Assembly (NCBI GenBank): GCA_007280125.1
Contig: QYPT01000078.1
Coordinates: 1-42,022, forward strand
Length of the DNA stretch: 42,022 nt
Reading direction: 5' to 3'
Origin: Streptomycetaceae bacterium
Lineage (GTDB): Bacteria > Actinomycetota > Actinomycetes > Nanopelagicales > Nanopelagicaceae
In this document: positions 1 through 42,022 of the stretch, in pieces
How the letters are laid out: each line of letters starts with the position of its first letter
Position numbering within the stretch: position 1 is the first letter of the stretch
Program-made: the position numbers and the translations under genes
Notes under the pieces: generated by a model
What the model saw: only the letters and a program-made list of their open reading frames with translations
The model's database searches: none
What the model was told of the DNA's origin: nothing

Positions 1-240
1 AAAATGTTGAGCAATGTACAAGAAGTAAAGGCACGTGGCGCCAAGGTAATTGTTATTGCTCAAGAAGGCGCAGAAGTTACCGGCGCAGAACACATTATTA
101 GAATCCCTATTGCACCTGCAATATTCCAGCCAATTCTTGCAACTGTCCCTCTTCAAGTATTTGCTTACGAGATGGCAGTTACGCGCGGCAACGATGTCGA
201 TCAACCACGCAATCTTGCCAAATCTGTGACGGTGGAATAA
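1..240 (+). CDS. glmS: Glutamine--fructose-6-phosphate aminotransferase (isomerising), C-terminal end, partial
   Basis: This is the last 79 or so codons of GlmS, which makes glucosamine-6-phosphate from fructose-6-phosphate and glutamine, the first step towards UDP-GlcNAc for the cell wall. The frame is open from base 1, so the gene starts outside the window. What is visible is the end of the second SIS (sugar isomerase) domain: the buried strand reading VIVIAQEG, the Q-x-F-AYEMAVTRGNDVDQPRN segment and the family's closing KSVTVE, which carries the hallmark DQPRNLAKSVTVE tail. The next gene begins directly after the TAA stop, which suggests co-transcription. Identification is firm; the catalytic glutaminase half cannot be judged here. 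Confidence 0.94.
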   Translation, partial: KMLSNVQEVKARGAKVIVIAQEGAEVTGAEHIIRIPIAPAIFQPILATVPLQVFAYEMAVTRGNDVDQPRNLAKSVTVE

Positions 241-906
241 TTGATTCAAGCATCAATTCGCAGAGCACAAATGAATAAAGCTTTTCGTTGGTCTGGGCTT
301 TTGTTTGTAGGTTTTTTAGCAGTAACACAACAAGTCATGACTAATGGAGTCCTAATAGATTTTGATTCGTGGGTAGCGCATTCGAAGAGACCGAAGATGG
401 GCCACTTTATAGATTTTCTTTTGAAGAAAATCGATAACTTGGGATTGCGCGGTTTGACTGCGACGATTTTGATTATTGCCGCAGTTATAGTCTCCAGGAG
501 ATATAAGTCTTGGCGTCCACTCAATTTGGCATTCTTGTCTCTACTTGTCCTCAATGGTGTTGTTGGAGTCGCGAAATTGGCAATTGGACGAACGAAACCA
601 AGGATGAATATAGATTTAATAAAGGCTGGCGGACTTTCTTATCCGAGTGGGCACGCGGCTAACGCTTTATTAACGTGGGGCATATTGGCCTACATCGCCT
701 ATCGGTATACCCGAAGGGCATCTCTCCATGCAACGGCCCTAGCTGTTTCGGTCGGTGCAATCACACTTTCAGTCTGTGCAGTCTCTCTTTTTCGTAACAC
801 CCATTGGTTTTCTGATCTTTTGGCAGGATTGTTTGTAGGTGGGGCGTTATTAGTCCTGATAATTGCCATTGATCGCTTTGTTCCTTCAGAAAGTCAGCGC
901 TCCTGA
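241..906 (+). CDS. PAP2-family membrane phosphatase
   Basis: A 221-residue membrane protein of the type 2 phosphatidic acid phosphatase family, which hydrolyses lipid phosphates such as phosphatidate or undecaprenyl diphosphate. Hydrophobic segments lie near residues 16-38, 72-85, 97-113, 143-155, 165-183 and 193-210. The PSGH motif is at 135-138, with the motif-3 His188 and Asp192. Two departures from the consensus are visible: the K-x6-RP motif reads K112-x6-KP (Arg to Lys), and the Arg expected six residues before His188 is Ser182. The chosen start is a TTG directly after the glmS stop, with GGTGGA six bases upstream; an ATG at 271 is the alternative. Given glmS, acpS and alr around it, a role in recycling the undecaprenyl carrier is an inference only. 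The substrate is unknown. Confidence 0.8.
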   Translation: MIQASIRRAQMNKAFRWSGLLFVGFLAVTQQVMTNGVLIDFDSWVAHSKRPKMGHFIDFLLKKIDNLGLRGLTATILIIAAVIVSRRYKSWRPLNLAFLSLLVLNGVVGVAKLAIGRTKPRMNIDLIKAGGLSYPSGHAANALLTWGILAYIAYRYTRRASLHATALAVSVGAITLSVCAVSLFRNTHWFSDLLAGLFVGGALLVLIIAIDRFVPSESQRS

Positions 907-908
907 CT

Positions 909-914
909 TAGTAT
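909..914 (+). promoter_or_regulatory. Putative -10 box for leaderless acpS transcript
   Basis: TAGTAT fits the actinobacterial TAnnnT -10 pattern. It ends six bases before the acpS ATG, which has no Shine-Dalgarno sequence, so transcription would start at or next to the start codon. No convincing -35 box is visible. The same hexamer with the same spacing occurs before folD. Confidence 0.5.
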
Positions 915-920
915 TACTCC

Positions 921-1265
921 ATGATCGAAGGCATCGGTATTGACGTTGTGGACATTGAGAGATTTGCTCAATCTCTAGAGCGCACACCTGCCTTGGCCGC
1001 GCGGATATTTACTTCTGCGGAATCCTTACTCCCTATCTCATCAAAGGCTGCTCGTTTCGCCGCAAAAGAAGCGTTGGCAAAAGCTCTAAACGCAGGGAAG
1101 GGTCTTGCGTGGCTAGAAGCCGAAGTTGTGAACTTAGAATCAGGTAAACCTGTATTTATATTTCGTGGGGAGATAGCAGATCTTGTCGATGGAGCAATAG
1201 TGCATCTCACCTTGTCGCATGATGCGGGGATAGCGTCGGCGATGGTTATCGTGGAGCGGGCATGA
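921..1265 (+). CDS. acpS: Holo-[acyl-carrier-protein] synthase
   Basis: AcpS moves 4'-phosphopantetheine from coenzyme A to the active serine of acyl carrier protein, switching on fatty acid synthesis. The 114-residue length is normal for the family. The N-terminal [12 protein letters not shown] motif (Asp8 in the magnesium site), FTSAE at 30-34, the [12 protein letters not shown] helix at 45-56 with metal-binding Glu50, and the C-terminal LSHD are all present. The stop overlaps the alr start as ATGA, so the two genes are translationally coupled. In many actinobacteria nnrE lies between acpS and alr; it is absent here. The ATG start is supported by the position of the first conserved block and by a -10-like box just upstream. 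Confidence 0.94.
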
Positions 1266-2401
1266 ATACGAATCGCGCAGAAGCAGTTGTAAACCTTTCA
1301 GCTATCGCCGCAAATGTTCGCACCATTAAAGCCCGAGCTGGTGTTCCAGTTATGGCAGTTGTAAAAGCCGATGCCTACGGTCATGGCTTATTGCCGGTTG
1401 CACGTACGGCAGTAGATGCGGGCGCACAGTGGCTCGGCGTTGCTTTACTTGAAGAAGCGTTATCAATTCGAGCCAGCGGAATTACAACACCAACGATTGC
1501 TTGGCTTGTTCCGCCAGGTTCAGATTTCGCCAGTGCTATTTCGGCTGACATTGATCTGGGGGTTGGGTCACTCGCAGTTTTTGCGCAAATAAGTGAAGTA
1601 GGAAGAAAGCTGGGTAGAAAAGCCCGCATTCATATCGAAGTTGATACAGGTATGACGCGCGGTGGGTTTCTTTCTGAATGGGAAAGCTTTCTCGAAGTCC
1701 TAGAAAAGGATTCGGAGAGCGTTGAAGTAATAGGAATATTTTCTCATTTCGCTCGGGCTGATGAGCCAGGCCAACCACAAAATGTTGTGCAACTTAAGCG
1801 TTTCACTGAAATGGCGGATGACTTAAATCGGATTGGAATTCAGCCCGAGATCCATCATCTTTCTAATTCAGCAGCAACACTGGTTGACGCCTCCTCACAT
1901 TTTGATTTAGTACGGGTTGGTATTGCAATGTATGGACTAACTCCCGATCTCGAAAATCTTGGAACTTCTCAATCACTTGGACTAATCCCGGCGATGACTC
2001 TCCGTGCAAAATTGAATGCTGTTAAGCCAGTATTAGAAGGAACGCCTGTCGGATATGGTGCGATTGCATTGACATCAATGGATACCACTGTCGGAGTTGT
2101 ATCCATGGGCTATGCAGATGGAATTCCCCGAATTGCTCAAGGTGCAGGCGTTTATGTGAATGGCCGCCGTTGCCCAATTATTGGCCGTGTTTCCATGGAT
2201 CAATTCGTTGTTGATTTGGGACCGGATACTTCGGCAGTGAGCGGAGATTGGGTCACGATTTTTGGACCTGGAACCGAGGGTGAGTACACGGCCGATGATT
2301 GGGGGCGAGCCAGTTTGAGTATTAACTACGAGATAGTCACACGAATTGGACCACGCGTGCCTAGAATCTACGAACCAACTACAACTATTGGAGTTTTGTG
2401 A
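1262..2401 (+). CDS. alr: Alanine racemase
   Basis: Pyridoxal-phosphate enzyme that converts L-alanine to D-alanine for peptidoglycan. The PLP lysine Lys35 lies in the signature [10 protein letters not shown] (33-42), and the second catalytic base is Tyr284 in [10 protein letters not shown]. The TIM-barrel half includes [12 protein letters not shown] and the HLSNSAAT segment, followed by the C-terminal beta domain with [12 protein letters not shown]. The 379-residue length is typical. The gene overlaps acpS by four bases (ATGA) and its stop overlaps the GTG start of the ABC ATPase gene by four bases (GTGA). This is notable because in mycobacteria alr is followed by the t6A genes, which here come only after 8868. 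Confidence 0.96.
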
Positions 2402-3162
2402 CCACGCCCTCAGCTCTCTTGGCTGTAGAGAATCTCCGCGTTGATTTCGGGGGCCTACGAGCCCTTAACGATGTTTTCTTGGAACTACGACACCAGGAAG
2501 TGGTTGGAGTAATTGGTCCCAATGGAGCGGGAAAGACGACACTCTTTAATGCCTTGTGCGGTCTAGTTGCTCCTTCCAAAGGTCAACTCACTCTTGATGG
2601 AAAAGCTCATGGTTGGCCAAGACCTCACGAACTAGTTGATTTCGGTATTGCTCGCACGTTACAAGGTGTCGGTTTATTCCCTGACTTAACTGTTGTTGAA
2701 AACGTAATGATCGGTGCTCAAAAGTTTGCACATACGGGCTTTATATCGGCGGCTTTTGGGCGCAGTAAAGACGAGAGCAAGTTGCGCGAACGCGCGATGC
2801 TAGCGCTGGAACGTGTCTACGCAACCGGTCTTGCAGAACGTCGTGCCGATACTTTGTCTTACCCTGATACAAAGCGCGTTGCTATCGCCCGTGCGCTTGT
2901 GAGCGAACCACGCATATTGATGTTGGATGAACCAGCAGGTGGTTTAGGCGCCGAAGATATTGCGTGGATGAATGGACTCATTCACAATCTGAAATTGCAA
3001 TGTTCAATTTTGCTTGTTGAACACCACATGGACGTCGTTATGTCAGTCTGTGATCGTTTATATGTTCTTAACTTCGGAGAAGTTATCTCCAGTGGCGCGG
3101 CTGAAGCAGTACGTCGCGATCCTGCAGTGATTGCTGCCTACCTGGGAGCCAACGCAACATGA
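2398..3162 (+). CDS. livG: Liv-type ABC transporter ATP-binding protein (LivG-like)
   Basis: Cytoplasmic ATPase of a branched-chain-amino-acid/amide-type importer. Walker A is GPNGAGKTT (40-48), Walker B is ILMLDEPAGGL, and the switch histidine lies in LLVEHHMD. The LivG-typical ARTLQGVGLFPDLTVVENVMIG region is present. The ABC signature is LSYPD (153-157) in place of the usual LSYGD/LSGGQ; a similar YP variant is known to me from actinobacterial LivG relatives, so I read the protein as functional. The GTG start is forced by the four-base overlap with alr, and the stop overlaps livF by four bases. The transported substrate cannot be read from the ATPase. The order G-F-H-M-binding protein is one operon. 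Confidence 0.9.
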   Translation: MTTPSALLAVENLRVDFGGLRALNDVFLELRHQEVVGVIGPNGAGKTTLFNALCGLVAPSKGQLTLDGKAHGWPRPHELVDFGIARTLQGVGLFPDLTVVENVMIGAQKFAHTGFISAAFGRSKDESKLRERAMLALERVYATGLAERRADTLSYPDTKRVAIARALVSEPRILMLDEPAGGLGAEDIAWMNGLIHNLKLQCSILLVEHHMDVVMSVCDRLYVLNFGEVISSGAAEAVRRDPAVIAAYLGANAT

Positions 3163-3869
3163 CACTTATTGTAAGCGACCTCTGCGTTGATCACGGAGCC
3201 ATCCGCGCCGTTGACCATGTATCCATGAAGATTGAGCAAGGCCAACTTGCTGCTGTTATTGGAGCTAATGGAGCGGGTAAAACAACTCTTCTTCGGGCGC
3301 TCTCTGGGCTGACTCCAACAACCAGCGGAACTGCGTCCTGGCAGGGTCATAACTTGCTTCACGCCAAGCCGGAGAAATTAGTTCGATTCGGAGTTTCTCA
3401 TGTGTCAGAAGGTAAATCTGTAATTCCAGAGTTATCAGTTGAAGAGAATCTCAACCTCGGTGCTCTCTGGCGCCGAAATGCCTCCGAAGCCAAAGAGACT
3501 CGTCAGAGAATTTTTGAGACATTTCCGCGGTTAGAGGAACGATCTACTCAATTAGCCGACACGCTTTCAGGTGGGGAAAGACAGATGCTTGCCATTGGAC
3601 GTGCGCTAATGGCAAAGCCACAACTCTTACTTCTGGATGAACCTTCCTTGGGTCTTGCGCCATTAGTTATCGCTCAAATCTTTCAGAGCATTCGTGATTT
3701 GACTACACGTATGGGATTAACCGTTGTACTTGTCGAACAGAATGCGATGAGTGCTCTTGAAATTGCAGATGTAGGAATCGTTCTTAATTTAGGACGTGTC
3801 GCCGCAACCAACTCCGCACAATCCCTCATAGCCGATCCGCAAGTACGTGCGGCCTACTTAGGTTATTAG
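3159..3869 (+). CDS. livF: Liv-type ABC transporter ATP-binding protein (LivF-like)
   Basis: Second ATPase of the Liv-type importer, pairing with the LivG-like protein. Walker A is GANGAGKTT (35-43), the ABC signature is canonical LSGGERQML, Walker B is LLLLDEPSLGLAP, and the switch position shows the LivF-type VEQN instead of histidine. SHVSEGKSVIPELSVEENL is the usual LivF Q-loop region. Length is 236 residues, normal for LivF. Because the partner ATPase has a degenerate signature, this subunit may carry the better-formed signature of the pair, which is inference. It overlaps livG by four bases, and livH follows after a GGAGG site. Confidence 0.93.
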   Translation: MTLIVSDLCVDHGAIRAVDHVSMKIEQGQLAAVIGANGAGKTTLLRALSGLTPTTSGTASWQGHNLLHAKPEKLVRFGVSHVSEGKSVIPELSVEENLNLGALWRRNASEAKETRQRIFETFPRLEERSTQLADTLSGGERQMLAIGRALMAKPQLLLLDEPSLGLAPLVIAQIFQSIRDLTTRMGLTVVLVEQNAMSALEIADVGIVLNLGRVAATNSAQSLIADPQVRAAYLGY

Positions 3870-3881
3870 GAGGCCATAGCG

Positions 3882-4787
3882 ATGTTTACATTCATAGACA
3901 CAGTTATTATCGGACTCACATCAGGTGCGGTCTATTCCTTGATGGCGATTTCACTAGTTCTAGTCTGGCGCAGTACGAGAGTAATCAATTTTGCTCAAGC
4001 AGGTCAGGCTCTACTTTCCACATATATCGGATACTCATTTATTGGACTTTTTGATTCATATTGGATTGCGCTATTTTTCGCAATTGTTCTGGGCGCTGGA
4101 GTTTCTGCACTCATTGAGATTCTCTTCATGCGTACACTTTTTAAGAGAAATACCGGGCCTATTGCTGGCGTCGCCCCAATCATCGCAACATTGGGACTTC
4201 TTGGATTGATACATGGGCTTATTGGGATATTTATGGGAGGGAAAGAGGCGATTATTCGCCCACCTGTTTCCAATGTTGGTTACACAATTTCTGGTCACAC
4301 ACTGGCTCTTTCGCCACTAAAGCTCGTGATCGTCTCGGCTGTACTTTTCTTGATGATCTCACTTTCATTTATTTTTACGAAAACAAATATTGGATTGGCC
4401 TTGCGCGCATCAGCATATTCACCTGAGATTGCACGATTAGCTGGCGTGAAAGTGGATGCAATAAGAACATTGGGTTGGGCACTTGCAGGAGCGGCAGGAG
4501 CAGCGGCAGGTATGTTGCAAACGCCAAACGGAACGGGAGCGCTTTCACCAGATTCTTTGGAGTTTAGTTTGCTGCTTGTCCTTGGCTTTATTGCAGCTGT
4601 AATCGGTGGCCTTGAAAGTCTCGTAGGTGCGGTAATCGGTGGGTTGCTTCTTGGACTAGTTCTGGCGTTTGTCATCATGTATGTAAGTGCGACTCTTCCA
4701 TTTATGACTGCTTTTCTTCTCTTACTAGGAGTCTTACTTGTGCGCCCTCAGGGAATTATGGGCAGGAAAGTAGGTCGTCGTGCATAA
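3882..4787 (+). CDS. livH: Liv-type ABC transporter permease (LivH-like)
   Basis: Inner-membrane permease of the branched-chain-amino-acid family, 301 residues with about eight hydrophobic segments. The N-terminal GLTSGAVYSLMAISLVLVW and VINFAQAG motifs, the FTKTNIGLALRASAYSPEIARLAGV coupling-helix region that docks on the ATPases, and the LEFSLLLVLGFIAAVIGG stretch with GLESLVGAVIGG are all family hallmarks. The ATG has a clear GGAGG at 3869-3873, eight bases upstream. The last eight bases overlap the next permease gene. Substrate specificity is not visible. Confidence 0.92.
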   Translation: MFTFIDTVIIGLTSGAVYSLMAISLVLVWRSTRVINFAQAGQALLSTYIGYSFIGLFDSYWIALFFAIVLGAGVSALIEILFMRTLFKRNTGPIAGVAPIIATLGLLGLIHGLIGIFMGGKEAIIRPPVSNVGYTISGHTLALSPLKLVIVSAVLFLMISLSFIFTKTNIGLALRASAYSPEIARLAGVKVDAIRTLGWALAGAAGAAAGMLQTPNGTGALSPDSLEFSLLLVLGFIAAVIGGLESLVGAVIGGLLLGLVLAFVIMYVSATLPFMTAFLLLLGVLLVRPQGIMGRKVGRRA

Positions 4788-5781
4788 ATTACTTCATTCA
4801 AATTTTGGGCGATTTGTTTTCTTTATTTTCCTGGGATTCATCATTTTCTTAGCCGGAAATCGCGTGGACGAGTTGCGTGTGTATCAAGGCGCGACACTTG
4901 CAATGTTCGTTGTTGCAATCTCATCAATAATTTTACTGACCGGATATTCGGGCCAAGTATCTCTGGGCCACGGCGCTTTGCTTGCAATCGGTGGATATTC
5001 GGCTGTGCTAGCTAGAAATTATTGGACTTTGCCAATATGGGTTTGCTTTGCCATCGCGGTACTTGTTGCAGCGGCAGCGGGAGCAGTACTAGGGACGGCA
5101 GCTGCGCGTTTATCGGGTCCATATTTGGCAGGAACCACTTTGGCTCTAGCGGTTGGCCTGCCCTCGATTGCTAATCAATTTTCATTCTTAGGTGGGGAGC
5201 AGGGTCTCCTTTTTGATGTAGGGGCACCCCCTATTTCTTTGGGGGCAGATTTCTCTCCCTATAAATGGTATTTCTGGATTGCCGCCTCGGCGGCGCTCAT
5301 CGCTCTGTGGTGGCTGCAAAATATTGTGCGATCGCGTTATGGACGTACATGGCGTGCGGTGCGTGGCAATGAGATTGCGGCGCAGCTAGCTGGAATTCAT
5401 AGCGGTAAGGCGAAAACGCTGGCTTTCACCGTCAGCTCGGGAGTTGCTGGCCTTGCAGGGGCCCTTTTGGCGATGACAATCGGGACCGTTTCCCCCAGCG
5501 CATTCCCGCTGACCTTGTCATTTTCTTTGCTTACAGGCGCGGTTCTGTCTGGCGTAACCACCCTGCCAGGCGTCATGATTGGCGCAGTGACACTGGTTGC
5601 CACGCCTGAGATTTCGCATGCGATATCCAATCGCCTTGGAAATTCAGAAGCGGTGACCACGAACTTACCTGGTCTATTGGTGAGTGCGTTACTGATTCTG
5701 GTGGTCATGCTCGTACCGAACGGACCAGTAGAACAGATGCGCAGTATGCGCGTTCGAAAGAACGCGTCCATATCGCGTTAA
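4780..5781 (+). CDS. livM: Liv-type ABC transporter permease (LivM-like)
   Basis: Second permease of the importer, 333 residues, with a GTG start inside the end of livH (eight-base overlap). Family marks are the VSLGHGALLAIGGYSA motif, the GPYLAGTTLALAVGLPSIANQ segment, and the cytoplasmic loop SRYGRTWRAVRGNEIAAQLAGI that contacts the ATPases. The GALLAMTIGTVSPSAFPLTLS and GAVLSGVTTLPGVMIGAV stretches follow. It ends in a short basic tail. A 47-base gap with a good ribosome site leads into the binding-protein gene, the usual point of raised expression for the periplasmic component. Confidence 0.91.
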   Translation: MHKLLHSNFGRFVFFIFLGFIIFLAGNRVDELRVYQGATLAMFVVAISSIILLTGYSGQVSLGHGALLAIGGYSAVLARNYWTLPIWVCFAIAVLVAAAAGAVLGTAAARLSGPYLAGTTLALAVGLPSIANQFSFLGGEQGLLFDVGAPPISLGADFSPYKWYFWIAASAALIALWWLQNIVRSRYGRTWRAVRGNEIAAQLAGIHSGKAKTLAFTVSSGVAGLAGALLAMTIGTVSPSAFPLTLSFSLLTGAVLSGVTTLPGVMIGAVTLVATPEISHAISNRLGNSEAVTTNLPGLLVSALLILVVMLVPNGPVEQMRSMRVRKNASISR

Positions 5782-5828
5782 CCACTTGTTAGTGATTAGG
5801 TCAACCACCCCTCGATGGAAGGAAATAC

Positions 5829-7136
5829 ATGATCGGAACATATCGCCGGAAGTTACTCGTAGCTTCTGCGGTGCTTGCAACTGGAAGCCTTGCTTTAACA
5901 GCGATTCCAGCCCAAGCCTTCTCAGTGCGCAATGAGATTGGAGTTACCTCCACCTCAATTAAATTAGGTATCACTCTGCCAATGACAGGTGCCGCATCTC
6001 CTGGTTACAACAAGATCCCAGGAGCCATGAAGGCCTATTTTGATTATGTCAATGCAAGCGGTGGGGTCAATGGTCGAAAGATCTCCTTGGTCGTAAAAGA
6101 CGACGCTTACACTCCTACTGCTTCAGTGCAGGCTACTAATGAATTAATTCTGAAGGATAAAGTCTTCGCAGTGGTTGGCGCGCTAGGAACAGCTAACAAC
6201 AAAGCTGTTGCTGCCCTCGTTAACCCAGGCCGTCGTGGAATTCCTGATCTTTTTGTAAACACAGGATTCAGTGGCTTCGCTGTGAAGAAATCTTATCCAA
6301 CTACATTCTCGCTCTTTCCTTCTTATGTAATGGAAGCGAAGATTTTGTCGATGTACATCAAGGATAAGTTCCCAGGAAAGAAATTGGCACTCCTGTATCA
6401 GGCTGATGACTTCGGTCGCGATGCACTTGCTGGTTTCAAAACTGGCGGATTAACTTTTGATACATACATTCCTTATGCACCACTTTCGCAAGCAACTCCT
6501 ACAGTTCCTCCAACATGGATTTCCAAGTTGCAAGCTGCTGGTTCCGAAGTGGTTGTTCTGTTTGGTGTATCTAGCGCAACAGCGGCAGCCCTTGGCGCCG
6601 CCTATGCGAAGTCATACAGGCCTCAATGGATTCTTGGATCTGTCGGCGGAGATGCAACAGCAATTAAACTTGCTGGTGTGCCTGCCCCACTCTTTACTGG
6701 AGTGCAAACAGCGTCCTTCCTTCCAGCACCTGCAGACGCCACAGATGAATATGTGAAGCTATTCCAGACCATTAATACTAAGTACAACCCTGGCGTAACT
6801 TTCGATAACAACATCTTGGCAGGAATGAACACCGCATTCGTTACAGTTCAAGCAATCGCTGCCGCAGGTAAGAATCTCACCCGCAAAGCTTTGATTGCCG
6901 CAATTGAAACTAAGGGTTCAACATTTGCAAGTGCAGGTCTCACTCCAATGGCGCCAACTGCAACCAGTCACGCTGGTTACAACGGGTACTGGTTTGGAAC
7001 TTATGATGGCACAGCAACGCTGAAGCCAAATGATGGTGTTTACACCGTTTACACAACCGACTCTGGAGCAGGCGCCGTGGTCAAGTCCACTTACAAGCGC
7101 CCAGCAATGCCAGCTAACGGATTGCCAACAAACTAA
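5829..7136 (+). CDS. Secreted substrate-binding protein of Liv-type ABC transporter
   Basis: A 435-residue type-I periplasmic-binding-fold protein (Peripla_BP_6/LivK-like). A signal peptide is obvious: basic start MIGTYRRK, hydrophobic core, and likely cleavage after AQA at residue 30; there is no lipobox cysteine. The mature protein begins with the family's GVTSTSIKLGITLPMTGAAS block and continues with the FDYVNASGGVNGRKISLVVKDDAYTP region, GALGTANNKAV and the YQADDFGRDALAGFK motif. AAGGA lies five bases before the ATG. Such proteins bind branched-chain amino acids, amides, urea or small aromatic or aliphatic acids; the ligand cannot be told from the sequence. The secreted hydrolase gene follows directly, so the ligand may be a hydrolysis product, which is inference. 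Confidence 0.88.
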   Translation: MIGTYRRKLLVASAVLATGSLALTAIPAQAFSVRNEIGVTSTSIKLGITLPMTGAASPGYNKIPGAMKAYFDYVNASGGVNGRKISLVVKDDAYTPTASVQATNELILKDKVFAVVGALGTANNKAVAALVNPGRRGIPDLFVNTGFSGFAVKKSYPTTFSLFPSYVMEAKILSMYIKDKFPGKKLALLYQADDFGRDALAGFKTGGLTFDTYIPYAPLSQATPTVPPTWISKLQAAGSEVVVLFGVSSATAAALGAAYAKSYRPQWILGSVGGDATAIKLAGVPAPLFTGVQTASFLPAPADATDEYVKLFQTINTKYNPGVTFDNNILAGMNTAFVTVQAIAAAGKNLTRKALIAAIETKGSTFASAGLTPMAPTATSHAGYNGYWFGTYDGTATLKPNDGVYTVYTTDSGAGAVVKSTYKRPAMPANGLPTN

Positions 7137-7150
7137 TGAGGACACTAACT

Positions 7151-8782
7151 ATGAAGAAGGCACGCGTACTTTCAATGCTTACTGCGACCGCATTGGTTTC
7201 AATGATGGTTGTTGCAATTCCTACAGCAGCACATGCTGCGGCTCCAGCTTGCGATGGCAAGTTGCCTGTCACTTCATGCGCCGGAAAAACTTCTGATGGC
7301 GCACCATACGCAATGATGGTTCCAGGAAACTTCAATGGCACCGTGTATCTCTATTCACATGGATACCGTCCAAACGTCAATGTTGTTGCAGGAATTCCTG
7401 GCTACGGTGGATATGTTGTTACCAACACTCCACAACCTGGACCAAACGCAACAATTATTGGCTATCTCCTTAGTCAAGGCTTCGCAGTTGTTGGTTCGGG
7501 TTTTGCTCGTCAGGGCTGGAATGCTGATTCAGGCGTTGCAACTGATGTCGAACTAATCGGCGAATTCAAGAAACAATTCCCAACGACAAAGCATGTTGTT
7601 GCATGGGGAGAATCTCTTGGTGGATTCATCACACAGGCACTTGCTGAAACTCACCCAGATCTCGTTGACGCTGTCGCACCAATGTGTATGGCTGCAGGAA
7701 CAGTAGAGGCCGAACTCACAATGGCTGGAGATTTCCTTTGGGGCGTAAAGACCCTCTTTGATCCATCAATTCAAGGAACCAACTATGCAGCTGGTGCTGC
7801 TGGTTATGTTCAAGAAATGACTGATCTTGGTAAGTTCTTTACAGTCCTTGGCAAACTTCAAGCCGGTGTAAGCACTGGCGTTTGGCCAGATACATCGAGT
7901 GCAACAGGCTTAGCGTTGCAGAAGGCTGGAATTCCAGTTCGCAGCGCCCTCTTGATGCTTGGTTTGATGTCAGGTATTGGCACACAAAGTGCTCACTTTG
8001 ATTCAATCTCAGGTCCAGCTGGCGCGTTGAAGTTGGCATTCCCATTAGCAGTAAGTCCAGCACTTGCTGTTCTTGAAAATGGAGCCAACGCTGGTGCACT
8101 CGCAATCTTGGCAACTCAAGATGTCGAGCAACAATCTGGCGGAGTTATCTTTGATAACACCAAGACTGATTATGCCGCGCGTATCGCAACTGAAGGAGTT
8201 ATTTTCAATGTCGCACTTAGTGGCGACGAAGGAATCGCGGGAATGCTTCAAGCGCTGAGCCCACTCAATCCAGGTGCTCCACGAGTAACTGGAAACCCAG
8301 AGGCAATTGCAAAGATGCGCGCATTGCTATCCCACACAGGAAAAATCAATGTCCCAACAATCACAATGACGGGCGTTGCAGATCCAATTACACCAGCAGG
8401 TGGACCACAGTGGTTGGCAGATAAATATGCTGCTCAATATGCTGCAGAGAAAGCAGCAGCATCTGCTGCTTTCAAAACAACTGGTGCATATGTCCCTCCA
8501 GTCAAGAAGTTGTTATCAATCTGGGTTACAACCCCAGCTGCGTACACAACCTTCACTGCTGCGGGCCTACCAGTTACCTCAACACCACCAGCACCAGGAA
8601 CCAATCACTGCGTCTTCACAACTGCTCAATATCAGGTAGTTGCGAAACAACTCGCTTCGGTTGCTTCAACTGGACTGATGATTACAGGTGGACCACTTAG
8701 GACTCTTATCCGCAAGGGCAAGAACTTGAGTATCGATCCTATGTACCGTGCTCCATTGTTGAAGTTCTACAACGAGCAGTAA
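7151..8782 (+). CDS. Secreted alpha/beta hydrolase (esterase-like), linked to Liv-type transporter
   Basis: A 543-residue exported protein with a signal peptide ending near AHA at residues 27-29. The alpha/beta-hydrolase pieces are readable: oxyanion strand LYSHG (67-71), nucleophile elbow GESLGG with Ser155, acid Asp411 in GVADPITPAGG, and base His486 in GTNHCVF, so the triad looks intact. A cap or insert of about 200 residues lies between the nucleophile and the acid. I place the start at ATG 7151, with GAGGA at 7138-7142, and not at the in-frame ATG 7136 that overlaps the previous stop. Context suggests it releases a product taken up by the adjacent ABC system. Ester, lactone, amide or polyhydroxyalkanoate-oligomer substrates are all possible; I do not recognise a specific family. 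Confidence 0.8.
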   Translation: MKKARVLSMLTATALVSMMVVAIPTAAHAAAPACDGKLPVTSCAGKTSDGAPYAMMVPGNFNGTVYLYSHGYRPNVNVVAGIPGYGGYVVTNTPQPGPNATIIGYLLSQGFAVVGSGFARQGWNADSGVATDVELIGEFKKQFPTTKHVVAWGESLGGFITQALAETHPDLVDAVAPMCMAAGTVEAELTMAGDFLWGVKTLFDPSIQGTNYAAGAAGYVQEMTDLGKFFTVLGKLQAGVSTGVWPDTSSATGLALQKAGIPVRSALLMLGLMSGIGTQSAHFDSISGPAGALKLAFPLAVSPALAVLENGANAGALAILATQDVEQQSGGVIFDNTKTDYAARIATEGVIFNVALSGDEGIAGMLQALSPLNPGAPRVTGNPEAIAKMRALLSHTGKINVPTITMTGVADPITPAGGPQWLADKYAAQYAAEKAAASAAFKTTGAYVPPVKKLLSIWVTTPAAYTTFTAAGLPVTSTPPAPGTNHCVFTTAQYQVVAKQLASVASTGLMITGGPLRTLIRKGKNLSIDPMYRAPLLKFYNEQ

Positions 8783-8791
8783 ATCTCAATG

Positions 8792-8831
8792 AAATACGGG
8801 GGCTTCGAGAAATCGAGGCCCCCGTATTTTT
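8792..8831 (+). terminator. Strong Rho-independent terminator after the Liv/hydrolase operon
   Basis: Seventeen-base stem (8792-8808 with 8813-8829) holding one G-U pair, a GAAA tetraloop and a run of T to 8831. It closes the alr-liv-hydrolase transcription unit and separates it from the t6A operon. Confidence 0.92.
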
Positions 8832-8854
8832 ATGCCTTTAGAGTGACTATCAAC

Positions 8855-8860
8855 TAACCT
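8855..8860 (+). promoter_or_regulatory. Putative -10 box for leaderless tsaE transcript
   Basis: TAACCT (TAnnnT) ends seven bases before the tsaE ATG, with no Shine-Dalgarno sequence between. It lies just beyond the strong terminator, where a new promoter is needed. No good -35 is visible. Confidence 0.5.
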
Positions 8861-8867
8861 TGATGAC

Positions 8868-9308
8868 ATGACGCGCATTGCTACGCCAGAGGCGATGTTT
8901 GCTTTAGGTGAGCAGATTGGCGGTCAATTGCGACCAGGCGACCTACTTCTACTCAATGGTCCATTAGGTGCGGGCAAAACACTTCTGACTCAAGGAATTG
9001 CATCAGCGTTAGGAATTGAAGGGGTAACTTCACCGACTTTTGTAATATCAAGAATTCATAAGGGTGCCGTTAATCTTATTCATGTAGATGCATATCGCTT
9101 AGTTGCCTCTGCTAACCCCAATCTTTCGCTAGATGATTTAGATCTTGATTCAGAACGCGAAGAGGCGATTACCGTTATTGAGTGGGGCGGAGCAGAGAGT
9201 GCCCGACTATCAGATGAGAGATTAGAAATAAACATTGACCGGACCAACGAAGAGCGCGAAGTAACCTTCATTGCATACGGTCCTCGCTGGAACGGATTTA
9301 CTTTGTGA
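8868..9308 (+). CDS. tsaE: tRNA threonylcarbamoyladenosine biosynthesis ATPase TsaE
   Basis: P-loop ATPase needed, with TsaB and TsaD, for the t6A modification at position 37 of ANN-decoding tRNAs. Walker A is GPLGAGKTLL (31-40), followed by the family's GVTSPTFVI switch region, the HVDAYRL motif and the VIEWGG motif. The 146-residue length is normal. The stop codon overlaps the tsaB GTG by four bases, the first of three such couplings in the operon tsaE-tsaB-rimI-tsaD. Confidence 0.94.
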   Translation: MTRIATPEAMFALGEQIGGQLRPGDLLLLNGPLGAGKTLLTQGIASALGIEGVTSPTFVISRIHKGAVNLIHVDAYRLVASANPNLSLDDLDLDSEREEAITVIEWGGAESARLSDERLEINIDRTNEEREVTFIAYGPRWNGFTL

Positions 9309-9907
9309 GTATTTCGCTGGCAATTGATACATCTACTTCACGTACCTCTGTCGCCATTGTTGAAGAGGGTGCAATCTTGTGGCATGGGTTCCGCGATGGT
9401 GGGACAGCTCATGGGCATGCACTTCCTGCACTTGTAGCTGAGGCGCTCTCTGCTCAAGGAAGCATCGATAAAGTTGTAGTTGGGATGGGACCCGGGCCTT
9501 ACACCGGTTTACGAGTTGGAATCTCATTTGCAAGGTCTTTTGCTCTGGCACGTGGAATCGAAGTCATTGGCCTGTGCTCATTGGATGCGATTGCTACACA
9601 AGTGAGAGAAAGAAATGATTTCATTATCGCCACGGATGCTCGGCGCAAAGAGGTTTACTGGGCGCAATACTCCAACGGCGCACGAATGACTGAGCCTTCA
9701 GTGGATTTCCCTGCAGATGTTGCTCTTAAAGGATTACCAATGTTTGGAGAAGGTGCGCTTAAGTACCTACTCACTGGCGATGATGAGGTTCAATTTCCTG
9801 ATGTCGTGGCATTAGTTGAGATCGCTAAGAATCCAGAGTTGCATATTCAGTTACCTATTTATCTGCGACGTCCCGATGCTGTGCCAACAAGTGAGCGCAC
9901 ACCATGA
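9305..9907 (+). CDS. tsaB: tRNA threonylcarbamoyladenosine biosynthesis protein TsaB
   Basis: Actin/ASKHA-fold partner of TsaD in t6A synthesis; it has no catalysis of its own and forms the scaffold that TsaE and TsaD dock on. Seen: the N-terminal LAIDTST motif, the GMGPGPYTGLRVGISFARSF phosphate-loop-like block, and the DARRKEVYWAQY segment typical of TsaB. The 200-residue protein has the short C-terminal half usual in the family. The GTG start is dictated by the four-base GTGA overlap with tsaE; the stop overlaps rimI by four bases. Confidence 0.92.
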   Translation: MSISLAIDTSTSRTSVAIVEEGAILWHGFRDGGTAHGHALPALVAEALSAQGSIDKVVVGMGPGPYTGLRVGISFARSFALARGIEVIGLCSLDAIATQVRERNDFIIATDARRKEVYWAQYSNGARMTEPSVDFPADVALKGLPMFGEGALKYLLTGDDEVQFPDVVALVEIAKNPELHIQLPIYLRRPDAVPTSERTP

Positions 9908-10362
9908 GCATCACTTACAGATCCATGATGGCGCTGGATATCCCTGTTATTGCAAGCATGGAGCGCGCTATTTATCCTCAGGATGCTTGGTCCACAAATC
10001 AATTCAAAGAAGAGTTGGCTGGAGTACCTAAAACTCGCTTTTATACCGTTGCGATAAATGAGGAAAATCAGATTGTTGGGTACGCAGGAGTTTTTTCTCC
10101 CGATCGCGAAATTGACGCGGACATTAACACTTTGACCGTTGACCCAGCATTTCGCCGTCAGGGAATAGCTCGAGAGATGCTTCATCAAATGATTGATTGG
10201 GCCATTGAGAGAAAATCTCCATCCATTTTTCTTGAGATGCGCGAAGACAATATCGAAGCTAATCCGCTGTATGTATCCGAGGGCTTCACACCAATATCTC
10301 GAAGAGATGACTACTACGGCAGTGGTGTTCATGCAGTTGTCATGAAGAAGGAACTTTTATGA
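9904..10362 (+). CDS. rimI: Ribosomal protein S18-alanine N-acetyltransferase-type GNAT
   Basis: GNAT-fold acetyltransferase of 152 residues. The acetyl-CoA pyrophosphate-binding loop RRQGIA follows the beta-4 strand [10 protein letters not shown]. The RimI-type [19 protein letters not shown] region and the C-terminal tyrosine-rich RRDDYYGSG are present. RimI acetylates the N-terminal alanine of S18 in E. coli; in actinobacteria the enzyme may have other N-terminal targets. Its place between tsaB and tsaD, with four-base overlaps on both sides, is the standard actinobacterial arrangement. The family assignment is firm, the target protein inferred. Confidence 0.88.
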
Positions 10363-11393
10363 CACACCAACCTCTGGTACTTGGTATCGAAACTTCCTGT
10401 GATGAAACTGCAATTGGGATAGTCAGTGGTCGAACATTGCTAGCAAATGTGATTGCCTCTAGCGTCCAAGAGCATGCCCGCTTTGGTGGCGTAGTTCCCG
10501 AGATTGCCAGTCGTGCACACTTAGAGGCAATGCTGCCAAGCATTGAGATGGCTCTTATTGATGCAAAGATTTCACTAAAAGATATTGACGCAGTTGCCGT
10601 AACTGCTGGACCTGGATTGGTAGGGGCACTTCTAGTCGGCGTTGCTTCTGCTAGCGGATTAGCACTTGGACTTGGCAAACCTTTATACGGAGTCAATCAT
10701 TTGGCTGCACACGTTTCGGTAGATCTATTGACGCATGATCTACCACTAGAGCCAACAATTGCACTCTTAGTCAGCGGTGGTCATTCATCGCTACTTCAGG
10801 TTGATGACATAACATCATCAGTCATCAAACTTGGTGAAAGTATGGATGATGCAGCGGGAGAAGCTTTCGACAAGATTGCCCGCGTGATGGGACTTGGCTT
10901 TCCTGGGGGTCCAGCAATTGATCGTGAAGCACTTTCTGGAAACCCGAAAGCAATTGATTTTCCTCGAGGTCTTACTCATTCGCGCGATTGGGAAATGCGC
11001 CCATTTGATTTTTCTTTTTCGGGGTTAAAGACCGCTGTTGCGCGATATTTAGAGGGCACCCCTGATTACGCAAAAGCCGATGTTGCTGCCTCTTTTCAAG
11101 AGTCCGTAGTAGATGTTCTGATGCTCAAAGCAATTGCTGCCTGCAAAAAGACAGGAATTGATTCACTGGTGATAGCTGGGGGAGTCGCTGCCAATTCCCG
11201 ATTGCGAGCAATAGCCGCACAGCGATGTGAGGCCAACTCGATCCGTCTACGAATCCCTGCACCTGGCCTTTGTACCGATAACGGCGCCATGGTTGCCGCA
11301 TTAGGCTCTCTGATGCTCTCGGCTGGGCGCCCTGCCAGCTCCATTGACCTTGAGGCGACCTCGAGCCTGAGCGTGAGTACGGTCGCCATTTAG
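10359..11393 (+). CDS. tsaD: tRNA N6-adenosine threonylcarbamoyltransferase TsaD
   Basis: Catalytic subunit that transfers the threonylcarbamoyl group from TC-AMP to A37 of tRNA. The ASKHA-fold N-terminus reads [16 protein letters not shown], the metal-binding pair His114 and His118 sits in [11 protein letters not shown] (most relatives have E-G where this has A-A), and the [31 protein letters not shown] and C-terminal GLCTDNGAM motifs are intact. Length is 344 residues, usual for bacterial TsaD. It ends the operon; 127 bases holding the groES promoter and operator follow. Confidence 0.95.
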
Positions 11394-11406
11394 CTACCTT
11401 TTGGAT

Positions 11407-11435
11407 TTGCCGTGGCTATTACCCCAGCATAGGCT
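11407..11435 (+). promoter_or_regulatory. Sigma-A-type promoter of groES-groEL
   Basis: TTGCCG (11407-11412), a 17-base spacer and TAGGCT (11430-11435). The expected start site, about 11442, falls at the first bases of the CIRCE operator, so repressor binding would block initiation directly. Confidence 0.7.
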
Positions 11436-11440
11436 TGGCG

Positions 11441-11467
11441 TTAGCACTCAGGACCCGAGTCTGCTAA
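11441..11467 (+). promoter_or_regulatory. CIRCE heat-shock operator (HrcA site), imperfect
   Basis: The left arm TTAGCACTC is a perfect match to the CIRCE consensus. After nine bases the right arm is GTCTGCTAA, matching seven of nine consensus positions. CIRCE is bound by the HrcA repressor upstream of groE operons. The position over the predicted start site supports function; the two mismatches may weaken binding. Confidence 0.82.
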
Positions 11468-11472
11468 TTACA

Positions 11473-11488
11473 GAGTCGAAGAGTCGAA
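11473..11488 (+). repeat. Tandem 8-base repeat in the groES leader
   Basis: GAGTCGAA occurs twice in direct succession and is followed by ACTCGA, so the second copy can pair with that stretch as a four-base stem (GAGT-CGAA-ACTC). It lies in the 5' leader between CIRCE and the GAAGGAG ribosome site. Function unknown. Confidence 0.45.
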
Positions 11489-11520
11489 ACTCGATTAACA
11501 ACATATGAAGGAGTCACCAC

Positions 11521-11817
11521 ATGGCCGTCGCCATTAAGCCACTAGAAGATCGCATCGTTGTAAAGGCCAATGCGGCTGAGACAACAACCGCATCAGGACT
11601 TGTTATCCCTGATACTGCCAAAGAGAAGCCACAAGAAGGCACCGTTGTTGCAGTGGGCCCAGGTCGCTTTGATGACGGCGCTCGCGTTCCAATGGATATC
11701 GCTGTTGGCGATGTTGTCTTGTACAGCAAGTACGGCGGAACTGAAGTTAAGTACAACAATGAGGAGTACTTGGTTCTTTCAGCTCGCGACATTCTTGCTG
11801 TGATTGAGAAGAAGTAA
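11521..11817 (+). CDS. groES: Co-chaperonin GroES
   Basis: Ten-kilodalton lid of the GroEL folding chamber, forming heptamers. The 98 residues include the N-terminal [11 protein letters not shown] strand, the mobile loop around [19 protein letters not shown] that touches GroEL, the [16 protein letters not shown] roof region, and the [12 protein letters not shown] strand. A strong GAAGGAG site (11507-11513) precedes the ATG. groEL follows without any gap. Heat-shock control through CIRCE is expected. Confidence 0.97.
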
Positions 11818-13452
<1,635 letters not shown>

Positions 13453-13469
13453 GGGGTAAATTTCCTTAG

Positions 13470-14231
13470 GTGGAACAGCTCACCCTTTCAGTAGATTGCG
13501 GCGGCCTGGGAATCAAAGCTTCGGTGCTCGATAGCGCCGGAACAATGAGAACCCCGGCCGTTCGCATTTCTACTCCGTACCCGCTATCTCCGCAGAGACT
13601 TGTCGAAACAATTGCGGATTTGGCAAAGACATTGCCACAAGCAACTCGTGCAACGGTCGGTGTTCCCGGAATGATTCGCCACGGCGTAGTTGTTGCAACC
13701 CCTCATTACATCAACGTTGCGGGTCCGCTCACTCGTATGGATCCCGAGTTGAAAAAAGCATGGGATGGTTTTGATATGCGCCAAGCTCTTACCGTTGCGC
13801 TATCAATGCCAACACTTGTCCTCAATGATGCCGAAGTGCACGGTGCAGGTGTTGTAGCAGGCTCGGGTTTTGAAATTGTTTTAACGCTGGGTACCGGCCT
13901 TGGAAGTGCAATCTTCGATGGTGGAGTTCTTGCACCACACATTGAGTTCTCGCATGCACCAGTGCGACGAGCAACAACGTATGACTCGTGGATTGGCGAG
14001 AACGAACGTCGCCGACTTGGAGATAGTTTTTGGTCGCGTAGAATTCGCACGATGGTAGAAGAGTTACGACCAGTATTTTTATGGGATCGTTTATATCTGG
14101 GCGGAGGTAATGCTCGCCGTATTAAAGATGTTGTTATTCATCGCTTGGGAAATGATGTTGTGATAGTGCCCAATGAAGCAGGAATTATTGGAGGCGTGAG
14201 GGCTTGGAGTTTGATTCCACCTGCCCAGTAA
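13470..14231 (+). CDS. ppgK: ROK-type sugar kinase, polyphosphate-glucokinase-like
   Basis: A 253-residue sugar kinase of the ROK/PpgK group, which phosphorylates glucose with polyphosphate and/or ATP. Seen: the N-terminal phosphate motif VDCGGLGIKASVLD, the catalytic-base region VLNDAEVHGAG, and the second phosphate motif VLTLGTGLGSAIFDGG. The sugar-contact segment is IEFSHAP, where PpgK usually has ELGH, so the Glu and His remain. LYLGGGNARR matches the late glycine loop. The GTG start at 13470 lies 13 bases after AAGGGG; spacing is long and the start is moderately sure. The gene converges on the interrupted whiB3/whiD gene with three bases between stops. Substrate and phosphoryl donor are inferred from family. 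Confidence 0.72.
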   Translation: MEQLTLSVDCGGLGIKASVLDSAGTMRTPAVRISTPYPLSPQRLVETIADLAKTLPQATRATVGVPGMIRHGVVVATPHYINVAGPLTRMDPELKKAWDGFDMRQALTVALSMPTLVLNDAEVHGAGVVAGSGFEIVLTLGTGLGSAIFDGGVLAPHIEFSHAPVRRATTYDSWIGENERRRLGDSFWSRRIRTMVEELRPVFLWDRLYLGGGNARRIKDVVIHRLGNDVVIVPNEAGIIGGVRAWSLIPPAQ

Positions 14232-14234
14232 AGG

Positions 14235-14537
14235 CTAAGAAGCGTGCGAAATATCTCCGCCGATATTCTTATTGAGAATAATGAGGCGCTCATCTTCACT
14301 GAGGCCGCCCCAGATTCCGTATGGCTCTTCAACGCTGAGCGCATGGGTCCGGCATTGCTGCAATACGGGGCATCAGGCACAGATTGCCTTTGCCGCATTC
14401 TCGCGATTGCGTCGGCGGGGACCACGTTCTCCATCCGGATGGAAGAACATCTCAGAGGGAAGGTCCTGGCAGGCGCCTGAGTACTGCCATTGCCACAAAT
14501 CAGCAATCGGCTTGGGTAAACGCGATATCTCTGCCAT
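14235..14537 (-). pseudogene. whiB3: WhiB-family regulator (WhiB3/WhiD type) interrupted by an in-frame TGA
   Basis: Read on the minus strand from ATG 14537 (GGAAGG seven bases upstream) to TAG at 14235, the frame encodes a complete 100-position WhiB3/WhiD-like iron-sulphur regulator except that codon 55 (14373-14375) is TGA. The first 54 residues match WhiB3/WhiD closely (SRLPKPIADLWQWQ, MFFHPDGERGP), and after the TGA come CPVLQQCRTHAL and EEPYGIWGGLSEDER. Cysteines 23, 53, 56 and 62 have the spacing C-x29-C-x2-C-x5-C, as in M. tuberculosis WhiB3. The TGA takes the place of the residue just before Cys56, which is Arg in WhiB3 and WhiD, so one C-to-T change from CGA explains it. TGA is an ordinary stop in neighbouring genes. 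Options are a recent pseudogene, a sequencing error or stop readthrough. A good promoter remains. Confidence 0.88.
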
Positions 14538-14565
14538 TTGACTACCTTCCGTCGTGAGGGTTACC

Positions 14566-14594
14566 ACTGTACAACCGTTGCGTAGATTGTTCAA
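14566..14594 (-). promoter_or_regulatory. Promoter of the whiB3/whiD-type gene
   Basis: On the minus strand: TTGAAC, a 17-base spacer, TACAGT, then about 28 bases to the ATG with its GGAAGG site. This is among the best sigma-A-like promoters in the window. Its preservation argues that the gene was active until recently or still is. Confidence 0.72.
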
Positions 14595-14678
14595 CTACCT
14601 TTAACACCTCCAATTTTGATCTAGAAATCCCCCCTGTTTTAAGTGGTGGTAATGGCAATAAGGCGGGAGGATATATAC

Positions 14679-15566
14679 GTGGAATTAGTTGAGGGCAGCC
14701 AGGAGTTCCTAAGCGTTGCAAGCGTTGCTCGAACGATGGCAATTGCCCCAGCAACTCTTCGGACCTGGGATCGTCGCTACGGCCTAGGGCCATCAGAGCA
14801 TGAAGTGGGACGGCACCGCCGCTATTCAGAGGCAGATGTCACCAAACTTCTATATATGCGCCGACTCATTATTTCTGGCGTTGTGCCTGCTGAAGCTGCA
14901 GAGATGGCAAAGAATTACACAGGTGCTCGGATTGAGTTAGGGAATGTTGCGCCGCTACAACAGCGCGATGAATTGGTTACATCCCTTTTCCGCGCCGCAT
15001 ATGGCCTGGATGAGCGTTTCTTAGAAGATGCGTTGTCTCAATCATTTGCCGATGATGGAGTCGTGAAAACTTGGCATGAGGTTGTAGTCCCATTGATGGT
15101 CAAAATCGGAGAAGAGTGGGAGCGGACAGACTCTGGTGTAGAAGTTGAGCATTTACTCTCAGAGACTGTCCAACGGTGCCTTCATCGTATTGAATTGAAA
15201 TCGGCAGTAAATACCCGGCCAGTGGTACTTGCTGCAGTCTCTGAAGAACAACATAGTTTGGTGCTCTTAGCAGTGAAGGCGGCCCTCGCTGAAAAAGGAA
15301 TTGCTTCCTATTACTTAGGTGCTCGCACGCCAGGTGAGGCTATAAATTCCATTGTCAGCAGGGTCGGTCCTCCAGCAATTTTCCTCTGGGCCTTGTTGCC
15401 AGAAAACGCTGACCCGCATATCTTTAAAAATCTGCCTAAAGTACGCCCGGCGCCACGAATCCTTCTGGGTGGCTCAGGATGGGACCGAGATGCCTGTGTG
15501 GGAGCCCAGTTTGTCGATGATCTAGCCACTACATGCGAGGAAATTTCAAGGGCGGTTGGACTCTAA
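14679..15566 (+). CDS. MerR-type regulator with B12-binding domain (CarH/LitR-like)
   Basis: A 295-residue transcription factor. A MerR-type winged helix is at the N-terminus (SVASVARTMAIAPATLRTWDRRYG, then GRHRRYSEADV). The middle is a helical bundle with Trp147 and the pair Glu157-His158 in the spacing W-x9-EH, the adenosyl-cobalamin-capping motif of CarH. The C-terminal Rossmann part carries EEQHSLVLLA, whose His192 matches the lower axial ligand of the E/D-x-H-x2-G motif, with Val where Gly is usual. CarH-type proteins repress carotenoid or photoprotection genes in the dark and release DNA when light breaks the cobalt-carbon bond. I chose GTG 14679 because GGGAGG lies eight bases upstream; GTG 14643 is in frame further up. 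It is divergent from the whiB3/whiD-type gene. Cobalamin and light dependence are inferred. Confidence 0.78.
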   Translation: MELVEGSQEFLSVASVARTMAIAPATLRTWDRRYGLGPSEHEVGRHRRYSEADVTKLLYMRRLIISGVVPAEAAEMAKNYTGARIELGNVAPLQQRDELVTSLFRAAYGLDERFLEDALSQSFADDGVVKTWHEVVVPLMVKIGEEWERTDSGVEVEHLLSETVQRCLHRIELKSAVNTRPVVLAAVSEEQHSLVLLAVKAALAEKGIASYYLGARTPGEAINSIVSRVGPPAIFLWALLPENADPHIFKNLPKVRPAPRILLGGSGWDRDACVGAQFVDDLATTCEEISRAVGL

Positions 15567-15575
15567 CTGCACCGA

Positions 15576-17810
<2,235 letters not shown>

Positions 17811-17818
<8 letters not shown>

Positions 17819-19367
17819 TCCGGCGCGCCACGGCGTATTAGTTGTCGATTTCGGGGCGCAGTACGCTCAGTTAATTGCACGGCGCGTTCGCGAAGTTAAT
17901 GTGTTTAGCGAGATCGTGCCTTCATCAATTACTGCCGCGGAAGTCACGAGCAAGAATCCAGAAGCAATCATTCTTTCGGGGGGACCTTCGAGCGTATACG
18001 AAGTAGGTGCGCCTACATTTGATAGCGCAATTTTTGATTTAGGAATCCCTGTATTTGGAATTTGTTATGGATTTCAAGTGATGGCTGCTGCACTTGGCGG
18101 AGTCGTTAGCCAAACAGGTAAGTCAGAATTTGGTCGAACTCCGTTGAAGTCAGAGAATTCATCGAAAGTTTTTCACTCTTTGCCTACAGAACAACTGGTC
18201 TGGATGAGTCATGGAGATGCTGTAACACAAGCCCCCCAAGGTTTTACTGTGTGTGCTGCCACCAAAGACACTGCTATTTCGGCCTTTGAAAATGAATCAG
18301 GTCAATTGGCTGGAGTGCAATTTCACCCAGAGGTACTTCATTCAGAAAATGGGCAAGAAGTTCTGCGACATTGGATAGTCGACATTGCGGGTTGCCAACC
18401 AACGTGGACAACGAGCAATATCGCTGAAACCGAAATTGCAAAGGTTAAGCAACTGGTTGGAAATAAGCGGGTTATATGTGGCCTATCTGGCGGCGTAGAT
18501 TCCGCAGTTGCTGCAGCAATTGTCCAAAAAGCAATTGGCTCGCAACTCACTTGCGTTTTCGTTAATCATGGATTACTTCGCGAAGGCGAAGCCGAGCAAG
18601 TCGAAACTGATTTTGTTGCCGCAACGGGAGTTCAACTGATGGTCGTAGATGCGCGTGAGCAATTCTTACAGGCGCTTTCAGGTGTCAGCGATCCCGAGAC
18701 AAAGCGCAAAATCATTGGCCGTGAATTCATTCGAAGTTTTGAAGCTGCAGCTCGGGAAATTGCAGCCGGAGGCGACGTCGAATTCTTAGTTCAGGGCACG
18801 CTCTATCCGGATGTTGTTGAGTCGGGCGGTGGAACGGGTACCGCAAATATCAAATCTCACCATAACGTTGGTGGGCTTCCAGATGATTTGAAATTCACTT
18901 TGATTGAACCACTTCGCACTCTCTTTAAAGATGAGGTTCGCCAAGTGGGACTCGAACTTCAGCTCCCAGAAGAAATTGTTATGCGCCAACCTTTCCCAGG
19001 CCCGGGTTTAGCAATCCGCATTATTGGTGAAATTACTCCAGATCGCTTATCTATCCTGCGCCATGCTGATCGCATTGCTCGAGAAGAATTGCACACAGCA
19101 GGACAAGATCGCCTGATTTGGCAATGCCCAGTTGTTCTGCTGGCTGATGTGCGAAGTGTGGGAGTACAAGGTGATGGTCGTACTTATGGACATCCCATCG
19201 TGTTACGCCCTGTCTCCAGTGAAGATGCGATGACTGCGGATTGGTCGCGCCTTCCTTATGACTTACTGGAAAAGATCTCCACGCGTATTACCAACGAAGT
19301 ACGAGATGTAAATCGAGTTGTTCTGGATATAACCAGCAAACCCCCAGGGACAATTGAGTGGGAGTAA
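17811..19367 (+). CDS. guaA: GMP synthase (glutamine-hydrolysing)
   Basis: Converts XMP to GMP with ATP and glutamine. The N-terminal class-I amidotransferase domain has [18 protein letters not shown], the nucleophile Cys85 in [10 protein letters not shown], and the His-Glu of [11 protein letters not shown]. The ATP-pyrophosphatase loop is SGGVDS (226-231), and the dimerisation domain ends with the invariant KPPGTIEWE. The frame is open further upstream to 17733, but that part lies inside guaB3, and the family N-terminus fits GTG 17811, giving 518 residues and an eight-base overlap. With guaB and guaB3 it makes one GMP operon. Confidence 0.94.
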
Positions 19368-19413
19368 TTAGTACAATTTCGCTGATCACACATGTAAAAA
19401 GGGAGAGAGAGCA

Positions 19414-20061
19414 ATGAAACGAATTCTTGGTGTTGTAGTTACAGGGTTGGTGATTTCGAGTTTGCCTCAGTCGGCAGTCGCATCAGTGCACGCAGTTGCC
19501 AAAGTAACATGCAAAGTGACGAAGTCAATTGCTCACACTCCTAAAGAGGTTGCTACGCCCAAGAAAGTATTGCCTGGCAAAATCGGATCCCTCACACTTG
19601 TTACCAACTGCGGCAATATTGTAATTAAAACCGATGGGGTAAAAGCTCCAGTTACTTTGACGGCCTTGACCACGTTAGCCAAAGGTGGTTTCTATGATCA
19701 CTCTTTGTGCCACCGTGTAACAACAACGCAAATGTGGGTATTGCAATGTGGTGACCCAACAGCCAAAGGAAATGGTGGCCCTGCCTTTTCTTTTCAAGAT
19801 GAGAATCTTCCAATGACTCAAGTGAATAATTACCCAAGCGGTACAGTTGCAATGGCTAATTCGGGAAGTCCTGGAACAAACGGAAGTCAATTCTTCCTCG
19901 TTTATGGAGATACAACTTTGCCAGCCAATTACACAGTTTGGGGCACCATTACATCTGGCTTGAACATACTCAAGGCGATTGGCGCTGCCGGCATTAAGGG
20001 TGGCGGAACCGATGGAACTCCAGTGAAGACAATTGCAATTGAAAAAGTAATCGTTAAATAA
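19414..20061 (+). CDS. Secreted cyclophilin-type peptidyl-prolyl isomerase
   Basis: A 215-residue cyclophilin with an N-terminal signal sequence (MKRILGVVVTGLVISSLPQSAVA), so it probably acts outside the membrane on folding of exported proteins. Cyclophilin landmarks: NCGNIVIKTD, GFYDHSLCHRV with Arg101, QCGDPTAKGNGGPAFSF, GTVAMANSG and NGSQFFLVYGD (160-161). The usual FHRV-x-QGGDP stretch is changed to CHRV-x7-QCGDP, a slightly longer loop bearing Cys99 and Cys112; with Cys33 and Cys66 two disulphides are possible. Gly-rich GGGTDGTPVK precedes the last strand. GGGAG lies upstream of the ATG. It ends one base from the converging deacetylase gene. Confidence 0.88.
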   Translation: MKRILGVVVTGLVISSLPQSAVASVHAVAKVTCKVTKSIAHTPKEVATPKKVLPGKIGSLTLVTNCGNIVIKTDGVKAPVTLTALTTLAKGGFYDHSLCHRVTTTQMWVLQCGDPTAKGNGGPAFSFQDENLPMTQVNNYPSGTVAMANSGSPGTNGSQFFLVYGDTTLPANYTVWGTITSGLNILKAIGAAGIKGGGTDGTPVKTIAIEKVIVK

Positions 20062-20062
20062 T

Positions 20063-20785
20063 TTAGTTCGTATTTACGATTTTAAACGCTTCTGCAATTC
20101 TTCCCTCGGCAAATCCTGCAACTGCAGCATTTCGTTCGCCCCAAGAGCGGACCAAGTTTTCTAACTCGGGGTTATGGGCAGTTTGTGAGACATGGCAATG
20201 TAGTGCTGCCATCTTGAGGTGAAAAGTATCCGTGATATCAACGAAGTGATCGGGTTGATGATGCGCGGTAACCCAAACTTCTTTCACTCTCCACGGTTGA
20301 ATCCCTTCCGCCATGAATTCTGGGAATGCAAAAGGATTTCGTGCGTCGGGATAAACGGCTTGAATTGAACTTTCTCCAGCAGCTAGATGATCTGGGTGGC
20401 TTGCACCGATGCGATCCCAGTTTCTTTCGGGACTTTGGCAGACGATGCGATCGGGTTGTGCGATACGAATCATTCGCACCAAATCTTTGCGCAGTCCTAG
20501 CGTTGGCTCGAGTGACCCATCGCGGTAATTAAGGAAAGTAATATCGGTAACACCAATGGCGGCGCCGGCTTCGCGCTGTTCTCTCTGACGAACAGCTGGC
20601 ATTTCCTCTACAGGAATGCCTGATTCCTCTCCGCCCTGATCTCCATTTGTACAAAAGCAATAAGAAACTTCTATGCCTTGAGCAACCCATTGAGCGATAG
20701 TCCCAGATGCTCCAAAATCAGAATCATCAGGGTGGGCACTTATAACAAGTACTCGTTTAATCTCACTATCGGCAATTGGCTGCAT
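20063..20785 (-). CDS. PIG-L/LmbE-family deacetylase
   Basis: A 240-residue zinc-dependent N-deacetylase of the PIG-L family. The metal motif AHPDD (His18, Asp20, Asp21) follows the first strand VLVISAHPDD, and the second motif HPDH has His130 and His133. Family members deacetylate GlcNAc-type conjugates; in actinobacteria these include MshB and Mca of mycothiol metabolism. The AAGGGA site six bases before the ATG supports the start. The sequence does not decide between mycothiol enzymes and other PIG-L members, and no mycothiol gene lies next to it. It converges with the cyclophilin gene and is divergent from pcrA. Confidence 0.85.
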   Translation of the reverse strand: MQPIADSEIKRVLVISAHPDDSDFGASGTIAQWVAQGIEVSYCFCTNGDQGGEESGIPVEEMPAVRQREQREAGAAIGVTDITFLNYRDGSLEPTLGLRKDLVRMIRIAQPDRIVCQSPERNWDRIGASHPDHLAAGESSIQAVYPDARNPFAFPEFMAEGIQPWRVKEVWVTAHHQPDHFVDITDTFHLKMAALHCHVSQTAHNPELENLVRSWGERNAAVAGFAEGRIAEAFKIVNTN

Positions 20786-20830
20786 AATCGTCCCTTAGTC
20801 GTGAAATGTTATGTTGTCGGCGAAGCCTAA

Positions 20831-20836
20831 TAGAAT
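20831..20836 (+). promoter_or_regulatory. Putative -10 box for leaderless pcrA transcript
   Basis: TAGAAT ends seven bases before the ATG at 20844, matching the spacing seen for other leaderless candidates in the window. No ribosome site precedes that ATG. This also helps choose 20844 over in-frame ATG codons at 20811 and 20835. Confidence 0.5.
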
Positions 20837-20843
20837 GCGCCAC

Positions 20844-23075
20844 ATGATGAGTCCTGATCCGTTGATTGACGGGCTCAACCCCCAGCAAAAGGCCGCCGTG
20901 GAGCATGCCGGCGGACCACTTTTGGTCGTAGCAGGGGCGGGATCTGGCAAGACTCGCGTCTTAACTCGCCGTATCGCATATCTCATGGCACGTCGCGGGG
21001 CGGCGCCATATGAAATTCTGGCAATCACTTTTACCAATAAGGCCGCCGGTGAAATGAAAGAACGCGTTGCCGAACTTGTAGGTCCTATTGCTCGTTCGAT
21101 GTGGGTCTCAACTTTTCACTCTGCCTGTGTTCGGATGCTTCGCCAAGAGGCAACACGTCTTGGCTATACCAACTCCTTTAGCATTTACGACCAGGCAGAT
21201 AGCTTGCGTTTAATTACGATTGTTTCTAAAGAACTCAATCTAGATGCCAAGCGGTATCCGGCTCGGCAATTTCAATCAATGATTTCAAATGCAAAGAATG
21301 AGTTGCTCGGGCCATCGGATTATCTCAATTCAACACAAAATCAATTCGAACAAGTTGTCGCAGAAGTTTATGCGGTCTATCAAAAGAGACTTCAGATGGC
21401 TAATGCAATGGATTTCGATGATCTGATTCTCAAAACGGTAGAAGTGCTGCAAAGATTTCCCGAAACAAAAGCTCGCTTTCGATCGCGCTTTCGCCATGTA
21501 TTAGTTGATGAGTATCAAGACACCAACCATGCTCAGTATCAACTCATTCGTGAACTTGTTGGAACCGATGCCGATGGATTACCACCTGCCGAACTCTGCG
21601 TTGTTGGTGATGCTGATCAATCAATTTATGGTTTTCGAGGTGCGACGATTCGCAACATTTTGCAATTTGAAATGGATTACCCGAATGCAACAACCGTCTT
21701 GCTCGAGCAGAATTACCGTTCAACTCAAAATATCCTCAATGCGGCTAATGCAGTTATTACTCAGAACGAGAGCCGAAAAGAGAAAAACCTATGGTCACAA
21801 GCTGGCGCTGGTGCCCCGCTAGTTGGCTACGTTGCCGAGAGTGAACACGATGAAGCCAACTTCATCAAAGATGAGATCAGAACCTTACAAAACGCTGGTA
21901 CGTCCCAACCTGGTGATACGGCAATCTTCTATCGAACCAATGCCCAGTCTCGTGTCTTTGAAGAAGTATTTATGCGTGCGACACTGCCATATAAAGTTGT
22001 TGGAGGAGTGCGTTTCTACGAGCGTAAAGAAGTAAAGGATTTGCTGGCTTATTTGCGGGTCCTTGCTAATCCCAGTGACGAGGTATCCCTTCGCAGAATC
22101 ATTAATGTTCCTAAACGCGGAATAGGTGATCGAGCCCTTGATTATGTAGATGCATTCGCTCAATCTGAGTTCACTTCATTCTGGCAAGGTTTGCATCGCT
22201 GTAGCGAGATTGCAGATATGCCGGCGCGTGCGGCTGCATCAGTTCATGAATTTCTATCGATGATTGGCGCGCTTCGGGTTCTTGTTGAAGCCAAGGTGCG
22301 ACCTTCAGTAATCATTGAAGCAGTTCTAGAGCAATCTGGTTTATTGGCCGAACTTTCATCAAGCACCGACCCCCAAGATGAAGTTCGCGTGGAGAACTTA
22401 CAAGAATTAGTGGCCGTCTCGATGGAATACGAAGAGCGACCATTTGAAGCCCTCGGCGAAGATGAAGAGATTTCTTTGGCAGGATTCTTAGAGCAAGTTT
22501 CTCTCGTTGCTGATGCTGATGAAATTCCTGAAGGTGAAGACCATGGTGGTGTCGTCACCTTAATGACACTTCACACTGCCAAGGGCTTGGAATTTCCCAC
22601 TGTATTTCTTACAGGTTTAGAAGATGGAATCTTTCCGCACTCGCGAACTTTGGGCGAGAAGAATGAAATTGAAGAAGAGCGCAGACTTGCCTATGTTGGA
22701 CTAACTCGCGCCGAACAACGTTTATATCTCACGCGTGCGGAGTATCGATCTTCGTGGGGTGCTCCGAATTACAATCCTCCTTCACGTTTTCTAGATGAGA
22801 TCCCTGAAGATGTTATTCAGTGGCGAAACAAAAGCGTTACGTCATCGCCGATTTCTAAGCGTCGAGATTTCACAGCCCCTCCGCCTCGGGCGACTGGCAA
22901 GAAGAGCGTGGCGATGGATCTTGCTGTCGGAGAGCGTGTGTCACACGACACATTCGGACTTGGGACAGTTACGGCTCTTTCAGGCGAGGGAGATCGCGCT
23001 GAAGCGACAATCAATTTCGGTCAATATGGTGAGAAGCGTTTGTTGCTGCGGTACGCACCCGTCGAGAAGCTCTAG
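20844..23075 (+). CDS. pcrA: ATP-dependent DNA helicase PcrA/UvrD
   Basis: Superfamily 1A 3'-5' helicase for nucleotide excision repair and plasmid or replication-fork processing, 743 residues. Motif Q/I: LNPQQKAAVEHAGGPLLVVA then GAGSGKT (31-37); motif Ia ITFTNKAAGEMKERV; motif II LVDEYQDTN; motif III VVGDADQSIYGFRGA; motif IV LEQNYRST; motif V VTLMTLHTAKGLEFP; motif VI EEERRLAYVGLTRA. The C-terminal Tudor-like RNA-polymerase-binding piece is present (VGERVSHDTFGLGTV to RYAPVEKL). Upstream in-frame ATG codons at 20811 and 20835 lie in or before the predicted -10 box, so 20844 (or 20847) is preferred. sucC follows closely on the same strand. Confidence 0.94.
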   Translation: MMSPDPLIDGLNPQQKAAVEHAGGPLLVVAGAGSGKTRVLTRRIAYLMARRGAAPYEILAITFTNKAAGEMKERVAELVGPIARSMWVSTFHSACVRMLRQEATRLGYTNSFSIYDQADSLRLITIVSKELNLDAKRYPARQFQSMISNAKNELLGPSDYLNSTQNQFEQVVAEVYAVYQKRLQMANAMDFDDLILKTVEVLQRFPETKARFRSRFRHVLVDEYQDTNHAQYQLIRELVGTDADGLPPAELCVVGDADQSIYGFRGATIRNILQFEMDYPNATTVLLEQNYRSTQNILNAANAVITQNESRKEKNLWSQAGAGAPLVGYVAESEHDEANFIKDEIRTLQNAGTSQPGDTAIFYRTNAQSRVFEEVFMRATLPYKVVGGVRFYERKEVKDLLAYLRVLANPSDEVSLRRIINVPKRGIGDRALDYVDAFAQSEFTSFWQGLHRCSEIADMPARAAASVHEFLSMIGALRVLVEAKVRPSVIIEAVLEQSGLLAELSSSTDPQDEVRVENLQELVAVSMEYEERPFEALGEDEEISLAGFLEQVSLVADADEIPEGEDHGGVVTLMTLHTAKGLEFPTVFLTGLEDGIFPHSRTLGEKNEIEEERRLAYVGLTRAEQRLYLTRAEYRSSWGAPNYNPPSRFLDEIPEDVIQWRNKSVTSSPISKRRDFTAPPPRATGKKSVAMDLAVGERVSHDTFGLGTVTALSGEGDRAEATINFGQYGEKRLLLRYAPVEKL

Positions 23076-23121
23076 GATTACACCCGTTCGCCTGTACCAC
23101 TAACCATGATTGGAGTCCCGC

Positions 23122-24285
23122 GTGGATCTCTTTGAATATCAAGCTAGAGATCTCTTCGAGAAACATGGAGTCCCAGTTTTGGCAGGCGCAGTTGCTACAA
23201 CTCCCGAAGAAGCCGAAGCAGCAGCTCGTGGCATGGGAGGAAAAGTCGTCGTTAAGGCGCAAGTAAAAGTTGGTGGGCGCGGTAAAGCTGGTGGAGTAAA
23301 GCTGGCCGAAAATGCACAAGACGCTCGCGAGAAATCTGCTGCGATATTGGGAATGGATATTAAAGGGCACATTGTCGGAAAAGTGATGATTGCCCAAGCT
23401 GCGCCGATTGCCGAAGAATATTACTTAGCAATCTTGCTTGACCGCTCAAACAGAACATTCTTGGTGATGGCATCGGTCGCTGGCGGAATGGATATTGAGC
23501 AGGTCGCACATGAGGCACCAGAAAAATTAGTAAAAGTCCCTGTTAATTCAAATGACGGGCTTTCAAAATCTGCCGCAATCAAGATTATCAATGATGCTAA
23601 ATTTCCAGCCGATATTGCAGATCAAGTTGCTGATGCACTCGTACTTCTTTGGGGAGTCTTCGTTTCTGAAGATGCGACTCTTGTCGAAGTAAACCCACTC
23701 GTTAAGACCACGGATGGTCGCATTATTGCTTTGGATGGAAAAGTTACCTTGGATGACAATGCAGGTTTCCGCCACCCAGATCACGAAGCTCTTGTTGACG
23801 CATCAGCTACAAATGCTCTTGAAGCAGCCGCAAAGGAAAAAGATCTTAATTATGTAAAACTAGATGGCGAAGTTGGCATCATTGGAAATGGTGCAGGACT
23901 CGTCATGAGCACATTAGATGTTGTTGCCTATGCTGGAGAACAATTCGGCGGAGTGAAGCCTGCAAACTTCTTAGATATTGGTGGCGGTGCATCGGCACAA
24001 GTTATGGCTGATGGTCTGTCGATAATCTTGGGTGATAAAGATGTAAAGAGCGTTTTCGTCAACGTCTTTGGTGGAATCACATCGTGTGACGCCGTAGCAA
24101 ATGGAATTATTCAAGCTCTTGAAATCTTGGGTGATAAGGCGAAGAAACCGATAGTCGTCCGCTTAGATGGCAACAATGTTCTTGAAGGCCGCCGGATTCT
24201 TGATGAAGCGGCTCATCCCCTCATTCAGCAACTCGATACTATGGATGGCGCTGCAGCTCGCGCCGCAGAATTGGCGGCTAAATAA
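23122..24285 (+). CDS. sucC: Succinyl-CoA ligase (ADP/GDP-forming), beta subunit
   Basis: Beta subunit of succinyl-CoA synthetase, which makes succinate and a nucleoside triphosphate in the TCA cycle. The ATP-grasp domain begins with [18 protein letters not shown], and carries [21 protein letters not shown] and LVEVNPLV; the C-terminal domain shows [14 protein letters not shown] and [12 protein letters not shown]. The start is GTG 23122 with GGAG six bases upstream; an in-frame TTG at 23110 would add four residues foreign to the family. Length is 387 residues. The TAA stop shares its last base with the sucD ATG. Confidence 0.95.
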
Positions 24286-25166
24286 TGTCTATCTTTATCA
24301 ATAAGCATTCTCGCGTAATTGTTCAAGGCATGACTGGCTCTGAAGGAACAAAACACACACGTCGCATGTTGGCATCTGGCACCGTTGTCGTCGGCGGTGT
24401 AACACCAGGCAAAGGTGGCCAAGTAATTGATATTGATGGCCATCAGCTTCCAGTATTCAATACCGTTGCTGAAGCTGTTGCCGCTACGCAAGCAAACGTC
24501 TCTGTAGTTTTTGTGCCTCCGAAATTTGCGAAGGCAGCCGTTGTTGATGCCATCGATGCGGCGGTTCCACTTGTAGTTGTCATTACTGAAGGAATTCCAG
24601 TCCATGACACTGCAGCATTCTTCGCTTATTCACAGAGCAAGGGCACGACAAGAATTATTGGTCCTAATTGTCCTGGCCTTATAACTCCAGGTGAAAGCAA
24701 TGTAGGAATCATTCCATCTGACATCACTGGAACGGGGCCGATCGGGCTCGTATCAAAATCAGGAACTCTCACCTACCAAATGATGTATGAACTGCGCGAT
24801 ATTGGATTCACTACGGCGGTTGGAATTGGCGGAGATCCGATTATCGGAACAACCCACATTGATTGCTTGCGAGCATTCCAGGATGACCCTGATACCAAAG
24901 CAATTGTGATGATTGGTGAAATTGGCGGAGATGCCGAAGAGCGTGCCGCTGCATTTATTAGTGAGTATGTAACCAAGCCAGTTGTCGGATACGTTGCCGG
25001 CTTTACAGCGCCTGAAGGAAAAACAATGGGCCATGCTGGCGCCATAGTCTCTGGATCATCAGGTACTGCGCAAGGCAAAAAAGACGCACTTGAAGCAGCG
25101 GGAGTTCAAGTGGGTAAAACTCCTAGCGAGAGCGCGCGATTGATGCGTGCACTTCTAAGCCGATAA
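24285..25166 (+). CDS. sucD: Succinyl-CoA ligase (ADP/GDP-forming), alpha subunit
   Basis: Alpha subunit, carrying the CoA-binding Rossmann domain and the phosphohistidine. Seen: the N-terminal [34 protein letters not shown], the [12 protein letters not shown] loop, [19 protein letters not shown], and the phosphorylated His250 in [21 protein letters not shown]. The 293-residue length is standard. The one-base overlap with sucC indicates coupled synthesis of the two subunits. The next gene, a membrane protein, starts five bases after the stop, so the operon probably runs on through purN-purH. Confidence 0.96.
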
Positions 25167-25171
25167 CGTAG

Positions 25172-26275
25172 ATGTTTCAACGCGTCCTGTGGGTCTCGTT
25201 GACACAAGCTCTTCGTAGCGTTTTCATCCTGGTTTTACCGATTGCCTTTATCTCTTTATTCGCCTGGGCAACGGCAGGCAGCAGCAATGGCAATACTGCC
25301 GATCCGATTCGAGCAACAATGTGGATCTGGCTCGCTGCACATCACATTCCATTTCACCTAGTTCTTCCACCAGGCGGGGAAAGCGGTTTGTTCTCCTATT
25401 TGCCAGTGGGCGCATTGATTTTTCCTTTACTGAGCGCCCGAAATGGATTTAAACGAGCATGCGATCGTATCGATTCAGATCAACAAACGCGCCAACTCGC
25501 ACGCGTTCTCTTTGCTCTTACTTATGCAGGAGTTTCACTCGCGATATCTTGGTTTTCTGCAACTGCTGCGATAACTCCGAATCTTTACTGGACTCCAGCA
25601 ATCGCAGTTGCACTTGTTTGGGTAGCTACCATTTCCGATAAAGTCAAAGGGAATAGGGCTGAAATTTCCGCTCGAAGTATGGCCTTAAGCGTGATTGCGA
25701 TTCTATTCGGGGCCTCCAGTTTAGTTTTTGGTCTAGGTTTATTTTTCCACCTCAAGAGCGTGCAAAACCTAACTATTGTTTTGCAACCAGGTTTTGTTGG
25801 TGGAGTTCTCTTATTACTATTGAACGTTCTCTACCTGCCTAATGCAGTAATCGCGACTTTGTCTTATTTGGTTGGTCCAGGCTTTGCAGTTGGAGCCAAC
25901 ACATTGGTTTCTCCATTGACGCACCGAATTTCTGAAATACCCGCTCTTCCTCTTCTCGGTGGCCTGCCAACAGGTAGGCACCCACTTGTGCTTCTTTCCA
26001 TTATGGGCGTAGTTGCTCTGGGTGCGTTTATGTATAACCTCACCATTACTCAACGCTCTCGCGTTACAGTTCAAAGTTTTTTTCTTACCTCACTCGGGAT
26101 TACTGTATTGGCCATACTCAGCAGTGGATCGCTGTTAACAACTGCCCTACGTTCGGTTGGAGTTTCACCGTGGCAGCTTCCGTTAGCGATAGCCCTAGAG
26201 ATTGCCCTTGGAATCTTCTTGGCGATTATTCTCCCTCGAGCATCTGAATTCTTACCTGGCGGAAGGTCCCGGTGA
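25172..26275 (+). CDS. DUF6350-type integral membrane protein
   Basis: A 367-residue protein made almost wholly of hydrophobic helices, about nine or ten, with few charged loops (one near residues 90-108, another near 155-168). It occupies the slot between sucD and purN held by a membrane protein of this kind in mycobacteria and other actinobacteria. The segment HHIPFHLVLPPGGESGLFSYLPVGALIFPLL resembles that family. No catalytic motif can be seen and no function is known to me. The ATG lies five bases past the sucD stop; the last codons overlap the purN start by four bases. Confidence 0.75.
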   Translation: MFQRVLWVSLTQALRSVFILVLPIAFISLFAWATAGSSNGNTADPIRATMWIWLAAHHIPFHLVLPPGGESGLFSYLPVGALIFPLLSARNGFKRACDRIDSDQQTRQLARVLFALTYAGVSLAISWFSATAAITPNLYWTPAIAVALVWVATISDKVKGNRAEISARSMALSVIAILFGASSLVFGLGLFFHLKSVQNLTIVLQPGFVGGVLLLLLNVLYLPNAVIATLSYLVGPGFAVGANTLVSPLTHRISEIPALPLLGGLPTGRHPLVLLSIMGVVALGAFMYNLTITQRSRVTVQSFFLTSLGITVLAILSSGSLLTTALRSVGVSPWQLPLAIALEIALGIFLAIILPRASEFLPGGRSR

Positions 26276-26850
26276 TGGTTGCTCGGTTGGTAGTTCTTGC
26301 TTCAGGAAGCGGATCTCTTTTCCAAGCGATTATGGACTCAGTGGACAAAGGAGAGTTGGCTGCTGAAATTGTTGGAGTAATTTCTGACCAGCCTCATGCT
26401 CAAGTTTTACGACGCGCTTCAAATTCTTCAATTCCTACTTATATTCTGCCAATGACTGATGATCGTTCTCAATGGGATCAACAGATTTTCGACCTTGTAT
26501 CAACTCTCAAACCAACGTTAGTTGTGAGTGCAGGATTTATGCGGATTCTTAATCCAGACTTTGTTTCAAATTTCAAAGTAATTAATTCACATCCGGCTCT
26601 CTTGCCTAACTTTCCGGGCGCGCATGCCGTTCGAGATGCACTTGCTGCCGGGGCTAAAAAGACGGGAACCACGGTTCATTGGGTGGATTCAGGCATGGAT
26701 ACTGGAGAAATAATCGCCCAAGCCAGCGTGGATATCTTGCCCGAGGATGATGAAGCATCATTGCACGAGCGTATTAAGATTCTCGAACGCGGTCTCATTG
26801 TTGCGACCATTTCTAAACTCCTTCCATCATTGGAGAGTAAAAGTGTCTGA
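26272..26850 (+). CDS. purN: Phosphoribosylglycinamide formyltransferase
   Basis: Transfers the formyl group of 10-formyl-tetrahydrofolate to GAR in purine synthesis. The N-terminal phosphate loop is [10 protein letters not shown] (11-20); the catalytic triad Asn105, His107 and Asp143 lies in [16 protein letters not shown] and [13 protein letters not shown]. Length is 192 residues, normal. The GTG start overlaps the previous stop (GTGA); ATG 26275 immediately after it is an alternative that would change one residue. Folate for this step would come from FolD, encoded two genes downstream. purH overlaps the last eight bases. Confidence 0.94.
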
Positions 26851-28390
26851 TCGCAAAGTTATTCGCAGAGCGCTAATTAGCGTTTATGACAAGAGCGGTC
26901 TTATCGAACTGGCAACCTCCCTTAATGCGGCTGGAATCGAAATCCTTTCTACGGGATCTACAGCGCAAAGTATTCAGGCTGCAGGAATTCCTGTTACACA
27001 GGTAAGTGAGTACACGGGCTTTCCGGAAATTATGGGAGGTCGAGTTAAGACCTTACATCCGCGCATTCATTCGGGAATACTTGCAGATCAAGATAATCCA
27101 GATCACATGCGTCAAATATCTGAACATGACATTGCTCCCTTTGATCTTGTCGTAATCAATCTCTATCCCTTCGAAGCGACAATTGCTTCAGGTGCCAACT
27201 TTGCTGAATCTATTGAACAAATCGATATTGGCGGACCTTCTATGTTGCGAGGTGCGGCTAAGAATCATGGTTCGGTAGCAGTCATTTGCAAGACATCTCA
27301 GTACCCGCAATTGGTGGGAGCAATTTCATTAGGTGGGTTTACTCGCCAGCAGCGCACTGAATTGGCATTAGAAGTTTTCAGAACTACTGCGCAATATGAT
27401 CTGGCGATAGCGAATTGGCTTGGAGTTGATAATAATTCTGCACTGCCATCGTGGTTTGCAAGAGTGTGGTCGCAAAAAGGTGAATTACGTTACGGTGAAA
27501 ACCCACATCAAAGCGCTGCTATTTACTCAGATAGTGGAGCGCCATCAGGATTAGTCGGAGCAGTACAACTCCATGGCAAGGAGATGTCTTTTAATAATTA
27601 CACTGATGCAGATGCAGCATGGCGCGCCGCGCATGATCATGGGGCACCGTGCGTTGCAATTATTAAGCACGCCAATCCATGTGGAATTGCGACAGCATCT
27701 TCCATTGCTTTAGCTCACAAGCGCGCCCATGAGTGTGACCCCGTTTCAGCATTTGGAGGTGTTGTAGCTGCCAATCGCGAAGTAGATGTAGAGATGGCCC
27801 TTGCATTGTCTGAAATCTTTACCGAAGTTGTGATTGCTCCATCTTTTTCAGAAGAAGCGCTAGAAATTCTGCAGAAGAAACCATCGCTTCGAATTCTGGA
27901 GTGCTCCACGGCGATGATTCCAAAGTTAGAGTTGCGTCCAGTATCTGGAGGAATGCTTGTTCAAGAGACTGATCTTGTTGACGCCGAGGGAGATAGCTCG
28001 GAAAACTGGAAGCAAGTAAGCGGAGCACCTGTTTGCGCGGAAGTCTTAGCCGATCTGGTTTTTGCATGGAGATCTGTGAGGGCAGTAAAAAGCAATGCAA
28101 TTCTCTTAGCTAAAGATGGCGCCTCGGTAGGAATCGGAATGGGGCAAGTTAACCGCGTTGATTCGGCACGACTGGCAGTTGCTAGGGCGGGTGACCGAGT
28201 CGCTGGTTCGGTAGCGGCAAGTGATGCCTTTTTCCCCTTTGCCGATGGCCTCGAAATCCTTTTAGCCGCTGGTGTTTCTGCGATTGTTCAACCTGGGGGA
28301 AGCGTTCGCGATGAAGAAGTTATCGCTGCGGCAACCGTGAGGAACATCCCAATGTTCTTTACGGGCACCCGCCACTTTTCCCATGCTTAA
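26843..28390 (+). CDS. purH: Bifunctional AICAR transformylase / IMP cyclohydrolase
   Basis: Last two steps of IMP synthesis, 515 residues. The N-terminal MGS-like cyclohydrolase domain has [42 protein letters not shown] and [13 protein letters not shown]. The C-terminal transformylase has the [10 protein letters not shown] link, the [11 protein letters not shown] catalytic region with Lys-His, [14 protein letters not shown], and ends with [13 protein letters not shown] choose GTG 26843, five bases after GGAGAG and matching the family N-terminus; the longer open frame from 26747 lies inside purN. This gives an eight-base overlap with purN. IMP made here feeds guaB upstream. Confidence 0.95.
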
Positions 28391-28397
28391 TGGTGAT

Positions 28398-28403
28398 TAG
28401 TAT
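28398..28403 (+). promoter_or_regulatory. Putative -10 box for leaderless folD transcript
   Basis: TAGTAT six bases before the folD ATG, the same box and spacing as before acpS. GAGG lies too close to the ATG (one base) to act as a ribosome site. Confidence 0.48.
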
Positions 28404-28409
28404 TGAGGC

Positions 28410-29249
28410 ATGAGCGCACAGATTCTTGACGGGAAAGCCCTGGCTACAAAAATCAAAACAGAACTTGCAGCTGATGTAGTGCAACTAAAAAAACTTGGAA
28501 GAACCCCAGGGCTCGGCACTGTTCTTGTTGGCGATGACCCAGGCTCTCATTCCTATGTAGCCGGCAAACATCGTGATTGTCATGAAGTAGGAATCAATTC
28601 GATCCGAGTAGATTTGCCAGCATCAGCATCTGAGGCCGATGTGCTTGCCGCGATTGCCGATCTCAATTCTTCCAAAGAATGCACGGGTTATATTGTTCAA
28701 CTTCCGCTACCTCGTGGCATAAATTCACAACGAGTCCTTGAAGCAATTGATCCGGATAAAGATGCAGATGGATTACATCCGCTCAATCTTGGCCGCCTAG
28801 TGAGTGGCGAAAATGCGCCTCTGCCATGTACCCCGCACGGAATCGTTGAATTACTTCGCCACTACAACGTTCCTATTGATGGCGCAGAAGTAACTGTAAT
28901 CGGACGTGGATTAACTGTCGGTCGCCCACTGGGCCTACTCCTTACTCGCAAAAGTGAAAATGCGACGGTCACACTGACTCATACTGGCACTCGTGACTTG
29001 ATAAGGCACACGAAGAGCGCCGACATTATTGTTGCTGCAATTGGAAGTGCGCACTTCCTCACAGCAAGCATGATTAAAGAGGGCGCTGCAATTATTGATG
29101 TGGGAATTTCTCGCACCGAAGCGGGACTCCTCGGTGACGTTCACCCAGATGTAATGAACGTTGCTGCCTATGTTGCACCGATGCCTGGTGGAGTTGGCCC
29201 TATGACTCGCGCAATGCTTATTAAGAATGTCGTGGACGCATGTCGCTAA
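28410..29249 (+). CDS. folD: Methylenetetrahydrofolate dehydrogenase / methenyl-THF cyclohydrolase
   Basis: Bifunctional folate enzyme interconverting 5,10-methylene-THF and 10-formyl-THF, the formyl donor for PurN and PurH. Catalytic Tyr49 and Lys53 lie in [13 protein letters not shown], the second conserved block is [23 protein letters not shown] carries the active-site Asp, and [11 protein letters not shown] and [14 protein letters not shown] form the dinucleotide domain. The 279-residue length is usual. Its last ten bases overlap the small membrane-protein gene. Placement after purN-purH fits one-carbon supply to purine synthesis. Confidence 0.95.
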
Positions 29250-29461
29250 CTCGCTTTTCACTGGCAAGCTATGCGGTTATCGCTTTAGGTGTCCTTTTAG
29301 GCATTTTTGGAATTGTGCGAGGCGGATCCATACTCATCGCGTGCGGGTGCGCTGCTATGGCCCTTTCCCAGAAAAACGAGCGTGCCATCGGGAGATTTCT
29401 GCCCTTGGCGTTAGCGATAGCCCTCTTCGCTTTGGCAATTGCACTGCCACGCGGGCGCTAG
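29240..29461 (+). CDS. Small DUF3017-type membrane protein
   Basis: A 73-residue protein with two or three hydrophobic helices (about residues 8-25, 29-43 and 52-68) and a conserved-looking short linker [10 protein letters not shown] between the second and third. In actinobacteria a DUF3017 protein of this size and shape commonly follows folD, so the match rests on both position and helix pattern. It starts inside the end of folD with a ten-base overlap. Function is unknown. After its stop a 61-base gap leads to mdh. Confidence 0.75.
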
Positions 29462-29466
29462 AATTA

Positions 29467-29480
29467 TCTTGACGTCAAGA
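29467..29480. promoter_or_regulatory. 14-bp perfect palindrome upstream of mdh
   Basis: TCTTGACGTCAAGA, an exact inverted repeat with no spacer, 42 bases before the mdh ATG. It includes TTGACG, a potential -35 box, so a dimeric regulator bound here could govern mdh. The regulator is unknown. Confidence 0.55.
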
Positions 29481-29522
29481 GAGTTTTCCTAGTCAACAAC
29501 CAGATGGAAGGCAGTGAAGGAT

Positions 29523-30473
29523 ATGGGAAGCAAAGTCACAGTAGTCGGAGCAGGATTTTATGGCTCAACAACAGCTCTGCGATTGGCTGAATTCAATGTT
29601 TTCGAAACGGTTGTTTTGACCGACATTGTTGAAGGAAAGCCAGAAGGCATTGCACTAGATATTAATCAATCACGTTCCATCGAAGGATTTGAAACAAAAG
29701 TTGTCGGAGCTACGACAACACCTGAAGGAGCCGGTTATGAAGCCACTGCTAATTCAGATGTAGTGGTCATTACTGCAGGGCTGCCTCGCAAACCTGGCAT
29801 GAGCCGTATGGATCTCATCGGTGTGAACGCAGGAATTGTTCGTGGAGTTGCTGAAAACATTGCCAAGCACAGCCCAAACGCCGTGATTATTGTGGTTTCA
29901 AACCCACTCGATGAAATGACTGCTCTTGCGCAATTGGCAACAGGCTTTCCTCGTAACCGCGTGATGGGACAAGCAGGAATGCTAGACACTGCACGTTTTA
30001 CAAATTTCGTTGCGGAAAAACTTGGAGTTGCAGTTGGTTCGGTGAAAACTCTCACACTTGGTTCTCATGGTGACACTATGGTTCCAGTTCCTAGCCGTTG
30101 CACAGTAGATGGCCAACCATTATCAGGGAGACTTTCAGCAGAAGAAATTGATGATTTGGTAACCCGCACTCGTAATGGTGGGGCAGAGATAGTTGCTCTA
30201 CTTAAGACTGGTTCTGCTTACTATGCACCTTCTGCCGCCGCGGCTCGTATGGCTAAAGCAGTTATCGAAGATGCCGGCATTGTTATGCCAGTGTGCGCTT
30301 GGGTTGATGGAGAGTACGGAATCTCCGGCGTGTATCTCGGAGTGGAAGCCCAGATTGGTCGCGCAGGAATCGTAAAGGTTGTCGAAACAGATCTTTCAGC
30401 TACCGAGTTAGCTGAACTAAAAGTGGCTGCAGAGGCCGTTCGCACAAAACAAGCAGATGTACAAAGCCTCTAG
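29523..30473 (+). CDS. mdh: Malate dehydrogenase (LDH-like type)
   Basis: NAD-dependent malate/oxaloacetate oxidoreductase of the lactate-dehydrogenase-like group, 316 residues. Seen: dinucleotide loop GAGFYG (9-14), Asp of the second strand in VLTDIVEGK (NAD preference), the substrate-arginine loop AGLPRKPGMSRMDL, VVSNPLDEM, QAGMLDTARF and the catalytic His in LGSHGDTMVP. The arginine loop with R-x6-R is malate-type. The start is chosen at ATG 29523, which gives the usual short lead before KVTVVGAG; GTG 29514 is possible and has GGAAGG only two bases away. The icd gene follows after 21 bases, so the pair serves the TCA cycle. Confidence 0.93.
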   Translation: MGSKVTVVGAGFYGSTTALRLAEFNVFETVVLTDIVEGKPEGIALDINQSRSIEGFETKVVGATTTPEGAGYEATANSDVVVITAGLPRKPGMSRMDLIGVNAGIVRGVAENIAKHSPNAVIIVVSNPLDEMTALAQLATGFPRNRVMGQAGMLDTARFTNFVAEKLGVAVGSVKTLTLGSHGDTMVPVPSRCTVDGQPLSGRLSAEEIDDLVTRTRNGGAEIVALLKTGSAYYAPSAAAARMAKAVIEDAGIVMPVCAWVDGEYGISGVYLGVEAQIGRAGIVKVVETDLSATELAELKVAAEAVRTKQADVQSL

Positions 30474-30494
30474 GCTTTAGGAGCGGAGAAATAA

Positions 30495-31712
30495 ATGAAC
30501 AAGATTAAAGTTGTCGGAACCGTTGTAGAACTAGACGGCGATGAAATGACACGTATTATCTGGCAGTTCATCAAAGAACAGTTGATCTTGCCTTACTTGG
30601 ATATCAATTTAGAGTATTACGACCTCGGCATGGAGCACCGTGATGCCACTAATGATCAGGTCACAATTGATTCAGCTCATGCAATCCAAAAACACGGCGT
30701 TGGCGTTAAATGCGCAACCATCACTCCAGATGAAGCGCGTGTTGAAGAGTTTAAGTTGAAGAAGATGTGGAAATCACCTAATGGAACCGTCCGTAATATC
30801 CTCGGTGGAGTTATTTTTCGTGAACCAATCATCATCAGCAACGTGCCTCGCTTAGTTCCACACTGGACCAAGCCAATCGTTATCGGTCGCCATGCTTTTG
30901 GCGATCAATACAAGGCAACCGATTTCTTGGTTCCCGGAGCCGGAACTTTAACAATGACATTTACGCCTGAGGATAATTCAGCACCGATTGAATTTGAAGT
31001 CTACAAATTCGAAGGTTCTGGCGTTGCAATGGGTATGTACAACGTGGATGAGTCAATCCGCGACTTTGCACGTGCATCTCTTAACTACGGCATCTTGCGT
31101 AAGTACCCGGTATTTCTTTCAACGAAGAACACAATTCTTAAGGCTTATGACGGACGCTTCAAAGATATTTTCCAAGATATCTATGAAAAAGAGTTTAAAT
31201 CCGAGTTTGAGAAGTTGGGTATCACCTACGAGCATCGTCTTATTGATGACATGGTTGCAACTGCGCTTCGCTGGGAAGGTGGCTATGTCTGGGCATGTAA
31301 GAACTATGACGGAGACGTCCAGTCTGACACCATCGCGCAGGGTTATGGATCACTTGGGTTAATGACGAGTGTTTTGATGACTCCAGATGGAAAGACTGTA
31401 GAAGCTGAAGCAGCCCACGGCACAGTGACTCGTCACTTCCGTGAACACCAGAAAGGCAAGCCAACGTCGACAAATCCGATTGCATCAATTTTCGCTTGGA
31501 CACAGGGCTTAGCTCACCGCGCAAAACTGGACAACACTCCAGAGCTTGCAAAGTTTGCATCAACCTTAGAGCGTGTATGTATTGAGACAGTTGAATCAGG
31601 AAAGATGACAAAGGACTTGGCAATTCTGATTTCCTCAGATGCCCCATACCAAACCACACAAGAGTTCTTGGCATCGATTGATGAGAACTTGCAGAAGGCA
31701 ATGGCTAAATAA
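30495..31712 (+). CDS. icd: Isocitrate dehydrogenase (NADP), eukaryote-like homodimeric type
   Basis: Oxidative decarboxylation of isocitrate to 2-oxoglutarate, making NADPH. At 405 residues and with the patterns [71 protein letters not shown] and the C-terminal [17 protein letters not shown] block it belongs to the eukaryotic/mitochondrial-like subfamily II, not to the monomeric enzyme of corynebacteria or the E. coli type. The NADP phosphate-contacting HGTVTRH region is present. GGAG lies six bases before the ATG. It closes the mdh-icd unit at a bidirectional terminator. Confidence 0.95.
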
Positions 31713-31724
31713 AACTGTTTAAAA

Positions 31725-31761
31725 AAATAACCCTCGGTCGCAATGACCGAGGGTTATTTTT
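31725..31761. terminator. Bidirectional Rho-independent terminator
   Basis: A perfect 15-base stem (31725-31739 with 31745-31759) with a five-base GCAAT loop, preceded by an A run and followed by a T run. It lies between the convergent icd and sugar-ATPase genes and can serve both. Confidence 0.93.
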
Positions 31762-31774
31762 ATTAATTCAACTC

Positions 31775-32857
31775 TTACTTAAGACGTTCTCCAGTTACTG
31801 AATCAAAGAAGTGGATTCCAGCTGGATTAGCCGATACCGAAACCGTTGTTCCTGGCTTTGGTGGATTCTTTGGATCCCAACGAAGGATTACTTGAGCACC
31901 TTCATCTGTTGAATGCGCGAACTTCACAGTTGAGTCGGCAGGCTTACCGTAAACGAATGCGTCGGCGCCTAGTTCTTCAACAACCTCAACGATGACATCG
32001 AAGCCACCACTTGATGGGCTAAATCCTTCTGGGCGGATTCCGACTGTTACAGATTTTCCGGCGTTAGCAGGTGCTGGGATTGAGAGACCACCAAGAATTG
32101 CCTTGCCATCAGTTACTGGCGCGACGAGCAAGTTCATCGCAGGTGATCCGATAAATCCAGCAACGAATGCGTTGGCAGGGTTATCGTAAAGATTGCGAGG
32201 TGTATCAACTTGTTGCAAGAGACCATCTTTGAGAACCGCTACGCGATCACCCATGGTCATAGCTTCAACCTGATCGTGTGTTACATAAACGGTGGTGATT
32301 CCAAGACGACGTTGTAGCGCAGCAATTTGTGTACGTGTAGCTACGCGCAACTTGGCATCCAAGTTTGACAGTGGTTCATCCATAAGGAAGACCTGTGGTT
32401 CGCGAACAATTGCACGGCCCATAGCAACACGTTGACGTTGACCACCTGATAGAGCTTTTGGCTTGCGCTCTAGGTATGGCTCAAGGTCAAGTAATTTTGC
32501 GGCTTCGAGTACGCGACGTTCACGTTCGTCTTTAGGAGTGCCTGCAATTTTAAGTGCGAAGCCCATGTTCTCTGCAACGGTCATATGAGGGTAAAGAGCA
32601 TATGACTGGAAAACCATTGCGATGTCACGGTCTTTTGGCGCGATATTTGTAACGTCACGATCTCCGATAAGGATTCGTCCGTTATCAATTTCTTCAAGTC
32701 CGGCCAACATTCGAAGTGATGTTGACTTTCCGCAACCTGATGGACCAACTAATACAAGAAATTCGCCGTCATTGACGACGAGATCTAGTTTGTCTACGGC
32801 TGGGGCGGTTGTTCCTGGATAGATACGTGTTGCTTTATCGAATACGACTGATGCCAT
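31775..32857 (-). CDS. msiK: Carbohydrate ABC transporter ATP-binding protein (UgpC/MsiK-type)
   Basis: Cytoplasmic ATPase of the CUT1 sugar-importer family, 360 residues. Walker A is GPSGCGKST (38-46), the Q-loop [14 protein letters not shown], the signature [14 protein letters not shown], Walker [14 protein letters not shown] and the switch His in VYVTHDQ. From about residue 235 a regulatory TOBE/MalK-like domain follows (VGIRPEGF). No permease or binding protein lies beside it, as with MsiK of Streptomyces, one ATPase that drives several sugar importers; that role is inference. The start is ATG 32857, nine bases after AAGGAG; the frame runs on upstream without a plausible start. Two hairpins lie in its leader. 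Confidence 0.9.
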
Positions 32858-32875
32858 GCTGAAACGCTCCTTCTC

Positions 32876-32893
32876 CGGGCAGGTACGTGCCCG
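32876..32893 (-). repeat. Leader hairpin 1 of the sugar-ATPase gene
   Basis: CGGGCA (32876-32881) pairs with TGCCCG (32888-32893) around six bases. It lies just upstream of the ribosome-site region of the minus-strand ATPase gene. Confidence 0.4.
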
Positions 32894-32913
32894 ACGGTCC
32901 GTTGGATGAAGGT

Positions 32914-32932
32914 CATTTGGATTTCCCAAATG
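32914..32932 (-). repeat. Leader hairpin/operator 2 of the sugar-ATPase gene
   Basis: CATTTGG and CCAAATG form a perfect seven-base inverted repeat around five bases, in the leader or promoter zone of the minus-strand ATPase gene. It could be a hairpin or a dimer binding site. Confidence 0.42.
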
Positions 32933-32983
32933 CTGTGGCTGGAGATTACGCCATAAGCAGGCGAGAAGGGAAGTGCCTGGCTA

Positions 32984-32989
32984 TATCCT
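32984..32989 (+). promoter_or_regulatory. Putative -10 box before the DUF21/CBS gene
   Basis: TATCCT (TAnnnT) ends six bases before the ATG at 32996, with no usable ribosome site; a leaderless message is likely. Confidence 0.45.
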
Positions 32990-32995
32990 TAAGGC

Positions 32996-34297
32996 ATGTC
33001 CTCTGACCCCCGCTCCCTAGGCGCCTTATTTACCGATATCGGGGTAGTGGCTGGCTTAATTCTCCTTGCCGCTCTTTTCGTCGCCGCCGAGATTGCCCTC
33101 ATCTCCTTGCGCGATAGCCAGATTCGCCAGATGGCGACAAAGGGGCGTCGCGGGGCCCGCGTTGCGGCTCTCTCGCAAAACCCGAACCGATTCTTAGCTG
33201 CCGCTCAAGTTGGCGTAACTGTTTGCGGATTTCTTTCTGCAGCACTTGGAGCAGAGCGCATCGGAACCTATGTAGAACCATGGTTAGAGAGTCTTGGCTT
33301 GACTCGCGGGTGGAGTAATACCTTGTCTTTGATTGGCCTTACTTTAATCATCGCCTATTTCTCATTGGTCTTTGGGGAACTCGTGCCCAAGCGTTTAGCT
33401 CTCTTTAGAACCGAAGCAATTGCATTGGCAGCAGCCCCAATCATTGACGTTTTGGCAATGGTTTTCCGCCCGATCATTTGGTTGCTTTCTCACTCAACAA
33501 ATTTCATTGTGCGTATATTCGGAATCGATCCTCACGAGGCACGGACTCAGATGTCAGAAGAGGAATTACTTGATTTAGTCTCTGGTCACGCCGCGCTTAC
33601 GGACGAAGAACGCGACATTGTGGAAGAAGTATTAAATGCTAGCGAGCGCCAAGTTCACGAAGTGATGGTTCCTCGTACCGAAGTTGATTTTCTTGATGGG
33701 TCTTTATCTATCGGAAAAGCAATTGCGCTCGCAGTTGATCGCGCACATTCTAGATATCCAGTAGTACGTGGGTCCTCAGATGAAGTAATCGGATTCATCC
33801 ATGTCCGCGATCTTCTAGATACCTCTCTCGGGGGCAATGGGGGAAAGATTCAAGAACTGGTAAGACCAATAATGTTTTTGCCAGGGACAAAGGGAGTTCT
33901 TCCGGCATTAACCGAAATGCGCAACCAACGTCAGCATTTAGCAATTGTCCTTGATGAATATGGTGGCACTGATGGGATCATCACCATGGAAGATCTCGTC
34001 GAGTGCCTAATCGGAGATATTCGCGATGAGTACGATTCCCATGAAGTTGACGTTTCTCAAGAATCTCGGACGGGCGATTTCGAAGTAGATGGCCTGATTT
34101 CTATCGAGGATTTACGTGATGAGGCCGAAATCGATTTCCCAGATGGCCCATATGAGACTGCGAGTGGGTTTGTGATGCATTTCCTGGGCCGAATACCTCG
34201 TGAACATGATGTCGTGAATATCAACGGTTTACGTGTCACGGTGCTGTCCATGGAAGGAAAGCGCGCGGGGCGACTATTAATCGCACGCACCCTTTAA
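32996..34297 (+). CDS. DUF21 / CBS-pair / CorC-HlyC membrane protein
   Basis: A 433-residue membrane protein of the CNNM/CorC (so-called hemolysin C) family, implicated in magnesium or cobalt handling. The N-terminal DUF21 region has about three or four helices (15-37, 72-88, 108-126, 138-160) with [34 protein letters not shown] and [15 protein letters not shown] pair spans roughly 220-340 ([55 protein letters not shown]). The CorC/HlyC C-terminal domain follows. Length and order are normal. Hemolytic activity should not be assumed. trpS follows after 20 bases. Confidence 0.9.
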
Positions 34298-34317
34298 TTC
34301 ATGCGAGAATCAACCCC

Positions 34318-35319
34318 ATGACCCGCCCACGCGTACTTTCAGGCATCCAGCCAACACATGATTCCTTTCACCTTGGAAACTATTTAGGCGCAATTAAACA
34401 ATGGGTGGAATTGCAAGCAGATCATGATGCTTTCTACTGCGTCGTCGATCTTCATGCTCTCACAATCGAAACCGATCCAGCGTTATTGCGAAAGCGCACA
34501 CTTGTATCGGCTGCCCAACTCATTGCCTTGGGCGTTGATCCCAATAAATGCACGCTATTTTTGCAATCCCATATATCTCAACATAATCAGTTGGGTTGGA
34601 TTATGGAGTGTTTGGCAGGCTTTGGTGAAGCAAGCAGAATGACTCAATTTAAAGACAAATCACAGAAATCTGGAACTGATCGCACAGCGGTAGGGCTCTT
34701 TACCTATCCAATGCTTCAAGCTGCTGATATTTTGCTTTATCAGGCAGACAGGGTTCCTGTCGGCGAGGATCAGCGTCAACATATCGAATTAACAAGAGAT
34801 TTAGCTGGACGATTTAATTCTCGATATGGCCAAACCTTTCAATTGCCCCAGGCCTATATTCTCAAGAGCGGCGCAAAGATAAATGATTTGCAAGATCCAA
34901 CATCTAAAATGAGCAAGTCTGCGGCAACGATGCAAGGTGTCATTGAGATTATGGATACGCCGGAAAGCAATGCAAAAAAGATTAAAAGTTCGATGACGGA
35001 TACTGGAAGAGAAGTCCGATTCGATACAGAAGAAAAGCCGGGAATTAGTAATTTGCTGACAATTCACTGCGCACTTTCTGGGAAGACTATTCCTGAACTG
35101 GAAGCAGAATTTGAAGGCAAGGGCTACGGTGACTTTAAAGCATCAGTTGCCGAGATTGTCGTTGAGTATTTACGCCCAATTCGACTACGAACCCTTGAGT
35201 TACTTGAGGATGAGAAGTACCTTCTGAAAATACTTCGCGAAGGAGCAGATAAAGCTCGAATTGTGGCTGAGAAAACCCTTTCAGACACCTATAAAAATCT
35301 TGGATTAGTTGAGCGGTAG
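34318..35319 (+). CDS. trpS: Tryptophanyl-tRNA synthetase
   Basis: Class I synthetase charging tRNA-Trp, 333 residues. The HIGH-type motif is HLGN (18-21) in [19 protein letters not shown], the [19 protein letters not shown] tryptophan/dimer block is complete, and KMSKS is at 197-201. The family's short C-terminal helical domain follows. No ribosome site precedes the ATG; GAGAAT ends seven bases upstream as a possible -10, so this message may also be leaderless (weaker case because the first base is G). Confidence 0.96.
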
Positions 35320-35401
35320 TACGCAGGACTTTCTACTACGCTTAGGTGATTGCGCACGTGTCGCAAGCCGATTAGGGCAAGGTAGGTTAAGGGAGCCGAT
35401 G

Positions 35402-36445
35402 ATGAAGAAGTCATTACATGTGCTTCTCGTGGGACTCCTGGTCGGTAGCGCGTTAATTCTTGCGCCTGCTTCAACCGCAGCTCAAAAAATTAAAGTAGGC
35501 ATGGCCTACGACATTGGTGGAACAGGAGACAAGTCATTTAATGACTCGGCCGCTGCCGGCTTGCTTCGATCCAAGAAATCCTTAGGGGTAACAGCTATTG
35601 AGGTCAGTGCAACTGTAGGCACTCAATCTGAACGAGAGACGAGACTTCGTTTTCTCTTGCGTGAAGGATGTAATCCAGTAATTGCCGTTGGTTATAGGTA
35701 TGCCGATGCTCTAAAGAAGGTTGCTACCGAATATCCGAATATTTCCTTTGCCATTATTAATGATTCAAGCATCGATTTACTGAATGTCGCCTCTCTAGTT
35801 TTTTCAACTAACGAAAGCGCATATCTGGCGGGAGTGGCAGCAGCGCTGGCATCAAAGAGTGGAAAAGTCGGATACATCGGTTCACTCAAGCCATCTCAAT
35901 TTGATTCGAACGAATTAGGTTTTATCGCGGGTGTGAAAGCAACCAATTCAAAGTCAACGGTTATGGTCAAGTACCTCAGTAGTGCGTCCGATTTTTCTGG
36001 TTATAGTGACCCCGCAGAGGCGAAAGCGATTGCTCTAAATATGATTTCGGCGAAGGTCGATGTAATTTATGCTGCCGCAGATGGTTCAGCCGCAGGAACT
36101 TTTGCTGCAGCATCGGGTAAGAAGGTTTGGACAATTGGCTCGGATGTTGATCAATACTTAATGGCAACAGATTCTCAACGCAAGAACATGCTGACTTCAA
36201 CAATTAAACGAGCTGACCTTGCAACATATGATTTCATCGCAACTTCTCTACGAGGTTCGTCGGTTAATGATGTACTCGATACTCAAAAAGGAATCTACGG
36301 TCGGCTATATACCCTAGAAATGGGGGGAGTTGAACTTTCCAACTCGGGTGGCTTCATAAGCAAATTCAAATCTAAAATTGGCGCCGCTAAAAGTTCAATC
36401 ATCTCTGGAAAGATTGTTGTTCCGACAACTGGTCAAGCAAAGTGA
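35402..36445 (+). CDS. BMP-family nucleoside-binding protein
   Basis: A 347-residue exported protein of the basic-membrane-protein/PnrA/Med family, the purine- or pyrimidine-nucleoside-binding component of ABC importers. The signal peptide covers about residues 1-27 (STAA then Gln28); relatives are usually lipoproteins, but no lipobox cysteine is present. The mature chain has VGMAYDIGGTGDKSFNDSAAAG, the GYRYADAL and NESAYLAGVAAAL blocks and WTIGSDVDQY. ATG 35402 is chosen because GGGAG lies six bases upstream; ATG 35399 is next to it, and the frame runs further into trpS without signal-peptide features. It overlaps cdd by four bases. Neighbours argue for a nucleoside ligand; the permease and ATPase are not here. 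Confidence 0.86.
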   Translation: MKKSLHVLLVGLLVGSALILAPASTAAQKIKVGMAYDIGGTGDKSFNDSAAAGLLRSKKSLGVTAIEVSATVGTQSERETRLRFLLREGCNPVIAVGYRYADALKKVATEYPNISFAIINDSSIDLLNVASLVFSTNESAYLAGVAAALASKSGKVGYIGSLKPSQFDSNELGFIAGVKATNSKSTVMVKYLSSASDFSGYSDPAEAKAIALNMISAKVDVIYAAADGSAAGTFAAASGKKVWTIGSDVDQYLMATDSQRKNMLTSTIKRADLATYDFIATSLRGSSVNDVLDTQKGIYGRLYTLEMGGVELSNSGGFISKFKSKIGAAKSSIISGKIVVPTTGQAK

Positions 36446-36843
36446 GAGAGATTGATTGGAAAGCGCTCCATCTAGAAGCAATATCAGCAATGAAGAGAGC
36501 CTATGCGCCTTATTCTAAGTTTCCCGTTGGTGCTGCAGCGGTCGTTGACGATGGTCGAATAGTCAGTGGTTCGAATGTCGAAAACGCTAGCTACGGCTTA
36601 ACTTTATGTGCTGAATGTGGCTTAGTATCCGCGCTCATTGCATCTGGCGGGGGCAAGTTAATTGCTTTCACCTGTGTTGATATTGCTGGAAATTATTTAA
36701 TGCCTTGCGGGCGTTGTCGCCAGTTACTTCACGAACATGGTGGAAGTGAATTGCAAGTTATGACAGATACAGGGATTAAGCCCCTATCTGAACTCTTACC
36801 TTGGGCATTTGGTCCAGAAGAAATGGTGCGCCGTCTTGATTGA
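36442..36843 (+). CDS. cdd: Cytidine deaminase
   Basis: Hydrolytic deamination of cytidine and deoxycytidine to uridine and deoxyuridine. The zinc and proton-shuttle motif C-A-E has Cys56 and Glu58, and the second motif PCGRCRQ provides Cys89 and Cys92. AYAPYSKFPVGAA and the ENASYGLTLCAE region place it in the homotetrameric short form; 133 residues is the normal length. The GTG start overlaps the BMP stop by four bases, and deoA overlaps its last eight bases, so binding protein, cdd, deoA and add read as one coupled operon. Confidence 0.95.
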   Translation: MREIDWKALHLEAISAMKRAYAPYSKFPVGAAAVVDDGRIVSGSNVENASYGLTLCAECGLVSALIASGGGKLIAFTCVDIAGNYLMPCGRCRQLLHEHGGSELQVMTDTGIKPLSELLPWAFGPEEMVRRLD

Positions 36844-38125
36844 ACCTTTCGCAGCAGTAGAAGTTATCGCAGCCAAACGAGATCGCAACGAACTTTCAAA
36901 TGAAATGATTGACTGGATAGTTTCTGCCTATACCCGTGGAGTTGTAGCTGACGAACAAATGTCTGCACTCTTAATGGCGATTTTACTCAACGGGATGAAC
37001 ACACGAGAAATTTCTCGATGGACAAACGCCATGATTAATAGTGGCGAAAGAATGAATTGGTCAGCACTTGACCGTCCGACAACAGATAAACATTCAACAG
37101 GTGGTGTCGGCGATAAAATTACATTGCCGTTAGCGCCATTAGTTGCCGCCTGCGGAGGAGCAGTCCCACAGCTTTCTGGGCGAGGTCTTGGACACACTGG
37201 CGGCACTTTGGATAAATTGGAATCGATTCCTGGATGGCGCGCTGAGTTAACCAATGAAGAGATGCTCAACGTTTTAAAGAGTTGTGGTGCGGTGATCTGC
37301 GCAGCATCGGCTGGGCTGGCACCTGCTGATAAAAAGTTATACGCATTGCGTGATGTGACCGCAACGGTGGAAGCAATTCCACTGATTGCTTCGTCAATTA
37401 TGAGTAAGAAAATTGCCGAGGGCACGTCAGTTCTTATTCTGGATGTTAAGACTGGCAACGGGGCATTTATGAGTGATCCTGCTCGAGCAGGCGAACTAGC
37501 TCGAGCAATGGTTGCGCTCGGTACTGAAGCTGGCGTAAAGACCAGAGCTCTTGTTACCGCGATGGATGTCCCTCTGGGACTGACAGTTGGTAACGCGCTA
37601 GAAGTAAGAGAGTCCGTGGAAGTGTTAGCCGGAGGTGGGCCAGATGATGTTCGCGAGTTAACAATTTTGCTTGCACGCGAAATGCTTTCTGCGGCCAATA
37701 TCCACGAGAAAGATCCAGCTGATGCACTCAAAGACGGAAGCGCCATGGATCATTGGCGGCGAATGATTTCTGCTCAGGGAGGCAATCCTGATGCGCCATT
37801 GCCAACTGCCAAAGAGACTCACCAAGTGCGTGCACTCTCCAGCGGCACTATGACCACTATGCACGCGCTCAAAGTTGGCGTTGCATCGTGGCGCTTAGGT
37901 GCAGGTCGCTCGCGCCAAGGCGAAAAAGTACAAGCAGGAGCTGGAATTGAAATTCATGCAAAACCAGGCGATCTTGTTAACAAGGGGGATCTGCTTTTTA
38001 CATTGCATACCGATGAAGGCGCTCGTTTTGAACGGGCTCTAGAATCTCTTGAAGGAGCCGTGGGCATCGTCCAGGGTGGAGTTGCAGATCGTCTTCCTCT
38101 TGTTATTGAACGGATTGAACCATGA
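36836..38125 (+). CDS. deoA: Thymidine phosphorylase
   Basis: Pyrimidine-nucleoside phosphorylase that releases thymine or uracil and deoxyribose-1-phosphate, 429 residues. Seen: [45 protein letters not shown], the family signature [33 protein letters not shown] and [19 protein letters not shown]. The lysine- and serine-bearing phosphate loop is intact. The start is uncertain: TTG 36836 gives a family-like N-terminus and an eight-base overlap with cdd; the longer frame to 36809 has no support. It overlaps add by four bases. Confidence 0.92.
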
Positions 38126-39219
38126 GCAATTTGTTAAAGGCACCAACGCGCGACCAGATTAAACGACTACCGAAGGCTTTGCTGCATGACCATTTGGACG
38201 GTGGACTTCGTCCACAAACAATCCTTGATATCGCCAAGGAAATTGGTTACAACGCGCTACCCACGACAAACGCAACAGAACTTGGTAAATGGTTTGGTGA
38301 TTCGTGCGATTCCGGATCCTTAGTGCGTTATTTGGAAACTTTTGAACACACAATTGCAGTCATGCAACGCCGTGAGGATATTGTCAGGGTGGCCAAAGAA
38401 TGTGCATTGGATTTGGCTCGAGATGGCGTTGTTTATGCCGAAGTTCGTGGAGCCCCGGAGCTCTTTACTCTAAAGGGTTTAACCATGTCCCAAGTAGTAG
38501 AGGCGACCCTAGAGGGCTATCGATTGGGTGAGGCGCAAGCCCGCGAAGAAGGCTTTCCAATACGAGTGACATCCCTCCTGTGCGGAATGCGCCAAAATAA
38601 ACTTTCACAAGATGTTGCAGAACTTGTGGTGAAATATCGCGATCAAGGAGTTGTTGGCTTTGATATTGCTGGGCCAGAAGACGGTTTCCCTCCTAGTGAC
38701 CAACTGGAAACCTTTGAATATTTGCGTCGTGAAAATGCGCACTTCACAATCCATGCAGGAGAAGCGTATGGTCTGCCTTCAATTTGGGAAGCGATTCAAT
38801 TGTGTGGAGCCGAAAGACTTGGGCATGGAGTTCGCATTATCGATGACATTGATTTAAGCGGTGCTACTCCAATACTTGGCCGACTTGCTTCATATATTCG
38901 AGATCGCAGAGTGCCCCTAGAAATGTGTCCGACTTCGAACTTACAAACCGGGGCGGCAAAGACCATCAAAGAGCACCCGATTGGCAAACTCGCGAAATTG
39001 AGATTTCGTGTAACAGTGAATACGGATAACCGATTGATGAGTCAAACTTCTATGACGCATGAAATGGAAGAGTTAGTTAAGGCTTTCGACTGGAACTTCT
39101 TGGACCTTCAGCGAGTGACCGTTAATGCTCTTAAAAGCGCCTTTATCCCTTTTGAAGAGCGTTTGGCGCTGATCGAAGAGATTGTAAAGCCAGGTTATTT
39201 AGCGGTATCAGCTGAATAG
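38122..39219 (+). CDS. add: Adenosine deaminase
   Basis: Zinc-dependent deamination of adenosine and deoxyadenosine to inosine forms. The metal pair His22 and His24 sits in [12 protein letters not shown]; the zinc ligand His211 is in HAGEAYG; the catalytic LGHG and CPTSNLQTG motifs follow, and the last metal-binding segment is VNTDNRLMS, a variant of the usual NTDDP seen in bacterial ADA. Length is 365 residues, normal. It closes the nucleoside-salvage operon. Only 84 bases of tandem repeat separate its stop from the end of the converging aldehyde dehydrogenase-like gene. Confidence 0.94.
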
Positions 39220-39227
39220 TTAGGTGG

Positions 39228-39307
39228 CGGTTCCTAGTTGACGGTTCCTAGTTGACGGTTCCTAGTTGACGGTTCCTAGTTGACGGTTCCTAGTTGACGG
39301 TTCCTAG
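39228..39307. repeat. 14-bp tandem repeat, 5.7 copies, between convergent operons
   Basis: Five identical copies of CGGTTCCTAGTTGA (39228-39297) plus ten bases of a sixth. A degenerate precursor of the unit (TAGTTAGGTGGCGG) directly follows the add stop. The minus-strand gene's TAG stop (39304-39306) lies inside the partial copy, and every copy carries CTAG, giving further stops on both strands. There are no spacers and no strong hairpin. It probably arose by slippage; a role in ending or insulating the two converging messages is possible. Confidence 0.95.
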
Positions 39308-40146
39308 ATACCGATTGTGTGCCAAATAGTTTTGGCTTCTAGGAATGACGTCATTCTCTGAGTCTTAGCGTTCTCAGCGAATGCAAAAATTCGCTTAAGG
39401 TTATCAGCGCCTGATTCTCGTAATCCAGCATGAGATTTCTTAGAAGCGCCAGATATATCCATTGCATTTACATCCATATGGGATGCCATCCATGGTGCCA
39501 ATTCATCTTTAATGCCGGTCAAAATATTGCAAACACCAGCAGGCAAATCACTCGTGGCCAATACTTCGGCAAAAGTAATTGCAGTTAATGGAGCTCCTTG
39601 GCTAGCAACTAATACTGTTGTATTGCCAGAGACCAAGACTGGAGCAAGGCACTCTACTAATCCCAGGAGGGAAGGTTTCTCTGGAGCCAAAATTCCAACT
39701 ACTCCCATAGGTTCAGGAATTGTGAAGTTGTAATAGGGACCTGCAACGGGATTGGTTGCACCAAAAGTTGTTGAAATCTTATCCGCCCACCCTGCATACC
39801 AAACCCATGTATCGATGGCCTGTTTAACTTGAGCCTTAGCTTGAAGCGGGGTTAATTTTTCTAAGATACAGATTTCATCAACGAATTGAGATGTGCGCCC
39901 TTCGAGCATCTCGGCGATGCGGTAAAGAATTTGACCACGGTTATATGCCGTTGCATTTGCCCACCCTGATTGAGCTGTACGAGCAGCAGTTACGGCATCA
40001 CGCAAATCTTTGCGAGATGCTTGTGCAGGATTGGCAATGAACTCTTTACCGGATTTAATCTCATAGACACGGCCAGATTCTGAACGAGGGAATTGGCCAT
40101 TAACAAAAAGTTTGTACGTCTTACGAACATCAATGCGATTACTCAT
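39304..40146 (-). CDS. Short aldehyde dehydrogenase-like protein without catalytic domain
   Basis: A 280-residue protein with an ALDH N-terminal (NAD-binding) fold: a YKLFVNGQFPRSESGRVYE opening, TIPEPMGVVGILAPEKPSLLGL where active enzymes have PWNFP, and an LPAGVCNILTG segment. After NAMDISGASKK it jumps to a short tail ending LEAKTIWHTIGI, resembling the ALDH C-terminal oligomerisation strand (KTVW). The whole catalytic domain, including the ELGGK glutamate and the active cysteine, is missing; the asparagine is replaced in APEKP. It starts eight bases inside the full-length ALDH gene. In ALDH16 proteins a full ALDH domain is fused to a truncated one, so this may be the split second half. 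A structural or regulatory partner is inferred, not an enzyme. Confidence 0.8.
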   Translation of the reverse strand: MSNRIDVRKTYKLFVNGQFPRSESGRVYEIKSGKEFIANPAQASRKDLRDAVTAARTAQSGWANATAYNRGQILYRIAEMLEGRTSQFVDEICILEKLTPLQAKAQVKQAIDTWVWYAGWADKISTTFGATNPVAGPYYNFTIPEPMGVVGILAPEKPSLLGLVECLAPVLVSGNTTVLVASQGAPLTAITFAEVLATSDLPAGVCNILTGIKDELAPWMASHMDVNAMDISGASKKSHAGLRESGADNLKRIFAFAENAKTQRMTSFLEAKTIWHTIGI

Positions 40147-41596
40147 GATCGCCTCCCTTGAGGTAAGCCCCTAAACCATGTCGGCCGCCTTCGCGTCCCC
40201 AACCAGATTCTTTATATCCGCCGAATGGACTCGTTGGATCAAATTTGTTAAATGTATTTGCCCAAATAACACCCGCTTGCAAATGTTTACTCGCCCAAAG
40301 GACTCGAGAGCCCTTTTCCGACCAGATTCCTGCAGAGAGGCCAAAAGGAGTGTTATTAGCTTTCTCCATAGCCTCTTGTGGAGTGCGGAAAGTAAGAACG
40401 GAAAGTACTGGACCGAATATTTCCTCTCGTGCAATGCGGTGTGCCTGCGTTATACCGGTGAAAATTGTTGGTGGAAACCAAAACCCTTTAGTTGGCAGTA
40501 TGCAATCTGGACTCCAGGCGTCTCCGCCTTCGCTCGTACCGACTGCTGTGAGTGCCTTGATTTTTGCTAATTGATCAGAGGAGTTGATTGCACCGATATC
40601 AGTGTTCTTGTCCATCGGATCTCCGAGACGAATTTGGCTCATGCGTCTCTTCAATTTTTCAAGGAATTCGTCGTGAATTCCTTCTTGAACAAGTAAGCGT
40701 GATCCAGCACAACACACGTGGCCCTGGTTAAAGAAGATTCCGTTGACGATACCTTCAACTGCTTCATCGATTGCTGCGTCTTCGAATACGATATTCGCGC
40801 CCTTGCCACCTAATTCAAGTGTGACGCTCTTGCCTGAGTGCGCAACTGATCGAGCAATGATTTTGCCGACATCGGTAGATCCGGTGAAGGCAATCTTGTC
40901 GACATCTGGATGATTTACAAGTGCTGCTCCAACTTTTCCGTCACCGGTAACAATGTTTACTACTCCGGCAGGAAGTTCGGCTTGTTGGCAAACTTGCGCA
41001 AACAGCAGTGCGGTAAGAGACGTTGTTTCTGCTGGCTTGAGGACCACTGTATTGCCAGTGGCTAAAGCTGGTGCCACCTTCCATGCCAACATAAGTAGCG
41101 GGAAATTCCAGGGGATAATTGCACCAACGACGCCATGTGCTTTCGGTTTCTCTCCAAAACCAGCGTATTGCAATTTATCAGCCCAGCCGGCATGGTAGAA
41201 AAAATGAGCAGCAACAAGAGGGATATCAACATCGCGAGATTCGCGAATTGGCTTTCCATTATCTAAAGTTTCTAGAACGGCAAATTCACGAGCACGCTCC
41301 TGCAAGATTCGAGCGATGCGATAAAGATACTTTGCGCGTTCTGCTGGCGGCATTTTTGACCAAGTCTTTTGGTAAGCCCCACGAGCGGCAGCGACAGCTT
41401 TGTTGACATCAGCAGTGCTTGCTTGCGAAATCGTGCTTAATTTTTCTCCAGTGGCAGGATTAATCGCTGGGAAATGGTTCTTTCCGGGTACAAATTTTCC
41501 ATTAATAAAGAGCCCATAAGCAGGATCAATCGAGACAACTGCCCGAGATTCAGGCGCTGGTGCGTAATCGAATGTACTCATGGATGCATCACTCAT
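40139..41596 (-). CDS. Aldehyde dehydrogenase (NAD(P)-dependent)
   Basis: Full-length ALDH of 485 residues. Oxyanion Asn164 is in IIPWNFPLLML, Lys187 in VVLKPAE, FTGSTDVGK (237-245), the general base Glu261 in TLELGGK, and the nucleophile Cys295 in GHVCCAGSR; EEIFGPVLSV and FGGYKESGWGREGG complete the pattern. It lies directly after deoC (two bases between), which splits deoxyribose-5-phosphate into glyceraldehyde-3-phosphate and acetaldehyde, so oxidation of acetaldehyde is the likely job (inference). An internal ATG five codons in is an alternative start. The gene couples by an eight-base overlap to the short ALDH-like gene. Confidence 0.93.
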   Translation of the reverse strand: MSDASMSTFDYAPAPESRAVVSIDPAYGLFINGKFVPGKNHFPAINPATGEKLSTISQASTADVNKAVAAARGAYQKTWSKMPPAERAKYLYRIARILQERAREFAVLETLDNGKPIRESRDVDIPLVAAHFFYHAGWADKLQYAGFGEKPKAHGVVGAIIPWNFPLLMLAWKVAPALATGNTVVLKPAETTSLTALLFAQVCQQAELPAGVVNIVTGDGKVGAALVNHPDVDKIAFTGSTDVGKIIARSVAHSGKSVTLELGGKGANIVFEDAAIDEAVEGIVNGIFFNQGHVCCAGSRLLVQEGIHDEFLEKLKRRMSQIRLGDPMDKNTDIGAINSSDQLAKIKALTAVGTSEGGDAWSPDCILPTKGFWFPPTIFTGITQAHRIAREEIFGPVLSVLTFRTPQEAMEKANNTPFGLSAGIWSEKGSRVLWASKHLQAGVIWANTFNKFDPTSPFGGYKESGWGREGGRHGLGAYLKGGDHE

Positions 41597-41598
41597 TC

Positions 41599-42022
41599 TC
41601 AGTCGATTGTTACGTAGTTAGGGCTAGCGTATCTTCCGTCGCGCATTTTCATGCGTTGCATAAGCAAGTCATTAAGTAAGGCGCTGGCACCGATGCGAAA
41701 AAGTGTTGGATTAAGCCACTCGGGACCTGCTGTTTCATTCACTAAAACAAGTTGTTTGATCGCATCTTTAGTCGTGCGGATTCCGCCTGCCGCCTTGACG
41801 CCAATACGGACGTTGGCCATCGCGTAAAAATCCCGTACTGCTTCAAGCATCACCAAAACAACAGGAGCGGTAGCGGCAGGTGAAATCTTGCCAGTAGAGG
41901 TCTTAATGAAATCAGCACCTGCCAACATTGCTAAATATGATGCCTTTCGAACGTTGTCATAAGTGACTAGTTCTCCTGTTTCGAGAATGACTTTGAGGTG
42001 AGCACGATCACCACAAATATTC
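41599..42022 (-). CDS. deoC: Deoxyribose-phosphate aldolase, C-terminal part (partial)
   Basis: The minus-strand frame is open to the window edge, so the N-terminal part lies outside. DeoC cleaves 2-deoxyribose-5-phosphate to acetaldehyde and glyceraldehyde-3-phosphate. Seen: HLKVILETGEL near the edge, the Schiff-base lysine in GADFIKTSTGK, and the proton-relay lysine in VGVKAAGGIR-like IGVKAAGGIRTTKDA. The stretch after that with PEWLNPTLFRIGASALLNDLL is typical of the longer actinobacterial form. The stop is two bases from the ALDH start. It supplies the last carbon-releasing step for the deoxynucleosides handled by cdd and deoA on the other strand. Confidence 0.93.
   Translation of the reverse strand, partial: NICGDRAHLKVILETGELVTYDNVRKASYLAMLAGADFIKTSTGKISPAATAPVVLVMLEAVRDFYAMANVRIGVKAAGGIRTTKDAIKQLVLVNETAGPEWLNPTLFRIGASALLNDLLMQRMKMRDGRYASPNYVTID

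Follow-up and report, generated by a model that had tools for sequence, protein, structure and literature searches.

Which compound does a Liv-type transporter import when its genes are followed by the gene of a predicted secreted hydrolase, and do the two act together? The question arises from a draft genome of 1.86 Mb, and in particular from its contig C127. Named relatives, such as Candidatus Planktophila and records of Nanopelagicaceae, place the genome among the freshwater acI actinobacteria (order Nanopelagicales). The whole stretch of DNA analysed, 42,022 nucleotides long, is denominated here the window. The available parts of two papers on acI bacteria name a branched-chain transporter, and make no mention of a hydrolase (PMC5574706, PMC5301498). 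The reading favoured here, to which a probability of about 0.55 is assigned, is that the genes encode a dedicated system for extracellular hydrolysis and uptake, which would import an acid derived from an ester.

Organization of the cassette

Six genes, all on the forward (+) strand, form a cassette at window positions 2398-8782, flanked by alr and tsaE. The order is LivG-LivF-LivH-LivM-SBP-hydrolase. The first two genes encode ATPases of the LivG type (2398..3162; Pfam ABC_tran 9e-28, BCA_ABC_TP_C 6e-9) and of the LivF type (3159..3869; ABC_tran 4e-32), the third and the fourth permeases of the LivH type (3882..4787; BPD_transp_2 4e-30) and of the LivM type (4780..5781; BPD_transp_2 2e-33). 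They are followed by genes for a substrate-binding protein (SBP) of 435 aa (5829..7136; Peripla_BP_6, E 7e-41) and for an alpha/beta serine hydrolase of 548 aa, predicted to be secreted (7136..8782; Hydrolase_4, E 7e-7). HAAT (Liv-type) ABC importers are recognised by an operon that combines a pair of ABC ATPases and a pair of BPD_transp_2 permeases with a Peripla_BP_6 SBP. All these components are found contiguously at 2398-7136, and all Pfam matches are above the curated cut-off. The five-component layout, the Peripla_BP_6 SBP and the BPD_transp_2 permeases are those of E. coli LivJ/LivK-LivHMGF; in comparison with the latter, the cassette has in addition a predicted exported hydrolase as obligate sixth gene.

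A sequence-only reading of this DNA had paired the SBP and the hydrolase, and had given them signal peptides and a shared terminator. The two genes are contiguous, the stop codon of the former and the start codon of the latter overlapping as TAATG. The extent of the unit had to be revised, as the four upstream Liv genes (2398-5781) had been missed, and the start is at LivG (2398). Sec-type signal peptides with the cleavage motifs AQA and AHA were read by eye on SBP and hydrolase, respectively. No lipobox Cys was seen by eye in either signal peptide; the organism is Gram-positive. The intrinsic terminator is located at 8791..8833 on the + strand, and features a stem perfect over 18 pairs, a 4-base loop and a U run. 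It folds at -32.2 kcal/mol (z -6.2), and 0 of 200 shuffles were equally stable. The hairpin was revealed by folding; a consensus scan for promoters and terminators, in which counts were near or below those of shuffles, did not list the 8791-8833 element.

Linkage in Nanopelagicales

The hydrolase is encoded in 240 of 296 Nanopelagicales genomes, and in 101 of the 108 of high quality; the six genes of the unit keep a constant order. Wherever the DNA upstream of a non-redundant hydrolase gene is long enough, the SBP gene directly precedes it (96/96), and the TAATG overlap is kept in 65 of these 96 loci. Among 29 genomes checked, the SBP was seen without the hydrolase only in those where the contig breaks off at the side of the SBP that faces the hydrolase. 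In most members gene order is conserved along acpS-alr-...-groEL. Long insertions split the hydrolase from tsaE in 8 loci, and the SBP-hydrolase junction in none. The proposal, made from the sequence, that the hydrolase feeds its own ABC importer had been staked on a linkage of the two genes in other genomes. The search for conserved neighbourhoods revealed that the linkage is order-wide, and the proposal gains support both from this and from the inheritance and exchange of the six genes as a unit, described below.

The site 3' of the hydrolase resembles an insertion hotspot (8 loci). Two of the loci with long hydrolase-tsaE insertions (L112, 14763-18129; L132, 9898-13258) also hold a second Liv-type transporter.

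Both proteins have relatives beyond the order. Distant hydrolases, locally 24-38% identical (best E 3e-22), were analysed at 11 loci, and in none was a homologue of the cassette SBP or permeases found in the neighbourhood. SBP relatives, also monitored at 11 loci, mostly adjoin Liv genes, and no homologue of the cassette hydrolase was found there at E 0.01.

A second cassette in the same assembly (G000:C59:1-7140, locus L004) was considered as a paralogue, and rejected. The copy spans LivG to tsaB, and thus duplicates tsaE and tsaB too; its hydrolase is 68% identical. It is collinear with a genome carrying another genus code (G219), at 84% DNA identity over the full 7.1 kb. Because of the duplicated tsaE and tsaB and of this collinearity, the contig is most likely mis-binned.

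Two versions exchanged en bloc

The cassette comes in two deep versions, called A and B; the window carries version A. In pairs of genomes of the same genus that differ in version, identity falls to 35-57% within the cassette, and the flanks are 66-100% identical, the short rimI being an exception; the range given for the flanking genes acpS, alr, tsaE, tsaB, tsaD, groES and groEL is 63-100%. Cassettes of pairs from different genera that share a version are 51-74% identical. When the A/B label is mapped on gene trees of 50 genomes, a single change suffices in each of LivG, LivF, LivH, LivM, the SBP and the hydrolase; acpS, alr, tsaE, tsaB, tsaD, groES and groEL need 6-9 changes apiece. The label was assigned from the LivM score, and it is the concordance of the five remaining cassette genes that is informative. 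The tree of the concatenated flanks needs 6 A/B changes, at least 5 of which are forced by supported branches, and the grouping of B genomes in one clade is rejected on flank genes (AU p 6e-10).

As read from these trees, one version has taken the place of the other, as a block, on at least five occasions. The edges of the block are exact, one between alr and LivG and the other between hydrolase and tsaE, and the hydrolase lies inside. Because all six genes split versions once, and the flanks 6-9 times, the hydrolase is assigned to the transporter. The block exchange is the strongest evidence for one common function of hydrolase and transporter, and makes it very likely that the unit is one feeding system.

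Operon and history may be common and the substrate not, the hydrolase detoxifying an ester or a lactone, or serving envelope or lipid turnover. Conserved operons can unite proteins that have no common substrate, operon membership alone being no proof of one, and this counts against the uptake model. In favour of separate substrates, both families occur apart in the genomes sampled beyond the order. In Nanopelagicales, however, the hydrolase is always found with the transporter and is co-exchanged with it within exact block edges, whereas the neighbouring tsaE is not, and a hydrolase working on its own substrate is considered unlikely.

The binding protein

The AF2 model of the SBP has a pLDDT of 93. 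Among solved structures, 4n03 and 3lop come closest (Z 41.1 each), nearly tied with the valine-bound 3lkb (40.5). 4n03, from Thermomonospora curvata, is the top Foldseek match and a joint top VIA match, and is titled as the SBP of a fatty acid ABC transporter. Sequence identity of the SBP to solved structures amounts to only about 20%.

In LivJ the carboxylate of the ligand is contacted by S79 and T102, and the ammonium group by E226 (PMC13103812). Positions 79 and 102 are Thr and Ser in cassette SBPs of both versions, position 202 is occupied by Val or Thr throughout those compared, and position 226 is Val in all compared version A and B SBPs, in all three alignments; residues 100-102 were aligned differently from one run to another, and are less reliable than the 226 column. 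In comparison with E. coli LivJ, the carboxylate-side hydroxyls are thus kept, as Thr/Ser, but the acid at 226 and Tyr202 are lost (Glu226 to Val, Tyr202 to Val or Thr), and the LivJ-type specificity set is broken. Since Val replaces Glu226 while the carboxylate hydroxyls are kept, a carboxylate that lacks an alpha-amino group is the probable ligand. The assignment is tentative, because of the identity of about 20%, the shifting 100-102 alignment and the tie of 3lkb in Z. 4n03 is also non-acidic at LivJ position 226, having Asn where the cassette SBP has Val; the two are only 22-23% identical, and the likeness comes from the alignment, not from superposed pocket side chains.

A second Peripla_BP_6 SBP, with its best score to LivJ, LivK or a leucine-bound SBP, was found in the majority of the complete genomes examined. 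Asp226, Tyr202, Ser79 and Thr or Ser102 are kept in 7 of the 9 full-length cases (6 genomes). By these residues, the second, LivJ-like SBP appears the better candidate for branched-chain amino acids, and the branched-chain label is probably wrong for the cassette.

In a rival reading the cassette is a true importer of branched-chain amino acids, and the hydrolase a secreted S33-like aminopeptidase, or an amino-acid ester or amide hydrolase, releasing Leu, Ile or Val. The best Pfam family of the hydrolase is indeed Hydrolase_4 (Serine aminopeptidase, S33), the valine-bound 3lkb is tied in structure score and, according to the available parts of the acI papers, the acI transporters are annotated as branched-chain and acI cells import leucine (PMC5574706, PMC5301498). 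Yet in all family members compared the alpha-ammonium anchor Glu226 is replaced by Val, and Tyr202 by Val or Thr, and most of the same genomes encode a second SBP in which the LivJ-like set is complete. A true branched-chain importer seems, too, an unlikely explanation.

As to signal peptides, the lipobox Cys is also missing from several second SBPs of the compared genomes. The signal peptide of version A SBPs (window 5829-5930) carries a conserved, Tat-like RRKL motif (Asn-Arg-Arg-Lys-Leu in many relatives), which is missing from version B SBPs and from some version A clades.

The hydrolase

The hydrolase features a G-E-S-L-G nucleophile elbow and a predicted Ser160-Asp416-His491 triad, numbered from the ATG at 7136. 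The sequence-only reading had noted an intact-looking triad at 155, 411 and 486, numbers that count from an internal start, ATG 7151, which has a GAGGA-like ribosome site. The residues hold in the homologues of both versions, being invariant in 35 version A and 15 version B proteins; one divergent version A hydrolase has Glu in place of the triad Asp. The core of the AF2 model (pLDDT 93) matches solved alpha/beta hydrolases with Z about 20 over 215-265 residues. Triad, nucleophile elbow and fold, as seen in model and sequence, place the protein in the alpha/beta hydrolase superfamily. The cap had been estimated at about 200 residues, and measures about 190 (mature 157-345). The region is mostly made of helices, is modelled with pLDDT about 92, and includes a motif around Asp340-Asn341 kept in both versions. 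The cap found no match in PDB searches made with the full-length model, and the sequence search of solved structures with the hydrolase yielded nothing significant.

The enzyme had been held unassignable to a characterised family. It is divergent, but weak kinship to both tannase-like and S33 proteins was found. The Hydrolase_4/S33 (PF12146) cut-off is passed (29.2 bits vs 27) over residues 125-184 alone, which correspond to the nucleophile region, and the match is no evidence of peptidase activity. DUF6351 (PF19878), a tannase-like family, matches the window hydrolase solely around the nucleophile, at E 0.04 and under the curated cut-off; it also matches some relatives, down to E 4e-5 in a distant standalone one. 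Tannases, feruloyl esterases and MHETase (PF07519; 3wmt, 6qg9) have in common with the hydrolase the alpha/beta core, the Ser-Asp-His triad and a large helical lid. PF07519, however, has no match in the window hydrolase at E 0.1, or in 35 homologues at E 0.01, and at TM about 0.3 the lid either differs or sits differently. Enzymes of the tannase family have a disulfide connecting a Cys before the catalytic Ser to a Cys after the catalytic His (PMC6461665). The first is missing in the cassette hydrolase, the residue before Ser160 being Glu. The second, directly after His491, is found in most version A hydrolases, as in the tannase family, and in clearly aligned rows is kept or lost together with Cys184; both Cys184 and the post-His Cys are missing from version B. 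This suggests that in version A proteins a disulfide may connect Cys184 to the Cys following His491. On the whole, sequence and model describe the hydrolase as a divergent enzyme, tannase-like or S33-like, whose cap is helical.

In two genomes of the genus g14 (L198, L197) the C-terminal half of the version B hydrolase is extended, between the catalytic Asp and the catalytic His, by an insert rich in Ala and Lys and a few dozen residues long.

The acid imported could be specifically aromatic, a feruloyl-esterase-like enzyme being combined with an SBP for aromatic acids. Two members of the tannase family, feruloyl esterase B and MHETase, occupy the first Foldseek ranks for the hydrolase, and the structural matches of the cassette SBP include Liv-type SBPs with coumarate, caffeate or hydroxybenzoate as ligand. 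The hydrolase matches, on the other hand, have TM-scores of only about 0.3 and an rmsd of nearly 15 A, the Cys-Ser pair of tannases is missing, and many SBPs of the same fold have similar scores, so that restriction to aromatic acids looks quite improbable.

Proposed function

In the uptake system favoured here, the exported hydrolase would cut an ester outside the membrane, an amide or a lactone being less likely. The reaction would free a carboxylic acid without alpha-amino group, plausibly a fatty, hydroxy, keto or aromatic acid. The SBP would hold the acid by the hydroxyls of the Thr and Ser residues found in place of LivJ Ser79 and Thr102, and LivHMGF would import the SBP-bound acid. It counts against the model that neither exported protein has a lipid anchor that may explain how the product is retained. 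Acyl-CoA dehydrogenase was considered as evidence for fatty acids and discarded: it was found in 12 of the 12 genomes searched, but is used in branched-chain catabolism as well.

That the pairing is a relic of frozen gene order in small streamlined genomes, as the synteny of acpS-alr-...-groEL in most members might suggest, is a very improbable and already disfavoured explanation, given that 8 loci break hydrolase-tsaE and 0 SBP-hydrolase, and that the exchange edges at alr/LivG and hydrolase/tsaE are sharp, which passive synteny would not predict.

By a more tentative extension, held at slightly less than even odds, a core acI importer would take up a carboxylic acid from an external ester, and not branched-chain amino acids, and the two versions would compete for one site, perhaps with different substrates. 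If the cassette imports another class of compounds, a core part of the acI nutrient picture changes; the two versions at one locus would then also serve as a clean natural experiment on how a niche changes when an entire uptake system is replaced.

Relation to known systems

Transporters of the Liv type and secreted hydrolases of alpha/beta fold are both known. A description of the cassette was not found in the open-licence papers searched, and what seems new is a HAAT importer putatively coupled to a hydrolase, order-wide and exchanged as a block. An actinobacterial precedent for the putative logic of the cassette is offered, by analogy and with no homology implied, by the PatDABC phthalate importer of Rhodococcus jostii RHA1, part of a dispersed catabolic system, which imports acids or monoesters resulting from ester hydrolysis (PMC10973024).

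Follow-up and report, generated by a model that had tools for sequence, protein, structure and literature searches.

On the minus strand of the window, that is the whole stretch of 42,022 nucleotides analysed here, a WhiB3-class gene of otherwise ordinary appearance is interrupted by an in-frame TGA at codon 55, which on balance is probably a private and very recent nonsense allele. Since the stop is unshared by more than 100 related loci, it is most likely due either to a loss-of-function mutation of recent date or to an error in the consensus.

A WhiB3-class reading frame with a single internal stop

Translation of positions 14235-14537 (minus strand) yields a 100-codon WhiB3-class frame, which reads MAEISRLPKPIADLWQWQYSGACQDLPSEMFFHPDGERGPRRRNRENAAKAICA up to the internal stop and CPVLQQCRTHALSVEEPYGIWGGLSEDERLIILNKNIGGDISHAS from there to the terminal stop. 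The sole interruption is the TGA at codon 55 (14375-14373), which falls between Cys53 and Cys56. All four cluster cysteines (Cys23, Cys53, Cys56 and Cys62; spacing C-x(n)-C-x2-C-x5-C) are present, as is a GIWGG turn at residues 74-78 that conforms to the Wbl pattern G[I/V]W[G/A]G. The four cluster ligands and the G[IV]WGG turn are common to all Wbl proteins (PMC10245118). With an X at the stop, the frame matches the Pfam family WhiB (PF02467; E 3.8e-24), and its best match in the PDB is WhiB3 (8cyf, E 2.5e-34), with WhiB1 far behind (E 9.6e-14); the frame is thus nearer to WhiB3 than to WhiB1, WhiB2, WhiB4 or WhiB7. The frame is no chance ORF; it is a disrupted member of the WhiB3 subclass, in which an uninterrupted frame and a full-length protein are expected. 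Among the four WhiB genes in the window's genome, the interrupted one is the only WhiB3-type copy, and no second intact copy accompanies it. Translation thus reproduced what an earlier note on this DNA had described, namely a 100-position WhiB3-like frame with four cysteines, GIWGG and a TGA at codon 55. Its remark that the TGA is followed by C requires correction if the +4 base was meant, which is actually T (of TGC, Cys56). The features considered below are as follows:

14238..14537, minus strand: whiB3-like frame, 100 codons with one in-frame TGA; stop TAG at 14235-14237 (translation, Pfam and PDB matches, orthologues)
14373..14375, minus strand: in-frame TGA, codon 55; TCA (Ser) in the two nearest relatives (translation, codon comparison)
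14392..14649, minus strand: 5' half of whiB, leader and promoter, near-identical to the closest relative G004 (1 mismatch in 14392-14537, none in 14538-14642)
14132..14391, no strand: divergent patch relative to G004 (39 mismatches in 260 bases), extending over the end of the ROK gene and the 3' half of whiB, with the TGA at its edge
14566..14594, minus strand: promoter TTGAAC-N17-TACAGT (sequence; core kept in 12 orthologues)
13470..14231, plus strand: ROK-family protein, convergent with whiB
14643..15566, plus strand: MerR and B12-binding regulator (CarH/LitR-like), divergent from whiB, conserved partner

The stop is private to the window and the frame behind it has not decayed

Of the 20 other genus genomes, 16 have an orthologue, and the search of the family found one in 222 of 296 genomes, the window's own included (E <= 1e-30). 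None of the matches listed from the genus and family searches contains an internal stop, the window's own locus excepted, and among 117 Nanopelagicales loci (93 distinct sequences) the stop is again confined to this one locus. Cys23, Cys53, Cys56, Cys62 and GIWG are invariant in all 93 distinct sequences, in which codon 55 encodes Ser (56 sequences), Thr (25), Ala (9), Gln (1) or Asn (1), or is the stop of the window. The earlier note had proposed a CGA-to-TGA transition. However, Arg occupies codon 55 in none of the 117 loci, and CGA was therefore rejected as the ancestral codon. The closest relative (G004, WLMD01000011.1; 94% protein identity) as well as G018 carry TCA (Ser), which implies a C-to-G transversion, and judged from these codons the TGA would most simply have arisen from TCA by this change. 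Absence of the stop from close relatives is what a nonsense pseudogene should exhibit; it is also the outcome for which the earlier note had foreseen either an error or a strain-private mutation.

Codons 56-88 of the window hold no private residue, as compared to a mean of 0.14 per sequence among the 93 distinct sequences. Relative to G004, the 3' half of whiB displays 13 synonymous and 8 nonsynonymous differences (dS 0.66, dN 0.08), while 15 neighbouring genes range from 0 to 0.028 in dN and from 0.01 to 0.34 in dS. The 3' half thus has the highest dN in the stretch, but also the highest dS, and its changes lie partly in the naturally variable tail. The absence of private residues and the dN/dS of 0.08/0.66 indicate that no decay has accumulated after the TGA, as had been noted before. 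For most of its history the frame was constrained, and the stop must be either of very recent origin or not real. Relaxed selection after the stop was considered and not seen; a very recent stop would leave no trace, which gives this comparison little power.

A recent null allele as the favoured explanation

In the reading we favour, the Ser codon TCA of the nearest relatives differs from the TGA by a single C-to-G change, promoter and start are intact, and the downstream part still reads as a normal WhiB3. Transcription and initiation would proceed, and the ribosome would stop at codon 55 and free a 54-residue peptide. Such a peptide would keep Cys23 and Cys53 only and be devoid of Cys56, Cys62 and the G[IV]WGG turn. 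Lacking two cluster ligands and the turn, it would presumably be unable to hold a [4Fe-4S] cluster or to dock on sigma factor region 4, making the allele a null.

Loss of the gene looks tolerable, as some relatives do without it: within the genus, G005, G008, G011 and G012 have no copy, and a search at E <= 1e-30 gave no match in 14 of 108 good-quality family genomes. The ROK gene and guaB have stayed next to each other in G005 (90% complete), with a different gene in between, whereas in G008, G011 and G012 the ROK gene is located elsewhere or its neighbours are unmatched. The intervening gene in G005 (L307, 777-1466), which replaces the whiB3/MerR pair, is a dienelactone-hydrolase-like frame.

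Two points count against a real private allele. C-to-G transversions are a rare mutation class, and exactly at the TGA the divergence from G004 changes sharply, as could also happen in a strain-chimeric consensus.

A divergence step at the TGA and the case for an assembly artefact

The window aligns with contig C13 of G004 over 23.9 kb at 94.1% identity, and no more than about 20 bases from codon 55 the level of divergence shifts suddenly: two changes, both synonymous, separate the sequences in codons 1-54, as against 21 changes in codons 56-100. Mismatches amount to 39/260 in 14132-14391 (~15%) versus about 2/258 in 14392-14649 (Fisher p 2e-10), and synonymous differences across the step to 13/30 versus 2/35 (p 7e-4), both p values having been computed once the step had been seen. 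On a plain reading, the step reflects homologous recombination between lineages; alternatively, it marks a strain switch in the assembly, i.e. a strain-chimeric consensus. As the TGA sits at the edge of the divergent patch, its base is open to doubt. A further step was observed at 5501, where identity to G004, ~0.76-0.90 across 3549-5500, rises abruptly to about 0.97; this is probably a recombination boundary.

It is accordingly a serious possibility, albeit one we would not call probable, that the TGA is a consensus or assembly artefact, in which the contig of a bin from a microdiverse population switches strain near codon 55 and a wrong base was placed at the junction. The jump in divergence at the TGA and a lesion unshared by any orthologue agree with this, as does the nature of the bin, a metagenome-assembled freshwater actinobacterium that is fragmented and slightly contaminated (1.86 Mb in 128 contigs, 86% complete, 3.6% contaminated). 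However, the contig has comparably divergent patches in other places (9/891 windows of 45 codons), as ordinary recombination predicts, and a lesion survey argues against an error-prone consensus. When 661 kb of the window's genome were compared with 1.2 Mb of G004, 549 G004 frames were comparable, none of which is frameshifted in the window's genome and nine of which, whiB included, contain a stop there. Five of the eight other cases were read residue by residue and are two leader extensions upstream of a conserved start and three apparently spurious frames; in the remaining three, the stop lies inside the first 20 residues or at the last residue. This leaves whiB as the only convincing mid-gene nonsense lesion among the 549 comparable ORFs. 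Base-call noise is thus not general, which somewhat favours a real allele. Of the options offered by the earlier note, a very recent pseudogene and a base-call error are both supported, whereas controlled readthrough is not.

Another idea is that the recombination breakpoint fell within codon 55, with one parent supplying the T and a second the GA. This is very improbable despite the proximity of step and codon: NGA stands at codon 55 in none of the loci tallied, so that there is no known donor of the GA, and the idea was rejected on this ground. Exact matches to the region were absent from viral contigs, and literature searches retrieved no report of this case.

Recoding of the TGA

Controlled UGA readthrough, which would make synthesis of a redox sensor conditional, had likewise been put forward earlier, and we regard it as most unlikely. 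In its favour, the frame past the stop is intact and UGA is the leakiest stop codon in bacteria (PMC5289835); however, a recent mutation would leave the downstream frame intact anyway, and the stop is conserved in none of the listed orthologues. Neither a leaky context nor a stimulatory RNA structure was found. The +4 base is U, and UGA followed by U is linked to low readthrough by work cited in PMC5289835; the local RNA fold is no better than that of shuffled sequence (z 0.57). A tRNA with anticodon TCA, which reads UGA, is not among the 39 tRNAs called by ARAGORN (30 plus nine) from 41 tRNA matches, the other two matches being weak and without a call. As the bin is 86% complete and tRNA-Trp was likewise unseen, this absence is no proof. 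Nor has the code changed, in agreement with the earlier note: TGA is a normal stop here, and in 661 kb of the window's genome 183 of the 607 mechanical ORFs with a length of 90 aa or more end in it. A lineage-private readthrough of this WhiB3-class redox regulator, newly evolved in the population and therefore invisible in relatives, is less likely still.

Reading of the UGA as selenocysteine beside the third cluster cysteine is the least credible proposal: although the codon adjoins a cysteine and the protein is a redox protein, no relative has Cys at position 55, and the proposal was rejected because SelB gave no hit above cut-off in any of the 21 genus genomes and tRNA-Sec none in the window's 86% complete genome. 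Restart at the ATG overlapping the TGA (TGATG) was dismissed from reading the sequence, being out of frame and short; moreover, this ATG was not made by the lesion, as the nearest relative has it too (TCATGC).

Promoter and divergent gene pair

The claimed promoter holds up: TTGAAC-N17-TACAGT can be read in the sequence, and 12 orthologues have retained its core in their upstream regions. Alignment of these upstream regions reveals the same core (TTGAAC, CGRTTGTA) with the rest of the leader variable. Within 14536-14600, it is TTGAAC and then CGRTTGTA around -10 that are strongly conserved, next to a variable leader; perhaps the core includes an operator overlapping the promoter.

Gene order around whiB is groEL-ROK on one side, and the divergent MerR-B12-binding gene followed by guaB on the other. 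Beyond the MerR gene lie tandem IMP dehydrogenase-like genes (15591-16709 and 16706-17818) with a four-base overlap, followed by a GMP synthase-like frame. The MerR-B12-binding product (pair 14235-15566) matches light-dependent CarH (PDB 5c8d, E 1.4e-21). Of 97 loci examined, 90 retain the divergent pair, and the four genomes of the genus that lack the whiB3-like gene lack its MerR-B12 partner as well, which suggests that in freshwater actinobacteria the two genes form a linked unit of light and redox regulation.

As it stands, the significance of the stop is small, this being a further case of a private nonsense allele or of an error in the consensus. It may serve as a caution that, when a metagenome-assembled genome has an in-frame stop, a perfect frame beyond it is no evidence for recoding, a matter that relatives settle quickly. 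The divergent pairing of a WhiB3-class gene with a CarH/LitR-like regulator is of longer-lasting interest.

Comparison with known systems

With WhiB3 of Mycobacterium tuberculosis (PDB 8cyf, 8cwr, 8cwt) the frame shares the four cysteines and the G[IV]WGG turn, and in addition a WxW before the first cysteine and an Arg-rich stretch near MFFHPDGERG. The residue preceding the third cysteine differs, being Arg in WhiB3, Ser, Thr or Ala in Nanopelagicales, and a stop in the window. The Nanopelagicales orthologues (G004, G018, G015 and others) are alike in frame and promoter core and have the divergent MerR-B12 neighbour in most loci; those listed are intact and without a stop, in contrast to the gene of the window. 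Recent nonsense pseudogenes of bacteria likewise feature a single-base stop that is unconserved and followed by no further decay, and from these the present case has no evident difference.
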